Shown here: positions 1 through 64,000 of the stretch, piece after piece
Layout of the letters: every line of letters begins with the position of its first letter
Numbering within the stretch: position 1 is the stretch's first letter
Assembly: GCA_009886125.1 (NCBI GenBank)
Contig: VFJK01000061.1
Location: 1 to 64,000, forward strand
Length of the DNA stretch: 64,000 bases
Origin: Geobacter sp.
GTDB lineage: Bacteria; Desulfobacterota; Desulfuromonadia; Geobacterales; DSM-12255
Direction: 5' to 3'
Made by a program: the position numbers and the translations under genes
The notes under the pieces: generated by a model
Databases searched by the model: none
Told to the model about the DNA's origin: nothing
The model's input: the letters and a program-made list of their open reading frames with translations, nothing else

Positions 1-708
<708 letters not shown>

Positions 709-716
709 TTGACAAC

Positions 717-742
717 AAAAGGCGGCCATGAGGTCGCCTTTT
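717..742 (+). terminator. dapL terminator, AAAGGCG-type palindrome
   Basis: AAAAGGCGGCC-ATGA-GGTCGCCTTTT hairpin nine bases after the dapL stop. It belongs to the same palindrome family seen at 5573, 6500, 9154, 9945 and 59767. Confidence 0.7.
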
Positions 743-758
743 GCTCATAGGAAATGGG

Positions 759-1004
759 ATGAATACTTTAAAAGGTAAAGCGGTCCATGTTGATGAGCGC
801 TACCTCCATGTGGAACTGGAGGACGGCCGGATGATCTCCACGCCGATAGCCTGGTATCCCGAGCTGAAGAACGCCTCCCTGAATCAACTGACACAGTATC
901 GCTTCATTTGCCGAAAGACCGGCATTGAGTGGCCCGAGCTTGATTACCAGCTGAGCATAGCCGCCATCTTCACAGCTGAAACCAAGCTGGCAAAGGCTGC
1001 GTGA
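759..1004 (+). CDS. DUF2442 family small protein
   Basis: Small protein of 81 residues resembling the DUF2442 family, whose members often sit near toxin-antitoxin genes or mobile DNA. The function is unknown. The ORF track starts at a TTG at 741, inside the preceding terminator; the ATG at 759 (MNTLKGKAV), preceded by AGGAAATGGG, is the better start. Recognisable parts are the compact strand-rich N-terminus (VDERYLHVELEDGRMISTP) and the GIEWPELD motif near the end. It lies between the two copies of the dapL 3' end, so it is probably part of the inserted segment. Confidence 0.7.
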   Translation: MNTLKGKAVHVDERYLHVELEDGRMISTPIAWYPELKNASLNQLTQYRFICRKTGIEWPELDYQLSIAAIFTAETKLAKAA

Positions 1005-1039
1005 GCAGTGGCTCGGTATATATAAGGATATGAAATTGA

Positions 1040-1068
1040 AAGGGCGCCCATTACGGCGCCTTTTTTTA
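1040..1068 (+). terminator. Terminator after DUF2442 gene
   Basis: GGGCGCC-CATTAC-GGCGCC stem followed by TTTTTTT, 36 bases after the stop codon. Confidence 0.8.
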
Positions 1069-1084
1069 TCGTCAGAATTTATAT

Positions 1085-1135
1085 TTGATTTGTTTTTAAA
1101 CCGTGCTATCCTTTATCTAGCTAGACTGTCTAGAT
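1085..1135 (+). promoter_or_regulatory. Promoter and palindromic operator of the toxin-antitoxin pair
   Basis: Possible -35 TTGATT (1085-1090) and -10 TATCCT (1107-1112) with a 16-bp spacer. Immediately downstream is an inverted repeat ATCTAG-N9-CTAGAT (1115-1135), well placed for autorepression by the antitoxin. The assignment is inferred from position and symmetry. Confidence 0.5.
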
Positions 1136-1151
1136 ATGTAAAGGGGGTGAC

Positions 1152-1433
1152 ATGAAGCCAAGCAAAGCAGCCCGATTACCCCATGACCGCGAATGGCAGC
1201 TTCAGGAAGCCAAGAACCGTTTGAGTCAGGTGGTTGACCTTGCCCTGCATGATGGCCCACAGACCATAACCCTGCGCGGCAAGCCTTCTGCAGTGGTAGT
1301 TTCTTTCGATGAATACCGGAAGCTGACCCTGCCACGCACCGGTCTATCGCAGTTTTTCCGGCAATCGCCATTGCACTCGGTTGAACTTGATTTCAGCCGC
1401 AGTAATGACCTGCCCCGCGAGGTGGAGCTTTGA
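1152..1433 (+). CDS. Phd/YefM family antitoxin
   Basis: Type II antitoxin of 93 residues. It should bind DNA through its N-terminal half and neutralise the PIN toxin encoded next. The segment LQEAKNRLSQVVDLALHDGPQTITLRGKPSAVVVSFDEY is the standard Phd/YefM fold signature. An AAAGGGGG ribosome-binding site precedes the ATG. The stop codon overlaps the toxin start (TTGA), so the pair is translationally coupled. It lies inside the segment bounded by the duplicated dapL 3' ends. Confidence 0.88.
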   Translation: MKPSKAARLPHDREWQLQEAKNRLSQVVDLALHDGPQTITLRGKPSAVVVSFDEYRKLTLPRTGLSQFFRQSPLHSVELDFSRSNDLPREVEL

Positions 1434-1849
1434 AGTATCTGCTGGACACCTGCCTGATCTCCGAACTGGTGAAGAAAGAGCCGAATCCGGCAATAGTTAG
1501 CTGGCTGGATGAGCAGGACGAGCAGACGCTCTTTCTGAGTGTTCTGAACCTGGGTGAGCTGCAGAAGGGGATCAGCAAGCTCCCGGACGGTACGAAAAAG
1601 GACGAACTGCAAGCCTGGGTCGGTCTTGATCTTGTCGAGCGGTTTACCGGACGGATTCTGGAGTTAGACCTGGAGACGGCACTCTGCTGGGGGAGGCTCC
1701 AGGGAGTGGCGGAACAGGCAGGCGAGAAGTTGCCTGTAATGGATTCGCTTATCGCGGCCACTGCCTCGGCGCATGGGTTGACGGTGGTTACGCGCAATGC
1801 CAGGGATATGGAGCGATGCGGGATTAAGGTTTGTAACCCTTGGGAGTGA
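1430..1849 (+). CDS. VapC/FitB-like PIN-domain ribonuclease toxin
   Basis: PIN-domain toxin of 139 residues, expected to cleave RNA with Mg2+. The acidic residues of the active site are visible: D6 in YLLDTCLISEL, E43 in NLGELQKG and D105 in PVMDSLIAA, with a fourth candidate in RNARDMERCG. The TTG start overlaps the antitoxin stop. Length and the ending CGIKVCNPWE fit FitB-like VapC proteins. It may stabilise the small inserted segment against loss (inference). Confidence 0.88.
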   Translation: MKYLLDTCLISELVKKEPNPAIVSWLDEQDEQTLFLSVLNLGELQKGISKLPDGTKKDELQAWVGLDLVERFTGRILELDLETALCWGRLQGVAEQAGEKLPVMDSLIAATASAHGLTVVTRNARDMERCGIKVCNPWE

Positions 1850-2254
<405 letters not shown>

Positions 2255-2258
2255 CAAT

Positions 2259-2290
2259 GAAAGGGCGCCTAGGGGGTGCCCTTTTCTTTT
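2259..2290 (+). terminator. Terminator after dapL fragment
   Basis: AAAGGGCGCC-TAGGG-GGTGCCCTTTT stem followed by CTTTT. It probably is, or was, a native dapL terminator. Confidence 0.7.
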
Positions 2291-2406
2291 ATGATTTCCG
2301 CTTGTTGATCAGATACAGTTAGGGTATGTTCACCACACGCTGTCCCGAATTCCACTTTAGTATCATTTTTATGTTATTTTTATGCGAGGAAGGAGTTTGA
2401 ATTAAA

Positions 2407-3621
2407 ATGCAATTAGAGCCACTGCCATTTGATCCAGATGATACATTCGAGGGAGAAGAAACTCTTGGTGCGGAATTGAGAGATAACTTGTCTACGCTGG
2501 GAGAAGATGCGACAAGTATATACCCCGATGCAATTGTCAACATCGTTCCTGAAAGTGCTTCGGTTTTCCAACTCAAACGCAAGCATGATAAAATACCGCC
2601 TCTCATAAAACTGGACCCTGATTTTCAACGTCATGCGGTCTGGACGCCAAAGCAACAAAGTGAATTGATTGAATCAATTCTTATGGGGATACCCCTTCCC
2701 CTGATTTACGTTAAAGAAGACGACAAGGGTGTCTATATCATCGTAGATGGACGCCAACGCCTGACGACTCTTTTTAGGTTCATGAGCCATGAATTTCCGC
2801 TCCAGAATCTCAACGTCTTGAAAGAGTTGAACGGCGCATTTTTCAGCGAAACTACAAAGAACGGAACTAAATTTGACAAGTACTTGACTCAGGCGCAGCA
2901 GAGCAAGATTGAAGATTGTCCGCTCACTCTGCATGTTATCAAACCTCCAACGCAGGATCGTGTCACCTTTGATTTATTTGACCGGGTCAATCGAGGCAGT
3001 ACACGGTTGAATAATCAAGAAATGAGAAATGCCATATATCAGGGTTCCGCAACAAAACTATTGAATACGCTAGTAGCTTTTGACAGTTTCAAGAAAGCGA
3101 CTGAAAACGCAATTAAGCCGGACCGTATGAAGGATAAATATCTAGTTCTCCGACTAATTGGATTTTACCTTTGGCGCAAAAAGCAGCTTTTGTCTGTAAA
3201 AGAAAAGGGTTTTCCCCTAGTTGAATACCGCAGTGATCTAGAAGATTTCCTAGGTAAAACAATGCTGTTCCTAAACGATCAAGCGGGCAGCACATTCTGC
3301 ACACAATTCCCGGCGCTGTTTGATGACACAATGAAAAAGTGCGTGACAGTATTGGGTATTGGGTGTTTTCGGTTGCCGAAAATAGGCGACGGACCGCGAC
3401 GACCAATTAGCATGGCACTATTTGAAACAGTAAGTTATTTGATAATCGAATTGATTGATCTGCCTCAAGAAACATATGAAGGAATAAAAACCAAGTTTGC
3501 GAATCTTCTCTCTGACGATAAATTCATCCTTAGTACGACATATACTGTCGACAGTAATATAAGTGTATATAAACGATTTGAACTCGTAGAAACAATTATA
3601 AAGGAGATGCGAAATGCTTAA
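2407..3621 (+). CDS. DUF262 domain protein, first gene of putative defence operon
   Basis: Protein of 404 residues with an N-terminal DUF262 domain, the ParB-like/GmrSD-type module found in several anti-phage proteins. Visible hallmarks are DPDFQRHAVWTPKQQSELIESILMGIPLP (about residues 72-100), DGRQRLTTLFRF (about 115-126) and FDRVNRGSTRLNNQEMRNA, the family's second conserved block. In characterised members DGQQR-type motifs are needed for nucleotide hydrolysis or nicking; here this is inference. The gene overlaps the next by 8 bases and is far more AT-rich than dapL, which suggests horizontal transfer. Confidence 0.85.
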   Translation: MQLEPLPFDPDDTFEGEETLGAELRDNLSTLGEDATSIYPDAIVNIVPESASVFQLKRKHDKIPPLIKLDPDFQRHAVWTPKQQSELIESILMGIPLPLIYVKEDDKGVYIIVDGRQRLTTLFRFMSHEFPLQNLNVLKELNGAFFSETTKNGTKFDKYLTQAQQSKIEDCPLTLHVIKPPTQDRVTFDLFDRVNRGSTRLNNQEMRNAIYQGSATKLLNTLVAFDSFKKATENAIKPDRMKDKYLVLRLIGFYLWRKKQLLSVKEKGFPLVEYRSDLEDFLGKTMLFLNDQAGSTFCTQFPALFDDTMKKCVTVLGIGCFRLPKIGDGPRRPISMALFETVSYLIIELIDLPQETYEGIKTKFANLLSDDKFILSTTYTVDSNISVYKRFELVETIIKEMRNA

Positions 3622-4678
3622 TGCACTTCACATTCAAGGGTTCAAATGCTTCGATAAAGTCGAAATAACTTTGCGACGGATTAATATCTTCTCAGGGACT
3701 AACTCATCGGGTAAATCTTCGGCTATACAGGCATTTCTTCTGCTTTGTAATAATGCCACGAAAAATTCATCCTCTCCCCTCAATGGAATGTGGTTACGCT
3801 TAGGCACATTTGATGAGTGCCGCAATCATCGTATAAATGCACGCATATTCAGAGTTGGTGCAGTAAGCGGGAGTGAAATTTTTCAAGCGGAGTTTCGTTC
3901 AGCCAACGATGATTCAAACGATGTAGTTGTTACATTCACAGATGAATCTAGCACGATACAAACCCTAATAAGCCTTGAAGAGCGTCATGTTTATTATCTG
4001 CCTGCAAACCGAATTGGTCCTGAGGATTCATATCCAAGAAATTTTGATCGGGTGAATTTTCTTGGGAACAAGGCAGAATTTATTGTCGATTTTCTTTATA
4101 AAAACCGCAAACAAGAAGTTGCACCATCACTCATTGTCGATACAGCAAGCGTAACGCTTGAGTACCAAGTCAATTATTGGCTGGGGAAACTATTCGGCAT
4201 CAACAATACAATCCGTGACCTTGGACTCAGTAATAGCCTCTCTATGGAATTATCACTTGAGAATGGCAAGCCAGTCCGTCCCTATCATATGGGTTCCGGA
4301 GTCAGCTTCGCCATCGGCGTACTTGTCTCATGTCTAAGTGCACATCCTGACGATATCGTTGTCATTGAAAATCCGGAAATCCACCTGCACCCCAAAGCAC
4401 AATCGGAGCTGACAGAATTTCTTTGTTTCGCCGCCAATGCCGGTATTCAAGTTGTACTCGAAACGCATAGCGACCATGTGTTCAATGGTATACGAAAATC
4501 CATTGTGAAAAATGAAATCTCCCACACTGATGTAGCAGTGCATTTTTTTCAACTTGACGAAAATGCACTTTCTAAAAATACGGTCATTGACCTCAATGAG
4601 CATGGCCGCGTCATGACGCACCCTAAGGGTCTTTTTGACCAGTTTGACGATGACCTCGACCAGATTCTGGGGCTATGA
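3614..4678 (+). CDS. AAA ATPase with DUF3696, OLD/Septu-like, second gene of putative defence operon
   Basis: SMC/ABC-type ATPase of 354 residues. Walker A is GTNSSGKSSAIQAF (about residues 30-43). The Walker B-like motif VVIENPEIHLHPKAQSEL and the switch motif VVLETHSDHVFNGIR follow near residues 255-300. The C-terminal PKGLFDQFDDDLDQIL matches the DUF3696 tail. Such ATPases act with an effector partner in many defence systems. The start overlaps the DUF262 gene and the stop abuts the third gene, so the three are clearly one operon. Confidence 0.87.
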   Translation: MLNALHIQGFKCFDKVEITLRRINIFSGTNSSGKSSAIQAFLLLCNNATKNSSSPLNGMWLRLGTFDECRNHRINARIFRVGAVSGSEIFQAEFRSANDDSNDVVVTFTDESSTIQTLISLEERHVYYLPANRIGPEDSYPRNFDRVNFLGNKAEFIVDFLYKNRKQEVAPSLIVDTASVTLEYQVNYWLGKLFGINNTIRDLGLSNSLSMELSLENGKPVRPYHMGSGVSFAIGVLVSCLSAHPDDIVVIENPEIHLHPKAQSELTEFLCFAANAGIQVVLETHSDHVFNGIRKSIVKNEISHTDVAVHFFQLDENALSKNTVIDLNEHGRVMTHPKGLFDQFDDDLDQILGL

Positions 4679-4679
4679 C

Positions 4680-5516
4680 GTGCAGATACTCTTCAACGAA
4701 CTTTCATTAACCGGCCAATTCCCCACCCAAGATGCATTCGTCAGTAACGGTCTCTTCCCGTTTGTTGGTGTACTGAAGGAAATGCAGGGATTTTCAACAT
4801 TGCTGCTCAAAAAAAGTGATATGTGGAACAAAATGATCACGCCGACCAGCACTCTGCATTCTTTTCTTATCAATAATGCATTTCGAAAATCCGATGAAGT
4901 TCGTCGTTTAAAATCAGCAATTGCCGACCTCACTAAAGAGCCGTTCTGGGATACCGAAAGCAAGCAAGATCCTGACTCTACTTACCTTCTTGACGGGGAT
5001 GATATCTGGGGAAGTTCACCTGCGGAGGCCTGCGAACGAGATAAATCTGTTGTTTCCTTCATTTCATCAGTTGCTTCTTCAGATCCATTGAATATCATTC
5101 GGAATGGAATAAATGTTCCGTTATTGAATTTGACTTGTTCAGGCATACTTACGGAATATCTTTGGGCGAATGATCGAATAACTTTTGAATTATATCTGAA
5201 AGCACGTTTTTCAGGAGGCAAACTCGATTTTTCGAAGGTTGATGAGAAAATGGGGTTTTCCGGAATTCAATCTGCTGAACAATCTCTTTTTATTGATACA
5301 TTCAGAAGATTCGAAGAATTGACTTGGGATCAAATCTTTACTGACAGAGGACTTGACTATAAAGAATATGCTGGAATTATTAACAAGAGCTACCGAGATA
5401 TAAAAACGCATAAGTTTAGAGCATCAGAAAAAATACGCTGTCACGGGTATCGAGAAAAGGATTCTTTCTTTGTCATTGGCTTTGAGACCGATCATAAGTT
5501 GAGCGATAAGGGATAA
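4680..5516 (+). CDS. Unknown protein, third gene of putative defence operon
   Basis: I do not recognise this 278-residue protein. The ORF track starts at 4635 inside the ATPase gene; the GTG at 4680 (MQILFNELSLTGQF), one base after the ATPase stop and preceded by CTGGGG, is the likely start. It has no signal peptide or obvious membrane segment. The C-terminal part (KSYRDIKTHKFRASEKIRCHGYREKDSFFVIGFETDHKLSD) resembles the basic end of uncharacterised proteins encoded beside such ATPases. Its position suggests the effector or sensor of the system, but that is inference. It is AT-rich like its partners. Confidence 0.75.
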   Translation: MQILFNELSLTGQFPTQDAFVSNGLFPFVGVLKEMQGFSTLLLKKSDMWNKMITPTSTLHSFLINNAFRKSDEVRRLKSAIADLTKEPFWDTESKQDPDSTYLLDGDDIWGSSPAEACERDKSVVSFISSVASSDPLNIIRNGINVPLLNLTCSGILTEYLWANDRITFELYLKARFSGGKLDFSKVDEKMGFSGIQSAEQSLFIDTFRRFEELTWDQIFTDRGLDYKEYAGIINKSYRDIKTHKFRASEKIRCHGYREKDSFFVIGFETDHKLSDKG

Positions 5517-5572
5517 ATATCTTGAATCCTTGTAACAATTTCAGGAATTCAGGGGACAGCATACTTAATTCA

Positions 5573-5596
5573 AAAGGCGACCAATCGGCCGCCTTT
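5573..5596 (+). repeat. AAAGGCG palindrome with REP-like 5' flank
   Basis: AAAGGCGACC-AATC-GGCCGCCTTT palindrome, preceded by GGGGACAGCATACTTAATTC (5552-5571). It ends the defence operon and is one of several copies in the first 11 kb. Confidence 0.65.
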
Positions 5597-5679
5597 CTGT
5601 TTCTTACAGGTGATGTCCCAAGGTGAAACCTATGGGTTCAGGTCTTGAAATATAAGTTTTGCCTGCTATTCTCTCATCC

Positions 5680-5760
5680 ATGGCTCGTCCTCTGCGCATA
5701 GAACTCCCCGGTGCCGTCAATCACGTCACCTCGCGCGGCAGTAACCTGAATAACGACAGC
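5680..5760 (+). pseudogene. Remnant of REP-associated tyrosine (Y1) transposase
   Basis: The first two dozen codons read MARPLRIELPGAVNHVTSRG, the standard N-terminus of RAYT (TnpA-REP) Y1 transposases. After that the frame loses all similarity and runs into the flavoprotein gene. The HUH and catalytic tyrosine regions are absent. The nearby GGGGACAG...TTAATTC plus palindrome units are plausible REP substrates of this transposase family. Confidence 0.75.
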
Positions 5761-5810
5761 CAACTCGGCCGGCAGCTTTGTGTCCGGCACCACTTCACGG
5801 GAGGTAGACG

Positions 5811-6470
5811 ATGCAGGTCATCGGTATCAACGGCAGTCCCCGCCAACAATGGAACACGGCAACTCTGGTGGCAAAGGCCCTGGAGGGGGCCGCTGCGCAA
5901 GGTGCCCAGACGGAACTTGTCCACCTGTACGACCTGGACTTCAAGGGGTGCACGAGCTGCTTCGCCTGCAAGACCAGGGGGGGGAAGAGCTACGGCTGCT
6001 GCGCCATGAAGGACAGTCTGACGCCGGTCCTGGAAAGTATCGCCACGGCCGACGGTCTGGTGATCGGCTCGCCGGTCTATTTCGGCTCGGTCACCGGCGA
6101 GACACGCAGCTTTTTAGAGCGGCTGCTGTTCCCCTATCTGACCTACACCGTCCCCTATGGCACCCTGTTTCCGCAGAAGCTGGCCACGGCCTTCATCTAC
6201 ACCATGAACGTCACCGAAGAACGGAGCAGGGAGTTCGGCTACGAGTACTTCATCAAAGCGAACGAACGCTATGCCCAAATGCTGCTCGGCAGCGCCGAGT
6301 CGCTCTGCGCTTTCGATACCTGCCAGGTGGACGACTATGGGAAAGTTGTGATCGAGAGCTTCGATCCGGTGCACAAGGCAAAGCGGCGGGCTGAGGCGCT
6401 ACCGCTGGACTGCCGGCAGGCCTTCGACCTGGGGAGACGGCTGGCCGGGGCAGAAACCGTCGCGACGTAG
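5811..6470 (+). CDS. NADPH-dependent FMN reductase / iron-sulfur flavoprotein family
   Basis: Flavodoxin-fold oxidoreductase of 219 residues. The FMN-phosphate loop GINGSPRQQWNTATL (residues 4-18) and GSPVYFGSVTGETRSFLERL are the family signatures. CTSCFACKTRGGKSYGCCAMKD (about 47-68) resembles the compact cysteine motif of iron-sulfur flavoproteins, so an FeS cluster is possible. The start is supported by GGGAGGTAG just upstream. It stands alone, between the transposase remnant and a terminator. The physiological substrate cannot be read from sequence. Confidence 0.85.
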   Translation: MQVIGINGSPRQQWNTATLVAKALEGAAAQGAQTELVHLYDLDFKGCTSCFACKTRGGKSYGCCAMKDSLTPVLESIATADGLVIGSPVYFGSVTGETRSFLERLLFPYLTYTVPYGTLFPQKLATAFIYTMNVTEERSREFGYEYFIKANERYAQMLLGSAESLCAFDTCQVDDYGKVVIESFDPVHKAKRRAEALPLDCRQAFDLGRRLAGAETVAT

Positions 6471-6499
6471 GACATTCCGGGGACAGTTTACCTAATGCA

Positions 6500-6532
6500 A
6501 AAGGCGGTCGATTGGTCGCCTTTGTTTTTTTG
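6500..6532 (+). terminator. Terminator/repeat after flavoprotein gene
   Basis: AAAGGCG...CGCCTTT hairpin followed by GTTTTTTTG, preceded by GGGGACAGTTTACCTAATGC. It is another copy of the REP-like unit acting as a terminator. Confidence 0.7.
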
Positions 6533-6624
6533 TCACGGAGGGAAATGAGGGGCACTTTCCATGTTCCCCTTGCCCACATTCCGCCTCCGCGGTAACATTC
6601 TCCCATGCCACAAAAAAACTGGAA

Positions 6625-7065
6625 ATGTACCTAGTGAATACCGAGCGAAACAATAATCATGTCAAGAGTCCAGTCCTGCGCTGGGTGCTGATTATATGCG
6701 GCTGGATCTCTGTGGCCTGCGGAGTGATCGGTATCTTTCTGCCGATCGTGCCGACGGTGCCGTTCCTGCTGCTGGCCGTGGCTTGTTTTGCCAGGAGTTC
6801 CGAACGGTTCCACCGGTGGCTGATGGAGCACAATCATCTCGGCCCGCTGCTGCATGACTACCTGAAAGGGTCAGGCATCCCGCTCAGAGCGAAATTGACG
6901 GCCATCTCCATGATCTGGATCTCGTTTCCCACTTCAGCTGTTCTGTTCGCCGAGGCGCTCTGGCTGAAGATCCTGCTGCTTGCGGCGGCTGCGGTGATCA
7001 GCAGCTATCTGATTTTCCTGCCGACAGCACCGCCGAATGACCGGCAGAAGCAGCCGCGGCAGTGA
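6625..7065 (+). CDS. DUF454 (YbaN-like) inner-membrane protein
   Basis: Membrane protein of 146 residues in the DUF454/YbaN family. The family block [34 protein letters not shown] is clear here ([17 protein letters not shown] at about residues 35-51). Three or four hydrophobic segments are visible, around 17-37, 40-58 and 93-135. Function is unknown; YbaN-like proteins have been linked to envelope or haem-related processes in other bacteria. The charged C-terminus (NDRQKQPRQ) should be cytoplasmic. Confidence 0.85.
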   Translation: [146 protein letters not shown]

Positions 7066-7232
7066 GGCAGGGCGAAGCGGCACAGGCAATTTCGCTTACG
7101 GGGAGAATACTGCGTATACGGGGGGATCAGAACTGAAGGGGACGTAGTTGATTAGTTGACTAACTCGGAACGTAATGGACAAATCAACAACGCCCCCTCA
7201 ACGCTCCCCGCAATATTCACAATATTCCATGA

Positions 7233-7268
7233 AGAAAAAAAGGCGAACCGCTTGGCTCGCCTTTTTTG
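7233..7268. terminator. Bidirectional terminator
   Basis: AAAAAAAGGCGAACC-GCTT-GGCTCGCCTTTTTT, usable in both directions between the DUF454 gene and the convergent lipoprotein gene. The short ORF at 7156-7413 spans it and is not credible. Confidence 0.85.
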
Positions 7269-7308
7269 TGTCTGGTGCTTAGCTACAGTTGCCTCTTTCG
7301 TCAGGCAA

Positions 7309-8220
7309 TCAGGGGTTTCTGAGAAGAATGTCACCCAGAGAGGTATCGCTCCCCGTGGTTACCGTTTGCACCGGCGAGGAATAAGGGGCAAAGCCTGTTG
7401 CCTCCACATGTAACCGGTAGACACCGCCGGGGACAAATGCACTCACCGGCGCCTCCCAGCGATTGCTGGAGAAGTTGCTGAAGATGGTGCCCGAAGCTAT
7501 CGAAGCTGTTTCACCGCGCGGGACCACCGAGACAGTTGCGCTTGTCCAATCCCTGATAGTGGACACAACCGTGCCGGACAGGGAACCGAAACTGGTCAGC
7601 GCGGTCGCTGGTTGGACGATGCGGATGCCGGTGGGTTTCAGGTTGTAGTCGCCATTGCCGCGGGCAACGATGGCCGTGTTCGGGTCAAAGTCGAGGATGA
7701 TGGCGTTAATGATCCCTGGGGTTACCTGAAAACGTCCGAGCACCTTCAGCCCGGATTGCTGTGCACTGGGAGTAGTGAGCGGGATCTTGACTGTCGGGGC
7801 TGTCCTCAATGTCAGGTAGTTGACTGGCGCACTTCCCTGACCGCTCGGGTTCGGTGCCAGGATGAGGCGCACCTGATTGTAAGTCCCGGCTGCGAGAGTG
7901 ATAGTGCCGAGGATTTCCTGCTGGAAATGCAGTGTGAGAATATCTACAGAGTGCGGAGTGTCATAGGTTACGACGACCGGCAGACGGGAATCAGTGTCCA
8001 CAGCGTTTTCCAGACCAGCCGGCACGATCCGTACTTCCTTGATGGAGATGAACACATTGGCGAAGCTGTCGCTCTGCCTGTCGGTCAGAGTGACCTTGAG
8101 CGTACCGGTGTCTCCTGTTCCGCTGCCGCCGCCGCTACATCCCTGTAGCTGAAAAAACGCCAGGACGGCCAGTAAACAGGCCCCCAGCAAGCAATAAACC
8201 TTGACTGATTTTTTTAACAT
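7309..8220 (-). CDS. DUF4382 lipoprotein
   Basis: Predicted lipoprotein of 303 residues. The N-terminal signal ends in a lipobox (FQLQGCSGGGSG, Cys about residue 28) followed by a glycine-rich linker. The next 150 residues (GTLKVTLTDRQSDSFANVFISIKEVRIVP...) are a DUF4382 domain. The C-terminal segment (GSLSGTVVSTIRDWTSATVSVVP...YRLHVEATGFAPYSSPVQTVT) looks like a carboxypeptidase-regulatory-like beta sandwich. An outer-membrane or periplasmic location is likely and the role is unknown. AAAGGAGAGTG upstream supports the start. Confidence 0.83.
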   Translation of the reverse strand: MLKKSVKVYCLLGACLLAVLAFFQLQGCSGGGSGTGDTGTLKVTLTDRQSDSFANVFISIKEVRIVPAGLENAVDTDSRLPVVVTYDTPHSVDILTLHFQQEILGTITLAAGTYNQVRLILAPNPSGQGSAPVNYLTLRTAPTVKIPLTTPSAQQSGLKVLGRFQVTPGIINAIILDFDPNTAIVARGNGDYNLKPTGIRIVQPATALTSFGSLSGTVVSTIRDWTSATVSVVPRGETASIASGTIFSNFSSNRWEAPVSAFVPGGVYRLHVEATGFAPYSSPVQTVTTGSDTSLGDILLRNP

Positions 8221-8580
8221 ACACTCTCCTTTGGAGTTTCCAGCCTTTGCAGGCGGATTCTGTGATTTTTCATGGAAGGCCCATGATGATGCTCATATTT
8301 GCAATAAGATAATTAGCAACTATGGTGCCGGACAATATTTGCGACTGCTGCCAGTGCAACATTCTGAAAGTATTGGTGAAATGCAAAGAGGATCTGCATG
8401 GTGCGGTGGGAAACCACCATCGGTACCTGTCATTGTTGACATAACCGGAATATATGACGGTTGCTGCGCCTTACAGCTTCTGAGGAGGTTGAGCAAAACT
8501 AGGGACACTCCCCAGAGCAAAACTAGAAAACTAGGAAAACTAGGGACACTCCCCATATTTCTGATTCCCTGCGCCGTCCG
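8221..8580 (+). other. Intergenic stretch with short tandem repeats
   Basis: No supported gene. It holds two exact copies of AAAACTAGGGACACTCCCCA at 8495-8514 and 8536-8555 with a degenerate AAACTAG spacer. The remainder should contain the promoter of the lipoprotein gene. Confidence 0.6.
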
Positions 8581-9060
8581 CTACTCCTCCCCACGCGGCC
8601 GTAGCGGAATAACCTTCGCCGGCCCCTCCTTCAGAAACCGCTCATATCTCTTTGCCCAGTAACAAAAGCCGGCCACACCCACCTCCCCGATTTCGGCGAG
8701 TTCGCCGGCCCAGTCCGCGCAGAGATCGGCGAGCATGAGATCGGAGACCTCCCCTATCCAGGGCTGGTACACGACTTCCCCTTCTCCGGAATCGGTATCC
8801 GCCTTCAGCAGCAGGTATTTTTTCTCTCCGGCAATCGCGGTGAACAGCTCTTCGTCGTTGCCGGCTGTCTCCGTTACGCAGACGGCGTCTACGCCGTATT
8901 CCTCGGGAGCGAACTTCCCGCGCCATGCATCGGCAGGAATGGTGCCCGCCCCTGCAAGGGCCGTGCAGATCGCCTCAAACTCCTCTCCGGCTTCCGCCTC
9001 GACGTCTGCGTACTCGAATACCGGCCGGACCAGCCTGACCCTGAACCTCTTTTTCTCCAT
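8581..9060 (-). CDS. Hypothetical acidic protein
   Basis: Protein of 159 residues that I do not recognise. It is acidic (many Glu/Asp) with no signal peptide or membrane segment. The N-terminal strand pattern MEKKRFRVRLVRPVFEYADVEVEAG-like resembles small DpnD/PcfM-type or plasmid-borne proteins, but only weakly. GGAGAGAACGCG lies before the start. Codon use is GC-rich like the host. It stands alone between repeats. Confidence 0.6.
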   Translation of the reverse strand: MEKKRFRVRLVRPVFEYADVEAEAGEEFEAICTALAGAGTIPADAWRGKFAPEEYGVDAVCVTETAGNDEELFTAIAGEKKYLLLKADTDSGEGEVVYQPWIGEVSDLMLADLCADWAGELAEIGEVGVAGFCYWAKRYERFLKEGPAKVIPLRPRGEE

Positions 9061-9153
9061 CGCGTTCTCTCCTGATACCGCAGCATCTGACAGGCAGAAT
9101 TCCGTAGACGTCCATGCTTAATTCAAAAAGCAGAATTCCGGGGACCTTACTTA

Positions 9154-9177
9154 AAAGGCGGCCAATCGGCCGCCTTT
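9154..9177. repeat. AAAGGCG palindrome, perfect copy
   Basis: Perfect 10-bp arms (AAAGGCGGCC / GGCCGCCTTT) around AATC, preceded by GGGGACCTTACTTA. It lies just downstream of higA on the minus strand, so it may end that transcript. Confidence 0.7.
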
Positions 9178-9183
9178 GCAGTT

Positions 9184-9555
9184 TCACGCATGATGCAAAT
9201 TCGCCGGTTGAATGAGCGCCTCGGCAGGTATACCGAGCTTGTCGTGCAGATTGCGGATCATGGTAAGCGTGAGCCCGCGCTTGTGATTGAAGACTTCCGA
9301 AACCCTGGCACGGCTCCCCATTAACGGCTCCAGGTCCTGCCGGGTGATGCCGCGGCTCTCCATCCAGTACTTGATCGCTTCTACCGGATCGGGTGACGTG
9401 ATGACATAATGGTTCTTCTCAAAGGCTTCAAGCAGCGTGGTCAGAACTTCCAGCCGATCACCTTCCGGTGTATCCGGGGCAGCATCAAACAGACGCTCGA
9501 CTTCTGCAAGGGTTGCCTGATAATCTTCTTCCGATTTTATCGGCCTTATTTCCAT
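9184..9555 (-). CDS. higA: HigA-type antitoxin
   Basis: Antitoxin of 123 residues with a C-terminal helix-turn-helix: ESRGITRQDLEPLMGSRARVSEVFNHKRGLTLTMIRNLHDKLGIPAEALI (about residues 65-117). It should bind the HigB toxin and repress the operon. The track's start at 9606 is too early; the ATG at 9555 (MEIRPIKSEEDYQ) has AAAGGAG at good spacing and gives the normal family length. It is encoded downstream of the toxin, the usual order for HigBA. Confidence 0.92.
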   Translation of the reverse strand: MEIRPIKSEEDYQATLAEVERLFDAAPDTPEGDRLEVLTTLLEAFEKNHYVITSPDPVEAIKYWMESRGITRQDLEPLMGSRARVSEVFNHKRGLTLTMIRNLHDKLGIPAEALIQPANLHHA

Positions 9556-9568
9556 GGTATTTACTCCT

Positions 9569-9862
9569 TTAAACTTGCGTCGCATCAATCCGGTCATATT
9601 CTGCATGGGTACCTACAAACCGGATGTAGGCGATGCCGAAACGGTAATTGATCGCGACAATCAAACGATAATCGTTGCCCTTGATATTGAAAACAACCCG
9701 ATTGTTGGCAACGATGCTGGCGTTACGATAAATTGCCTTGATATCAGCAGGTGATTGCCATACGGCATGCTTCGCATCCTCGTACCACGCCTGCAATGAC
9801 TGCCGTGCCTGGGGATGACCTTCCCAAAACTCCCGCAAGGTTTTCAGCGCGATTATTCTCAT
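9569..9862 (-). CDS. higB: HigB-type mRNA interferase toxin
   Basis: Toxin of 97 residues in the HigB subgroup of the RelE/ParE fold. The family pattern is clear: ALKTLREFWEGHPQARQSLQAWYEDAKHAVWQSPADIKAIYRNASIV followed by NRVVFNIKGNDYRLIVAINY and IRFVGTHAEYDRIDA. Cleavage of ribosome-bound mRNA is the known role of the family. The gene is first in the operon, 13 bases ahead of higA, with a perfect 19-bp palindrome just upstream. Confidence 0.93.
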   Translation of the reverse strand: MRIIALKTLREFWEGHPQARQSLQAWYEDAKHAVWQSPADIKAIYRNASIVANNRVVFNIKGNDYRLIVAINYRFGIAYIRFVGTHAEYDRIDATQV

Positions 9863-9878
9863 GCTTTGAATACTACCA

Positions 9879-9897
9879 TGTTACCAAATTGGTAACA
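9879..9897 (-). promoter_or_regulatory. HigA operator palindrome
   Basis: TGTTACCAAATTGGTAACA is a perfect inverted repeat (9-bp arms, one central base) 17 bases upstream of the higB start. It is a strong candidate for autorepression by HigA. Confidence 0.75.
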
Positions 9898-9944
9898 ATA
9901 AAAATCTAATCCCAGAGAAATCCGGGGGCATAATACCGACTGTT

Positions 9945-9966
9945 AAGGCGGCCGATCGGTCGCCTT
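9945..9966. repeat. AAGGCG palindrome copy
   Basis: AAGGCGGCC-GATC-GGTCGCCTT with the shared 3' flank GGCTGTTTCT. A half copy (GGCCGCCTTTGCTGTTTCT) follows at about 10838. Confidence 0.6.
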
Positions 9967-10039
9967 GGCTGTTTCTGGGATTGGTGGAGCAGTTGCCAGT
10001 AAGGCCAGCGGCCCTTTCACGAAGTGTTCAGGTGTAAAA

Positions 10040-10076
10040 ATAAATGGCCGATTTCATCGAAGAGATCGGCCATTTC
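10040..10076 (-). terminator. Terminator of receiver-PilZ gene
   Basis: GGCCGAT-N10-ATCGGCC hairpin at the stop of the minus-strand gene, followed on that strand by ATTTATTTTT. Confidence 0.7.
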
Positions 10077-10756
10077 TATGCATTGGCTATCAGGCCGGCT
10101 ATGGAAGTGACATAGTTATTGATGGCCCGCCGTTGTTGCTCGGGATGATCCGTGAACTTGACCCCGTAAAGGGTCTTGCTCTCCGGGGTTTCAGCAGATC
10201 GGACGATTTCCACTATCGTTTCTACTGGTGACGAATCGGGTAGAATGAACTGGCAACTGACGTGGTTACCCGGCGTCAACTGGTATTCAGATGCCAGCGA
10301 CATACCGGTACTGCTGATGTCATGGGAGAGGCAGAAAAACTCATCTTCAGAGGTCTTGCTTAATACCTCGACTTTGAGTTTGACCCGTTGGCTTTTGCTT
10401 TCCGATAGATTGATATACCTGCCCACGATCTCCATGAGTTGAACCGGGTCTACCGGTTTCAGGATCACGGCGATTGCACCGCTCTGCTCGACTTTTTCCA
10501 TATTGTTCGGGGTATTGTGACAGACGAGGATGACAGGGACTTCGCCGTTTTGAAGGAGACGAGAGCAGAGGGTGCATCCATCCGTCTCTTCGAGGACCAT
10601 GTCGGTAAGGATGAGGTCGAAATGATACTTCTCGTTCAGCCTGACGGCGTCTTCGCCGCGTGTGCAACTACAAAGCTGAAAACCTCTTCGCCGCAGGAGC
10701 TCAAGGTTCCTGTTCAGAAATAACTGAGCCGCACTTGCTAAGAGGACCTTTTTCAT
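10076..10756 (-). CDS. Response-regulator receiver domain with PilZ domain
   Basis: Protein of 226 residues. Residues 1-120 form a CheY-like receiver: VLLASAAQLFLNRNLELLRRRGF, phospho-acceptor candidate in DLILTDMVLEETDG, and the conserved lysine in VILKPVDP. The C-terminal half (RVKLKVEVLSKTSEDEFFCLSHDISSTGMSLASE) is PilZ-like. The usual RxxxR and D/NxSxxG c-di-GMP residues appear as R-V-K-L-K and DISSTG, so binding is possible but not certain. The ATG at 10756 after AGGGTGAG is preferred to the longer track start. No histidine kinase adjoins it. Confidence 0.82.
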   Translation of the reverse strand: MKKVLLASAAQLFLNRNLELLRRRGFQLCSCTRGEDAVRLNEKYHFDLILTDMVLEETDGCTLCSRLLQNGEVPVILVCHNTPNNMEKVEQSGAIAVILKPVDPVQLMEIVGRYINLSESKSQRVKLKVEVLSKTSEDEFFCLSHDISSTGMSLASEYQLTPGNHVSCQFILPDSSPVETIVEIVRSAETPESKTLYGVKFTDHPEQQRRAINNYVTSIAGLIANA

Positions 10757-10858
10757 CATCTCACCCTGGTTTCTATATAGCAAACTCACCCGGATTTCTC
10801 AACCACTTAATGAGAGATGCCGGGAGGATATTCAGCAGGCCGCCTTTGCTGTTTCTCT

Positions 10859-11107
10859 CTATCTCCCCACCGAATACCACGTTCCCTTGCCGGTTCCATG
10901 TTGCTCCAGATATCCAGTTTGAACAAGCTGACGCAGGTGCAGCTTGACAGTATTGCGATTAGCGGCCAGAAGAGTTACTGCAGCGGCAATGGTGATTCTG
11001 CCGCGCTCCCTGGCGATTGCCAGTATCTTTTCTTCCAGCGGGGCCAGCTTCTCCAGTAACTGTTCGCACTCGATCTTGCCGAGCAGGATACAATCGGAAT
11101 TACCCAT
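10859..11107 (-). CDS. Small winged helix-turn-helix protein
   Basis: Protein of 82 residues. The last 50 (RERGRITIAAAVTLLAANRNTVKLHLRQLVQTGYLEQHGTGKGTWYSVGR) form a winged helix like the C-terminal DNA-binding module of Fic- and AlbA/RecG-like regulators, with the wing GTGKGTWY. The N-terminal helix (CEQLLEKLAPLEEKILAIA) may dimerise. The target is unknown. It could be a stand-alone regulator or a remnant of a larger protein. Confidence 0.65.
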   Translation of the reverse strand: MGNSDCILLGKIECEQLLEKLAPLEEKILAIARERGRITIAAAVTLLAANRNTVKLHLRQLVQTGYLEQHGTGKGTWYSVGR

Positions 11108-11191
11108 AAATATACCCTTATGGTTTTCTTTACCGAACGGGAATAATACTCCTGTTCCGTCTTTTTCAGGGGCAACCTTCCAGCCTTATCG

Positions 11192-11223
11192 CAAAAAAAA
11201 CGGCCCCTGAAAGCGGGGCCGTC
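11192..11223 (-). terminator. Terminator of SnoaL-like gene
   Basis: On the minus strand ACGGCCCC-GCTTTCA-GGGGCCGT is followed by TTTTTTT, 24 bases after the stop of the gene at 11247. Confidence 0.88.
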
Positions 11224-11246
11224 CGTAACCGAAATAAAGAAACAGG

Positions 11247-11651
11247 CTAATGGGCGATCGACTGGCGGTACTTGTTGATCTCCCGGACCAGATCAGTCCG
11301 GTCGAAGTAGATTTCGTTGCGCCGGATCTTCCCCTCTTTATTGAACTGCAGGAAGCAGAGCGCAGAGCATTCAATGATCTTGTCACCGACCGGTATGCGT
11401 GCCTCAAGCCTGTTCATGAAACCACCCTCCAGCGGGATCGGCTCCACCTGTCTCCATATCCAGGTCGGGTTATTCCCGAGAACCTTGGTGAAGTAGATAG
11501 TCAGCTGCTCTTTACCCTGAATCCCGGCAGGACGGCCGGGATCAAGGAAAAATGCGTCATCAGCATAGAAAGCTAACAGGCGGTCGGGATTGTTGCCGGT
11601 CCAGGCTGGCAGCCACTGATCAGTAAAAGCTCGTGCTTCTTCAGTCGTCAT
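11247..11651 (-). CDS. SnoaL-like / NTF2-fold protein
   Basis: Protein of 134 residues with the cone-shaped NTF2/SnoaL fold. Visible features are FTDQWLPAWTGNNPDRLLAFYADDAFFLDPGRPAGIQGKEQL (about 8-50) and the central strands IIECSALCFLQFNKEGKIRRNEIYFDR. Members are small-molecule isomerases, hydrolases or binding proteins. The substrate cannot be assigned. Its transcript ends at a strong terminator. It lies downstream of the universal stress protein gene on the same strand with a gap of about 58 bases. Confidence 0.8.
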   Translation of the reverse strand: MTTEEARAFTDQWLPAWTGNNPDRLLAFYADDAFFLDPGRPAGIQGKEQLTIYFTKVLGNNPTWIWRQVEPIPLEGGFMNRLEARIPVGDKIIECSALCFLQFNKEGKIRRNEIYFDRTDLVREINKYRQSIAH

Positions 11652-11709
11652 AGTGGGCAGGGCTCCTCGATTGAATATGTATCCTTTCTATGCGAAGCGG
11701 TGCCTGCTG

Positions 11710-12528
11710 TCAATGCGAAATAAGGACCGGCAGGGTCATGTGATTCATCAGATGCCGGGCGACCGGCCCCAACGTGAACACTCCTCGCCGGTTCGGCGCA
11801 AAGGCTCCCATGGCTAGCAGGTCCATCTTTTGTTCACAGGCGTGATTCAACAGGACGTCGCCTATCGGAAAGCTGGCTGAGGTCAGGATCTGGTCATGAG
11901 TGGCCGCAATTCCGTGACAGGCTAGATATTCGCACAGCTTCAGGGCATCTTTTTCGGCCTGTTCGTCGTTGGTTCCCTGAGAATTGACTGTGACGACACT
12001 GACGTGCCGGGCCTTTTCCAGGATTGCCATGGCGTCGTTCACGATCCTTGACGACTCACGCCCGGCGCGCCAGGCTATCATCACCCGTTCTACTGAAACA
12101 GCAAAGCTGCCGGCGTAAGGAACCACCAGGACCGGCCGGCCTGTTCCCAAGCCGAGCCGCTCCGGGAGGTCAACCGGTGTCACACTGTTCTGCGCACTAT
12201 GGTCCGTTTGACTGACGATTACCAGATCGGAGTAATAAGCGTAGATATTGACAACTTCCGAAATCCCGACACCGACAACAGACCAGTCCACATAGAGCCA
12301 TTCAGCCGATATTCCGGCCAGCGCTGTCTTTTCCCTGAACAGTGCTTCTATCCTGGCGACTGCCTCTGCTTCTCCGGTGGCAGGACCGGAAGCGTAATAT
12401 GAGTGAGTGACGACATAAATCCCCTTAAGACGGGCTCCATGCAGACGGGCAATATTGATTGCCAGTTCGATTCGTGCCAGGCAGTTGGCCGAATTGTCCA
12501 GGTGGAGCAGGATGTCTTTGAATGCCAT
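11710..12528 (-). CDS. Universal stress protein, tandem UspA domains
   Basis: Protein of 272 residues containing two Usp folds. The first runs from MAFKDILLHLDNSANCLARIELAINIARLHGARL to PVLVVPYAG. The second runs from VERVMIAWRAGRESSRIVNDAM to the nucleotide-loop-like DLLAMGAFAPNRRGVFTLGPVARHLMNHMTLPVLISH. The G-2x-G-9x-G-S/T ATP motif is only partial here (MGAFAPNRRG). It probably acts in the cytoplasm under starvation or stress. It is encoded just downstream of the merR gene. Confidence 0.88.
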   Translation of the reverse strand: MAFKDILLHLDNSANCLARIELAINIARLHGARLKGIYVVTHSYYASGPATGEAEAVARIEALFREKTALAGISAEWLYVDWSVVGVGISEVVNIYAYYSDLVIVSQTDHSAQNSVTPVDLPERLGLGTGRPVLVVPYAGSFAVSVERVMIAWRAGRESSRIVNDAMAILEKARHVSVVTVNSQGTNDEQAEKDALKLCEYLACHGIAATHDQILTSASFPIGDVLLNHACEQKMDLLAMGAFAPNRRGVFTLGPVARHLMNHMTLPVLISH

Positions 12529-12607
12529 AACGACTCCTTGTTGTTACCATTCTCCCGGGGCGGGAATCAGACCGGATCGCCCCTGAGGTGCATCACAGTG
12601 ATCGGCG

Positions 12608-13009
12608 CTATTCAGGCGCCAGCTGGAAACGCTTTATCATCCGTTGGCGGTAATCGATGATCTCCTTGCGCAAAGAAGCCAGCTTGGACATCTTTTCGTC
12701 CAGGCTGTTAATATGTTTATCGAGCATCTCGATCAGTCGCGGGATCACCCGGTCTGTCTCTTTTGCTTCAGCATAGACGGAATCAAGCTCCTGCATCTCC
12801 TTGATGGAGAGCCCCAGCTCTTTAAGTCGCAGGATGAATTTGAGCTTGCGTACATCCACCGGCGCATAGACCCTCACCGCACCTTCCAGTCGACGCGGCG
12901 GGGACATGATCCCCATCTCCTCGTAGTAGCGCAGCGTCCGGGTCGTTACCCCGATGGTCTTGGCCAGGTTGCCGATCGAAATGAACTCTTCGTTAGTGTC
13001 GCTTTTCAT
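12608..13009 (-). CDS. MerR family regulator, LiuR-like candidate
   Basis: Transcriptional regulator of 133 residues. The MerR winged HTH is clear: ISIGNLAKTIGVTTRTLRYYEEMGIMSPPRR (about 10-40), then VRVYAPVDVRKLKFILRLKELGLSIKEMQEL. A dimerising coiled coil (LDKHINSLDEKMSKLASLRKEIIDY) follows. There are no metal-binding cysteines, unlike CueR or ZntR. It lies next to the Liv/acyl-CoA genes, like LiuR-type MerR proteins that control branched-chain and fatty acid catabolism. The ACGTAAAC-like motifs nearby would be its sites (inference). Confidence 0.85.
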   Translation of the reverse strand: MKSDTNEEFISIGNLAKTIGVTTRTLRYYEEMGIMSPPRRLEGAVRVYAPVDVRKLKFILRLKELGLSIKEMQELDSVYAEAKETDRVIPRLIEMLDKHINSLDEKMSKLASLRKEIIDYRQRMIKRFQLAPE

Positions 13010-13060
13010 GGTAATAACCGCCCCGGATCTTCCATGCCGGTATTCAGGCCGGGAATCTGA

Positions 13061-13080
13061 CTAGTGTACGTTTTTGGAAT
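13061..13080 (-). promoter_or_regulatory. ACGT-type motif upstream of merR
   Basis: Minus-strand text CCAAAAACGTACACTAGTCA upstream of merR resembles the AACGTAAAC motif found before icmF and the thiolase gene. It would allow autoregulation. The support is weak on its own. Confidence 0.35.
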
Positions 13081-13096
13081 TCGGAATCTTCTGCGT

Positions 13097-13888
13097 CTAC
13101 AGCCAGCGCTTTCTGCGGCGATACTGCTTCAACTCCCGGTAGTTTTTTTTGTCAGCCCCTTCCGAAAGGCCCAGATAAAACTCTTTTACATCCTCATTAG
13201 CTTTCATCTGTTCGGCAGTGCCGCTCAGTACAATCCTGCCACCTTCCATGATATACGCATGATCGGATATGCCGAAGGCGACATTGGCGTTCTGCTCGAC
13301 AAGCAGAATGGTGGTCTTCTCTTCACTGTTTATTTTTTTGATGAGCTGGAAGATCTCCTGGACCAGCAGCGGTGCTATGCCGAGAGACGGCTCATCAAGG
13401 AGCATCAGTTTTGGGCGGGCCATCAGCGCCCTGCCAATGGCAAGCATCTGCTGTTCTCCTCCTGAAAGATAGCCAGAAAGCTGGTTTCTTCTTTCCCGCA
13501 AGCGGGGGAAATAGTCGTAGACAAGGTCTTTGTCTCTTTTGAAACCTGCCTTGTCTTTTCTGGTATGTCCGCCGACTATGATATTTTCTTCTACGGTCAT
13601 ATCATCAAAGACCCGGCGCCCTTCCATGACCTGAAAAATTCCTTTGCGGACGATCTCTTCCGGGTTCAGGTTGCTGATCCGCTCACCCATGAACTCGATT
13701 GAGCCGTCAGTCACTTCCCCGTCTTCAGACTTAAGCAGTCCGGATATCGCTTTCAGGGTTGTGCTTTTACCGGCGCCGTTCGCTCCGAGCAGGGCAACGA
13801 TCTTCCCTTCCGGGACATGCATGGTAAGGCCCTTGAGGACGAGAATGACTTTATTGTAGATCACTTCTGCGTTGCTGATCTTGAGCAT
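13097..13888 (-). CDS. livF: Liv-type ABC transporter ATP-binding protein LivF
   Basis: ATPase of 263 residues for a branched-chain amino acid or acyl-type substrate importer. Walker A is LLGANGAGKSTTLKAISGLL (about 33-52), the signature is YLSGGEQQMLAIGRALM, and Walker B is KLMLLDEPSLGIAP. The LivF-specific GIFQVMEGRRVFDDMTVEENI stretch is present. The C-terminus (KKNYRELKQYRRRKRWL) is unusually basic and longer than E. coli LivF. It is the last transporter gene of the minus-strand operon and pairs with LivG. Confidence 0.93.
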   Translation of the reverse strand: MLKISNAEVIYNKVILVLKGLTMHVPEGKIVALLGANGAGKSTTLKAISGLLKSEDGEVTDGSIEFMGERISNLNPEEIVRKGIFQVMEGRRVFDDMTVEENIIVGGHTRKDKAGFKRDKDLVYDYFPRLRERRNQLSGYLSGGEQQMLAIGRALMARPKLMLLDEPSLGIAPLLVQEIFQLIKKINSEEKTTILLVEQNANVAFGISDHAYIMEGGRIVLSGTAEQMKANEDVKEFYLGLSEGADKKNYRELKQYRRRKRWL

Positions 13889-13912
13889 TTATCTGAACCT
13901 CGGAGTTCGTCC

Positions 13913-13942
13913 GTATGGGGAGAGGTTGACCTCTCCCCATAC
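13913..13942 (-). repeat. Intercistronic hairpin between livJ and livF
   Basis: Perfect 14-bp stem GTATGGGGAGAGGT / ACCTCTCCCCATAC with a TG centre and no T-run on the transcribed strand. It probably protects the upstream livJ message 3' end or sets unequal expression rather than terminating. Confidence 0.65.
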
Positions 13943-13990
13943 ATCTATTCACACCTTTAACTACTCAACAACTTAACCAATCAACCGTTT

Positions 13991-15172
13991 CTACAGCCCC
14001 AGCCACTCTTTTTTGCGCGGTGTTTCCTGATCAGCCACCTTGACCATTTTGCCACCCTTGATTACATAAATGGTGGTCTTGGTGGTGCCACGATGGTCGG
14101 TTGCTGTGTAGGTAAGCGGCGGAACCAGACCCCCGGTTTCGAAGTTTTTCATGGTTTCCATCGCCTTCTTCACTCCTTCACCAGTGAGCTGTTTGTTCTT
14201 GTCGGCGATTTTGAGGGCTTCTGCCCAGGTCAGACCATACGCCCAGCCCCGCACGTAAACTGTATCGCGTTGATCTTTGGTGGGGTGTTTCTTGTCCCAG
14301 TCCAGGATCTGTTTCATGCCGGGGACATTGGCACCGTAAGGAACATTGGTAGTCATGCCGTAAACACCTTCAGCAGCTTCACCGGCAAGTTTCGGCAGCG
14401 CTTCGGTCATGCCGTAGTTACCGAGGAAGAAAATCGTCTTGATTCCAAGTTTCTTGGCGTCTTTGAGCAGGTTGGCGCATGGGGCGACGGTCGTCTGCAC
14501 GTAGGCGTAATCAGGATTTTTCTTCTGCATGCTGAGAAGATTGGAGGTTACGTCCTGCACCGGTGCCGGGATAATCTCTTCATGTACCAGATTGATGCCA
14601 AGTTCTTTGGCGTATTGCCGACCCGCCTCGATCGGTGCTTTGCCGAAACCGTGGTTCGGATAGATGAAGGCTACCTTGGCAGCTTCTTTTCCTTTCCAGT
14701 TCTTTTTGACGTAATCGAGAAAGCCGCGGATCTGGTCGGAATAGCTGGCGCCGACGAAGAAGTTGTATGGTGTTTTGGTCGGGTCGGTCAGATGGCCCGA
14801 ATAGGACGCAGAAAAATAGGGAATCTTGTCCTTGGCAATAGTTTCTTTCAAAGCTTCGGTATCACCTGTTCCCCAACCGTTAATCATAACAACCTTGTCC
14901 GACTCGACGAACTTCTTGTACGTTGCAGTTGCTTGAGGAATTTTGTAGGCATAATCAACATTGATAAGTTCAATTTTCTTTCCGTTGATCCCGCCCTTGG
15001 CGTTGATCGAAGCGATAGCGTCCTGAACGCCGTCAGCAAATGGTTTGCCGACGTCAGCCGTGACACCGGTCAGGTCCCATAACCCGCCGACCTTGATAGT
15101 CTCCGCTGCAAATGATGCTGATGCGATTGTTAATGCTGCTGTCACTGTTACGAGAATTCTTCCGAATTTCAT
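13991..15172 (-). CDS. livJ: Liv-type ABC transporter substrate-binding protein
   Basis: Periplasmic binding protein of 393 residues. A signal peptide (MKFGRILVTVTAALTIASASFAAE) is followed by TIKVGGLWDLTGVTADVGKPFADGVQDAIASINAKGGINGKKIEL, typical of type I receptors for branched-chain amino acids, amides or aromatic acids. The ligand cannot be read from sequence, and an acyl acid is plausible given the neighbouring ligase. GGGAGGTAGCT before the start is a strong ribosome-binding site. It is followed by an intercistronic hairpin and livF. Confidence 0.92.
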   Translation of the reverse strand: MKFGRILVTVTAALTIASASFAAETIKVGGLWDLTGVTADVGKPFADGVQDAIASINAKGGINGKKIELINVDYAYKIPQATATYKKFVESDKVVMINGWGTGDTEALKETIAKDKIPYFSASYSGHLTDPTKTPYNFFVGASYSDQIRGFLDYVKKNWKGKEAAKVAFIYPNHGFGKAPIEAGRQYAKELGINLVHEEIIPAPVQDVTSNLLSMQKKNPDYAYVQTTVAPCANLLKDAKKLGIKTIFFLGNYGMTEALPKLAGEAAEGVYGMTTNVPYGANVPGMKQILDWDKKHPTKDQRDTVYVRGWAYGLTWAEALKIADKNKQLTGEGVKKAMETMKNFETGGLVPPLTYTATDHRGTTKTTIYVIKGGKMVKVADQETPRKKEWLGL

Positions 15173-15257
15173 AGCTACCTCCCTTTGTGTGTTTTACTGC
15201 CCGATATGATTTTTCTTCCTGGTCATGCACGACGTTAATGCCGCTGCATTCTGTCAA

Positions 15258-15275
15258 AAGCTTACGTTACGACTC
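15258..15275 (-). promoter_or_regulatory. AACGTAAG motif upstream of livJ
   Basis: Minus-strand GTCGTAACGTAAGCTTTT lies about 90 bases upstream of livJ and resembles the AACGTAAAC motif of the same regulon. Confidence 0.35.
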
Positions 15276-15288
15276 TATGCCGTCACTG

Positions 15289-16326
15289 TCAGAACGGATA
15301 TATTTTCCAGTAATTTCTGATTCTATGCCAGCGGGCAGCCAACCCGTGTGGTTCGAAAAGGATGAAGACAACGACAAAAATACCGAAGACCAGTTCCTTC
15401 ATGGCTGCCAGCTTGGCGACAAGTAAAGGAAAAGGTCCGGCCAATGCTGACGTTGACAGTCTGAGCAATTCTGGAAGCAGGGTGATGAAAACTGCGCCAT
15501 AGATAGATCCGAGGATGCTGCCGAGTCCGCCGATAATGATCATGCCGAGATAATCGATAGCGACCGTGATCGGGAATGTTTCCGGAGAGATGATTTTTGC
15601 CTGATATGCTACCAGTGCTCCGGCAACGCCGACATAAAAAGAGCTGATTCCGAAAGAGAGGAGCTTGTACTTCAGGATGTTGACACCCATGACTTCTGCG
15701 GAAATAGCTTGATCCCGAATGGCGATAAAGGCTTTGCCGACTTTGGTGCGGAACAGGTTTTTGGCAAAAAGTACTGCCATGATCGCTATGACGAAAATAA
15801 GGAAGAACAGTCTGGCGTCAGTGTCAAAAGCAAAGCTGCCCAGTTTTGGGGGCGGGATGGAGAGTCCGGCCACTCCGCCGGTAACCGATTCCCATTTGAC
15901 GACAAGGAACTCGACAATAAAATGGGCTGCCAGGGTAGCCATTGCCAGATAAAGGCCCTTGATGCGCAGAGACGGGATCCCGACAAACATGCCGAAAAAG
16001 GCTGTCATCAGCCCGGCCAGAGGTATGCAGAGAAAGAAGGGCAGTCCGAACCTGGTTCCGAGGTAACCGCTGGAGAAGGCGCCGATAGCCATGAATGCAG
16101 CGTTACCGAGTGAGATCTGGCCGGTGAAGCCGGTCAGGATGTTCAGTCCGACGGCACCGATGACAGCTATTCCGATACGGTTGGCGATATCGAGCACGTA
16201 TCCAGGGGTATACAGCGGGACCGTGAAGAGGAGGCAGAGAAAAAGCCCGAGCATGATACGGGCACTGTTCGATTCGAAGATGGTCATATCTGCTGCATAA
16301 GATGTCTTGAAATCACCACAACGCAT
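15289..16326 (-). CDS. livM: Liv-type ABC transporter permease LivM
   Basis: Inner-membrane permease of 345 residues with about nine hydrophobic segments. The LivM motifs GLNILTGFTGQISLGNAAFMAIGAF (about 58-82), GLYLAMATLAAHFIVEF, and the ATPase-contacting loop AFIAIRDQAISAEVMGVNILKYKLLSFGISSFYVGVAGAL are all present. The C-terminus (FVVVFILFEPHGLAARWHRIRNYWKIYPF) is the usual LivM tail. It forms the channel with LivH. The first M may be slightly downstream (MTIFES at 16284), since the upstream dozen residues are not typical. Confidence 0.92.
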   Translation of the reverse strand: MRCGDFKTSYAADMTIFESNSARIMLGLFLCLLFTVPLYTPGYVLDIANRIGIAVIGAVGLNILTGFTGQISLGNAAFMAIGAFSSGYLGTRFGLPFFLCIPLAGLMTAFFGMFVGIPSLRIKGLYLAMATLAAHFIVEFLVVKWESVTGGVAGLSIPPPKLGSFAFDTDARLFFLIFVIAIMAVLFAKNLFRTKVGKAFIAIRDQAISAEVMGVNILKYKLLSFGISSFYVGVAGALVAYQAKIISPETFPITVAIDYLGMIIIGGLGSILGSIYGAVFITLLPELLRLSTSALAGPFPLLVAKLAAMKELVFGIFVVVFILFEPHGLAARWHRIRNYWKIYPF

Positions 16327-16349
16327 AACGCCTCACTTTGTGAAAGGTT

Positions 16350-16436
16350 AAAATCTAACCCCCCTCAATCCCCCCTTGTCAGGGGGGAAGTTTTTAAGCC
16401 TCCCTTGATAAAGGGGCGGTTTGGAGGGGTTTTAAA
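16350..16436. repeat. CCCCTTG(A/T)CAGGGG-family palindromic repeat
   Basis: AATCCCCCCTTGTCAGGGGGG followed by a second, diverged arm TCCCTTGATAAAGGGGCGG, inside the livH-livM gap and touching the livH stop. It is one of four family members in the window (others at 20133, 26776 and 37821). Confidence 0.75.
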
Positions 16437-17325
16437 CCCGTTCGATCTTCTTTTTGCCGAACAGTCCATACGGTTTGAACATCAGAATCAGGATCAGGGC
16501 GATGTAGGGCGCCACTTCCTTGGCTCCGCCGCCGACGAAGGGGTCTACATAGCCGCCTGACAGGTTTTCAAGGACACCGATAATGACTCCGCCGACGATG
16601 GCGCCCAGAATGCTGTCCAGTCCGCCCAGTATGACGACCGGCAGGACTTTAAGTCCCATGAAGCTGAGAGACATGTCGATGCCGCCGCGGATCGTGCCGA
16701 GAAGGATGCCGCCTACCGCTGAAACAATGGCTGAAATAGCCCAGGACAACGCGAACATCTTCTTGACGCTGATCCCCATCGAGAGGGAGACCTGCTGGTT
16801 CGAAGCAGTCGCCCGCATTGCCACGCCGGTTTTAGAGTATTTGAAGAACAGGGTCAGAAGAGTGACCAGAAGTGTGACACAGCCGATGGCGTAGAGATAA
16901 CCCTGGGAAACCGGGATCGGTCCGATCTGTACCGGTTCGGGCGGGAATACCTCGGGAAAGGGGATGGTGTCAGTCCCATACGCCAGTTGCACAAGCGCTT
17001 TCAGGATGCTCGAGAGCCCGAGGGTCACCATTATCACCGAGATCAGGTGCGAGCCTATGAGCGGGCGGAGAATGACCCGCTCGATAATCAGGCCGAGGAC
17101 AGCAGAAAATGCCAGAGTTATCAGGAACGATTGGAAGAACGGAATATTATGCCTGGTCATCAGGTCGAGGCAGATATAGGCGCCGACCATCAGAAACTCA
17201 CCCTGGGCCAGATTAAGGGCGCTGGTTGCCTTGTAGATGATGACAAAACCGGTGGCGACCAGCGAATAGATGCAGCCGACGACGAGTCCGTTGATCAACA
17301 GTTGCAGCAGAAAAGTCATGTCCAT
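16432..17325 (-). CDS. livH: Liv-type ABC transporter permease LivH
   Basis: Inner-membrane permease of 297 residues. The N-terminus LLINGLVVGCIYSLVATGFVIIYKATSALNLAQGEFLMVGAY (about 9-50) is diagnostic of LivH. The coupling loop GVAMRATASNQQVSLSMGISVKKMFALSWAISAIVSAVGGILLG and the conserved LGGLDSILGAIVGGVIIGVLENL follow. It has eight or so membrane segments and partners with LivM. The gene precedes livM in the operon, and a palindromic repeat separates the two. Confidence 0.93.
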   Translation of the reverse strand: MDMTFLLQLLINGLVVGCIYSLVATGFVIIYKATSALNLAQGEFLMVGAYICLDLMTRHNIPFFQSFLITLAFSAVLGLIIERVILRPLIGSHLISVIMVTLGLSSILKALVQLAYGTDTIPFPEVFPPEPVQIGPIPVSQGYLYAIGCVTLLVTLLTLFFKYSKTGVAMRATASNQQVSLSMGISVKKMFALSWAISAIVSAVGGILLGTIRGGIDMSLSFMGLKVLPVVILGGLDSILGAIVGGVIIGVLENLSGGYVDPFVGGGAKEVAPYIALILILMFKPYGLFGKKKIERV

Positions 17326-17403
17326 AACAGCATCCTCTTAAATAACCTGGATTCGGCAGTTGAAAGCCACCTGATTTCGCGCTGACGCGCTCATTCCGGC
17401 AGA

Positions 17404-19326
17404 CTAAAGGTTCCTGAAAAGTATCCTGCTTTGAATTCTGGCACTTCTCCCCTCCTGCAGGTCGATGGTCGTGTCGATCTCCAGGGTTTCTGCTCCGGAA
17501 TAAAGTGCTTCGATGACCTCACGGTATCGATCTTCCACCGTCTTCCGACGCACTTTTCCGGTTCTTGTTATCTCATCGTCATCAGCATCTAACTCTTTGT
17601 AAAGAAGAGTAAAACGCTTGATACGGGAGCTTTCAGGTAGTTCGCGGTTGATCTTTGCCAACTCTTTTTCAATGAAATCGTACACTTCCGGCTTGGACAC
17701 CAGGTCGCTATAGGTGCCGTAGGAAATTTTATTATCTCCGGCCCATTTGCCTATTATCTTCCCGTTGAGGCAGACCAGTGCAGCGAGATAGGGACGATCT
17801 GCGCCGATCAGCAGCGCTTCTCCGATAAACGGGGAAAACTTGAGCTTGCTCTCCACGGACTGGGGTGCAAGGGTAGAGCCATCGGCCAGTCTGATGATGT
17901 TTTCGAGCCGGTCGATCAGGGTCAGATGCCCATCAGCATCCAGTGAGCCGGCATCGCCGGTATGGAGCCAGCCATCCTTGAGTGCGTTGGCAGTAGCTGC
18001 TTCATCCCCGTAATATCCATTGAAAACTCCGGCGCTTTTCAGGAGAATCTCTCCTTCATCCGAAAAGCTGATCTCAGTGCCGGGGAGTGGCAGGCCGACA
18101 GTCGTTCCCTTGATATCTCCGCTTTGATGCATGAAGGCGACACCCGAAATCTCGGTCAGACCATACACCTGTCTGAGATTAACTCCCATTGCATGGAAAA
18201 ATCTGAAAGCATCAGTTCCGAGTGCAGAGCCGCCGGTTAGAGCCGCCCGTACTCTGGAAAGGCCGAGACGATCACGCAGTGCCCTCATGAGAGCGACATG
18301 GGCTAGCAGGTAGAGAGCTCTGGAGAGCAGCGATGCCGGTTTCCCCGCCAGTCTGGCTGTAGCAGCCCGCTCGCCGATCGGCATGAAGCTGTTGTACATG
18401 AACCGTTTGAAAGGGGTGCTTTCCATCATCCGGACCTGGACAGTCGAGGCTATCTTTTCCCATATCTGCGGCGGTGCGAAGATGATGTGGGGCCCGATCT
18501 CCCGCAGATCAGCCATCACCGTTTCACTGTTTTCAGGGAAGTTTACGGTGAAGCCTTTATAGAGAGCAGCCGCAACGGACATCATCAGTTCCCCGAACCA
18601 GGCAAGCGGCAGGAAAGAGACAAATTCGTCGCTGTCTTTCATTCCGGAACCGCTTGAGAGATTGGCCGCCATGCCGATGATGTTGCCGTGGGTCAGCATT
18701 GCACCGCGTGTCGCCCCGCTTGAGCCTGATGTCGTGCAGATAATCGCGATGTCGTTGCTATCTCCTCTGGAGATAAGCTGTTCGAATCTGTCAGGATCAT
18801 TTTCTTTATGCACAGTCCCCGCTGAGTACAGCTGCTCAAGCGATTGCAGCCGTTCATCCCGGTAGGATCGCATGCCGCGAGGATTGCAGTAGATGATTTT
18901 TTTCAGAATTGCCGGTGCCAGCCCGCTTTCAAGGATCTTGTCTACCTGCTCCTGGTCTTCGGCAATCACATATTTGACGTTGAACTGGAGTAAAAGGGAG
19001 CAGATTTCAGTGCCGGTAGCATCCTGATGCAGCGCCACCGGGATCCCGCCTGCCACCCCTGTACCGATCAGGGCGTACAGTGATGACGGCCGGTTATTGC
19101 TGATGATCGCTACCGTGTCACCAGCTTCGAGCCCCAGCGACAATAGGCCCAGGGAGAAGAGGCCGACTTTTTCATAGTATTCCTGCCAGGATGTCTCCTG
19201 CCAGATCCCGAGGCACTTTACCCTCAGGGCGGCTTTTCCTTTGCCGAAACGCTGGGCGTTCTTTTTGAGGAGCCTGGCAAAGGTCGCTTCATCCGGGCTC
19301 ACTGCTGTTGGCTTCCCTTTGTTCAT
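17404..19326 (-). CDS. AMP-dependent acyl-CoA synthetase/ligase
   Basis: Adenylate-forming ligase of 640 residues, FadD15/long-chain FACL subgroup, that would activate a carboxylic acid to its CoA thioester. The ATP loop IICTTSGSSGATRGAMLTHGN (about 190-210), the VYGLTEISG motif, the YYGDEAATANALKDGWLHTGDAGSLDADGHLTLIDR block and the late lysine region RTGKVRRKTVEDRY are visible. It starts directly after the livG stop and ends ahead of livH, so it is embedded in the transporter operon. The imported substrate is therefore probably an acid that needs CoA activation, not simply an amino acid (inference). Confidence 0.9.
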   Translation of the reverse strand: MNKGKPTAVSPDEATFARLLKKNAQRFGKGKAALRVKCLGIWQETSWQEYYEKVGLFSLGLLSLGLEAGDTVAIISNNRPSSLYALIGTGVAGGIPVALHQDATGTEICSLLLQFNVKYVIAEDQEQVDKILESGLAPAILKKIIYCNPRGMRSYRDERLQSLEQLYSAGTVHKENDPDRFEQLISRGDSNDIAIICTTSGSSGATRGAMLTHGNIIGMAANLSSGSGMKDSDEFVSFLPLAWFGELMMSVAAALYKGFTVNFPENSETVMADLREIGPHIIFAPPQIWEKIASTVQVRMMESTPFKRFMYNSFMPIGERAATARLAGKPASLLSRALYLLAHVALMRALRDRLGLSRVRAALTGGSALGTDAFRFFHAMGVNLRQVYGLTEISGVAFMHQSGDIKGTTVGLPLPGTEISFSDEGEILLKSAGVFNGYYGDEAATANALKDGWLHTGDAGSLDADGHLTLIDRLENIIRLADGSTLAPQSVESKLKFSPFIGEALLIGADRPYLAALVCLNGKIIGKWAGDNKISYGTYSDLVSKPEVYDFIEKELAKINRELPESSRIKRFTLLYKELDADDDEITRTGKVRRKTVEDRYREVIEALYSGAETLEIDTTIDLQEGRSARIQSRILFRNL

Positions 19327-20094
19327 CTATATGTCCTCTTCACCGAGATATGCCTTTATGACATGAGGATCCTGCTGAACCTCTTCCGGGGTGCCGCTGG
19401 CGATCTTCTTGCCGAAGTCAAGCACGCAGACTGCATTTGAAATATCCATGACAACACCCATATCATGCTCGATCATGATCACTGTGATTCCCCGTTCCCC
19501 ATTGGTCTCAACAATGAAGCGGGCCATGTCTTCGGTCTCTTCATGATTCATCCCGGCCATCGGTTCGTCCAGTAACAGGATTTTCGGCTCCAACGCAAGT
19601 GCCCGTGCCAGCTCGACCCTCTTTTGAAAACCGTACGGGAGTGTGCCGACAATTTTGTTCCTGATGCTCTGGATGGAGAGGAATTCGATTATCTCCTCGA
19701 CAAATCCGCGATTTTTGATCTCCTCGTTGCGTGCCGGGCCCAGATAGATCCCCCCCTGCAGAAGGCCTGCATGTTGATGCAGGTGACGACCTATCATCAG
19801 ATTGTCTATAACGGTCATTCCTTTGAAGAGGGCGATGTTCTGAAAAGAGCGGGCTATTCCCATCTTGGCGCGTTGGTATGGCGGTAGAGATGAAATGTCC
19901 GTATCTTCAAAAATAATTCTGCCGTTTTGCGGCGTATACACTCCGCTGATGCAGTTAAGCATAGAGGATTTCCCTGCGCCGTTCGGGCCGATAATGGCGA
20001 AAATCTCTCCTTTTCTGACCTCGAAAGAGACTCCGGACAGGGCACGTACTCCGCCGAAGTTCAACTGGATGTCGCTACAGGAAAGTTGGATCAT
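19327..20094 (-). CDS. livG: Liv-type ABC transporter ATP-binding protein LivG
   Basis: ATPase of 255 residues. Walker A is IIGPNGAGKSSMLNCISGVY (about 34-53), the LivG-specific stretch is ARSFQNIALFKGMTVIDNLMIGRH, the signature region is LPYGFQKRVELARALALEPKILLLDEPMAGMNHEE, and the H-loop is IEHDMGVVMD. It is the first gene of the minus-strand operon and abuts the acyl-CoA ligase gene. The promoter should lie in the large gap shared with icmF. Confidence 0.94.
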   Translation of the reverse strand: MIQLSCSDIQLNFGGVRALSGVSFEVRKGEIFAIIGPNGAGKSSMLNCISGVYTPQNGRIIFEDTDISSLPPYQRAKMGIARSFQNIALFKGMTVIDNLMIGRHLHQHAGLLQGGIYLGPARNEEIKNRGFVEEIIEFLSIQSIRNKIVGTLPYGFQKRVELARALALEPKILLLDEPMAGMNHEETEDMARFIVETNGERGITVIMIEHDMGVVMDISNAVCVLDFGKKIASGTPEEVQQDPHVIKAYLGEEDI

Positions 20095-20132
20095 CCCTTC
20101 ATCGCTCCTTTATCGGGTTGCTGATCTTAGCT

Positions 20133-20283
20133 AGTACCATGTGACTCTTATACTTTCGCATCAAACCCCTCTAAGTCTCCCTTTATGCCCCAGAGGGCAC
20201 TTGACAGGGGAGACTTCAGACCTTCTCCCCTGTCAAGGGAGGATCAGAGAGGGGTTGGTTTTAGATGTTGCGCAGCGCTAGAA
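20133..20283. repeat. CCCCTTGACAGGGG-family element with terminal inverted repeats
   Basis: About 150 bp. The outer ends TAGTACCATGTGACTCTTA and TTAGATGTTGCGCAGCGCTA are imperfect inverted repeats. The centre carries paired arms with TTGACAGGGGAG and CTCCCCTGTCAAGGGAG. The copy at 37821-37951 shares both ends and centre, which defines a discrete MITE-like unit. Confidence 0.75.
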
Positions 20284-20823
20284 CAGTGTTAAACAGTTTT
20301 GAATGCTTAGTCAGCCCAACGTGTTGATCTGCGTATGATTGGCAGGCGGCTAACGTAAACATTCAGAATACAGGCCTTTTCCGGTTTGCAAAATCGATGC
20401 TCAGTTGCTCTCAATAGATGAGCTAGAGCGAATATAGCGCAGGGTTTAATCACTTTACAAGCAAAAAACGCAATTACTAAAAAATTGTTTTATAAATGCT
20501 TGACATAAACGTAAAGAGCCATTAATCTGATATCCGCAGCATATCAAAATGATCTGATCGGTCAGTGGAATACCAGGTATCAAGGTTAACTCGATTTTAA
20601 CGGGAAAAGCGGGCACTGTCTTCTTGGCAGACCCGGTAAACATGCAGTGTAGATGTCATCATCAACCAGGTTTTGAACGTAAACGGAACAACCCTCCCGA
20701 TATCTTTTCCGAGTCTCCCGGATATCAGACAATAACCAGGTATGGCTTTATGACAAACCGCAGAACAATGGTTTGATCTCATTGTTCAAGGGATCATTTC
20801 TTCTGAAAGGGGGGATCTTTTTT
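20284..20823 (+). promoter_or_regulatory. Regulatory gap between livG and icmF with three ACGTAAA motifs
   Basis: No gene is supported in this 540-bp stretch. ACGTAAAC or ACGTAAAG occurs at 20353-20360, 20509-20516 and 20677-20684. The middle copy follows a consensus -35 TTGACA (20500-20505), and the last is within TTGAACGTAAACGG. The gap must hold the divergent promoters of the liv operon and icmF, and the motifs are probably operators of their shared regulator. Confidence 0.55.
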
Positions 20824-23800
20824 ATGCAGATGCCGGACATACAACCATTCAAGACAGCGCACAAGGTCCGTTTCGTGACCGCCACCAGCCTTTTCGACGG
20901 ACACGATGCTACCATTAATGTCATACGGCGCATTCTTCAGTCTTCGGGTGCTGAAGTAATCCACCTGGGTCACAACCGCTCGGTGGAGGAAATTGTTACC
21001 GCTGCTATTCAGGAAGATGCCCAGGGTATCGCGGTCAGCTGCTACCAGGGCGGCCACATCGAGTTTTTCAAATACATCATCGATCTCCTTCGCGAACGTG
21101 GAGAGGGCCATATCAAGGTGTTTGGCGGCGGGGGCGGGGTAATCGTGCCGGATGAGATAGCCGAGATCGAAGGATTCGGCGTCAATAAAATATTCTCTCC
21201 GGAAGACGGCAGGCGGATGGGGCTGCAGGGGATGATCAACCTTATGCTCAAGGAGTGTGATTTTTCTGTCGAGCGAAATATAACGACAGAGATCGACAGA
21301 CTTGCCAGGCAGGATGTCCGGGCAGTCAATACCCTGATCACTCTGGCGGAACAGGCAGTGCATGACCACACCAGCGGCTACACTGCGCTCAGAGAGCAGA
21401 TCAGGGGGATGGCTCAGGATGTGCCGGTGGTCGGAATAACCGGAACCGGCGGTGCAGGAAAGAGTTCCATAACTGATGAACTGGTGCTGCGATTCACCCG
21501 TGATTTTCCTGACAAGAGCGTTGCCATCCTTGCAGTAGATCCTTCCCGTCAGCGAACCGGCGGCGCTCTTCTGGGCGACCGGATCAGGATGAACTCGATC
21601 AATGCCAGCCGTATCTATATGCGTTCTCTGGCAACCCGGGAGTCACAGACCGAGCTTTCTTCGGCCATTCAGGATGCGATAGATGTGGTGAAGGCCGCCG
21701 GGTTCGACCTGATATTTATCGAGACCAGCGGCATAGGCCAGGGGAATGCCGGGGTCGTCGGCATCTGTGACGTTTCCCTCTACGTCATGACTTGCGAGTT
21801 CGGCGCTCCCACCCAGCTTGAGAAGATCGATATGCTCGACTTCGCGGATCTGGTGGCCATCAACAAGTTCGAGCGAAAAGGAGCTGAAGATGCTTTGCGG
21901 AATGTCCGCAAGCAGTATCGACGCAACCGTAACCTCTTTGAAGTCGCTGATGAGGCACTGCCGGTATTCGGTACCATCGCCTCCCAGTTCAACGACCCCG
22001 GCACCAATGTCCTTTACCGGGCCCTGATCGAGGCTACCAATGCCAAAAAGGGGAGTTCCTGGCAATCGTCTCTTCAGATCACTGAAAAAGAGAGTCTGAA
22101 GAAGTACATTATCCCGCCTGACCGTGTTCATTACCTCGGTGAGATCGTGCATGCAGTGCGCGGTTATCGCAAGCAGGTCGGTGAGCAGTCCGCTGTCGCC
22201 CGGCGTCTGTTCCAGTTAACCGGTGCCAGGGAAGTGCTGGGTGAGCCGTCGACAATCGCGGAACTGGATACACAGATCGCGGTCTTTGACTCCAGACTCC
22301 ACGAGGAGCCGAAAAAAATACTGAAGGAGTGGCCCGAACTGAAGGCATCCTACCGCCGCGATCAGCTCGTGACCAAAGTCAGGGACAAGGAGATTCGCAG
22401 CGATCTTTATACTACGACACTTTCCGGTACACGGATCCCCAAGGTCTGTATCCCCGACTTTGCCGACTGGGGTGAGATCCTCCGCTGGAGCATGCTGGAA
22501 AATGCACCGGGGCTGTTCCCCTTCACTGCCGGCGTCTTCCCGTTCAAGCGGGCCGAAGAGGACCCGAAACGACAGTTTGCCGGGGAGGGGACTCCGGAGC
22601 GGACCAACCGCCGCTTTCATTACCTCTGCAAGGATGATGATGCAAAGCGCCTTTCTACCGCCTTCGACAGTGTGACCCTCTATGGCGAGGATCCCGATTA
22701 TCCGCCGGACATCTACGGAAAGGTCGGCGAAAGCGGGGTCTCCATCTGCACCGTAAACGACATGAAGAAGCTGTTCGCCGGGTTTGATCTCTGCGCCCCG
22801 AACACCAGCGTCTCTATTACCATAAACGGCCCTGCCCCGATGATGCTGGCGTTTTTCTTCAATGCGGCGATCGATCAGCAGGTGGACGTATTCAGCCAGA
22901 AGAACGGCAGAGCGCCCTCCGCAGACGAGTATGAAGAGATCCGCACCTGTACCCTGCAGACCGTCCGCGGCACGGTCCAGGCTGACATCCTCAAGGAGGA
23001 CCAGGGTCAGAATACCTGTATCTTCTCCACAGAGTTCGCTCTGAAGATGATGGGGGATATCCAGCAGTACTTCATCGAAAAGAAGGTGCGGAACTACTAC
23101 TCGGTCTCCATCAGCGGCTACCACATCGCCGAGGCCGGAGCAAACCCGATCAGTCAGCTGGCTTTTACCCTTTCCAACGGGTTTACCTTTGTCGAGTACT
23201 ATCTTTCACGCGGCATGGACATCGATGATTTCGCTGCCAACCTCTCTTACTTCTTTTCCAACGGACTTGATCCCGAATATACGGTCATCGGCCGTGTTGC
23301 CCGCAGGATCTGGGCGGTTGCCATGCGGGAGAAATACGGCGCAAACGATCGCAGCCAGAAACTCAAGTATCATATCCAGACATCAGGCCGGTCGCTGCAT
23401 GCCCAGGAGATGGATTTCAATGATATCCGGACAACGCTCCAGGCGCTCATGGCTATCTACGACAACTGCAACTCTCTGCACACCAATGCGTATAATGAGG
23501 CGGTCACGACCCCGACCGAGGAGTCGGTCCGCCGAGCCATGGCGATCCAGATGATCATCACCAAGGAGTTCGGGCTGGCAAAAAACGAGAACTCTCTGCA
23601 GGGCTCCTTCATCATCGAGGAGTTGACGGATCTGGTGGAAGAGGCGGTCATGGCCGAGTTCGAGAGGATCGACCAGCGGGGCGGTGTACTCGGCGCCATG
23701 GAGACCCAGTACCAGCGGTCAAAGATCCAGGACGAGTCGATGCTGTACGAACACAAGAAGCACAATGGTGAGCTCCCCATCGTCGGAGTTAACACCTTCC

Positions 23801-24072
23801 TGAACCCGCGTGCGGATGAAGAGGGCTTCAATGTGCCGGGTGAGCTGGCACGGGCCACCAAAGAAGAGAAGGAGCAGCAGATCCAGAATCTGCGGGCATT
23901 CCAGGAACTGAACAGCCTCAAGGCTACTACCGCTCTTAAGCAGCTTCAGGAAACTGCCATTGCCGGCGGCAATATTTTTGCCGATCTTATGGAGACGGTC
24001 AAGGTGGCGTCATTGGGGCAGATCAGTCATGCTCTGTATGAAGTCGGCGGGAAGTACCGGCGGAATATGTGA
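20824..24072 (+). CDS. icmF: Fused isobutyryl-CoA mutase with G-protein chaperone
   Basis: Adenosylcobalamin enzyme of 1082 residues that interconverts isobutyryl-CoA and n-butyryl-CoA. The order is typical of IcmF: a B12-binding domain with DGHDATINV (residues 25-33, His27 the cobalt ligand) and [13 protein letters not shown]; a MeaB-like GTPase domain with P-loop GTGGAGKSS near 204-212; and the mutase barrel ([21 protein letters not shown] through the C-terminus). The track start at 20773 is replaced by the ATG at 20824, which follows AAAGGGGGG. It is the first plus-strand gene of the acyl-CoA catabolic block. Confidence 0.94.
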
Positions 24073-24126
24073 TGAGGCGGGCGAAGGTTCAGCGCAGGTT
24101 GAGAGCACGAGTATCGCTTGTCTGCG

Positions 24127-24272
24127 ACGGTGAAAGCCGTTTCTCTCTGCAACGCCTCTGCTTCAGTTCGCATGACTCAGGTACATTCCGGCACAGATAA
24201 TCCGTCACCTGTTTAGCTCGATTTATCCGGCGATCAGCCCCGGCTGTTTTCGTTCGATACGGCTTTCACCGT
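24127..24272. repeat. Long-stem repeat element, copy 1
   Basis: Perfect 14-bp outer arms ACGGTGAAAGCCGT and ACGGCTTTCACCGT enclose 118 bases. The inner flanks (CTCTCTGCAACGCCTCTGCTT, and CCCCGGCTGTTTTCGTTCG) match the element at 54778-54937. It lies downstream of icmF. It could be a MITE or a folded RNA. Confidence 0.65.
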
Positions 24273-24339
24273 CACAGGGGCACGGTGATCACTTCAAACT
24301 GAGAGCTGATGAAAATCAAAGCAGGAGAAGGAGATAACC

Positions 24340-25506
24340 ATGGTATCAGCAGCAGAGTCACAGCAGCGCATAGCAAAATTACAGGGGATGTTGCAGGAAA
24401 AGGGGCTGGACGGCGCCCTCTTCATCTTTCCCATCGATGTCTATTATTTTACCGGCACCCGCCAGAACGCCACGCTCTGGATTCCGACCTCCGGCGCAGC
24501 CATGCTGCTGGTGCGTAAAAGCATTGCCCGTGCCCGGGAAGAGAGTCCGCTGCCCGACATCAGACCCTTCCCGTCCAGCAAGGAGTTCGGCGGTCTGTTC
24601 CCTGAGGCCGCAGTGAAAATCGGCTTTACGTATGATGTCGCGCCGGTGCAGCAGCTCAATTTCTACGCCAAGATGCTGCCGGGGCGCGAATTTGTGGACA
24701 TTTCGCCGCTCAACCGGGAGCTCCGTTCGGTGAAGAGTCCTTTCGAGCTGGAACAGCTCCGTCACTGCGGTGAGCGGCTCTGCTCCGTCTTTGCCCAGGT
24801 GCCCGCTTTTCTTAAAGCCGGCATGCGTGAACTTGATCTGGCCGCCGAATTCGAATACCGGCTGCGCAAGGCCGGGAACGAGGGGTATGTCCGGATGCGG
24901 GCTTTCAACCAAGAGCTCTTCGGCGGATTGACCGTCTCCGCCGGCGGGGCCAGCTACGGTTTCTTCGACGGAGCCGTCACCGGCCGGGGCCTGTCCAGCG
25001 CCTCGCCCCAGGGTGCCTCGCTGGAGGTCATCCGGGAAAACGAGCCGGTATTCGTGGATTTCACCGGTGTTTTCAATGGCTACATCACCGACATGACCAG
25101 AATCTTCGTCATCGGCAGACTCGATCCGCAACTGAAAGAGGCATTTGATCTGTCGCTGGCCATCCAGGAACGGCTGCAGGCGGCTCTGAAGCCGGGCGCG
25201 ATCTGCGAAGAGCTGTTTCTCGCTTCGGCGGAAATGGCGAACGTGGCCGGGTTCGGCGACTACTACATGGGTATGCCGGGTGAAAATGCGAAATTCGTCG
25301 GCCATGGTGTGGGGCTTGAGCTGGACGAGTTCCCGGTCCTGGCTCAGGGTTTCAAAGTGCCGCTGCAGGCCGGCCAGGTTATTGCCGTCGAACCGAAATT
25401 CGTCATCCCCGGCAAAGGTGTCATAGGCATCGAAAACACGTTTGTCGTAACAGCTGGCGGTGGCGAGAAGATCACGGATATTCCTGACAGGATCACATTT
25501 GTCTGA
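24340..25506 (+). CDS. M24 family Xaa-Pro aminopeptidase-like metallopeptidase
   Basis: Metallopeptidase of 388 residues with a creatinase-like N-terminal domain (DGALFIFPIDVYYFTGTRQNATLWIP) and a pita-bread catalytic domain. The five metal ligands are visible in order: Asp in VFVDFTGVF, Asp in ITDMTRIF, His in VGHGVGLELDEFP, Glu in AVEPKFV and Glu in GIENTFVV. It would cleave an N-terminal residue preceding proline. AGAAGGAGATAACC before ATG supports the start. Its place between icmF and thiolase is odd for a peptidase; it may only be a neighbour. Confidence 0.88.
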   Translation: MVSAAESQQRIAKLQGMLQEKGLDGALFIFPIDVYYFTGTRQNATLWIPTSGAAMLLVRKSIARAREESPLPDIRPFPSSKEFGGLFPEAAVKIGFTYDVAPVQQLNFYAKMLPGREFVDISPLNRELRSVKSPFELEQLRHCGERLCSVFAQVPAFLKAGMRELDLAAEFEYRLRKAGNEGYVRMRAFNQELFGGLTVSAGGASYGFFDGAVTGRGLSSASPQGASLEVIRENEPVFVDFTGVFNGYITDMTRIFVIGRLDPQLKEAFDLSLAIQERLQAALKPGAICEELFLASAEMANVAGFGDYYMGMPGENAKFVGHGVGLELDEFPVLAQGFKVPLQAGQVIAVEPKFVIPGKGVIGIENTFVVTAGGGEKITDIPDRITFV

Positions 25507-25540
25507 CGTTTCCGATTTCAGAATACGGTTATATTTTAAA

Positions 25541-25569
25541 TTGACTTGAACGTAAACGTGATGTAAATT
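25541..25569 (+). promoter_or_regulatory. Thiolase-operon promoter with ACGTAAACGT operator
   Basis: A -35 TTGACT (25541-25546) and -10 TAAATT (25564-25569) are separated by exactly 17 bp, and the spacer holds the near-palindrome GAACGTAAACGTGA (ACGTAAACGT at 25550-25559). The same motif occurs upstream of icmF. A MerR/LiuR-type activator or repressor binding in the spacer is a natural reading. Confidence 0.6.
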
Positions 25570-25598
25570 GGTCTCACATCTGACAGGAGGATTCGGGC

Positions 25599-26777
25599 AT
25601 GAGTGAAAACGTATATGTCGTCGAGGCAAAGAGAACCGCTTTTGGTTCTTTTGGCGGGATGCTGGCTGATGTTGAGGCTCCGGCACTGGCTTCTGCGGTT
25701 ATCAAAGGTCTGCTGGAGAGCAGCGCTCTTCCTGCTGATGCTGTGGATGAGGTGATCATCGGTCAGGTGCTTTCCGGCGGCTGCGGACAGGCTCCGGCCA
25801 GGCAGGCGATGCGTGGGGCGGGGATTCCGGATTCGACTCCTGCCATGACGATCAATAAAGTCTGCGGGAGCGGTCTGAAAGCAGTTATGCTTGCTTCAGA
25901 CAGCATCCGGCTTGGGAATGCGGCGATTGTCGTTGCCGGCGGGATGGAGAACATGTCGCTGGCGCCCTATATTCTCAAAAAAGCGCGGACCGGCTACCGG
26001 ATGGGGCACGGCGAGCTGCTTGACCTGATGATCTATGACGGACTGACTGATCCCTACACCGGTGTCCATATGGGGATAATCGGCGAGGCGAGTGTGGAAC
26101 GGGCCGGGCTGACCCGTCAGGAACAGGATGATTTTGCGGTCCGTTCCTATCAGCTTGCCCAGGCAGCAGTCACGAACGGCGTCTTTAGCGACGAGATCGT
26201 CCCTTTTGTGAAGAAGAGCAGGAAAGGGGAGGAGGTTCTGGCAACTGATGAAGAGCCTTTCAAGGGTGATCCTGCGAAGCTTTCGCAACTCAAGGCCGTT
26301 TTTAAAAAGGACGGCACCATCACCGCCGGCAATGCTTCTTCGATCAATGACGGAGCAGCCCTGCTCCTGCTCTGCGGAGATGAGGGGTTGAAGAGATACG
26401 GGCTGAAGCCGAAGGCACGGATCGTCGCTTCAGCAACAGCAAGCCTGCACCCGGATTATTTCCCCGAAGCGCCGATAACCGCTATTGAAAGGGTCTGCGC
26501 CCGGGCGGGACTGAAGCTGAGCGAGATCGACCTGTTCGAGATCAACGAGGCGTTTGCCTCAGTGGCGCTTCTCGCAATCAAAGGGCTCCATCTTCCCCTG
26601 GAAAAAGTCAATGTCAACGGTGGTGCCTGCGCGATCGGTCATCCGATCGGTGCCAGTGGTGCACGACTTGCTGCGACAGTTATCCGCGAACTGCATAAAC
26701 GAAAACTTCGCTATGGACTGGCCACGCTCTGCATCGGCGGGGGAGAGGCTGTGGCAGTGATATTTGAGAGAGTGTAA
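25599..26777 (+). CDS. Acetyl-CoA C-acetyltransferase (thiolase)
   Basis: Biosynthetic/degradative-type thiolase of 392 residues that cleaves acetoacetyl-CoA to two acetyl-CoA, the last step of butyrate-type beta-oxidation. The nucleophilic Cys sits in INKVCGSGLKAV (about residue 88), the catalytic His in GGACAIGHPIGASGA (about 348), and the second Cys in LCIGGGEAVAVIFE (about 378). ACAGGAGGATTC precedes the ATG. It is the first gene of the second plus-strand operon, behind the promoter at 25541. Confidence 0.94.
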   Translation: MSENVYVVEAKRTAFGSFGGMLADVEAPALASAVIKGLLESSALPADAVDEVIIGQVLSGGCGQAPARQAMRGAGIPDSTPAMTINKVCGSGLKAVMLASDSIRLGNAAIVVAGGMENMSLAPYILKKARTGYRMGHGELLDLMIYDGLTDPYTGVHMGIIGEASVERAGLTRQEQDDFAVRSYQLAQAAVTNGVFSDEIVPFVKKSRKGEEVLATDEEPFKGDPAKLSQLKAVFKKDGTITAGNASSINDGAALLLLCGDEGLKRYGLKPKARIVASATASLHPDYFPEAPITAIERVCARAGLKLSEIDLFEINEAFASVALLAIKGLHLPLEKVNVNGGACAIGHPIGASGARLAATVIRELHKRKLRYGLATLCIGGGEAVAVIFERV

Positions 26778-26856
26778 CCCCTCCAAGCATCCCCTTGTCA
26801 GGGGAGGCTTTAAGGCTTCCCCCCTGACAAGGGGGGATTGAGGGGGGTTGGGTTTA
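26776..26856. repeat. CCCCTTGACAGGGG-family palindromic repeat
   Basis: About 80 bp filling the thiolase-hbd gap: CATCCCCTTGTCAGGGGAGG then CCCCCCTGACAAGGGGGG. If the operon is read through, this forms a strong hairpin in the message. Confidence 0.75.
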
Positions 26857-26874
26857 AATTTCAGGAGGAATTTT

Positions 26875-27720
26875 ATGATCAAAAAAGTCGGAGTTCTCGG
26901 CGCGGGACAGATGGGGAACGGTATCGCTCATGTCTTTGCCCAGTATGGATTTTCAGTGGTGCTCTTCGACATAGCCGCAGCCCAGCTTGAAAAGGCTGTT
27001 GCCACCATTCAGCAGAATCTTGAGCGGCAGGCGAAAAAAGGGACGATACCCGAATCCCTGATTGCAGAGACGATCTCCCGGATAACGACCACTCAGAACA
27101 TGTCCGATCTGTCCGGCGTCGATTTCGCAGTCGAGGCGGTGACCGAAAACGAGTCATTGAAGCTGGAGATCTTCCGTCAGCTTGACGCGACGGTCCAGCC
27201 TTCAGCATACCTTGCTTCAAACACCTCCTCGATCCCGATCACCAAGATCGCCGCAGTGACAAAACGCCCGGATAAAGTGATCGGCATGCACTTCATGAAC
27301 CCTGTCCCCCTGATGAAACTGGTCGAGATCATCCGCGGTCATGCCACCAGCGACGAAACTTTTGCAGTCACCTCGGACCTGGTGGCAAAACTTGAAAAAG
27401 AGATGGCGGTATCCCAGGACTATCCGGGCTTCATCGTCAATCGTATCCTCATGCCGATGATCAACGAGGCTGCATTTGCTCTCTATGAAGGGATAGCGAC
27501 AGCCGAAGATATCGACAAAGGGATGAAGCTCGGCACCAACCAGCCCATGGGGCCGCTGACCCTGGCGGACTTCATAGGTCTGGACACCTGCCTCGCCATC
27601 ATGAACGTTCTTTACGACGGTTTCAAAGACCCGAAATACCGACCCTGCCCGCTGCTCGTCAAGATGGTTAATGCCGGCTATATGGGGAGAAAATCGGGGA
27701 GAGGATTTTATACATATTAA
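26875..27720 (+). CDS. hbd: 3-hydroxybutyryl-CoA dehydrogenase
   Basis: NAD-dependent dehydrogenase of 281 residues oxidising (S)-3-hydroxybutyryl-CoA to acetoacetyl-CoA. The dinucleotide loop is KVGVLGAGQMGNGIAHVFAQYGF (residues 4-26), the catalytic His/Glu region is GMHFMNPVPLMKLVEII (about 138-154), and the C-terminal helical domain contains NQPMGPLTLADFIGLDT. The track starts at 26848 inside the repeat; ATG 26875 after TCAGGAGGAATTTT is the real start. It acts between crotonase and thiolase. Confidence 0.94.
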   Translation: MIKKVGVLGAGQMGNGIAHVFAQYGFSVVLFDIAAAQLEKAVATIQQNLERQAKKGTIPESLIAETISRITTTQNMSDLSGVDFAVEAVTENESLKLEIFRQLDATVQPSAYLASNTSSIPITKIAAVTKRPDKVIGMHFMNPVPLMKLVEIIRGHATSDETFAVTSDLVAKLEKEMAVSQDYPGFIVNRILMPMINEAAFALYEGIATAEDIDKGMKLGTNQPMGPLTLADFIGLDTCLAIMNVLYDGFKDPKYRPCPLLVKMVNAGYMGRKSGRGFYTY

Positions 27721-27739
27721 TCGCGATAATGAACGTTTC

Positions 27740-27787
27740 GTAGGGGCGGATGGCGTCCGCCCTTGGGCGCATGCCATGCGCCCCTAC
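27740..27787. repeat. GTAGGGGCG palindromic repeat
   Basis: Ends GTAGGGGCG and CGCCCCTAC frame two inner hairpins (GGGCGGATGGCGTCCGCCC-like and GGGCGCATGCCATGCGCCC). It sits in the hbd-crotonase gap, directly before the ribosome-binding site. Confidence 0.7.
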
Positions 27788-27798
27788 AGGAGGATGTC

Positions 27799-28581
27799 AT
27801 GGAATACTCTAATCTGCTGGTCGAAATCACTGAAGGTGTTGCCACACTGGTTATTAACAGTCCGCGGACACTGAACGCTTTGAACAGTAAGCTGCTGACA
27901 GAGCTGGAGTGTGTGCTTTATGAGCTCAACCTGGATGAATCCGTCAAGGTCGTGATCCTGACCGGAGCCGGTGACAAGGCTTTTGTCGCCGGTGCGGACA
28001 TCAAGGAGATGTCCATGATGAGCTCCTATGAAGGACATCAGTTCGGACTGAAAGGTCAGCGGGTGATGATGCTTATCGAAAAGATGACCAAGCCGGTCAT
28101 TGCAGCGGTCAACGGCTATGCCCTCGGCGGCGGACTGGAGCTTGCCCTGGCCTGCGATTTCATCTATGCATCGGATAAGGCCAAACTGGGATTCCCGGAG
28201 GTCACTCTCGGAGTCATACCCGGTTTCGGTGGTACCCAGAACCTGGCACGGCTGATCGGCCCCAACAAAGCCAATGAACTGATCTTCAGCGGGAAAATGA
28301 TCAATGCGGAGAAGGCTGCATCATGGGGGATCGTCAACGAGGTCTTCGCACCGGAAGAGCTGCTGGCAAAGGCAAAGGAAACCGCTACCCTCATCGCCGG
28401 CGTCGGAACAGTTGCGGTTGGCTATGGAAAGAACGCGATAGCCAACGGGCTTAACATGACCAAGGAAGACGGTTTCAAATATGAAGCTGCTCTCTTTGGG
28501 GTCCTCTTCTCGACTGATGACCAGAAAGAGGGAATGGGAGCATTTGTAGAGAAGAGGAAAGCGGTGTTCACCGGTAAATAA
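27799..28581 (+). CDS. Enoyl-CoA hydratase (crotonase)
   Basis: Crotonase-fold hydratase of 260 residues that hydrates crotonyl-CoA. The oxyanion-hole stretches are KAFVAGADIKEM (about 65-76) and GYALGGGLELALACDFIYAS (about 107-126). The two catalytic glutamates are in GGLELAL and LGFPEVTLGVIPGFGGTQ. The track start at 27763 lies within the repeat; ATG 27799 follows ACAGGAGGATGTC. It is part of the thiolase-hbd-crt-acd run. Confidence 0.94.
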   Translation: MEYSNLLVEITEGVATLVINSPRTLNALNSKLLTELECVLYELNLDESVKVVILTGAGDKAFVAGADIKEMSMMSSYEGHQFGLKGQRVMMLIEKMTKPVIAAVNGYALGGGLELALACDFIYASDKAKLGFPEVTLGVIPGFGGTQNLARLIGPNKANELIFSGKMINAEKAASWGIVNEVFAPEELLAKAKETATLIAGVGTVAVGYGKNAIANGLNMTKEDGFKYEAALFGVLFSTDDQKEGMGAFVEKRKAVFTGK

Positions 28582-28606
28582 ATAGTCACATCTCAGGAGG
28601 GATTTC

Positions 28607-29746
28607 ATGGATTTCGAGCTTAGTCAGGACCATAAAGTGCTGCAGGACGCAGTTCGCGACTTCGTAAACAAAGAGATCAAGCCGATCGCGATGAAGATCG
28701 ATGAAGATCATTATATCCCTGATGAACTGGTGAAGAAGATGGGAGAGATGGGCCTTCTGGGCAGTTACTTCCCGGAAGAGTACGGCGGTGCCGGGCTCGA
28801 CATGCTCTCCTATGCCATTGTCGTCGAAGAGGTCTCCAAGGCGTGCGGCTCAAGCGGTGTGCTGATTTCCGCTCATACCTCGCTGGCCAGCGGGCCGATC
28901 TATACGTTCGGCACCGAAGCGCAGAAGAAAAAATGGCTTCCGGCACTCAACAGCGGCGAGATTATCGGCTGTTTTCTCCTGACCGAGCCTGATGCGGGGA
29001 GTGATGCCGGCGGAACCGCCACCATGTACCGGCGGGAAGGGGACGAATTCGTCATCAACGGCGGCAAGACCTTTATCACCAATGGCGGCTACCTTGGTAC
29101 CGGGGTGCTGCTCGCTTCCTATGACCGGAGCCTGAAACATAAAGGGATCTCCGCCTTTATCGTCGACCTGAAATCTCCGGGGGTCACCATACTGAAGAAT
29201 GAAAACAAAATGGGGATCCGTGGCAGCTATACGACCGCTTTTGCATTCGACAATCTGCGCGTCCCGGTTGAGAACCTTCTCGGTCAGGAGGGGAAGGGTT
29301 TCAATGTCGCCATGGACACGCTGAACGGTGGGCGTATCGGCATCGCTTCGCAGGCGCTCGGCATTGCCGAAGGGGCTTTTGAACGGGCACTTGCCTACTC
29401 GAAAGAGAGGAAGCAGTTCGGTCAGGCGATCTGCGAGTTCCAGGGTATCCAGTTCAAACTTGCCGACATGTGGACCCGGATCGAGACCAGCAAGCTTCTC
29501 ATCAACAAGGCTGCCTGGCTGAAAGACAACAAGAAGAGCTACACCATGGAGTCGGCTATGTGCAAGATGCACGCCTCCGAAACCGCGACCTTTGTCACCA
29601 AGGAGGCGATCCAGATCCACGGCGGCTACGGCTACATTGCAGACTACGAAGTGGAGCGGATGTACCGGGACGCCAAGATCACTGAAATATATGAAGGAAC
29701 CAACGAAGTGCAGAGAGTTGTTATCTCGAAACTGCTTTTATCCTGA
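28607..29746 (+). CDS. Short-chain acyl-CoA dehydrogenase, butyryl-CoA type
   Basis: FAD flavoenzyme of 379 residues. FAD-binding signatures are CFLLTEPDAGSDAGG (about 124-138) and RKQFGQAICEFQGIQ, and the catalytic base is the Glu of IYEGTNEVQRVV (about 362). It should oxidise butyryl-CoA or a close relative to the enoyl-CoA and pass electrons to EtfAB, encoded a few genes downstream. CAGGAGGGATTTC precedes the start. The second paralogue lies at 34572. Confidence 0.93.
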   Translation: MDFELSQDHKVLQDAVRDFVNKEIKPIAMKIDEDHYIPDELVKKMGEMGLLGSYFPEEYGGAGLDMLSYAIVVEEVSKACGSSGVLISAHTSLASGPIYTFGTEAQKKKWLPALNSGEIIGCFLLTEPDAGSDAGGTATMYRREGDEFVINGGKTFITNGGYLGTGVLLASYDRSLKHKGISAFIVDLKSPGVTILKNENKMGIRGSYTTAFAFDNLRVPVENLLGQEGKGFNVAMDTLNGGRIGIASQALGIAEGAFERALAYSKERKQFGQAICEFQGIQFKLADMWTRIETSKLLINKAAWLKDNKKSYTMESAMCKMHASETATFVTKEAIQIHGGYGYIADYEVERMYRDAKITEIYEGTNEVQRVVISKLLLS

Positions 29747-29754
29747 TTTGTCCC

Positions 29755-29873
29755 TTCGGTTCGATTTTGGCCTTAGAGCAAGGCGGCGAGGAGGGAGCGT
29801 GAGGCGTAGCAGCGCTACGTTGAGAATGATCCTGACGTAGCCAACGCAGCTATCAGGCCAAAGGCGAGCCGAA
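29755..29873. repeat. CGTAGC/GCTACG-centred repeat with inverted ends
   Basis: Outer ends TTCGGTTCGATTTTGGCCTT and TCAGGCCAAAGGCGAGCCGA pair at about 17 of 21 positions. The centre contains GGCGTAGCAGCGCTACG. Related centres occur at 31911 and 57631. Confidence 0.6.
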
Positions 29874-29886
29874 CTACGGAGAGTTC

Positions 29887-31896
29887 ATGGAAGTTACCCG
29901 CGAAATCTACTGGAATATCGGTCATGGTGTGGTCCTTTCCATGTACCTCCTCAGTTTTGCTGCGGTGGCGGTGCTGCTGTGGGGGTTCTGGAAGCGCCTG
30001 CCGCTGTATCGTATCGGCAGACCGCTGACCCGGACCGACCGGTATGAAGAGCGGGTCAGACGGCTGATCGACGATGTCATCGGCCAGGAGAAGGTCGCCC
30101 GGGTAAGGGACGGCGGTCTGCCGCATAACCTCTTCTTCTGGGGCTTCATGGTACTCTTTGTCGGGACACTGCTGGTCATGCTCCAGGCTGATTTCTTCAC
30201 CCCGCTTATGGGGGTGAACCTCCTCTCCGGAGAGTTCTACAAAGCGTTCTCGTTGATCCTTGACCTGGCCGGACTGGTCGTCCTGGTCATGCTTGCCGCA
30301 CTCTTTATCCGGCGATACTTCATCAAACCGGAAGGGCTTGATACAAAGGACGAAGATTTCATAATCCACACGCTCCTGTTCAGCATCATCGTCACCGGCT
30401 TCCTGATCGAAGGTGCCCGGATGGCAGCGACAGAGATCATCCAGAACCCGGCACTCGCAAATTTCTCGCCCATAGGAAAACTTGTCGCGCAGCTCTTCAT
30501 GGGCTTTGACGAGCCGTCCATCCGCAGCAGTCACAAGGTTTTCTGGTGGATCCATTTTGCGCTTGTGCTCGGGTTCTTCTGCGCCATCCCCTACACCAAA
30601 TTGCGCCATATCGTCACTACCAGTGCCAATTCTTTTTTTGCCCCGCTGGAGCCGAAAGGGAGCATCGACACCATAAACATGGAAGATGAGACAGCCGAGC
30701 AGTTCGGGGCTGCAAAGATCACTGACCTTACCTGGAAAGACATCTTTGATGCCGATGCCTGCACCACCTGCAAGCGCTGTCAGGACCGCTGTCCGGCCTA
30801 CGCGACGGAAAAGCCGCTCTCTCCTATGAAGCTGATCAAGCAGATCGGCGAGATAGCCGAGACGACCCCTGAAGCGGGACTCTGCGAAACAGTCACAGAA
30901 GAGGTCCTCTGGTCCTGCACCACCTGCCGTGCCTGCCAGGATATCTGTCCGGCGAATAATGAGCATGTCAACAAGATCCTCGAAATGCGCCGAAACCTCA
31001 CCCTTATGGAGGGGAGCTTTCCGGGTGACGAGGTCAGGACTGCGATCAGCAACATCGAAGTCAACGCCAACCCTTTCGGTCTGGCCTTTGCCGGCCGGGC
31101 AGAGTGGGCAGCCGGTCTCGATGTAGCGGTCATGGCAGAGAACAGCGATGTCGACATACTCTACTTCGTCGGCTGCTATGCCTCATTTGACCGGAGAAAC
31201 CGGCAGATCGCAGAGAGTTTCATCAAGATATGCAATGCAGCGGGAATCAAGGTCGGTATTCTCGGGAAAGAGGAGAAATGCTGCGGCGAACCGGCCCGAA
31301 AACTCGGCAATGAATACCTGTATCAGACCATGGCCCAGGAGAACATAGAACTCATCAAAGGGTACAACGTCAAAAAAATCGTCACCACCTGTCCGCACTG
31401 TTTTAACACACTGGCCAGAGACTACCGGGATCTCGGCCTTGAAATGCCGGTAGAGCATTACACCACCTATCTGGAGAGACTGCTGAAAAACGGTTCGCTT
31501 TCTCTGGAAGCCAAACCGTTTCAACTCACCTATCATGACTCCTGTTATCTTGGCCGTTACATGGATATCATCGCCGCGCCGCGGTACCTTCTTGCAAAAA
31601 GCGGCGGCCGGATCAGCGAGATGGAGCAGAGCGGCTACGACAGCTTCTGCTGTGGAGCGGGCGGCGGGCGGATCCTGGCTGAAGAGAAGATCGGCACAAA
31701 GATAAGCGAGAAAAGGGTCGCCATGGCCCTGGAGACCGGTGCGCCGACCCTCGTCTCCAATTGCCCGTTCTGTCTCACCATGTTCGAAGACGGCATCAAG
31801 ACCGGCGGGGGCGAAGGAAGGATAGTGGTCAGGGATCTTGCCGAAATCGTGGCCGAGAGGTTGGAAAACGCGACTTTTACTCAATCCCGGCGTTGA
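29887..31896 (+). CDS. Membrane FeS oxidoreductase, EtfAB:menaquinone oxidoreductase candidate
   Basis: Protein of 669 residues in the HdrD/GlpC-like group next to etf genes. The N-terminal 230 residues hold five to six membrane segments resembling NarI, with haem-ligand-type histidines. Two ferredoxin-type motifs follow, CTTCKRCQDRCP and CTTCRACQDICP (about 293-360). Two CCG domains come last (EKCCGEPARKLGNEY and DSFCCGAGGGRILAEE). In Geobacter such proteins (Emo) move electrons from ETF to menaquinone, and its place between acyl-CoA dehydrogenase and etfBA fits. The exact quinone partner is inferred. Confidence 0.9.
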   Translation: MEVTREIYWNIGHGVVLSMYLLSFAAVAVLLWGFWKRLPLYRIGRPLTRTDRYEERVRRLIDDVIGQEKVARVRDGGLPHNLFFWGFMVLFVGTLLVMLQADFFTPLMGVNLLSGEFYKAFSLILDLAGLVVLVMLAALFIRRYFIKPEGLDTKDEDFIIHTLLFSIIVTGFLIEGARMAATEIIQNPALANFSPIGKLVAQLFMGFDEPSIRSSHKVFWWIHFALVLGFFCAIPYTKLRHIVTTSANSFFAPLEPKGSIDTINMEDETAEQFGAAKITDLTWKDIFDADACTTCKRCQDRCPAYATEKPLSPMKLIKQIGEIAETTPEAGLCETVTEEVLWSCTTCRACQDICPANNEHVNKILEMRRNLTLMEGSFPGDEVRTAISNIEVNANPFGLAFAGRAEWAAGLDVAVMAENSDVDILYFVGCYASFDRRNRQIAESFIKICNAAGIKVGILGKEEKCCGEPARKLGNEYLYQTMAQENIELIKGYNVKKIVTTCPHCFNTLARDYRDLGLEMPVEHYTTYLERLLKNGSLSLEAKPFQLTYHDSCYLGRYMDIIAAPRYLLAKSGGRISEMEQSGYDSFCCGAGGGRILAEEKIGTKISEKRVAMALETGAPTLVSNCPFCLTMFEDGIKTGGGEGRIVVRDLAEIVAERLENATFTQSRR

Positions 31897-31910
31897 TCTT
31901 CGGGATTTAC

Positions 31911-31949
31911 TTGTGCGACGTAGCGCTGCTACGCCTCCGCGTAATCCCT
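31911..31949. repeat. CGTAGC/GCTACG-type hairpin
   Basis: GGGATTTAC and GTAATCCC arms around GACGTAGCGCTGCTACGCC, in the gap before etfB. It shares its centre with the elements at 29755 and 57631. Confidence 0.6.
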
Positions 31950-32033
31950 TGATCGCCTTGACCTTGCGAAAAATCCACGTTTTCATGGATATGTGTTGAT
32001 TAGTAATGATCGAAAGAAATTAAGGAGGTATTC

Positions 32034-32810
32034 ATGAAACTACTCGTCTGCGTCAAACAGGTACCGGACATGGAGTCGCGCTTTAAACCTGACAGCAGAG
32101 GTGTCTGGTTCAGCGAGACCGACCTTGCGTGGCGGATGAACGAATATGATGAATACGCTGTGGAAGAGGCGGTGAAGCTTCGGGAGCAGCTCGGTGAGAG
32201 TTGTGAGCTGACGGTGCTCTCCATCGGCCCTGACCGGGTCGGCGAAGTGATCAAGAAAGCCTTGGCAATGGGGGCTGACAGGGCGGTTCATGTCCAGGAT
32301 CTGGACGCTGCGGGGAAAGACCCCTGGCAGATCGCTTCGATAATTGCCGGATATGCGAAAGAGCAGAGTTACGACATCATCTTCACCGGTATGCAGTCGC
32401 AGGATCGCGGCTCTGCCCAGGTCGGCGTACTCGTTGCCGAGCTGCTCGGCTTTACCTGTGCGACCACTCTGGTAGGTTTTGCCTTTGCAGACGGAGTCAT
32501 AACTGCAAAGCGCGAACTTGAAGGGGGGCTCAAGGGGGTGGCAAAACTGCAGATCCCGGCGGTAGTGACCTGCCAACTCGGCCTAAATATCCCCCGCTAT
32601 CCGACCCTGCCGAACATCATGAAAGCCAAGAGAAAAGAGATCGCTGCCATCCCGGTCACCGAGTTGCTCAAGGAAGAACCGCTTGCCGCGACAACCAGCT
32701 TCCATCCACCTGCCAAAAAAGGGGGGGGGGTCGTACTCGAAGGTGATGTGGGTGAACTGGTCGAAAAGGTCATCGCCATACTCAAGGACAAGACCGCGGT
32801 GCTGCGGTAG
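32034..32810 (+). CDS. etfB: Electron transfer flavoprotein beta subunit
   Basis: ETF small subunit of 258 residues. The N-terminus MKLLVCVKQVPDMESRFKPD, the AMP-binding region and the recognition-loop region SYDIIFTGMQSQDRGSAQVGVLVAELLG are typical. IPAVVTCQLGLNIPRYPTLPNIMKAKRKEI is the family's conserved segment near 180-210. TAAGGAGGTATTC precedes the ATG. It forms a heterodimer with EtfA and takes electrons from the acyl-CoA dehydrogenases here. A run of nine G at 32725-32733 is a potential slippage site. Confidence 0.95.
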   Translation: MKLLVCVKQVPDMESRFKPDSRGVWFSETDLAWRMNEYDEYAVEEAVKLREQLGESCELTVLSIGPDRVGEVIKKALAMGADRAVHVQDLDAAGKDPWQIASIIAGYAKEQSYDIIFTGMQSQDRGSAQVGVLVAELLGFTCATTLVGFAFADGVITAKRELEGGLKGVAKLQIPAVVTCQLGLNIPRYPTLPNIMKAKRKEIAAIPVTELLKEEPLAATTSFHPPAKKGGGVVLEGDVGELVEKVIAILKDKTAVLR

Positions 32811-32819
32811 GGGGATATC

Positions 32820-33731
32820 ATGAAAACACTGTTGATAGGCGAATACCGCGAAGGCCGGCTCCTTGAAAGTACCTATGAACTCCTTGGCTTTGCGCAGGCA
32901 CTTGGCGCCGACTCATCACTGTTCATAGTCGCACGTGAAGACCAGTTGCCTGCGTTCGCCGGGAAACTCTATCTTGCCGATGCGGCTGCCGCAGGAGAGT
33001 ACAACCCGGACCTCCACAGAGAACTGATCTTTCAGGCTGTTGAACAAGAGCAGCCCGACTACATAGTCTTTCTTCACTCATCCTATGGTTGGGACCTTGC
33101 CCCGAGGGTGGCTGCAAAATTGAAGATCGCGCAGGTTTCCGAGATCTCGGCCATAACAGCTGGCGAATTCGAAGTAGGCTGCTGCAATGCCAAGATGCGC
33201 AGGTCGGTAAAACCGGCAACAGAAAAGGCCGTCCTCACCATACAGGCCGGAGCGTTCCCGGTTCTGCAGCCTGGCGGTTCACCACAGATCCGGAAATTGA
33301 CAGCTTCACTCAGCAGCAATCTTGAGTTTGTCGGTTATGAACCGGCAGAAGCCAAGGATGTCGATCTGGCCAAAGCCGAGGTGATCGTCACGGCCGGCCG
33401 CGGCATCGGCAAGAAAGAGAACGTCCCGGTCATCCATGCGCTGGCAAAGGCGCTCGGCGGCGAACTCGGCGCCAGCCGTCCGGTCGTCGATGCCGGCTGG
33501 GTCGAGCACAGCCATCAGGTAGGGACTACCGGGCAGACAGTGAGTCCGAAGCTCTACATCGCCTGCGGGGTCAGTGGTGCGATCCAGCATCTTGCCGGTA
33601 TGAAGAAGTCGGATTTCATCATCGCCATCAACAAGGACAAAGACGCGCCGATCGGTGAGGTTGCGGATGTGCTGGTGGTGGCGGATGTGATGCAGTTCGT
33701 ACCTGCCATGACAGCCAAACTGGGCCGATGA
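32820..33731 (+). CDS. etfA: Electron transfer flavoprotein alpha subunit
   Basis: ETF large subunit of 303 residues. The C-terminal FAD domain is clear: VTAGRGIGKKENVPVIHALAKALGGELGASRPVVDAGWVEHSHQVGTTGQTVSPKLYIACGVSGAIQHLAGM (about 193-265), then FIIAINKDKDAPIGEVADVLVVAD. The N-terminal domain is rather short. It lies nine bases after etfB, with GGGGGATATC as its ribosome-binding site. Its stop overlaps the next start (ATGA), so the CoA-transferase gene is coupled to it. Confidence 0.95.
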   Translation: MKTLLIGEYREGRLLESTYELLGFAQALGADSSLFIVAREDQLPAFAGKLYLADAAAAGEYNPDLHRELIFQAVEQEQPDYIVFLHSSYGWDLAPRVAAKLKIAQVSEISAITAGEFEVGCCNAKMRRSVKPATEKAVLTIQAGAFPVLQPGGSPQIRKLTASLSSNLEFVGYEPAEAKDVDLAKAEVIVTAGRGIGKKENVPVIHALAKALGGELGASRPVVDAGWVEHSHQVGTTGQTVSPKLYIACGVSGAIQHLAGMKKSDFIIAINKDKDAPIGEVADVLVVADVMQFVPAMTAKLGR

Positions 33732-34549
33732 GCGCACTCTCCGGCTTAAAGGTCGTCAATCTGGCGGTCAATCTTCCCGGACCGGAAGCTGCCCGTCGAC
33801 TGCAGCAGCTCGGGGCGGAGGTGGTGAAGGTCGAACCTCCTGCCGGCGATCCGATGGAGCTGTATCATGCCGGTTGGTACCGGGATATGGCTGCCGGGCA
33901 GCAGGTAGTACGGGTGGATCTGAAAAGCACTACCGGGGGTGAGAAGCTGGGGGCTCTGCTGGCAGCAGCAGACCTGCTTATCAGTGCGACCCGGCCGGCG
34001 GCCATGGAACGTCTGGGGCTCGGCTGGGATGAGCTGCACAACCGGTATCCCCGTCTCTGCCAGGTAGCGATTACCGGCTATCCCTCACCGCGGGAGAACG
34101 AAGCGGGCCACGATCTGACCTATCAGGCGTCTCTCGGGCTGATCAATCCTCCCCATATGCCGCGCACCCTGCTTGCTGATATGGCCGGTGCCGAGCAGAC
34201 CTTTTCTGCCGCTCTGGCTCTGCTGCTGGCGCGTGAACGCGGCCATGACCCCGGCTATGCCGAAGTGCCGCTTTCCGAGGCTTGCGAAGCCATGGCTCAG
34301 CCGCTCCGCTACGGCAGTACAGCTGCAGGGGCCCTGCTCGGCGGCGCCATACCCGAGTACAATATCTATCAGGCCGGTGAAGGCTGGATTGCCGTAGCAG
34401 CCCTTGAACCCCACTTCAAAAAGCGTCTGGAGAGCGGACTCGATATCACGACTCCGGAACAGTATCAGGCGGTATTCAGGACCCGGAGTGCCGCAGAGTG
34501 GCAGCAGTGGGGGCAGGAAAACGATGTGCCGCTCGTTGCCGTCAGATGA
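33728..34549 (+). CDS. Short class III (CaiB/BaiF) CoA-transferase-like protein
   Basis: Protein of 273 residues beginning MSALSGLKVVNLAVNLPGPEAARRLQQLGAEVVKVEPPAGDPM, a clear CaiB/BaiF N-terminus (compare alpha-methylacyl-CoA racemase). The active-site Asp is probably in GHDLTYQASLGLI (about 122-134). Family members are usually 380-450 residues; this one lacks much of the C-terminal domain but ends cleanly (WGQENDVPLVAVR), where full-length members continue. It may transfer CoA or epimerise methyl-branched acyl-CoA, or it may have lost activity. Start overlaps the etfA stop. Confidence 0.8.
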   Translation: MSALSGLKVVNLAVNLPGPEAARRLQQLGAEVVKVEPPAGDPMELYHAGWYRDMAAGQQVVRVDLKSTTGGEKLGALLAAADLLISATRPAAMERLGLGWDELHNRYPRLCQVAITGYPSPRENEAGHDLTYQASLGLINPPHMPRTLLADMAGAEQTFSAALALLLARERGHDPGYAEVPLSEACEAMAQPLRYGSTAAGALLGGAIPEYNIYQAGEGWIAVAALEPHFKKRLESGLDITTPEQYQAVFRTRSAAEWQQWGQENDVPLVAVR

Positions 34550-34571
34550 ACACCACGAAGGAGGTGTACGC

Positions 34572-35732
34572 ATGTATATGGAGCTGACCGAAGAGCAGAA
34601 ACTTATTCAGGACACTGCCCGCGACTTTGCCAAAGCAGAGCTGGAGCCGGTGGCAGCGCAGCTTGATCAGGGCGATGACCGTGCTCCGCTGATGGCGAAT
34701 CTGAAAAAACTGGCAGAGCTCGGTTTTATGGGTCTGAACGTCAAGGAGCAGTATGGCGGCACCGAGGCAGGGGTCATCGCCTTCAGTCTGGCAATTACCG
34801 AGATCGCCCGGGCCTGCGCTTCAACAGCAGTTACTCTTTCGGTGAACAACATGGTCTGTGAGGTAATCCAGGCTATCGGCACCGAAGAGCAGAAGCAGGC
34901 GTATATCCCGAAGATCTGTTCCGGTGAGTATGCTGCCGGAGGATTCGGTCTGACTGAGCCGGGCGCCGGTTCCGACCCTTCTTCCATGACCACGCAGGCG
35001 ACCAGAGACGGCGATTTCTATGTTTTGAACGGCTCGAAGATCTTCATCACCAGCGCACCCTATGCCGGTGTATTCGTTGTCTGGGCAGTGACTGACAAGG
35101 ATGCGCCGAAAGGTAAAGGGATAAGCTGCTTTCTGATCGAAGCCGGCACGCCCGGACTGATCATCGGCAAAGAAGAGCATAAGATGGGACAGCATGCTTC
35201 AGCAACAAACGAATTGATCTTCGATAACTGCCGGGTTCCGGCAACTGCCATGATGGGAAAGCTGAACGACGGCTTCAGGATCGCCGTGGCTGAGTTGACC
35301 GGCGGGCGTATCGGGATCGGTTCTCTCGGCCTCGGGATCGGTTTGGCTGCCATGGATTTCGCCACGAGATACACCACCGAACGGACCCAGTTCGGGCAGA
35401 AGATCAGCAGCTTCCAGGCGCTCCAATGGATGATGGCGGACGGCTATACCGAGCTGGAAGCGTCCCGCCTCCTGCTGATGAACGCCGCCTGGCGCAAGGA
35501 GAACGGAAAATCGTTTGCCAAGGAGGCTTCCATGGCAAAGCTTTATGCCACCGAATCGGCCAACCGTGCCTGCTACAAGGCGATGCAGATGCTGGGGGGG
35601 TACGGCTATACCAAGGACTACCCGATCGAACGCTTTACCCGGGATGCCCGGATCACGTCGATCTATGAAGGTACCAGCGAGATCCAGCGGCTGATAATTT
35701 CGCGGGAGATTCTGCGGAGTTTTGCAGCGTAA
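34572..35732 (+). CDS. Acyl-CoA dehydrogenase, second paralogue
   Basis: FAD enzyme of 386 residues. The track start at 34404 lies inside the preceding gene; ATG 34572 (MYMELTEEQKLIQDTARDFAK) follows GAAGGAGGTGTACG. Signatures are GGFGLTEPGAGSDPSSM, RTQFGQKISSFQALQWMMAD and the catalytic Glu of IYEGTSEIQRLIIS. The N-terminus resembles short/branched-chain dehydrogenases, so isobutyryl- or 2-methylacyl-CoA is a reasonable substrate guess. It should also feed EtfAB. Confidence 0.93.
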   Translation: MYMELTEEQKLIQDTARDFAKAELEPVAAQLDQGDDRAPLMANLKKLAELGFMGLNVKEQYGGTEAGVIAFSLAITEIARACASTAVTLSVNNMVCEVIQAIGTEEQKQAYIPKICSGEYAAGGFGLTEPGAGSDPSSMTTQATRDGDFYVLNGSKIFITSAPYAGVFVVWAVTDKDAPKGKGISCFLIEAGTPGLIIGKEEHKMGQHASATNELIFDNCRVPATAMMGKLNDGFRIAVAELTGGRIGIGSLGLGIGLAAMDFATRYTTERTQFGQKISSFQALQWMMADGYTELEASRLLLMNAAWRKENGKSFAKEASMAKLYATESANRACYKAMQMLGGYGYTKDYPIERFTRDARITSIYEGTSEIQRLIISREILRSFAA

Positions 35733-35777
35733 TTTTTGTTTGTAGCGATTGTGAGTTGTCTGAAAGAGAGCCTTAGG

Positions 35778-35887
35778 GCTGTTTCGTCGCAATTCTTGGC
35801 GAAATGAAGCGTAAAGCAGATACTGTCTGAGCCCGGAGGGCGAGTTTGTCTGCTGTAGCGCAATGAGCTTAGAATTGCAGAAACGGC
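35778..35887. repeat. 110-bp palindromic element before the CoA-transferase pair
   Basis: Ends GGCTGTTTCGTCGCAATTCT and AGAATTGCAGAAACGGC are inverted repeats, with an inner CAGATACTGTCTG...GTCTGC region. It fills most of the gap before the gctA-like gene. Confidence 0.65.
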
Positions 35888-35950
35888 ACGTCAGCTCGAA
35901 TGCAGACGGCTCTCAAGCGCTGCACAGGACTATTTTCAAGGAGGAAGCGG

Positions 35951-36919
35951 ATGAGTACAGACAAGCTTATCACCCTGCAGCAGGCGGCCGAGATTGTCAA
36001 GAACGGCTCCAAACTCACTTTTTCCGGTTTCACGATCTGGCGGCGGCCATTTGCGCTGATCTACGAACTGATCCGGCAGAAGCGGAAAAACCTGCACCTG
36101 ATCGAAGTGAACGGCGGCCCGCAGACCGAGTTCCTGGTCGGTGCCGGCTGCGTGGATATCTGGGAGTCGTGCTGGGTCGGACACGAGCTCTATGGCAAGT
36201 ACGGTGCCAACCTTTCCCGCAAGGTGGGGAACAAGGAGATCATTGTCGAGGATTACAGCCACGCCGAGATGATGTTCCGCTTTAGCGCTGCAGCATCAGG
36301 CGCTGCCTATGCCGTTACCCAGACATCACTCGGGACCGACATCCACAACCCTGAATACGATATGCTCGGGCGTGCCGGGCTCCGCGACGGCAAGCGTATC
36401 GCGAAGCATAAATATGTCTTCGCCGAAGACCCGTTCTTCGGCGCCGGAGCCCAGGTGCTGATCCCGGCAGTGAAGCTCGATGTCGCTGTTCTCTGTGTGC
36501 AGCAGGTCGGTGAAGAGGGGACGGTCAGGGTGAACGGTCAGTACTACTCCGACCCTGAGTCTGCCCGTGCCGCCGACATAACCATTGCCATTGCCGAAGA
36601 GATCGTCCCCGAGGAGTACCTCCGCCGCAATGCCGACCAGAACACCATCCCGAGCTTCGAAGTCGATTATATCCTTGAGTGCCCCTTCGGGGGGCATCCT
36701 ACCGGCATGTTCGGTCGCTATGATGTAGACGGCAATTTTCTGAAGGATTTCTACGGCCGGACCCGTACACAGGAGGGGTTTGACGATTTCGCCAAAGAGT
36801 GGATATTCGGCCATGATCATATGAGTTATCTTGAGAAGCTCGGCTGGCCGCGTATGCTGAAACTGAAGGCCAATACCGCCTTGAACTACAGTCCGCGTGA
36901 GAAGAAGGGGGGGAAATAA
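35951..36919 (+). CDS. CoA-transferase subunit A, glutaconate CoA-transferase-like
   Basis: Alpha subunit of 322 residues of a class I CoA-transferase. It starts MSTDKLITLQQAAEIVKNGSKLTFSGFTIWRRPFALIYELIRQ; the track start at 35900 lies in the repeat, and AAGGAGGAAGCGG supports 35951. Blocks such as EVNGGPQTEFLVGAGCVDIWESCWVG and the AAxxADITIAIAEEIVPEEYLR region match the GctA-like family. With the next gene it would move CoA from a donor such as acetyl-CoA onto a carboxylic acid. The actual acid is not readable. Confidence 0.88.
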   Translation: MSTDKLITLQQAAEIVKNGSKLTFSGFTIWRRPFALIYELIRQKRKNLHLIEVNGGPQTEFLVGAGCVDIWESCWVGHELYGKYGANLSRKVGNKEIIVEDYSHAEMMFRFSAAASGAAYAVTQTSLGTDIHNPEYDMLGRAGLRDGKRIAKHKYVFAEDPFFGAGAQVLIPAVKLDVAVLCVQQVGEEGTVRVNGQYYSDPESARAADITIAIAEEIVPEEYLRRNADQNTIPSFEVDYILECPFGGHPTGMFGRYDVDGNFLKDFYGRTRTQEGFDDFAKEWIFGHDHMSYLEKLGWPRMLKLKANTALNYSPREKKGGK

Positions 36920-36920
36920 T

Positions 36921-37739
36921 ATGTCAAAGTATGCCAAACCCGAAGAGTTCGGTCTTGCCGATCTTCTCTGCTGTGCAGCCTCCCGTGAGGTGGCGGATAA
37001 TGAGATAGTCTTTGCCGGGACCGGTCTGCCGATGGTCGCTATCATGCTTGCCCAGAAGACTCATGCACCCAACCTGAAGCTGATCTTCGAGGCAGGAACC
37101 CTGGACGGGCGACCGCCGGAACTGCCGACATCAGTCGGTGATGCCCGCTGCGAGATGGGGGCATCCCGATCCTCAGGTCTGAACGATGCCTTCAGCATTG
37201 CGCAGAGGGGGCTTGTCGATCTCGGTTTCCTCGGCGGCGCTGAGGTGGATCTCTATGGTAACGTCAATACGACCTGCATCGGTGATTACCTGGAGCCGGA
37301 GCTGAGGCTGACCGGCAGCGGCGGTAACCCGGACATCAACTCGTTTGCCCGGCGCACGGTCTTCATCATGGTGCACGAAAAGCGGCGTTTCGTGGAAAAT
37401 GTCAGCTACATAACCAGTCCGGGGTGGCGGGTCAAAAAATGGCCGGGCGGTGAATTCGTCCACCGGCGCGAGCTGTACGGCGCAGCCTTTCGCGGCGGCC
37501 CGTCAGCAGTCATAAGCACTGCCGGGGTCTTCCGTTTCGACGAGCAGAGCGGCAGGATGTACCTCGATACCTGTCATCCGGGCAAGAGTCCCGAAGAGAT
37601 CAGGGGGATGTGTCAATTCGACCTGGATATTTCGCGGGTAAAAGGTGAGACCGAGCTGCCGACCCGTGAAGAGCTGCGGATCATCCATGAAGTACTTGAT
37701 CCGGACGAGATCTTTATTCCGAAGGTGAAGGCAGCGTAG
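36921..37739 (+). CDS. CoA-transferase subunit B, glutaconate CoA-transferase-like
   Basis: Beta subunit of 272 residues. ATG 36921 (MSKYAKPEEFGLADLLCCAASREVADNEIVFAGTGLPMVAIMLAQ) is preferred to the track start; GAAGGGGGGGAA precedes it. The active-site Glu is probably in LIFEAGTLDGRP (about 58-69), the position used by glutaconate CoA-transferase. GLVDLGFLGGAEVDLYGNVNTTCIG is the family's conserved core. It is separated from subunit A by one base and followed by a strong terminator, so it ends the catabolic block. Confidence 0.88.
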   Translation: MSKYAKPEEFGLADLLCCAASREVADNEIVFAGTGLPMVAIMLAQKTHAPNLKLIFEAGTLDGRPPELPTSVGDARCEMGASRSSGLNDAFSIAQRGLVDLGFLGGAEVDLYGNVNTTCIGDYLEPELRLTGSGGNPDINSFARRTVFIMVHEKRRFVENVSYITSPGWRVKKWPGGEFVHRRELYGAAFRGGPSAVISTAGVFRFDEQSGRMYLDTCHPGKSPEEIRGMCQFDLDISRVKGETELPTREELRIIHEVLDPDEIFIPKVKAA

Positions 37740-37756
37740 ACATCATACCTATCGAA

Positions 37757-37794
37757 ATAAAAAGGCCGCTCCCGTGAAGGAAGCGGCCTTTTTA
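37757..37794 (+). terminator. Terminator of the catabolic block
   Basis: AAAAGGCCGCT-N9-AGCGGCCTTTTT hairpin with a T-run, 20 bases after the subunit B stop. Confidence 0.88.
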
Positions 37795-37820
37795 TTATTC
37801 CGGCAGGTTGCAGTTTGCTC

Positions 37821-37951
37821 TAGTACCATGTAACACTTATCAGTTCGCATCAAACCCCTCTAAATCTCCCCTTGACAGGGGAGACTTCAAGGCCTCCCCC
37901 CTGTCAAGGGGGGATTGAGGGGGGTTTGTTTTAGATGTTACATAGTTCTAA
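37821..37951. repeat. CCCCTTGACAGGGG-family element with terminal inverted repeats
   Basis: About 130 bp with ends TAGTACCATGTAACACTTAT and AGATGTTACATAGTTCTA as imperfect inverted repeats and TTGACAGGGGAG / CCCCCTGTCAAGGGG inside. It is nearly the same as the copy at 20133 and reaches the stop codon of the GGDEF gene. Confidence 0.78.
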
Positions 37952-38661
37952 CTTGCTACGGAATAGCGGTTTTTGCCGCTCCCCTTGGCCTGAAGCAGAG
38001 CCTGCTCGACCTTTTTGAGACAGTCGTTCACACTCTGTCCGGCCCGGTATTCGCAGATCCCGAGGCTTACCGTGATCCGGATACCGGGTTTGTTTACCAT
38101 GAACTCGGTCATGGCCACGGAGTTGTTTATTTTCTGGGCTACGGCCAGCGCACCGTCGATACCGGTTTCCGGGAGCAGGAAGAGAAACTCCTCACCTCCC
38201 CAGCGGGAGCAGAAATCCTCACTCCGGACACACTCCCGCAGCACACACGATAGCTCGAACAGGACATCGTCGCCGTAATTGATGCCGTGGGTGTCGTTCA
38301 CCCGCTTGAAATCATCGATATCTGCCATAATGATCGAATAGGTCCGCTGATGCCGCTGGGCGCGGCTGTGCTCCTGTTCAATCTTTTCCGAGATGTCACG
38401 ACGGTTCGCCAGTCCGGTCAGCGGGTCGATCCTGGTAGCCAGGTCCAGAGAGCGGGTCATCTCATTCAACTGGGTCTTGAGACGTCCTATATCCTGGGCA
38501 GCCAATTCGCTACTCTTCATGCTCTCTTTGGCCAGTTCGAGCAGAGATCTGAATTCAGGGAGGAGCGGGTTCCCCGCATAGGTTTCCACGGAACTGATAA
38601 ATTCGAAGCGTCGTAACCCTTCCTTGATTGCCGCAGCATCTTTCTTGCCGGTCCTGGCCAT
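37948..38661 (-). CDS. GGDEF diguanylate cyclase
   Basis: Protein of 237 residues. A variable N-terminal region of about 80 residues (coiled coil LKTQLNEMTRSLDLATR) precedes a GGDEF domain: DPLTGLANRRDISEKIE, IIMADIDDFKRVNDTHGINYGDDVLFEL, and the active-site motif WGGEEFLFLLP. It should make c-di-GMP. An RxxD inhibitory site is not evident. The ATG at 38661 with CAGGAGGAGTGC upstream is chosen over the longer track start. No membrane segment or receiver domain is visible. Confidence 0.9.
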   Translation of the reverse strand: MARTGKKDAAAIKEGLRRFEFISSVETYAGNPLLPEFRSLLELAKESMKSSELAAQDIGRLKTQLNEMTRSLDLATRIDPLTGLANRRDISEKIEQEHSRAQRHQRTYSIIMADIDDFKRVNDTHGINYGDDVLFELSCVLRECVRSEDFCSRWGGEEFLFLLPETGIDGALAVAQKINNSVAMTEFMVNKPGIRITVSLGICEYRAGQSVNDCLKKVEQALLQAKGSGKNRYSVAS

Positions 38662-38889
38662 GCACTCCTCCTGTTTCCTTACAGATAATCCGAATATCAG
38701 TTTAAAGGGATGATACCTCCTGAATGGGAGGTTTTCAATCAAATATCAAGCGTACAGCTTCCCGTTGCTCGTACAAACAGAATCAGTGGCAGGATTTCAG
38801 GGAGTTTCAGTTACAGGCAAGTTATTTTATGGTATTTTATCATGAGTATTTGATTTCTGCAGATCCAGACCAGCTTCAGGGAGGAGACA

Positions 38890-39108
38890 ATGACGGCACA
38901 GACCTATACGGATAAATCGGAGATGATCTGCTCCTGCGGAGAACAGCACAAAGGCCATATCTGCTTTCTCTACAATATGGGGATGCTGCTTGAGGCGCAG
39001 CATCTCTCGGATAATCCGACAGTTGCCTGCATCAAATGCGGGGCAAAGGCCAACCTGCCGCATAATCTCTGTTTCCCCGAAACAGCTGATGAAACCAGTA
39101 CGGAGTGA
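38890..39108 (+). CDS. Small cysteine-rich zinc-ribbon-like protein
   Basis: Protein of 72 residues that I cannot assign to a named family. CSCGEQHKGHICFLYNMG and VACIKCGAKANLPHNLCFP provide CxC and CxxC pairs with histidines, which suggests a zinc ribbon. AGGGAGGAGACA before the ATG is an excellent ribosome-binding site, so it is very likely translated. It is followed by the thioesterase gene on the same strand, perhaps as one transcript. Confidence 0.72.
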   Translation: MTAQTYTDKSEMICSCGEQHKGHICFLYNMGMLLEAQHLSDNPTVACIKCGAKANLPHNLCFPETADETSTE

Positions 39109-39142
39109 AAACTGATATTTAATGCAAAGGAGGAGCGGGCGA

Positions 39143-39547
39143 ATGACTCAGGAATGCTTTACTCTGGAGATGGCGGTGCGCGACTACGAGTGCGACCTGC
39201 AGGGGGTCGTGAACAACGCGGTCTATCAGAACTATCTGGAACATGCGCGGCATGAGTACCTGAAAGAGATCGGCATCGATTTTGCCGCTCTTGCTGCAGA
39301 GGGGATCAACCTCGTGGTGACTCGGGCCGAGATCGATTACAAGGCTTCTCTGACCAGCGGTGACACGTTCGTGGTTGAAGTCCGGCCGGAGCGGATCTCC
39401 CCGGTACGGATCGGCTTCCGCCAGGATATCTACCGTCTAGCGGACCGCAAAGCGGTGGTCAAGGCGCTCGTGACCGGAACCGCGCTGAATGCCAAGGGCC
39501 GGCCGCAACTGCCGGAGGCGTTGAAGGACATTCTGGATCGTGCCTGA
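39143..39547 (+). CDS. Acyl-CoA thioesterase, 4HBT/YbgC-like hotdog
   Basis: Hotdog-fold thioesterase of 134 residues. AVRDYECDLQGVVNNAVYQNYLEHARHEYLKEIG (about 10-44) is the 4-hydroxybenzoyl-CoA thioesterase motif, though the usual catalytic Asp position of D-x-D-x-x-G-x-V reads YECDLQGVVNN. The start at 39143 follows AAAGGAGGAGCGGG. It would hydrolyse short acyl-CoA, fitting the neighbouring acyl-CoA metabolism, though it is separated from it by the GGDEF gene. Confidence 0.87.
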   Translation: MTQECFTLEMAVRDYECDLQGVVNNAVYQNYLEHARHEYLKEIGIDFAALAAEGINLVVTRAEIDYKASLTSGDTFVVEVRPERISPVRIGFRQDIYRLADRKAVVKALVTGTALNAKGRPQLPEALKDILDRA

Positions 39548-39608
39548 TGACAGGCCTCAAGAGGAGAAGTTGTGCGATAAAAATAAAATCCGCCGCATCA
39601 CGGCCGGT

Positions 39609-41426
39609 TTACATATCCTCACTGGAGTTAAACTGCTTCAATTTCCTCTGTAATTTATAGTAGTACATCCTGGAATCGGCCTGTTTGTAAGCTTCTGCGA
39701 GCTGTTCACTCCGTTCGGCGATTCCGGATCCTATCGAAATGCTCAGATTATACTCGCTGTTACCCTCATTGATGATCGCCTGATACTGACGGATCCTTTT
39801 TATCAGCTCTTTGGCGGCGACTGCATCTGTGTTCGGAAGGATGATCGCGAATTCATCCCCGCCGATCCTGGCCACCAGGTCCTCGCCCCGGAACGTTTCT
39901 TTCAGCGCCTGAGCGGTCTGCTGTATAAGTTTATCCCCTTCAGTATGCCCGAAGCTGTCATTGACGAGCTTCAGACCGTCTATGTCGGCAATCAGAATGC
40001 TGACAGGATAGTGGCGACTCTGTGCTATCCGCTCCATCTCTGCATCGAAATATGCACGGTTGTACAGCCCGGTCAAGGCATCGTGAGTGCTCAGATATCG
40101 GAGACTCTCCTCGTAGCGCTTTCTTTCATCTATGTTGCTGCAGGTGCCGGTCACTCGTAAGGCAGTGCCCTGTGCATCACGCTCCACCACCATCCCGCGA
40201 TACAGGATCCATTTCCACGCCTTCGATTTCGTCAGCATGCGGACTTCGATCTCAAAAGCCGACCGGAAGCCGTTCCTCTCCTCTTCCAGAATGCTGAAGA
40301 CCCTGGGCAGGTCTTCGGGATGGATCAGATCCCTTATAGCCGATGCAGCTGGTTCAATTTCACCTGGAGCATAACCGAGCATTTTTATATAGTACCGGCT
40401 GACTTTAACGGCACCGCTTTGTACATCCCAATCGCAGTATCCGTCATGGCTTCCTTCAATGACCAACTTGAGACGTTCTTCACTTTCGCGAAGCGCCTCT
40501 TCGGCGATTCTGCGCCGCTCTTCACGGGAGTGGTAGTTGAGAGCAAATGAAATATTCTCCGCCATCTCATTGAGGAGATCGATGATCTCCTGGTCAAAGA
40601 ATCCGGTCTGGTCCGAGTAAACCTTGAGGACACCGACTATCTGTCCTTCAAGCCTGAGAGGAAAGGCTGCAGAGGAGTTTATCCCGTTCTCCCGGGCAGC
40701 TGCACGCCAGGGAGTGGTAACCGGGTCACTGAGAAAGTCGTTGCAGATATACGGGGCGCCACTGCGGAATGCGATGCCTGTCGGCCCCTGGCCCTCTTCT
40801 CTATCGGGATCGGCACTGACGACAAGAGATCCCAGATAGTTTTCAGCTTTGCCGCAGTGAGCTACCGGTGTGAGGAGCCCTGTCTCTTTATCAACAGTGA
40901 CGATAACTGCCAGAGAAAACCTGCCGTGCTCTACAGCAATCCTGCAGATCTCGCTGAAAAGCTCTTCAGGAGTAGCAATGAACATAATGGCTTTATTGGT
41001 TTGGCTTAAGGCTGCATAGAGATTTTTAAACCGGATATGCCGCTCTTCTGCTGACTTACGCTCGGTTATATCACGGACTACTTCAACAGCTGCTACTATC
41101 TGACCGGTTTTATCCCGTATAGGCGACGCTGTGCTAGAGACAACATGCTTGTTGTTATTGATCAAGATGACTCGTTCAGCTCTATGGACCTCACCATCGG
41201 AAAAACATTCAGCCACCGGACAATCCTTACATATGGCATCTTTCTGTTCATATGAGGAATAGCAATGCAGCCCTTTACAGTCGCCGAATAAACCCTTCAT
41301 TTTCTGATTCTGGTAGACGATCCGGAACTCTCTGTCCTGAATTGTCAGACCATCACCTATCGAAGAGAGGATCTCATCGCTATCAATACTTGCAAATAAA
41401 CTGGTTTGAGACTTCTTTTGTGCCAT
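39609..41426 (-). CDS. PAS-GAF-PAS-GGDEF diguanylate cyclase sensor
   Basis: Signalling protein of 605 residues, soluble by inspection. Domains in order: a PAS with a cysteine-rich insert CYSSYEQKDAICKDCPVAEC (about 55-74), a GAF (about 140-300; FSLAVIVTVDKETGLLTPVAHCG), a second PAS/PAC (about 325-430; YCDWDVQSGAVKVSRYYIKMLGYAPGEI) and GGDEF (DALTGLYNRAYFDAEME, ILIADIDGLKLVNDSFGHTEGD, RIGGDEFAIILP). It should make c-di-GMP in response to a small ligand or redox signal. No EAL domain is present. Confidence 0.92.
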   Translation of the reverse strand: MAQKKSQTSLFASIDSDEILSSIGDGLTIQDREFRIVYQNQKMKGLFGDCKGLHCYSSYEQKDAICKDCPVAECFSDGEVHRAERVILINNNKHVVSSTASPIRDKTGQIVAAVEVVRDITERKSAEERHIRFKNLYAALSQTNKAIMFIATPEELFSEICRIAVEHGRFSLAVIVTVDKETGLLTPVAHCGKAENYLGSLVVSADPDREEGQGPTGIAFRSGAPYICNDFLSDPVTTPWRAAARENGINSSAAFPLRLEGQIVGVLKVYSDQTGFFDQEIIDLLNEMAENISFALNYHSREERRRIAEEALRESEERLKLVIEGSHDGYCDWDVQSGAVKVSRYYIKMLGYAPGEIEPAASAIRDLIHPEDLPRVFSILEEERNGFRSAFEIEVRMLTKSKAWKWILYRGMVVERDAQGTALRVTGTCSNIDERKRYEESLRYLSTHDALTGLYNRAYFDAEMERIAQSRHYPVSILIADIDGLKLVNDSFGHTEGDKLIQQTAQALKETFRGEDLVARIGGDEFAIILPNTDAVAAKELIKRIRQYQAIINEGNSEYNLSISIGSGIAERSEQLAEAYKQADSRMYYYKLQRKLKQFNSSEDM

Positions 41427-41775
41427 TCCCGCCGCCTTTCATTATAGCAATCGCCTTGTGATGCAATTTTTCATCCATGTTGTATCTTAATCGTAGCTAA
41501 TGAGCTTATAAAACAGGGGGTTGAGGCAATTGCATTGCGACTAGCTACAAGTGCCACGCGCCAGAACAGGAGGAGCTACGACTTGATTAATAAGGAGGAG
41601 TATCGTATAGAAGGAGAAGCTTGATACATGTATCCCGGCACTCCCTTCGATACTTATCGTATCAATGTGCGGTGCCGTGTTTCTTTTCACATTTGTTTCA
41701 ATACCGTCATCTATTTGTCGATGTTGATGTTTTAAAGTGTGAGTTGAGAACGGACCGCAATACACATTGCCAGTC

Positions 41776-41939
41776 TCCGAGTCGCATCAACCTAAAAGGG
41801 AAAAATCCTCATGGTCTGCGACCTGTGGGTGTCGCCGGAAACAGCGCTGCCCTCCTTTGAAAAGGGGATCTCGTGCTTGACTTACCACTGCCGGTGGTTC
41901 GTCCGCGCCCCTTTTCTGTCCAGAGAAGGGGCTTTTTTT
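41776..41939 (+). promoter_or_regulatory. Candidate cis-regulatory leader (riboswitch-like) of the porin-tupA unit
   Basis: GTCGCA and TGCGAC form a stem around TCAACCTAAAAGGG...GGTC. Further on AAAAGGGG (41860-41867) could pair either with the local CCTCCTTT or with CCCCTTTT (41908-41915), which is the 5' arm of the terminator at 41907-41939. Such mutually exclusive pairings are typical of transcription-attenuating riboswitches. I could not match it to a known class. Confidence 0.5.
41907..41939 (+). terminator. Leader terminator ahead of porin
   Basis: GCCCCTTTTCT-GTCC-AGAGAAGGGGC followed by TTTTTTT, 46 bases upstream of the porin start. Confidence 0.82.
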
Positions 41940-41984
41940 GGGAGTAGTTTTTCAAGCAACATCAAATAAACAGGAGGGACACAG

Positions 41985-43070
41985 ATGAATTACAAAAAAA
42001 CGGTAGCAATCGCTGCAGCTGCAGGAGCACTCACCACAATGGCACTTCCGGCTTTTGCCGAAACCAGCCTGTACGGTTCTGCCCGAGTTGCGACTTTCTG
42101 GAACACTGAACAGCCTCTTCAAGCGGTTGGGGCTGCAAAGCCGGATACCAACACGGATTTTGATCTGCGCAATCAGAATAACAGCCGCTTTGGTGTAAAA
42201 GCGTCTGAGGGGAATCTGGCCGGTAGAGTAGAACTTGGCATCGGAACCCCCGGGCTCGGAACCGGCGGTAATACGACGGTCTACACGCGTCTCGCGTATG
42301 GTACCTGCAAATTTGACCTTGGCACGCTGCTGGTCGGCCAGAATTTTACCCCGTATGATTTTGTATCGCAGCAAGTGGCTCTGGACGACACAGGGAACAC
42401 CGGCTACGGCCGCCTGTATGACGGTCGTCAGCCACAGCTCAAGATGACGCTGAACAACGGAATGTACCTTGCTGCAATCCGTCCTGGAGGTAATGCTGCA
42501 GTTTATACAGCGTCTGAGACCTTTCTGCCCAAGTTGAACGTCGGTTATGAAGGCAAAGCCGGTACCGTTGCGTATGGCGGCGGTGTTGTCGGGCAGGTTT
42601 ACAAACTCAGCTCAGCTGACAAACAGATCGTCTCGGCCATGGGCTACGTACATGGCGTGGTTCCGGCTGGTCCTGCAAGCATTGCATTCAATCTCGGCGT
42701 TGGTCAAAACCTTGGCGAAATGGGATTGGCAGAAGGTGCGACTGCCAGTGTCGCTGGAACGAACGTTCAAAACAACTTCACTGTCTCTGCCATGGTGCAG
42801 GGTACTTTCACTGCTTCTGAAATGGTAAAGATTAATGTCGGGCTCGGGTATGTGACGACGAGTGGAAAAACAGCCGTCACAAGTGCATCAACGACATCCT
42901 GGAGTAAAGACGACAACAAGATGGCAGCATTCATAAATGCTCCCATTATGCTTGCCAAAAACGTTTCTGTGACACCGGAACTCACATATATCGACCAGCT
43001 GGATGAGAAAAATGGTAACAAAGGGGCGAAGAACTACATCTACGGCGCAAAATGGCAGATGGATTTCTAG
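41985..43070 (+). CDS. Outer-membrane porin
   Basis: Porin-like beta barrel of 361 residues. The signal peptide MNYKKTVAIAAAAGALTTMALPAFAE is followed by TSLYGSARVATFWNTE, the classic first strand of Gram-negative porins (xLYGxxRxxxxW). Amphipathic strands continue to the C-terminal aromatic YGAKWQMDF, the sorting signal. FGVKASEGNLAGRVELGIGTPG parallels NSRFGFKG-type porins. It is encoded upstream of a tungstate-binding protein and behind a possible regulatory leader, so anion uptake is a plausible role. Confidence 0.88.
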   Translation: MNYKKTVAIAAAAGALTTMALPAFAETSLYGSARVATFWNTEQPLQAVGAAKPDTNTDFDLRNQNNSRFGVKASEGNLAGRVELGIGTPGLGTGGNTTVYTRLAYGTCKFDLGTLLVGQNFTPYDFVSQQVALDDTGNTGYGRLYDGRQPQLKMTLNNGMYLAAIRPGGNAAVYTASETFLPKLNVGYEGKAGTVAYGGGVVGQVYKLSSADKQIVSAMGYVHGVVPAGPASIAFNLGVGQNLGEMGLAEGATASVAGTNVQNNFTVSAMVQGTFTASEMVKINVGLGYVTTSGKTAVTSASTTSWSKDDNKMAAFINAPIMLAKNVSVTPELTYIDQLDEKNGNKGAKNYIYGAKWQMDF

Positions 43071-43126
43071 GGAGCGATCGCACCTGCAACAAAAAAGTAT
43101 ATCCTGATGTGTTGAAAGGAGTACGG

Positions 43127-43981
43127 ATGATAACTCGCAAGCTGTGTACCGGGCTTTCTCTCATTATCGCTATGCTTTTCCTGTTCGTCTGTACGCTCCC
43201 GGCGGGAGCCGCCTCGAAAACGGTTATTCTGGCTACCACCACCAGCACCCAGGATTCGGGGCTGCTGGACGTGCTCGTGCCGCTGTTCGAGAAGGAGAGC
43301 GGTTTTCAGGTCAAGACGATTTCGGTCGGTTCCGGCCAGGCCATGAAGATGGGAGAGAAGGGAGAGGCTGATGTTTTGCTGGTGCACTCCCCCGATGCCG
43401 AGAAAAAGTTTATGCTGGATGGTTTCGGCTCCAGTCGCCGACTGGTCATGCACAACGACTTCGTCATTGTCGGACCTGCTGCTGACCCGGCAAGGATCAA
43501 AGGGGGCAAAGCCGCTGACGCTCTGAAGCGTATCGCCCAAGCCGGTGTCATCTTTGTCTCCCGAGGCGACAACTCCGGCACCCACGCCAAGGAGAAGGGG
43601 CTCTGGAAAGGGGCCTCTGTCAATCCGGAGGGGCAGAAATGGTACCAGCAGACCGGCCTCGGCATGGGGCAGACTCTGAGCGTGGCTGCCGAGAAGAAGG
43701 GCTATACCATTACCGACCGCGCCACCTACCTGTCACTGAAAAAGGGACTAGGTCTCGTTATACTGCTGGAGGGGGACAGCAAGCAGCTCAACATCTACCA
43801 TGTCATCGAGCTCAATCAGGTCAAGTGGCCCAAAGTCAACACCAAAGGCGGCAAGGCCTTTGCCGATTTCATGTTAGCGAAGAAGACCCAGGAGATCATC
43901 GGCAGCTTTGGAACGGATACATTCGGTGCACCGCTGTTCTTCCCGGATGGCGGGAAAACACCGGAGGAGTTGGGACTTTAA
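43127..43981 (+). CDS. tupA: Tungstate ABC transporter substrate-binding protein, orphan
   Basis: Periplasmic protein of 284 residues. After a signal peptide (about residues 1-28, ending LPAGAAS) comes VILATTTSTQDSGLLDVLVPLFEKESGF, the TupA signature with the oxyanion-binding TTTS. SVGSGQAMKMGEKGEADVLLVHSP, SRGDNSGTHAKEKGLW and ITDRATYLSLKKGLGLVILLEGD are further family blocks. ATG 43127 follows TGAAAGGAGTACGG; the track start lies in the porin gene. No tupB or tupC follows: the next feature is a terminator. Confidence 0.92.
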   Translation: MITRKLCTGLSLIIAMLFLFVCTLPAGAASKTVILATTTSTQDSGLLDVLVPLFEKESGFQVKTISVGSGQAMKMGEKGEADVLLVHSPDAEKKFMLDGFGSSRRLVMHNDFVIVGPAADPARIKGGKAADALKRIAQAGVIFVSRGDNSGTHAKEKGLWKGASVNPEGQKWYQQTGLGMGQTLSVAAEKKGYTITDRATYLSLKKGLGLVILLEGDSKQLNIYHVIELNQVKWPKVNTKGGKAFADFMLAKKTQEIIGSFGTDTFGAPLFFPDGGKTPEELGL

Positions 43982-44015
43982 GCTGAGGTTTTCACCATTA
44001 CTACAGATGGAAAAG

Positions 44016-44044
44016 AAAAAGCCCCTGGGAATAGGGGCTTTTTT
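44016..44044 (+). terminator. Terminator after tupA
   Basis: AAAAAGCCCCT-GGGAAT-AGGGGCTTTTTT, symmetrical and T-rich, closing the porin-tupA unit. Confidence 0.9.
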
Positions 44045-44129
44045 GTACCACATCGGTTTGTGGCGGAGTATCTGGTGGTGCCGGGGCGAAAACTCACCCC
44101 GTGGCCCCTAGGAAACAATATTTGAGGGA

Positions 44130-45203
44130 CTATCTACCTTTCACCGCGCCGGTATCGTCAATGTAAAAGGTGGTGTAAGTCCTGAAGGTTGCGGCAGATG
44201 TTATTAGCATTGAATTGAGCAAGCCCATATTCATACCGGTGCTGATGACCGTATTATCCTTGTTTCTGAGGAAATAAAACTGCGGCCCGATCTTTTCGCA
44301 CCATACCGTGAGTTGAGGGTCAGCGGAAGGGTCATAATTGTAGAGAGGTCTCGAGTCCAGAGTTCTTTTAATCACGGCATCTGAGATAGCAACCGCCCCC
44401 CGCACTACGTCACCTGCAGTCACCAGAGGTAAGGCTTGCCCAATCTGGACAGCCGTGGCACTGATGTTATTGTTTATTCTGACGAACAAGGCAGGATCGA
44501 GTGAAGTGTTAATTAGAATTACCATTTTCCTCAGATGAGCCCTGCGACCGGCATCAAAATCGGCGTATCTAAGGTCGTACCCACTCCTGGATATACCATT
44601 CTCGATGGCCATAAACGCATAGATCATCATTGCTGACTTTATCTTCTTCAAGTTTGCCTCGGTAACGGCACTAGCGCTCAATGTGTCAATCCCGGACATC
44701 GGATCGGCTGTAAGGTCCGCTTCAGTCACCCCGGCCAGGCCTGCCTCGGTCAGCAGGGAAATAATCTCTTGTCCGGTCATTCCATTTGCAAGGAGAGTCG
44801 TAGAGGGAGAGGAAATCAGTTCGCCGCTGGAATCGACCTTGCGCTTTAGCTTGCCATAAAAGGGTGCCCCGTTGTGCAGAGCAGCACCGCTGCTGTAGTT
44901 TTTCATAATTATAGTAGATCCACTTGTGAGAGTGTTATTGAAGGTGAACTTGCCATTGATGCCGGAAACGGTTGATACCTGTTCAGTAGCATCCCACACG
45001 CCATTGTTATTTAGATCTTCATAGAAAATGGCACCGCTGATGTAGGGATCAACTGCCACCCCGCTACTGCCGCCGCTGACTGGAGGTGTGGTGGGGGGAT
45101 TTTGGCTGTTTGGTGTGGGACTGCTCGAGCCGCCGCTGCATCCGATCAAAAACTGCATCAGGGCTACTGACACTATCAGAAGACGTACAGGCAAAATTTT
45201 CAT
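44130..45203 (-). CDS. Lipoprotein with EF-hand-like/SdrD-B-like segment
   Basis: Predicted lipoprotein of 357 residues. The signal ends in LMQFLIGCSGGSSS (Cys about residue 22), followed by a Ser/Pro/Asn-rich linker. ISGAIFYEDLNNNGVWDATEQVSTVSGINGKFTFNN (about 55-92) resembles calcium-binding or dockerin/SdrD-B repeats. The helical remainder is not recognised. ATG 45203 with CAAGGAGGAATC upstream is chosen over the longer track start. Surface or outer-membrane location is expected. Confidence 0.78.
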   Translation of the reverse strand: MKILPVRLLIVSVALMQFLIGCSGGSSSPTPNSQNPPTTPPVSGGSSGVAVDPYISGAIFYEDLNNNGVWDATEQVSTVSGINGKFTFNNTLTSGSTIIMKNYSSGAALHNGAPFYGKLKRKVDSSGELISSPSTTLLANGMTGQEIISLLTEAGLAGVTEADLTADPMSGIDTLSASAVTEANLKKIKSAMMIYAFMAIENGISRSGYDLRYADFDAGRRAHLRKMVILINTSLDPALFVRINNNISATAVQIGQALPLVTAGDVVRGAVAISDAVIKRTLDSRPLYNYDPSADPQLTVWCEKIGPQFYFLRNKDNTVISTGMNMGLLNSMLITSAATFRTYTTFYIDDTGAVKGR

Positions 45204-45364
45204 GATTCCTCCTTGAGTATGGATTGCCGGAAAGTAAAATAGTCGCTCCATCAGCCTCACTGGAGTTCTCTAACCGCTGCAGTGAAATGCTATCCGCAGT
45301 CACCGGGATAATAGAAATCGTACAACTTTCTCAAGAAAGTATAACTAACGCATATTTGATACAA

Positions 45365-45420
45365 CAAAAAAATAGGCACTCACGGTCGGAATCGTAAGTG
45401 CCTATCAGTACTGGTATTAA
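45365..45420 (-). terminator. tRNA-type terminator beside the att fragment
   Basis: TAGGCACT and AGTGCCTA arms (around CACGGTCGGAATCGTA) followed on the minus strand by TTTTTTTG. A similar hairpin lies after the intact tRNA gene at about 47010-47032, so this is probably the original tRNA-Phe terminator displaced with the fragment. Confidence 0.6.
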
Positions 45421-45421
45421 G

Positions 45422-45466
45422 TGGTGCCCGGGGACGGAATCGAACCGCCGACACGAGGATTTTCAA
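45422..45466 (-). repeat. Displaced 3' end of tRNA-Phe, attachment-site repeat
   Basis: 45 bases identical to 47044-47088, the 3' part of the tRNA-Phe gene from the anticodon loop to CCA. With the intact gene it bounds a 1.6-kb segment, the classical outcome of tyrosine-integrase insertion at a tRNA 3' end. Confidence 0.88.
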
Positions 45467-45582
45467 GGCATGTACGTCTATGTGAGACTAATAATATCAG
45501 TATGTTGGATGCATAACTTTTTGCTTTCTGCGTAGTTTCTGCGACAATCTGCGACAGAAATGTATCCAACTTTTTCTACAAT

Positions 45583-46155
45583 TCAAGAACTAATGCAGCA
45601 TGTGCAAGCTTGTTCGGATCGAGATGCATAACCTCTATTTTTTGCTTCTTGAAGCTGATACTTAATCATGCCTTCTGGAGTTGAGCTTTTGAACCACAGG
45701 TATCGAACTTTGATATACGTATATATTTGTGGCATCAAAAGAGCCAAAGCTATCACGGATACAATCATCCATAAATTGATAGCCATACCCAAAACATCTG
45801 CGCCAGTATCTTTACGCAATACAGAAGCCCTTAAATCAGGCTTATCCCAAAAGTATTTGACAAATGCTATGGTTCCAATAGGGAAACCAATTAAGAAGTA
45901 ATTCATCATGCGGTCATTGTAGTACTCAAAGTTCCCTATGTAGCTATATGACTTCTCAACATCAATTGGGATGATATCCCTATCCTCAATAGCAATATTT
46001 ACATCTACCACTAACTGCTCTGCGAACTCTAACTGATCAAGCACATTGACTAAGGTATCGTCTTGGCCATACTCATTATCGATAGCGAACTTAATTATCT
46101 CTCCATATGTCATGTAGGAGATATTTGGGTTTTTATCCGTCTTATCTAAGCTCAT
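45583..46155 (-). CDS. Two-TM membrane protein in the tRNA-Phe relic island
   Basis: Protein of 190 residues, not recognised. The first 80 residues are acidic and soluble (ISYMTYGEIIKFAIDNEYGQDDTLVNVLDQLEF). Two hydrophobic segments follow, NYFLIGFPIGTIAFVKYFW (about 86-104) and INLWMIVSVIALALLMPQIYTYI (about 127-149), then a basic tail ending EQACTCCISS. It is AT-rich relative to the host. No partner gene is present. A role in phage exclusion or superinfection immunity is conceivable but unsupported. Confidence 0.65.
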   Translation of the reverse strand: MSLDKTDKNPNISYMTYGEIIKFAIDNEYGQDDTLVNVLDQLEFAEQLVVDVNIAIEDRDIIPIDVEKSYSYIGNFEYYNDRMMNYFLIGFPIGTIAFVKYFWDKPDLRASVLRKDTGADVLGMAINLWMIVSVIALALLMPQIYTYIKVRYLWFKSSTPEGMIKYQLQEAKNRGYASRSEQACTCCISS

Positions 46156-47043
46156 TTCATCCCTCGGAATTGGTAAACGGATTAATCATCCATTGACTAT
46201 GGTTTAAATTCAGCTGGTTACAGAATGCTGTCGTTGATATCGTCGCAATACTGATGGATTTCCTCTATCTCTTACCATATATGAACACCCGAAACAACAG
46301 GGGTTACAAGGTTTTCCAAGGGTCGCTATCTTTCTGTGACGATAGCATTATCATCGTCATAGAAAATAGCGAAACAAGCTCTAAGGATCGTCTAGGATGA
46401 ATAACTTTAAAGGGTAGGACTGGATGATATGATTCAGGGAAAAGAGGGTATAGGGGTCGTTGTTCTTTTGAATTCGACTTTGAATATTTGATAACTCTAT
46501 CTGGCCTAACTTGTGAAAATGAAATCCTCTTGGGAATTTGTTCTTCTTACTTACTGCTTATCTTCTGGAACATATCACAGAGAATCTCACCTCTATCAAG
46601 AACCGAGAATGAACCAACATCGAGACATGGCGAGCGTGAAACTAAGCCTGTGGTACTGAAGCATTATCGATCTGAATCAGGTGAATATCTTTGATCTGAT
46701 TGTCAACTAAACACATATAAGAAGTTGACAATAGTTTTTATGATCCCTTGATGTTGTGGTACTTCTTTGCTGTATGTGATTTACATATAGTGCGATTGAT
46801 TATTTTGCATAAAGGGTAAGAGTCTTTCTTCTCTATCTGAAGTTACATGTACCTTTCTTTCGTCTGGGTAGCTATCTCAGGGGAGCATGGCTTGGCATGC
46901 GATGATGAGGCTGGAGGGATTGCTGCGAGGAAGACCTCCAGTGTCATGTAGAGCAGAGGATTATTGCGAACCACCTGCGACAATATCTGCGACACCGGGC
47001 ATGAAAAAAGCACTTACGAGTTAACGTAAGTGCCTGATTTCAC
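46156..47043 (+). other. Gene-poor, AT-rich remainder of the relic island
   Basis: No convincing gene; the 68-aa ORF at 46488-46694 has no recognisable motif or ribosome-binding site. Near the right end ACCTGCGACAATATCTGCGACA (about 46975) echoes TCTGCGACAATCTGCGACAG at the left end (about 45538). These paired repeats look like integrase arm-type sites. The tRNA-Phe terminator-like hairpin (GCACTTACGAGTTAACGTAAGTGC) lies at 47010-47033. Confidence 0.55.
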
Positions 47044-47119
47044 TGGTGCCCGGGGACGGAATCGAACCGCCGACACGAGGATTTTCAATCCTCTGCTCTA
47101 CCGACTGAGCTACCCGGGC
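47044..47119 (-). tRNA. tRNA-Phe (GAA)
   Basis: 76-nt cloverleaf on the minus strand: acceptor GCCCGGG/CCCGGGC, D-arm TAGCTCAGTCGGTAGAGCA, anticodon stem GAGGA/TCCTC with loop TTGAAAA (anticodon GAA), T-arm GGCGGTTCGATTCCGTC-like, and encoded CCA. Its 3' 45 bases were supplied by, or recreated on, insertion of the adjacent island. Confidence 0.97.
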
Positions 47120-47186
47120 GAAAGAAAGGTACTTATACTATTTTCAGAAATATGATGTCAAACCTTTTCTTGGGAAGAGCTTTATT

Positions 47187-47750
47187 TCATGCCCTTGAGA
47201 GAAAGCGCCCGTCACGTGTATCGACCTTTACCCGGTCACCGGTTTCAAGATAAGGCGGAACCTTTATTTTGAGTCCGGTCTCGAGAATAGCCTCTTTGGT
47301 CTCAGCTGTTGCCGTGGCATTCTTGAGGACCGTAGGGGTCTCGGTAACCGTCAGCTCAACGGTCATCGGCAGGTCGACATTGATCATCCTCCCCTGGAAA
47401 AGACCGAGCTGAACCTCTGCACCGTCAAGCAGGTAAGGAGAGATCAGTGCGAAGTTGTCCCCGCCCATCTCGAACTGATCGTATGTCTCAAGGTCCATGA
47501 AAACGCCGCCGTCCCCGTCAGCATAGAGAAATTGTCCCTTGTGCCTTTCAAAGTCCGCTTCATCGACCTTGTCTCCGGAGCGGAAGGTGCGGTCCAGGAC
47601 CTGACCTGTGATGAGGTTCCGGTACTTGGTCTTGACCATGGTGTTGGCTCCACGGGCGGAAGGGGAGACGATGGTGACGTCCGTGAGCATGCAGGGGGCA
47701 CCTTCAAGTTGAATGATGAGCCCTTTTTTAAAATCTGACGTTGTAAGCAT
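47187..47750 (-). CDS. Elongation factor P-like protein, EfpL/YeiP type
   Basis: Three-domain translation factor of 187 residues that rescues ribosomes stalled at difficult motifs. The loop that enters the peptidyl-transferase centre reads IVSPSARGANTMVKTKYRN. It carries Arg and the SPxARGA motif of EfpL/YeiP, not the modifiable Lys of classical EF-P (PGKGxA). The KOW-like N-terminus (MLTTSDFKKGLIIQLEGAPCML) and the C-terminal GLKIKVPPYLETGDRVKVDTRDGRFLSRA are typical. It is the second gene of a pair with a cyclophilin. Confidence 0.88.
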   Translation of the reverse strand: MLTTSDFKKGLIIQLEGAPCMLTDVTIVSPSARGANTMVKTKYRNLITGQVLDRTFRSGDKVDEADFERHKGQFLYADGDGGVFMDLETYDQFEMGGDNFALISPYLLDGAEVQLGLFQGRMINVDLPMTVELTVTETPTVLKNATATAETKEAILETGLKIKVPPYLETGDRVKVDTRDGRFLSRA

Positions 47751-47764
47751 GTAGGTACTGCTCC

Positions 47765-48346
47765 CTATTTTATTGTTTTAACAGACTTGATCTCAATCGG
47801 CGTCACCGGTACGTTCTGGAATACCGAATTCTGCCTTTTCTGCGGCGCAGCAGCCATCCTGTCGACGACATCCATCCCCTCGAGTACTTTGCCGAAAACC
47901 GCATATCCGAATCCGCCCGGAGACTCATCCCGATGATTCAGAAAGTCATTGTTCACGATGTTGATGAAGAACTGTGATGTCGCAGAGTCGACAACCCCAG
48001 TCCTTGCCATTGCCAAAGTCCCCCGGTCGTTTTTCAGCCCGTTGCCGGCCTCGTTTTTAATAGGGGGTCTGTCTCCCGGTTTCGGCTGAAGTTCGGCAGT
48101 AAGTCCGCCCCCCTGTGCCATAAAGGCAGGGATGACCCTGTGGAAAACAGTCCCGCTGTAGAAGCCGCTTTTGGCATACTCAAGAAAATTCTTGACCGAA
48201 AGCGGAGCCTCTTTTGCCAGGAGTTCGACTTTGATATTCCCCATGCTGGTCTCGATGATGACTACCGGGTTCTTTTCTGCTGCAATCGCGGCTGAAGAAA
48301 AGAGCGCCAGGGAGAGGAGCAGGGCAAAAAGCGTACGTATGAACAT
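47765..48346 (-). CDS. Cyclophilin-type peptidyl-prolyl isomerase, exported
   Basis: Protein of 193 residues. The signal peptide [25 protein letters not shown] precedes a compact cyclophilin domain: [53 protein letters not shown], with the catalytic Arg in FHRV, then [29 protein letters not shown]. It would fold proline-containing proteins in the periplasm. Its stop is 14 bases from the efpL-like start, so the two are probably cotranscribed. Confidence 0.93.
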
Positions 48347-48495
48347 GTGTGATACCTCCGAAGATTTTGTGTTTTGAAGTTTAGGCTAAAAACCGATTCC
48401 GGTCAAGTTTGACAAATGCAGGAAAAGATTGACTTTGACTTTCGTCAGGGCGAAAATTATCAACTGTTTCATAAATCAATCGTTTGGAGGGGCAG

Positions 48496-49908
48496 GTGCA
48501 GATCATAAAATTCGGGACAGACGGATGGCGCGGGGTCATTGCCCGTGAATTCACCTTTGATAATGTTTCTATCGTTGCTCAGGCGACAATGGATTATATG
48601 ATACAGACAGGAGTTGCTGGAAAAGGTCTTGTGATCGGCTACGACAGAAGATTTCTTTCCCCTGAATTTGCAGAGCGTACGGCAGAGATAGCCGTCGGTA
48701 ACGGCATCAGGGTTTTTCTGACAGATGAATACACCCCGACCCCGGCAGTCTCCTGGGCGGTACACGCAAAAAAAGCAGGGGCCGGCGTAATGATCACGGC
48801 AAGCCATAATCCTCCGGTCTATAACGGCTTCAAGTTAAAAGAGGGGTTTGGAGGGTCTGCACGCCCTTCGACAACCCAGAAGATCGAGGATCAGGTAGAA
48901 AAAAATATCGATTCCTGCAGGGAGATCCTTTCCACCCCTTTTGCAGAGGCTCTTGAGAGCGGAATGGTCGAAACCTTCGATGCCAACAGGGAATACTACG
49001 ATCAGCTCGAAAAGTATGTTGATATCAAGTGTATCCGGGAAAGCGGGATAAGGTTTGTCGTAGATCCGATGTTCGGCGCAGGGAGCGGAGCATTCCCTGC
49101 GCTCATTCAGAACTGCAGTGAGATTCACGGTGAGTGCAATCCGGCTTTCGGAGGGCAGGCGCCTGAGCCGATAGAGGAGCATCTTCAGGAGCTTTCTGAA
49201 GCGGTGAAGAGCGGGAACTGCCGAGCCGGGCTCGCTCTGGATGGTGATGCCGACCGGATAGGGGCAATTGACGAGAACGGAGAGTTCTTCTCGTCTCACA
49301 TGATCTTCACCGTCATCCTGAGGCACCTGATCGAGCGGAAAGGACTGAGCGGCGGGGTCGTAAAGACGGTCTCCACGACGCAGATGATAAACCTGCTGGC
49401 AGAGAAGTACGGGCTGAAACTTTATGAGACGCCTATCGGTTTCAAGCATATCTGCGAGCTTATGCTGGACAATGATATCCTGATGGGTGGAGAGGAGTCC
49501 GGCGGACTGGGTGTCAAGGGGCATATCCCGGAGCGTGACGGAATCCTGATGGGGCTGCTGCTGCTTGAGTCGATTGTCATGACCGGCAAGGGGCTGCGCC
49601 AGCAGCTGAACGAGACCATGGATGAGATCGGTTACTTCTACTACCGCCGACTTGATCTCCAGATAGAGCAGAGTGCCAAGGAGCAGTTGATCAAAAAGCT
49701 CCAGTCAGACGCTCCTCAAGAGATCGCCGGTAAAGTCGTAGCTGCCGAGAACTTTGCTGATGGCTTCAAGTTCATATTTGGCGACGGTTCCTGGCTTCTT
49801 ATCCGCCCGTCCGGGACTGAACCGGTTCTTCGTCTCTACAGTGAGGCAACAAGCCTGGCGGATGTGGAGCGGTTCCTTGCCGCAGGCCGGGAGCTTGCCA
49901 GAGTTTAG
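48496..49908 (+). CDS. Phosphoglucomutase/phosphomannomutase family protein
   Basis: Alpha-D-phosphohexomutase of 470 residues. The GTG at 48496, preceded by GGAGGGGCAG and giving MQIIKFGTDGWRGVIAREFTF, is preferred to the track's TTG. The phosphoserine loop is TASHNPPVYNGFK (about 97-109), the Mg2+ loop is ALDGDADRIGAID, the sugar loop is MGGEESGGLGVKGHIPERDG, and the phosphate loop is RPSGTEPVLRLY. It moves phosphate between C1 and C6 of hexoses for glycan or storage metabolism. Exact sugar preference is not readable. Confidence 0.93.
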   Translation: MQIIKFGTDGWRGVIAREFTFDNVSIVAQATMDYMIQTGVAGKGLVIGYDRRFLSPEFAERTAEIAVGNGIRVFLTDEYTPTPAVSWAVHAKKAGAGVMITASHNPPVYNGFKLKEGFGGSARPSTTQKIEDQVEKNIDSCREILSTPFAEALESGMVETFDANREYYDQLEKYVDIKCIRESGIRFVVDPMFGAGSGAFPALIQNCSEIHGECNPAFGGQAPEPIEEHLQELSEAVKSGNCRAGLALDGDADRIGAIDENGEFFSSHMIFTVILRHLIERKGLSGGVVKTVSTTQMINLLAEKYGLKLYETPIGFKHICELMLDNDILMGGEESGGLGVKGHIPERDGILMGLLLLESIVMTGKGLRQQLNETMDEIGYFYYRRLDLQIEQSAKEQLIKKLQSDAPQEIAGKVVAAENFADGFKFIFGDGSWLLIRPSGTEPVLRLYSEATSLADVERFLAAGRELARV

Positions 49909-49963
49909 GAGACATTTGCCTGCTTTCGTGGAAGTCCTTGGTCATAGCTGAAAAGGGGTTGAT

Positions 49964-50014
49964 GATGAAATCGATTTCAAACAGATTGACGGACTGACGG
50001 TGATAAAGCCATGA
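49964..50014 (+). pseudogene. C-terminal scrap of a PIN-domain toxin
   Basis: DEIDFKQIDGLTVIKP followed by TGA. It matches the end of the larger PIN fragment at 51340-51534 (DEVDFKRIYGLTGIKP), and the two DNA stretches are near-duplicates including downstream GATAAAGCC...GTTGGAG. Upstream frame is closed by a stop. Confidence 0.65.
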
Positions 50015-50103
50015 GGTTGGAGGATATTCGTAATCGGTCAACAAGTTGTTGCACAATTTGTAAATCAAATTGACAATATGTTCTTGCATGATATAGTCCC
50101 TTC

Positions 50104-51270
50104 ATGATCAAACGAACCGCTCACGATACACTCATGCGGCTGGCCAAGGGTTTTCCGGTTGTCGCCATTACCGGCCCGCGCCAGGCGGGCAAGACAACCC
50201 TCGCCAAAAGCTCCTTCCCTGATAAACCCTATCTGACCCTGGAAGACCCGGATACGCGCCTTCTTGCTGAGAGCGACCCGCGCGGCCTGCTTTCCAGTTA
50301 CCCAGATGGCCTCATTCTCGACGAAGCACAGCGAGTGCCGCAGCTTTTCTCCTATCTGCAAGGATTTGTGGACAAAGAGCTGGTGCCGGGAAAATATGTG
50401 CTGACCGGTTCGCAGCAATTCGGCCTTTTGTCCGGTATCACCCAGTCGTTGGCCGGTCGGGTAGGTTTGGTGCAGTTGTTGCCGTTTACCATGAATGAGC
50501 TTGCTTCCTCCGGCAAGCTGCCGCTGGAGATAGACCGTCTCATACTTGCCGGGATGTATCCACCGCTCTACGATCGCGAACTGGACCCGGCGGACTGGTT
50601 TCCTGCATACGTGAACACGTACATCGAACGGGACGTGCGCAAGCTCATCAATGTGCGCGAACTTTCAGCGTTTCAGCGGTTTGTCAGGATGTGCGCCGCC
50701 CGTACCGGGCAACTACTCAATCTGTCGTCCCTTGCCGCAGATTGCGGTATTACCCACAATACAGCGGCAGCCTGGATTTCAGTGCTGGAGGCAAGCTACA
50801 TCATCTTTCTGCTGCGCCCCCATTTCACCAATTTCAATAAACGGCTCGTAAAAACACCAAAGCTCTATTTCCTTGATACCGGTCTGGCCGCCTGGCTGCT
50901 TGGCATACGCGAAATGGAACAGATGGCCTACCACGCCCAACGGGGTGCCCTGTTCGAAAATCTGGTTGTGACGGAATTCCTTAAGGGGAGGTTTAACAGA
51001 GGGCAACCGGCTGATCTCTACTTTTGGCGAGACAGCAAAGGGCTGGAAGTTGACCTGCTTCTGGATAATGGCTCTAGCTTCCTGCCAGTTGAGATAAAAT
51101 CAGGCCAGACACTGGCGGCTGATTTCCTGACGTCACTGAGAAAGTGGTGCGTGTTGTCCGGAACTCCGGACCGCCCGGCAGTTTTGGTATATGGCGGAGA
51201 TAAAGAACTTGCCAACGGCAATATCTCAATTGTTCCGTGGAAAAATCTGGGGAGATTGACCTCGCAGTGA
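50104..51270 (+). CDS. AAA ATPase with DUF4143
   Basis: ATPase of 388 residues in the large family of stand-alone AAA_14/DUF4143 proteins. Walker A is ITGPRQAGKTTLAKSSF (about 21-37), Walker B is GLILDEAQRVPQLFSYLQ, and sensor-like VLTGSQQFGLLSGITQSLAGRVGLVQLLPFT follows. The C-terminal DUF4143 part includes KTPKLYFLDTGLAAWLLGI and a PD-(D/E)XK-like ENLVVTEFLKGRF...LYFWRDSKGLEVDLLLDNG...PVEIKSG. Function is uncertain; members often occur in variable regions. It sits between two PIN-toxin fragments. Confidence 0.88.
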   Translation: MIKRTAHDTLMRLAKGFPVVAITGPRQAGKTTLAKSSFPDKPYLTLEDPDTRLLAESDPRGLLSSYPDGLILDEAQRVPQLFSYLQGFVDKELVPGKYVLTGSQQFGLLSGITQSLAGRVGLVQLLPFTMNELASSGKLPLEIDRLILAGMYPPLYDRELDPADWFPAYVNTYIERDVRKLINVRELSAFQRFVRMCAARTGQLLNLSSLAADCGITHNTAAAWISVLEASYIIFLLRPHFTNFNKRLVKTPKLYFLDTGLAAWLLGIREMEQMAYHAQRGALFENLVVTEFLKGRFNRGQPADLYFWRDSKGLEVDLLLDNGSSFLPVEIKSGQTLAADFLTSLRKWCVLSGTPDRPAVLVYGGDKELANGNISIVPWKNLGRLTSQ

Positions 51271-51339
51271 GCAATGACAACATCACGAAAAACTCACCTT
51301 ATTCCCTTGCAGGGGGTAAGGTGAGCGACAGAAAACCTG

Positions 51340-51534
51340 GAAGTATTTCCCAATTTCCCGAATTTCCAGGCAAGGGCCTTTCTGAACGCCCTCAAAGTTT
51401 ATGCGGAGAAGAATGTCAACTTTGCCGATGCAGTCTTGGCGTTTTGGGGTATTGATAAAGGTATCACCACCACTTACACTTACGATGAAGTTGATTTTAA
51501 ACGGATTTACGGACTAACGGGGATAAAGCCGTAA
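51340..51534 (+). pseudogene. Truncated PIN-domain toxin
   Basis: Frame not in the ORF track because no start codon remains. It reads FQARAFLNALKVYAEKNVNFADAVLAFWGIDKGITTTYTYDEVDFKRIYGLTGIKP before TAA. The segment AEKNVNFADAVLAF and YDEVDFKRI are the C-terminal acidic region of VapC-like PIN nucleases. About half the protein, including the first catalytic Asp, is missing. Confidence 0.72.
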
Positions 51535-51550
51535 AGTTGGAGTCTCAATC

Positions 51551-51826
51551 ATGACACGTAAATTATCGATTATGGAAGCACGAAAACAGCTTACGTCCCT
51601 GCCCGAAACGCTTCTGCACGACGGGCAGGTCGATGTTCTGGAAATCACTCGCCGGGGCAAGCCGGTGTTGGCTGTGATGCCGTGGGAATTGTACGAAGCG
51701 GTAGCGGAGACCCTGGAAGTGATGGGGGATAAAGAGCTGATGGTGCAGCTGCGGCAAAGCATGCTGGAGATGAATTCCGGCAAGCTCGTACCTTGGCAGG
51801 ATGCCAAACAGGAGCTTGGCCTGTGA
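51551..51826 (+). CDS. Orphan Phd/YefM antitoxin
   Basis: Antitoxin of 91 residues: SIMEARKQLTSLPETLLHDGQVDVLEITRRGKPVLAVMPWELYEAVAETLEVMGDKELMVQLRQSM. No intact toxin follows. Only a seven-codon frame overlaps the stop (GTGAAGTTGCCTCCAGGATAA), perhaps a toxin remnant. It lies directly after the PIN fragment but in the opposite order to normal Phd-VapC pairs, so the pairing is unclear. It may persist as a neutraliser of toxins encoded elsewhere (inference). Confidence 0.82.
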   Translation: MTRKLSIMEARKQLTSLPETLLHDGQVDVLEITRRGKPVLAVMPWELYEAVAETLEVMGDKELMVQLRQSMLEMNSGKLVPWQDAKQELGL

Positions 51827-51943
51827 AGTTGCCTCCAGGATAAATGTTCCATTTGGGTGGATCACCGGTTCACGCGCGCGTGTGAACCGGTCAATAATGA
51901 GTTGCCTAACCAGTAGCTCGACAGAATAAGAAAGGGTAAAAAT

Positions 51944-54757
51944 TTGGCACACGATAAAATAATCATAAAAGGTGCCTGCGAGCACAACCTCAAGTGCATC
52001 GACCTTGAGATCCCACGCGACAGACTCGTTGTGATCACCGGGATTTCGGGTTCAGGCAAGTCGACGCTCGCGTTCGACACGATCTACGCAGAGGGGCAGC
52101 GTCGCTATGTGGAGTCTCTGTCATCCTATGCCCGCCAGTTTCTGGAGCAGATGGACAAGCCTGATGTCGAGTCCATCGAAGGGCTCTCGCCGGCGATCTC
52201 CATCGAGCAGAAGACCACCAGCAAGAATCCCCGTTCTACCGTCGGCACGGTCACCGAGATCTACGATTATCTCAGGCTCCTGTTTGCACGCATCGGCAAA
52301 CCCTTCTGCTATCAATGCGGCAAACTGATCTCCTCCCAGACAGTATCGCAGATGGTGGACCAGGTGATGGCGTTCCCTGAGGGGACGAAGTTCCAGCTTC
52401 TCTCCCCCATGATCAGAGGGCGCAAAGGGGAGTATCGGAAAGAGCTGCAGAACCTGCGCAAGGAGGGGTTTACGCGGGTCATCATCGACGGCGAAGCTCA
52501 TGAGCTGGCGGATGATTTCTCTCTGGACAAGAACAAGAAACATGATATCGACATCATCGTCGACCGGCTTATTGTGAAGCCGGGGATAGAGCGGCGTCTG
52601 GCAGACTCCTTCGAAACTGCACTGCACCATGCGGAGGGGATCGCCAAGGTCCAGATAATTGACGGCGAGACGACCCTTTTCTCTGAAGCCCTTGCCTGCA
52701 TCGACTGCTCGATCTCCTATCCCGAGATGACTCCGCGGATGTTCTCATTCAACAACCCGTATGGCGCCTGCCCCGACTGTACCGGCCTTGGTACGCGGAT
52801 GTACTTTGACGCCGATCTGGTGGTGCCGAACCCTGATCTGTCAATCCGCGAAGGGGCGATCGTCCCCTGGGAGAAGCGGCTTTCCGGATGGTACCATCTC
52901 ACGCTGGATGCTCTTGCAAAAGCCTATAAGTTCGATATCCGGACCCCGTTCAAAAATCTTTCTCCCAAAGTTCAGGATGTGATACTCCGCGGCTCGAAAG
53001 GGGAAAAGATCGAGTTCTGGTGGGATGAGGATGGCGGCAAGCGCCACACATACCATAAGGAGTTCGAAGGAGTGCTGAACAATCTGGAGCGGAGATATCT
53101 TGAGAGCGAATCAGAGAACGTTCGGGAGGATCTCGAAAAATACATGAATGTGATGCCCTGCCCTACCTGCGAAGGGGCACGGCTGAAGAAGGAGTCGCTT
53201 TTTGTCAGGGTCGGCGGGTCGAATATCACGGAGGTGACGGCGCTTGCTATCCGGGAATGTCTCGAATTCTTCAACCAGCTCCAGCTTTCCGAAAAGGAGA
53301 CCGAAATCGCCCGTCGGATTCTGAAAGAGATCAAAGAGCGGCTCGGATTCCTGGTGAACGTGGGTCTCGACTACCTTTCTCTCGACAGGACAGCCGGGAC
53401 ACTGTCCGGCGGGGAGGGGCAACGGATCCGGCTCGCGACCCAGATAGGATCTTCTCTGGTCGGCGTTCTTTATATCCTCGATGAGCCGTCGATCGGGCTC
53501 CACCAGAGGGACAATGCGCGATTGCTGATGACCCTGATGCACCTGCGCGATATTGGCAACACGGTTCTGGTCGTTGAGCATGATGAAGAGACGATCCTTG
53601 AAGCGGATCATGTTATCGACATGGGACCGGGCGCCGGTATTCACGGCGGCGAGGTCGTTGCTCAGGGGACGCCGCGGCAGATCATGGAAAACCCTGCTTC
53701 GATCACGGGCAAGTATCTTTCCGGAGAGTTGTTCATTCCGGTGCCGAATGAGAGGCGCAGGAGCAGCAAGTCTATAACCATTGTCGGTGCATCCGGGAAC
53801 AACCTGAAAAACGTGACCGTCGATATCCCTCTTGGTGTCATCACCTGCATTACCGGCGTGTCCGGTTCGGGTAAATCGACGCTGGTTATCGACACTCTGC
53901 ACAAGGTGTTGTCACAAAGGCTTTACCGGAGTCGTGAGAAGGCCGGGGCGGTACAGGACATTACCGGGCTCGAGTTCCTGGACAAGGTCATAAACATAGA
54001 CCAGTCCCCTATCGGGCGTACACCCCGCTCGAATCCGGCAACCTATACCGGCGTTTTTGCCGATATCCGCGACATATTCGCGCAGCTTCCCGAATCGAAA
54101 CTTCGTGGCTACAAGCCCGGCAGATATTCCTTCAATGTAAAGGGAGGAAGATGCGAGGCCTGTTCCGGCGACGGTATAATCAAGATCGAGATGCATTTTC
54201 TGCCCGATGTCTATGTCCAGTGCGAGATCTGCAAGGGGGCCAGGTACAACCGCGAGACTCTTGAAGTCCACTATAAAGGAAAAAGTATCGCAGATGTCCT
54301 CGACCTGACTGTTTCACAGGCACTCCAGTTCATGGAGAACATCCCTCGAATAAAGAACAAGCTCAAGACTGTTGAAGATGTGGGGCTTGGATACATCCGT
54401 CTCGGCCAGTCGGCGACCACGCTCTCTGGTGGTGAGGCACAGCGGGTCAAGCTGGCAAAAGAGCTTTCAAAAAGAGCTACCGGCCGGACCATCTATATTC
54501 TTGATGAACCGACAACCGGACTTCACTTCGCGGACATCGCCAAACTGCTGGAGGTGCTGAACAAGCTGGTGGAGGGTGGTAATACGATTGTCATCATCGA
54601 GCACAATCTTGATGTCATCAAGACTGCCGACTGGATCATAGATCTTGGCCCTGAAGGGGGAGACAAGGGGGGCGAGATCGTCGCCGCCGGTACGCCGGAG
54701 CAGGTGGCCAAGGTGACCGGGTCATATACCGGCCAGTATCTGAGGAAGCTGCTCTGA
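51944..54757 (+). CDS. uvrA: UvrABC excinuclease subunit A
   Basis: Damage-recognition ATPase of nucleotide excision repair, 937 residues. The two ABC units are visible: Walker [21 protein letters not shown] and [14 protein letters not shown], and signatures [16 protein letters not shown] and [16 protein letters not shown]. Zinc modules [14 protein letters not shown] and [29 protein letters not shown] are present. The start is a TTG ([33 protein letters not shown]), with AAAGGGTAAAA upstream. It works with UvrB and UvrC, which are not in the window. Confidence 0.97.
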
Positions 54758-54777
54758 CACGTCCGACATGGTCGGAG

Positions 54778-54937
54778 TATCCGTGACGACGAGAGCCGTC
54801 ACTCTCTCATGCCTCTGCTTTGCGATTTCCAGTTATGAACGTTTGCGGCAGGGATTAACCGACAAATAAGGGGCAAACGCATAGGCAGCGATTGGCCCCG
54901 GCATTTCGTTCGCTTACGGCTCTCGTCGTCACGGATA
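54778..54937. repeat. Long-stem repeat element, copy 2
   Basis: The outer 22-bp arms are perfectly inverted (left arm starts TATCCGTGACGACGAGAG, right arm starts ACGGCTCTCGTCGTCACG). Inner flanks ACTCTCTCATGCCTCTGCTT and CCCCGGCATTTCGTTCGCTT match copy 1 at 24127. It lies between the convergent uvrA and hypothetical genes, so it may also act as a terminator. Confidence 0.7.
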
Positions 54938-54941
54938 CGGC

Positions 54942-55379
54942 TCAGGAAAGGGTGACCAGCCAGACATAGGGCACCATTCCGTAGTTCCAGGCAAGGCAGA
55001 GCCTGCGGTAACCCGAGAACAGAAGTGCTTCGCCCTCCGACTGCAAAATGATCGGTGCGGGGAGGATCAGCCTCCCTTCCCGTTGCAGTGCATCTTCCAT
55101 TTTGTTGTAGTTTAATCGATAGCCCCGCTTTGCCTTGGCAAGATAGCGGGTGTAATCATCAAAGGTGTGGTGTGAAAGCTGTACCGGAATCCCTTCGATC
55201 TCTACGCTCCGCAGGTAAGGTACCAGTCTCCCGGCAGCAAATCCCGCTGCGATCTTCTCCCAGTTTATGCCATGCTTTTGATAGAAAGGCTGCTTGGCAG
55301 GGTGGTGAAAAAACTCCCACTCCTCAGCGGCAAGCTCCGGTTGGACCCAGTCGATGTTGAGAGATGAAGTCGAGCGCAT
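54942..55379 (-). CDS. Hypothetical protein with ParB-like C-terminus
   Basis: Protein of 145 residues (ATG 55379 after AGGGGACCTTG; the track counts a TTG one codon earlier). The N-terminal half (WVQPELAAEEWEFFHHPAKQPFYQKHGINWEKIAAGFAAG) is not recognised. The C-terminal APIILQSEGEALLFSGYRRLCLAWNYGMVPYVWLV resembles the G-x-R-R-l-x-A-x-x-x-G-x-x-v-P core of ParB/Srx-type domains (GYRRLCLAWNYGMVP). This could mean nucleotide or DNA binding; confidence is modest. Confidence 0.6.
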   Translation of the reverse strand: MRSTSSLNIDWVQPELAAEEWEFFHHPAKQPFYQKHGINWEKIAAGFAAGRLVPYLRSVEIEGIPVQLSHHTFDDYTRYLAKAKRGYRLNYNKMEDALQREGRLILPAPIILQSEGEALLFSGYRRLCLAWNYGMVPYVWLVTLS

Positions 55380-55597
55380 CAAGGTCCCCTTTTCATGTAC
55401 AGCGGTATTCAGCTGACGGTCTGAGCGCAGAGGCGGTGAAGTGGTGATATGGCAGAACTGTTTTAGATAATAACAAGACTCGCTCCCAACTTCAATAAAT
55501 CCCGAAAATGATATCAGACTTCCTTCAACGACTTGCGATAAGCAAAAAATATGATAATATTTTCATGCAATTCCGCCATCCAGTTAAGGGGTATACG

Positions 55598-57163
55598 GTG
55601 GACCAGAGACATATAGAATCCCTTTTGCAGCCCGATGCCTATCCTGATCCTACGGATGTCGTGACCCTTGTCCAGACGCACATCTCCTGGATATTTCTAG
55701 CCGGAGAATTTGTCTACAAGATCAAAAAACCGGTTGACTTCGGTTTTCTCAACTTTTCCACTCTCGATCGTCGCAGGTTCTACTGTCATGAAGAGATAAG
55801 GCTTAACCGTCGCCTCTGTCCAGATGTGTACCTGCGCGTGATGCCGCTGCGCGAAAGCGCCGCAGGTGCTGCCTTTCACGGGGACGGAGCGGTCATCGAC
55901 TATGCGGTAAAGATGGTACGACTGCCGGCAGAGCGGATGGCTGATCGTCTTGTATCGAAGGGTGAGCTGACTTCAGCGGATGTGACAAGGATCGCGACCA
56001 CGGTGGCGGAGTTTCATGATCAGGCTGAACGTAGCAAAGAAATTGCCGAATATGGGAAACTGGACTCAATCGAAGGGAACTGGGAAGAGAACTTTCGGCA
56101 GGTTGAGGAGTTTGCAGAAGACACTATTGCTTCTCGTGACCTTCAGCTCATCAGGAGGTGGGTCGAGGCGTTCATGGCCGAAAACGCCGCTCTGTTCAGC
56201 GCAAGGGCAACTGGAGGTTTCATCAGGGAGTGTGATGGAGATCTTCATCTGGAGAACATCTGCCTGACCGACAGGGTCTCTGTATTCGACTGTATCGAGT
56301 TCAATAATCGTTTCCGATACATCGACACCGTTGCTGACATCTCCTTTCTTCTCATGGATCTGGAGTTCCACGGTCGGCGGGATCTGTCCAGGAAATTTCT
56401 TGAAGAGTATTGTGCGGTCAGCGGAGACAGCGGAGCGCTCTCTCTGGTCGGTTTTTACAGCGTATACCGCGCCTTTGTCAGGGGGAAAGTGGAAAGTTTC
56501 AAGTTGAAAGATCACGACATCTCCGCTGAAGAGAAACGTGTTGCGAGGGCGAAAGCAAACCGATATTTTCGACTGGCCAGAGGGTATATCCTTCGGGAGA
56601 AGCTCTTGCCGTCGCTCATCATCGTCAGCGGTCTTACCGGCAGCGGCAAGAGCACTATCGCTGAAGCGCTCTCTATTGAACTGGGGTTGAACGTGCTTTC
56701 GTCCGATCGGCTGAGAAAGGAGCTTGCCGGTGTCCCGTTACAGCAGCATGATCTGGATGATTACGGCAAGGGGATCTACTCCAAGAGCAGCACTGAAACC
56801 ACCTACCGGGAAATGATCACACGGGCAGATGCCTGCCTTGCCTCAGGTGAAGGGGTCATAGTCGATGCCACTTGCAGAAGGCGGATGGACAGGGAAAACC
56901 TTCGAAGGGTAGCAGAAAGATATTCAGCCCAGTTTTTCATTATTGAGCTTGAGTCTCATGAAGAGGTTATCCGTCAGAGGCTGGCAGAGCGCCTTCACCA
57001 AGGGTCAAGTATCTCTGACGGCAGATGGGAGGTATATCTTCGCCAAAGGGAGGAGTTCGAGCCAGTGCTGGAGAATGAAAAGGAGTTGTTTGTCGTGGAT
57101 GGTTCGGCGCCGCTTTATGAAATTCTCGATACAATTCTAGCCCATATCGGGCTCCTGCACTGA
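55598..57163 (+). CDS. Bifunctional phosphotransferase-like / P-loop kinase fusion
   Basis: Protein of 521 residues. The N-terminal 330 residues form an APH-like fold: HISWIFLAGEFVYKIKKPVDFGFL for the ATP site, then the catalytic-loop-like ECDGDLHLENICL and VFDCIEFNNRFRYIDTVADISFLLMDLE. The C-terminus is an AAA_33/adenylylsulfate-kinase-like P-loop domain (VSGLTGSGKSTIAEALS, then VIVDATCRRRMDRENL). The GTG at 55598 (MDQRHIESLLQPDAYP) with TAAGGGG upstream is preferred to the track start at 55508. Substrate unknown. Confidence 0.85.
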   Translation: MDQRHIESLLQPDAYPDPTDVVTLVQTHISWIFLAGEFVYKIKKPVDFGFLNFSTLDRRRFYCHEEIRLNRRLCPDVYLRVMPLRESAAGAAFHGDGAVIDYAVKMVRLPAERMADRLVSKGELTSADVTRIATTVAEFHDQAERSKEIAEYGKLDSIEGNWEENFRQVEEFAEDTIASRDLQLIRRWVEAFMAENAALFSARATGGFIRECDGDLHLENICLTDRVSVFDCIEFNNRFRYIDTVADISFLLMDLEFHGRRDLSRKFLEEYCAVSGDSGALSLVGFYSVYRAFVRGKVESFKLKDHDISAEEKRVARAKANRYFRLARGYILREKLLPSLIIVSGLTGSGKSTIAEALSIELGLNVLSSDRLRKELAGVPLQQHDLDDYGKGIYSKSSTETTYREMITRADACLASGEGVIVDATCRRRMDRENLRRVAERYSAQFFIIELESHEEVIRQRLAERLHQGSSISDGRWEVYLRQREEFEPVLENEKELFVVDGSAPLYEILDTILAHIGLLH

Positions 57164-57174
57164 TCGTATCGAAA

Positions 57175-57202
57175 ATCTGTCTGGGATTAATCCCAGACAG
57201 AT
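57175..57202. repeat. Perfect 28-bp palindrome
   Basis: ATCTGTCTGGGATT joined directly to its reverse complement, between two convergent genes. On the minus strand it is followed by TTTTCG, so it may act as a weak terminator for the DUF3553 gene. It could also be a protein-binding site. Confidence 0.7.
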
Positions 57203-57215
57203 GGTGTCCCGGATA

Positions 57216-57461
57216 CTATTTTTTCTTTTTGGCGACTCTCGGTGCTCTGGGGGCTTTTGTCGCTGCCAGGGCTTCAGCAGGAGGCAGAAATGAGCCTGGA
57301 GAGGCCGGCTCAAGTGTGGTAAAGTGAGAGACGGCGATTCGCCGGTTTGTGCCATCGCTGAACTGAATCATCGCCGATCTGGCGGTTACTTCAAGAACTT
57401 TACCGGAACCCCATCCCAGGCCTCCAGTGTGACTGATTATGTTTCCGACTCTTAATGCCAT
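57216..57461 (-). CDS. DUF3553-like small protein with Lys/Ala-rich tail
   Basis: Protein of 81 residues. The N-terminal part ALRVGNIISHTGGLGWGSGKVLEVTARSAMIQFSDGTNRRIAVSHFTTLEPA fits DUF3553, an SH3-like fold with the GWG motif also found at the end of UvrD/PcrA-type helicases. The tail AATKAPRAPRVAKKKK is basic and could touch nucleic acid. It is a single gene and its exact function is unknown. Confidence 0.75.
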   Translation of the reverse strand: MALRVGNIISHTGGLGWGSGKVLEVTARSAMIQFSDGTNRRIAVSHFTTLEPASPGSFLPPAEALAATKAPRAPRVAKKKK

Positions 57462-57850
57462 TGATTTGCACCGCTTTCTTATCAGTTAGGGTGGGTGAGT
57501 TAATTGCAACTCGAAAAGCTTCCAGGAGTGAGAAGAAGGTAAAATAATGATTTTAAATAACTATTTAACAATACGACAATGTCGCAAGATTAGCAATGAT
57601 TATCCGGGATATCTGACAATGAAGAGATTTAGAGCTTATCCGTAAATAAGCATTACAGGCTCGCATCCCGTCTTCACGTCATCTTTACCCGTGCCTCAAT
57701 CACAAAATCCTCGACGTAGCCATGCTACGCCTGCGGTTTTGCTCACTCGCCCCGGTCAAATCTGCCGCAAATCCGGGCGCGATCTCTCATAACGTTATTT
57801 ACGGACAAGCTCTTATTATGGATTTTCAACAGCATAAGCACATTAGTTGC
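57462..57850 (+). other. Gene-free stretch upstream of csp
   Basis: No gene is seen. The first 170 bases are AT-rich and unstructured, and the rest is the inverted-repeat element at 57631-57813. Confidence 0.5.
57631..57813. mobile_element. MITE-like element, 183 bp
   Basis: Terminal inverted repeats AGAGCTTATCCGTAAATAA and TTATTTACGGACAAGCTCT match at 18 of 19 positions. The centre carries GACGTAGCCATGCTACGCC, shared with the repeats at 29755 and 31911. No coding capacity and no clear target-site duplication were seen. Confidence 0.68.
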
Positions 57851-57880
57851 TTGACTTTAGCAGAACTTAACTGATATTGT
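57851..57880 (+). promoter_or_regulatory. Promoter of cold-shock gene
   Basis: -35 TTGACT (57851-57856) and -10 TATTGT (57875-57880), spacer 18 bp, leaving a 5' leader of roughly 55 bases before the csp start. Confidence 0.5.
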
Positions 57881-57940
57881 ATAAAAGATCCGGCTTATAG
57901 TCGGACAATTAAAACAAGAATTATCAGGAGAAGGTACACA

Positions 57941-58141
57941 ATGGTAGAAGGAACAGTAAAGTGGTTTAATGACAGCAAGGGTTTTGGTTTTCTCGAGCAG
58001 GAAAATGGCGAAGATGTATTTTGTCATTTTTCAGCCATCACAGGTGACGGATTCAAATCCCTGGCTGAAGGCGATAGAGTACAGTTTGAAGTTACCAAGG
58101 GTCCGAAAGGGCTTCAGGCCGCGAACGTGTCAAGAATCTAA
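57941..58141 (+). CDS. Cold-shock protein, CspA family
   Basis: Single-strand RNA/DNA-binding OB-fold protein of 66 residues. RNP1 is KGFGFLEQ (residues 13-20) and RNP2 is DVFCHFSAI (25-33), with the conserved GTVKWFND start and [10 protein letters not shown] end. It acts as an RNA chaperone in the cytoplasm. CAGGAGAAGGTACACA precedes ATG. It is followed by its own terminator, then by a small basic protein and an RNA helicase, a natural cold-adaptation group. Confidence 0.97.
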
Positions 58142-58160
58142 CGGTCGTCTCCAGTAGACA

Positions 58161-58195
58161 CAAAAAAGCCCCGGGATACCTCGGGGCTTTTTTTC
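58161..58195 (+). terminator. csp terminator
   Basis: AAAAAAGCCCCG-GGATACCT-CGGGGCTTTTTTT. A fraction of transcripts may read through into the next two genes. Confidence 0.92.
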
Positions 58196-58231
58196 TTGGA
58201 GCATCGGTTTATTTCACAGGAGATTATCCGT

Positions 58232-58381
58232 ATGGCAAAACCGAATTATCAATTTCAAAAGCGGCAGAAAGAACTCGAAAAAAAGAAGAAAACTGAGGAA
58301 AAGCTGCTGCGCAAGCGGGATAAACTGACCGATCAGGTCGAAGATGGTGCTGATCAGCCCGCAACTGACGACGATCAGTAG
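58232..58381 (+). CDS. Small highly charged protein beside helicase
   Basis: Protein of 49 residues: MAKPNYQFQKRQKELEKKKKTEEKLLRKRDKLTDQVEDG... The basic coiled N-terminus and acidic tail (DGADQPATDDDQ) are seen in a widespread family of tiny proteins, often beside csp or DEAD-helicase genes; the role is unknown. ACAGGAGATTATCCGT before the ATG at 58232 supports translation and excludes the track start at 58196. Confidence 0.75.
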   Translation: MAKPNYQFQKRQKELEKKKKTEEKLLRKRDKLTDQVEDGADQPATDDDQ

Positions 58382-58400
58382 TCATAATATAAGGAATTTC

Positions 58401-59738
58401 ATGCATTTCACCCAGTTTAATTTTCATCCACTCATTGCTGCCGGAGTTACGGCAGAAGGTTATATCACCCCGACCCCCATTCAACAACAGGCTATTCCAT
58501 CCGTTCTGGCCGGCCGCGATGTCATGGGCCTGGCGCAAACAGGCACCGGCAAGACCGCTGCATTTGCCCTGCCGATTCTTCAGCGGCTCATCGAAGGTCC
58601 TCGCGGCTTTGTACGCGCCCTTATCATCGCTCCGACCCGTGAACTTGCGGAGCAGATTCATGAGTCCATCAGCACACTTGGCCGAAAAACCCGCGTCAGG
58701 AGCATGACGATCTATGGAGGCGTCAACGTAAATCCACAGATCCAGAAGCTAAAGCAGGGGGTTGAAATAATTGTTGCCTGTCCCGGCCGACTGCTGGATC
58801 ACCTCTCACAGGGAAACATCGATCTGAGTCACGTCGAAGTGCTGGTTCTTGATGAAGCCGACCAGATGTTCGATATGGGATTCCTGCCTGATATCCGCCG
58901 GATTCTCAAGCAGGTCCCAACGGATCGCCAGACTCTTCTTTTCTCAGCGACAATGCCGACTGACATCCGGACCCTGGCCCACGATATACTACGGGATCCT
59001 GTCACGGTGCAGGTCGGCAATACTGCCCCTCCGGTCACGGTCTCCCATGCCCTTTATCCGGTTGAACAGCACCTCAAGACAGCCCTGCTGCTGGAGCTGC
59101 TGCTTCATACGGACACTGAGTCAGTGCTGATCTTCACCCGCACCAAGCACCGTGCGAAGCGCCTTGGCGAGCAGCTGGAAAAGGCAGGCTACAAGGCGGC
59201 ATCCTTGCAGGGGAATCTTTCACAGAATCGCCGCCAGGCTGCTCTCGACGGCTTCCGCGATGGTACCTTCCAGATTCTTGTTGCCACAGACATTGCAGCC
59301 AGAGGAATTGATGTCTCACAGATATCCCATGTCATCAACTATGACATCCCGGATACTGCCGAGGCATATGTTCACCGGATCGGCCGGACCGGTCGTGCTG
59401 CCAGGAGCGGCGACGCCTTTACCCTTGTTTCCGGTGAGGATGGCTTCATGGTCCGTACCATTGAAAAAACACTGGGGACGGCACTGGAACGCTGCACAAT
59501 TGACGGCTTCGATTATGCGGTCCCGGCTCCCAAAAAAGATGCAGAGTTTGCCCGTCCGCCACGCGAACCGCGTCAAATCCGCAAAACTCCCGGTGGTGCA
59601 AAGAGTAGCGGCGGCGAGAAAAGTTCTGCCAAATTCGACCCTGCTTCGACTCAGCCGAAATCGGCCGTCAATCCCCAGAAGGCCGGGTTCAGACCGCCGC
59701 AACTGAATAAAGCCCGTCCGTCACGCAGACATTCGTAA
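58401..59738 (+). CDS. DEAD-box RNA helicase, RhlE-like
   Basis: ATP-dependent RNA helicase of 445 residues. Motifs in order: Q-motif region FNFHPLIAAGVTAEGYITPTPIQQQAIP, I AQTGTGKT, Ia PTRELAEQ, II LDEADQMFDMGF, III SATMP, IV VLIFTRTK, V ATDIAARGIDV and VI HRIGRTGRAARSG. A low-complexity basic tail (RQIRKTPGGAKSSGGEKSSAKFD) follows from about residue 385. ATG 58401 (MHFTQFNFHP) after TAAGGAATTTC replaces the track start. It probably acts in ribosome assembly or RNA decay, especially in the cold. Confidence 0.94.
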   Translation: MHFTQFNFHPLIAAGVTAEGYITPTPIQQQAIPSVLAGRDVMGLAQTGTGKTAAFALPILQRLIEGPRGFVRALIIAPTRELAEQIHESISTLGRKTRVRSMTIYGGVNVNPQIQKLKQGVEIIVACPGRLLDHLSQGNIDLSHVEVLVLDEADQMFDMGFLPDIRRILKQVPTDRQTLLFSATMPTDIRTLAHDILRDPVTVQVGNTAPPVTVSHALYPVEQHLKTALLLELLLHTDTESVLIFTRTKHRAKRLGEQLEKAGYKAASLQGNLSQNRRQAALDGFRDGTFQILVATDIAARGIDVSQISHVINYDIPDTAEAYVHRIGRTGRAARSGDAFTLVSGEDGFMVRTIEKTLGTALERCTIDGFDYAVPAPKKDAEFARPPREPRQIRKTPGGAKSSGGEKSSAKFDPASTQPKSAVNPQKAGFRPPQLNKARPSRRHS

Positions 59739-59766
59739 ATTAATCTGCATATACTTCTGAAACAGC

Positions 59767-59790
59767 AAAGGCGACCGATCGGTCGCCTTT
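59767..59790. terminator. AAAGGCG palindrome as helicase terminator
   Basis: Perfect palindrome AAAGGCGACC-GATC-GGTCGCCTTT followed by TGC, the same family as copies in the first 11 kb. It lies between convergent rhlE and ABC-F genes and can serve both. Confidence 0.72.
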
Positions 59791-59811
59791 TGCATATTCA
59801 GTTTATTTTAC

Positions 59812-61440
59812 TCACGCATCTTCTCCGTGAACTTTATGCAGGTAGTAAGAGTAATCTCCCTGATAGACCCTCATCTCTCCATGGTCTATCTCAAAGACCC
59901 GGTCGACGAGGGACCGGAGAAAGTGCCGGTCATGACTTACCAGCACCACCGTGCCGGTGAAACTCTTTAAAGCATCAAGCAGAATCTCCCGTGACCGTAT
60001 ATCAAGATGATTGGTCGGTTCGTCAAGAACCAGGAAGTTAACCGGCCTTGCCAGGAGCGTGGCCAGAACCACTCTGCTTTTCTCCCCTCCGGAGAGGTTC
60101 TCGATCCGTTTCTCAACAGTGTCCCCTGAAAAGAGGAATGCGCCCAGCAGGTTCCTGATCACACCTATGGTTGCCAACGGCATCGCCTCCTGCAACGTCT
60201 CGAAGACCGTCTTCCCGGGAGCGAGCAGTTCCATGGCGTGCTGACTGAAGTAGCCGAGTTCCACGTTGGCTCCCAGCGAGACGACTCCGGCGGTAGGGTC
60301 GGTCTGTCCGGCCAGTACCTTGAGAAAGGTCGATTTGCCGGCGCCGTTTACCCCGACAACGGCGATCTTCTCCTCTCTCCTGATGATTCCCGAAATGCCG
60401 CTGAAAACCGGTTTTACCAGGCCGTCAGGGGTCAGCCAGCTTTTTGCCGCTCCATCCATGACCACCACATCATCGCCGCTTCGCGGAGGTTCGCTGAAAC
60501 TGAATCGGACAGTCCGTTCTTCAGGGGGGATCTCAATCCGGTCGATCTTTTCCAGCTTCTTGACCCGCGACTGGACCTGAGCTGCATGGGAGGCGCGGGC
60601 CGCAAAACGGGCTATGAACTCCTCCTCCTTGGCCAGCATATCCTGCTGACGCTTGTGGCTTGCCAGAAGCTGCTCAAGACGGATATCACGCTCCCGCTCG
60701 TAAAAGTCGTAGTTACCGCCATAGGTGGTGAGCGTCCGGTTGTTTACCTCGACGATCCGTGTAACGATACGATTCATAAAATCACGGTCATGGCTCGTCA
60801 TCAGCAGCGCACCGGTGAACTCCGCTGCCAGCCACTCTTCCAGCCAGATGATCGATTCAACGTCCAGATGATTGGTAGGCTCGTCCAGAAGCAGTACATC
60901 CGGATGCAAAGTCAGTATCCGGGCCAGACCGATCCGCATCTTCCAGCCGCCGCTGAACGATTCTACCGGATGATTGAACCGGTCAGGGCCGATGCCGAGA
61001 CCGGTCAGCACGGTCTGGGCGCGCGTATCCAGATCGTATCCGCCGCGATGCTCGAACTCTTCCATTGCAGTTCCGTAGCGCTCAAGAAGGGTCGCCATCT
61101 CGTTGTCCCCCATCGGCTCGCACATGGCGCTCTCCATGGTCTTCAGCTCTGCTGCAAGCTGCATCGTCGCTGCAGACCCGGCCATGACCTCTTCCAGCGC
61201 GGTTCTGCCGGACATATCGCCGACATCCTGGGAAAAGTAGCCGATGGTTGTCTTTTTTGCGCAGGTCATTTCGCCGGCATCCACCTCCTCTTCTCCGGTG
61301 ATGATCCGGAAGATGGTGCTCTTGCCTGCTCCGTTCGGTCCGACCAGGCCGGTTCTGGAGCCTGGAAGGATCTGGAAGCTGGCGTCGCGGAACAGCACCT
61401 GCGAACCGTGCTGTCTGGTGATATTTGAAAGATGAATCAT
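59812..61440 (-). CDS. ABC-F family ATPase
   Basis: Soluble tandem ABC ATPase of 542 residues that acts on ribosomes. First unit: Walker A GLVGPNGAGKSTIFRI, signature SFSGGWKMRIGLARIL, Walker B VLLLDEPTNHLD. A helical linker (about 235-310, DIRLEQLLASHKRQQDMLAKEEEFIARFAARASHAAQVQSR) follows. Second unit: GVNGAGKSTFLKVLAG, LSGGEKSRVVLATLL, FLVLDEPTNHLD. ATG 61440 (MIHLSNITRQHG) is the start, not the longer track start. It is close to Uup/YbiT-type factors rather than a membrane transporter. A hairpin with T-run lies just upstream. Confidence 0.93.
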   Translation of the reverse strand: MIHLSNITRQHGSQVLFRDASFQILPGSRTGLVGPNGAGKSTIFRIITGEEEVDAGEMTCAKKTTIGYFSQDVGDMSGRTALEEVMAGSAATMQLAAELKTMESAMCEPMGDNEMATLLERYGTAMEEFEHRGGYDLDTRAQTVLTGLGIGPDRFNHPVESFSGGWKMRIGLARILTLHPDVLLLDEPTNHLDVESIIWLEEWLAAEFTGALLMTSHDRDFMNRIVTRIVEVNNRTLTTYGGNYDFYERERDIRLEQLLASHKRQQDMLAKEEEFIARFAARASHAAQVQSRVKKLEKIDRIEIPPEERTVRFSFSEPPRSGDDVVVMDGAAKSWLTPDGLVKPVFSGISGIIRREEKIAVVGVNGAGKSTFLKVLAGQTDPTAGVVSLGANVELGYFSQHAMELLAPGKTVFETLQEAMPLATIGVIRNLLGAFLFSGDTVEKRIENLSGGEKSRVVLATLLARPVNFLVLDEPTNHLDIRSREILLDALKSFTGTVVLVSHDRHFLRSLVDRVFEIDHGEMRVYQGDYSYYLHKVHGEDA

Positions 61441-61458
61441 GGTCACTCCGGGATCGTG

Positions 61459-61491
61459 CAAATAAAAAACCACAGGGCTGATCCCTGTGGT
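61459..61491 (-). terminator. Leader attenuator of the ABC-F gene
   Basis: On the minus strand ACCACAGGG-ATCAG-CCCTGTGGT is followed by TTTTTTATTT, only 19 bases before the ABC-F start. It is placed to stop transcription before the gene unless it is disrupted. Confidence 0.65.
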
Positions 61492-61717
61492 CAAGTCGAG
61501 GGATTATGTAGCACTTTTTATTTCCGGGTGGCAAGCCCTATTTACTGCTGCAGACCGGATTATTATGAAGACAGGTCGGAAACGACCGGCCGGCAGCCAT
61601 TTGTCTCAAGGCACGGCAGCAGCTCCATAAGTGAAACGCATATGACTTTTTCTATAATGCTGTATTTGATTGTCAGCCGATCATCTTGAGTTAAACTGTC
61701 AACAGGAGAATAATTGT

Positions 61718-63124
61718 ATGTCTCACGGAGATGATCTCGTAATACTTGGTTCAGGATCTACCGCTTTCGCGGCGGCGCTGCGTGCCCGGTCTCTCGGTGC
61801 AAACGTCCTGATGGTCGAAAAGAGCCTGCCAGGCGGGACCTGTGTAAACTGGGGTTGTGTCCCGAGCAAGACTCTGATCCATTCGGCACTTTTTCGTCAT
61901 GAAGCTCAGCTGGGGCGTGAAAACGGACTCGGAACGGCGGTAAGCAGCATCGATTTTGCTGCTCTCACTGCTCATAAAGACCGGGTAGTACAGCATCTTC
62001 GCCAGACAAAATATCTTGATCTCCTCAGCACTGTCCCTGGTCTGACACTTCACAAAGGAACCGGCCGATTTCTTGATCGTAACACCATCCAGGTTGACGA
62101 TCGGACGATTCACAGTGACAGGATTCTTATCGCAACCGGCGGTCTACCCCACATTATCGAATTTCCGGGAATCCATGAAGTTGATTTTCTGACCAGTCGG
62201 ACTGCGCTGTTGCTGAAAAAACTCCCCGAATCGATGCTGATAATCGGCGGCGGAGTAATAGCCCTGGAGTTGGGGCAGATGTATCATCGCCTGGGGATAA
62301 AGGTCACTGTGCTTGAGCATGGGCCCAGGGTCCTGCCCGCTGTTGAGGCTGAGCCGGCAGTTGAGCTGCAGCAGATATTGATAGATGCCGGGATGGAGAT
62401 CGTTCTCAATGTGTCGATCTGCTCTGTGCAGAAGGGTGACGGTTCAACCACTGTCCATGCAGAAGTCCTCGGTGAAAGAAGGGAGTATTCTGCGGAACGG
62501 CTGCTGCTGGCGGTCGGGACGGTGCCTGCAACGGCTGACATCGGCCTGGAAGAGGCAGGGGTCGAGACGGATGCCAGAGGATTCATCCGGGTTGATGATC
62601 GAATGCGAACAACCGCGACAGGGGTATGGGCGGCCGGAGATGTCATCGGTGGGATGATGATCGCTCCGGTGGGAGCCCGGGAAGGTATAGTGGCAGTGGA
62701 TAATATGCTCAAACCCGATGGCGGCTGTACGATTGACTACCTGTCGATACCGATGGCCATCTTTACCGACCCTGAACTCGGTATGGTCGGATACCGGGAG
62801 GAGGAAGCCAGAAAGGCGGGGTTTACGGTCATCACCAGCATACTTCCGGTCAGAGAAATCCCGAAGGCTCACATCACCGGAGGCACTGCCGGTCTTATCA
62901 AGATGATAGCGGACAAGGAGAGCGGCCGTCTGCTCGGTGTCCATCTGCTGTGCCATCGCGGCGCGGAGCTGATCAATGAGGCTGCCCTGGCCATAAGGTT
63001 GCGAGCGACAATCGGTGATCTGGTCGATACCCTCCATGTCTATCCCTCTATGGGAGAAGGGCTCCGGCTCTGTGCTCAGGGGTTTTCCCTTGATGTGAGC
63101 AGGCTCTCCTGCTGTGCAGAGTAA
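61718..63124 (+). CDS. MerA-like NAD(P)H disulfide oxidoreductase
   Basis: Flavoprotein of 468 residues. The FAD loop is DDLVILGSGSTAFAAALRARSLG, the redox pair is GGTCVNWGCVPSKTLI (Cys about 41 and 46), the NAD(P)H loop is SMLIIGGGVIALELGQMYHRLG, and the C-terminal dimer domain contains HVYPSMGEGLRLCAQGF. It ends LSCCAE, matching the vicinal Cys pair at the C-terminus of mercuric reductase. It lacks an N-terminal HMA domain, and no mer genes surround it. Hg(II) reduction is likely but not proven. ATG 61718 follows AACAGGAGAATAATTGT. Confidence 0.87.
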   Translation: MSHGDDLVILGSGSTAFAAALRARSLGANVLMVEKSLPGGTCVNWGCVPSKTLIHSALFRHEAQLGRENGLGTAVSSIDFAALTAHKDRVVQHLRQTKYLDLLSTVPGLTLHKGTGRFLDRNTIQVDDRTIHSDRILIATGGLPHIIEFPGIHEVDFLTSRTALLLKKLPESMLIIGGGVIALELGQMYHRLGIKVTVLEHGPRVLPAVEAEPAVELQQILIDAGMEIVLNVSICSVQKGDGSTTVHAEVLGERREYSAERLLLAVGTVPATADIGLEEAGVETDARGFIRVDDRMRTTATGVWAAGDVIGGMMIAPVGAREGIVAVDNMLKPDGGCTIDYLSIPMAIFTDPELGMVGYREEEARKAGFTVITSILPVREIPKAHITGGTAGLIKMIADKESGRLLGVHLLCHRGAELINEAALAIRLRATIGDLVDTLHVYPSMGEGLRLCAQGFSLDVSRLSCCAE

Positions 63125-63176
63125 AATTGTAACTGTTTCAACAAGCAGAAAGTCGACCGCATGGCCGCATTTTGAA

Positions 63177-64000
63177 TCAAGCGGTTTTCGCCGTCAAAGT
63201 GATATCCTCCCCGGTCAAAGTCAGCAGCCCTTCCTTGTAAAGCCCGCCCACCGCCTTTTTGAAGGTTTTCTTGCTCATCCCCAGACTCTTCTGGATAGCT
63301 GCCGGGGAGCTTTTGTCGTGTAGCGGCAAGCTGCCGCCATTGGCAGCCAGGACCCTGAGGATAACGTCCCTGGCATCTGATACCCCTTCTGCCCCGGCTC
63401 TGCGCAAGGTAACATCAAGCTTTCCGTCTTCGCGCAAACGCTTTACATAACCGGGAATTTCCATGCCGGTGAAGCTTCCGGCCGGCAATTCGTCCCGGTA
63501 GAGCAGAGCAGGGAAGCGATGGTTGACAATGACCTTGGCGCCAAGTTCAGTGAGTTGCCAGATCAGCAGTTCAACGCTGTCACCTTCATGCAGATCGGGG
63601 CGTTCGTGATCCAGACACTCATCGATACGGGCGTTGGCAAAAGGCCTTCCCTGTTGATCGACATCGATCTTTACCAGGTAGCTCCAGTTGATCTGCATCC
63701 GCTCGGGCTGCAGGCTGAGCGGTACGAGGAGGTCCTTTGCAAGACCCCAGTCCAGAAAGGCCCCGTGGCTCGTTATTGATTTGACCTTCAGGCAGGCAAA
63801 TTCACCGGCCTGGGCAAGAGGCGGCCGAAGCGTCGCCTGAAGCTCTCCGGGTATGACCTGATACAGAAAGACCTCAAGCTGGTCACCGGGAACGGCATTA
63901 GGTGCTTCTCTCAGAGGCAGATGCGCTGGCAGTTCGCCTGCATCAAGCCAGACGCCTTTCTTGTCAATGCGGCTGACCTGAAGGGTGTGCAGACGGCAGA
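63177..64000 (-). CDS. CvfB/YitL-like S1 RNA-binding protein, 5' end outside window
   Basis: The frame is open to the window edge. The track shows only the part from 63698, but reading on upstream gives LQVSRIDKKGVWLDAGELPAHLPLR and QLEVFLYQVIPGELQATLRPPLAQAGEFACLKVKSITSHGAFLDWGLAKDLLVP. These are the S1-like repeats of CvfB/YitL proteins. The C-terminal DARDVILRVLAANGGSLPLHDKSSPAAIQKSLGMSKKTFKKAVGGLYKEGLL is the winged helix typical of the family. About 274 codons are visible. It probably binds RNA; cellular role in this group is little known. Confidence 0.88.
   Translation of the reverse strand, partial: CRLHTLQVSRIDKKGVWLDAGELPAHLPLREAPNAVPGDQLEVFLYQVIPGELQATLRPPLAQAGEFACLKVKSITSHGAFLDWGLAKDLLVPLSLQPERMQINWSYLVKIDVDQQGRPFANARIDECLDHERPDLHEGDSVELLIWQLTELGAKVIVNHRFPALLYRDELPAGSFTGMEIPGYVKRLREDGKLDVTLRRAGAEGVSDARDVILRVLAANGGSLPLHDKSSPAAIQKSLGMSKKTFKKAVGGLYKEGLLTLTGEDITLTAKTA

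Follow-up and report, generated by a model that had tools for sequence, protein, structure and literature searches.

A P3-lacking Moco-class riboswitch, probably of the Tuco type, upstream of a porin and tupA in Geobacter sp.

In the 64,000-nt stretch of Geobacter sp. DNA analysed here (the window), a leader precedes genes for a porin-like protein and the tungstate-binding protein TupA. The locus raises the question of which signal this leader reads, and whether the porin belongs with tupA under its control. It bears on how tungstate passes the outer membrane in Gram-negative anaerobes that depend on tungsten. According to the present analysis, the leader is a P3-lacking, tungsten-cofactor (Tuco)-type Moco riboswitch joined to a transcription-termination platform, with a probability of roughly 0.87; for this reading we infer both the ligand and the OFF direction. 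The riboswitch class is already known, the subtype is the tungsten one and the terminator platform is ordinary. The modestly new point, provisionally, is the recurrent association of riboswitch, porin and tupA.

Aptamer and expression platform

When the window was compared with all 4227 Rfam families, only two matches stood above their gathering scores, a tRNA and RF01055, the Moco/tungsten riboswitch (Moco RNA motif). The RF01055 match (cmscan) covers positions 41763-41885 of the forward (+) strand, to which all features below also belong. It is full-length (model positions 1-135) and reaches 49.7 bits against a gathering score of 36, with an E value of 7e-9. The same aptamer scores 93.8 bits with R1, an own-family model trained on 29 sequences, the window's own among them. 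The cmscan structure line and a pair list place the 5' strand of P1 (GTCTCC, 41773-41778) inside the conserved CTCCGAG element. Its 3' strand (GGGGAT, 41864-41869), placed by the same evidence and by folding, overlaps the antiterminator arm, as does in part the 2-pair P5 (41853-41860; structure line and pair list). Alignment and pairing counts define P2 (41781-41822), which holds the internal loop CCTAA/CATGG of the tetraloop-receptor region, and the P4 hairpin (41827-41852) with its GAAA tetraloop at 41838-41841. The P3 stem is absent, its positions being deleted in the RF01055 alignment, and the conserved CUCCGAG, CCUAA...AUGG and GGAAAC elements are present together with P1, P2, P4 and P5. 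The stem GTCGCA/TGCGAC that the initial annotation had pointed out does exist (41781-41786 / 41817-41822) and belongs to P2. The functional unit, 41763-41939, is wider than the 41776-41939 first assigned.

Downstream of the aptamer core, two mutually exclusive helices can be formed. Most of the P1 3' strand lies within the switching sequence AAAAGGGG (41860-41867), which can form an unbroken helix with CCCCTTTT (41908-41915), the 5' arm sequence of the terminator; one flanking G-C pair brings this helix to 9 pairs. In the minimum free energy (MFE) fold of the region, the antiterminator spans 41859-41916. Its outer helix joins GAAAAGGGG (41859-41867) to CCCCTTTTC (41908-41916), and its inner helices join 41872-41875 to 41904-41907, 41879-41881 to 41901-41903, and 41884-41888 to 41894-41898. 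The intrinsic terminator is the hairpin GCCCCTTTTCTGTCCAGAGAAGGGGC (41907-41932, 11 pairs) with a T7 tract at 41933-41939; it lies 45 nt upstream of the porin ATG at 41985, shortly before the porin as had been annotated. The porin Shine-Dalgarno sequence AGGAGGG (41972-41978) is outside the switch. One strand of the aptamer thus also takes part in an antiterminator whose formation precludes the intrinsic terminator, which is the arrangement of terminator-type riboswitches. In folding, sub-transcripts with 3' ends at 41916-41925 take the antiterminator fold and those from 41932 the terminator fold. The ON and OFF structures that were chosen lie 2-3 kcal/mol apart, and therefore a ligand could tip the balance. 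Compared to shuffles, the fold of the leader has z = -2.2 and that of the switch region z = -2.4.

Both parts of the leader are conserved. Across 29 related sequences, 87% of the aptamer pairing is kept, and none of 500 shuffles equalled the aptamer in pairing, two-sided changes or covariation score. In the 24 related leaders that could be aligned, 95.2% of the antiterminator cells are paired, compared to at most 53.7% when the pairing is slid, and the terminator is 98.8% paired. Almost no change is seen in the outer AAAAGGGG/CCCCTTTT helix over these 24 leaders; consequently, the helix shows little covariation and its support is conservation. Among 48 diverse leaders, pairing of the P1 region is stronger with the terminator arm of the same leader (-10.3 kcal/mol) than with the arms of others (-8.5 kcal/mol), a preference reached in none of 10000 permutations of leaders that are related and hence not independent in this test. 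The alternative pairing proposed in the initial annotation, and its description of the leader as a riboswitch-type transcription attenuator, are borne out by an RF01055 aptamer and a conserved antiterminator/terminator exchange, and related leaders show aptamer covariation as well.

According to the mechanism most consistent with these structures, the P1 3' strand within AAAAGGGG would pair with CCCCTTTT when no ligand is present, so that the antiterminator blocks the terminator and RNA polymerase reads through into porin and tupA. Binding of Tuco would keep P1 closed and free CCCCTTTT for the terminator, and transcription would end before the porin. Most likely, then, sufficient tungsten cofactor shuts off both the porin and the tungstate binder. 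The entry of tungstate through the outer membrane and its capture in the periplasm would thus come under cofactor feedback.

Two further observations concern neighbouring and sister sequences. In the intergenic DNA upstream of the aptamer, a palindrome, GATACATGTATC, and a nearby GATACTTATCGTATC were seen by eye at 41623-41634 and 41649-41663; the region is possibly an operator, and the repeat finder reported no repeat there. A near-identical sister leader (L029 126-365, G010:C81) stands before another gene. The 3' arm of its terminator has imperfections (GGAATCGGGG, TTTATTTT), and a further switch on that sequence is seemingly cut by the contig start.

The porin, tupA and their relatives

The first gene of the operon (41985-43070) encodes a protein of 361 aa with a signal peptide-like N terminus. 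No Pfam family matches it at E 0.5, the phosphate-selective porin O/P family PF07396 included. A profile made from 22 homologues matches the DcaP-like porin 6eus (E 8e-5) and PorB 4aui (E 1e-3), so that the label "porin" rests on distant sequence similarity. The protein may be regarded as an unclassified porin, distantly DcaP/PorB-like.

The second gene is tupA (43127-43981), which encodes a periplasmic tungstate-binding protein, and no terminator was found between it and the porin. Its sole family match is NCBIfam NF041772 TupA, with 236.6 bits and under the 400-bit cut-off of that family, and the tungstate ABC transporter periplasmic binding protein of PDB 3lr1 is matched at E 2e-63. The gene has its own Shine-Dalgarno sequence, AAAGGAG, at 43115-43121; its start is probably 43127, the 43052 of the open reading frame list being too long. 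No second tupA was found in the assembly. tupB (71% identity) is on another contig (G000:C147:446-1141) and no riboswitch was found there; what the switch controls in this genome is therefore capture and not the permease. Two AFOR_N proteins, of a family that includes tungsten oxidoreductases, are also encoded.

RF01055 elements exist in 9 of the 13 genomes of the bacterial family, with up to 11 in each; in the assembly that holds the window, none was found beyond the window copy. With a model built from 29 sister-genome aptamers, a search of 80 named tupA loci from Desulfuromonadales-type bacteria recovered 58 elements. These elements are spread over 41 of the 80 loci and nearly always lie upstream of tupA. 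Several side features of these loci can be seen. Tandem P3-less Moco RNAs precede the tupA operons of L109, L111, L116, L118, L122 and L126, several with a terminator each. A second TupA-like protein (about 44% identical) is encoded directly before tupA in many loci (for example L104 4191-5045 and L134 4052-4903) and is absent in the window. Additionally, a dispersed repeat of about 65-75 bp (AGTGAGTTAGAA...hairpin...TTCGTGAACGAACTATCC) is inserted at the same site in the P5 loop of Tuco aptamers of several genomes, at L107 3602, L105 ~4400, L120 4332 (two tandem copies) and L139 4805, and also in L201, L202, L203, L225, L228, L187 and L189. None of the four repeat-bearing aptamers L105, L107, L120:4238 and L139 reaches the RF01055 gathering score in the Rfam scan. 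The idea that this insertion of about 75 nt is a conserved extra aptamer domain was rejected because only 6 of 40 further repeat copies lie in aptamers and 34 lie outside.

The porin may be a bystander, placed in the operon by chance, with the regulation of tupA alone being of importance. Among 30 loci of porin homologues, a Tuco-type riboswitch was found only at the window's own copy (the leaders of two others are truncated at contig ends), and a 55% identical paralogue stands elsewhere in the same genome. A conserved riboswitch before all porin homologues was likewise considered and rejected, the homologues outside the tupA setting having no such element. Against a chance placement, porins of different types recur upstream of tupA: among loci with enough upstream DNA, they are present in 12 of 36 with a riboswitch and in 2 of 34 without (Fisher p = 0.006, not corrected for relatedness). 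Nine of these 12 porins are related to the PF07396-type (OprO/P-like) porin of L104; PF07396 is matched in L104, L134 and L176, the porin of L107 is of the window type, and L108 and L109 have another barrel type. A bystander porin is accordingly rather unlikely. We infer that the window porin would pass tungstate. A larger proposal is tentative and falls somewhat short of even odds: the Tuco-riboswitch-controlled porin would be a dedicated tungstate entry channel, several porin families would have been recruited independently, and outer-membrane tungstate permeability would be under cofactor feedback. The riboswitch-porin-tupA unit names candidate outer-membrane tungstate channels. No description of the unit, and nothing joining tungstate, an outer-membrane porin and Geobacter, was found in the open-access literature.

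Ligand and class of the leader

The Moco RNA class is divided by P3 in the main text of Regulski et al. 2008 (PMC2408646), where the P3-less members are proposed to sense Tuco. The window aptamer lacks P3, has tupA as the second gene of its operon, and stands in a genome with tungsten-use genes (tupA, tupB and the two AFOR_N genes). The metal-oxyanion or cofactor signal that the initial annotation had suspected from tupA agrees with this class and subtype.

The same riboswitch and mechanism could serve the molybdenum cofactor, or molybdenum and tungsten might not be discriminated. Both types are pooled in one Rfam family, and the same main text gives the link of P3 absence to Tuco metabolism as a correlation, reports that removal of P3 alone from the E. 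coli RNA left specificity unswitched, and describes a P3-less RNA of P. carbinolicus before a predicted molybdate transporter (PMC2408646). However, P3 is missing from the window aptamer and from each of the 29 family relatives that were aligned, tupA is in the operon, and genes downstream of sister-genome elements resemble those of AOR and TupA-type proteins. Sensing of the molybdenum cofactor, or a lack of discrimination between the metals, is thus unlikely, and Tuco appears the better candidate ligand. With its clean terminator-based switch, the Tuco-type leader of the window lends itself to probing Tuco versus Moco specificity.

A constitutive attenuator, or a PyrR-type protein-binding one, is very improbable: the weak RF00515 match (25.9 bits) does not reach its gathering score of 54 and covers the generic antiterminator/terminator shape, and no pyrimidine genes lie downstream. 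Finally, a new riboswitch class, for which the failed by-eye fit of the initial annotation is all that speaks, is refuted by the Rfam/Infernal scan which that annotation had itself called for, with its full-length match above the gathering score, and by the column-by-column alignment with other RF01055 elements of the bacterial family.

Comparison with known systems

Compared to the P3-less RF01055 subtype (PMC2408646), the window leader has the same core sequences, P1, P2, P4 and P5 without P3, GAAA tetraloop and receptor region, terminator platform and downstream tungsten-transport gene. The difference is that the first gene of the window operon is a porin, a word absent from the main text of that paper. 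The E. coli moaA Moco riboswitch shares the aptamer class, P1 as the switching helix and cofactor repression (PMC2408646); however, it has P3 and a ribosome-binding site in P1, whereas P1 of the window competes with an antiterminator. The order of P3-less aptamer, porin and tupA is common to the window and the Desulfuromonadales-type leaders L104, L107, L134 and others. Unlike the window, most of these have a porin of the PF07396 type and, in many cases, another TupA-like gene. L107 has the porin type of the window and an antiterminator and terminator that align with it, but also an insert of about 75 nt in P5. The triple Moco RNAs of S. wolfei (PMC2408646) likewise combine P3-less aptamers with intrinsic terminators, in three copies as against the single copy of the window, and tandem copies are also found in several related loci.
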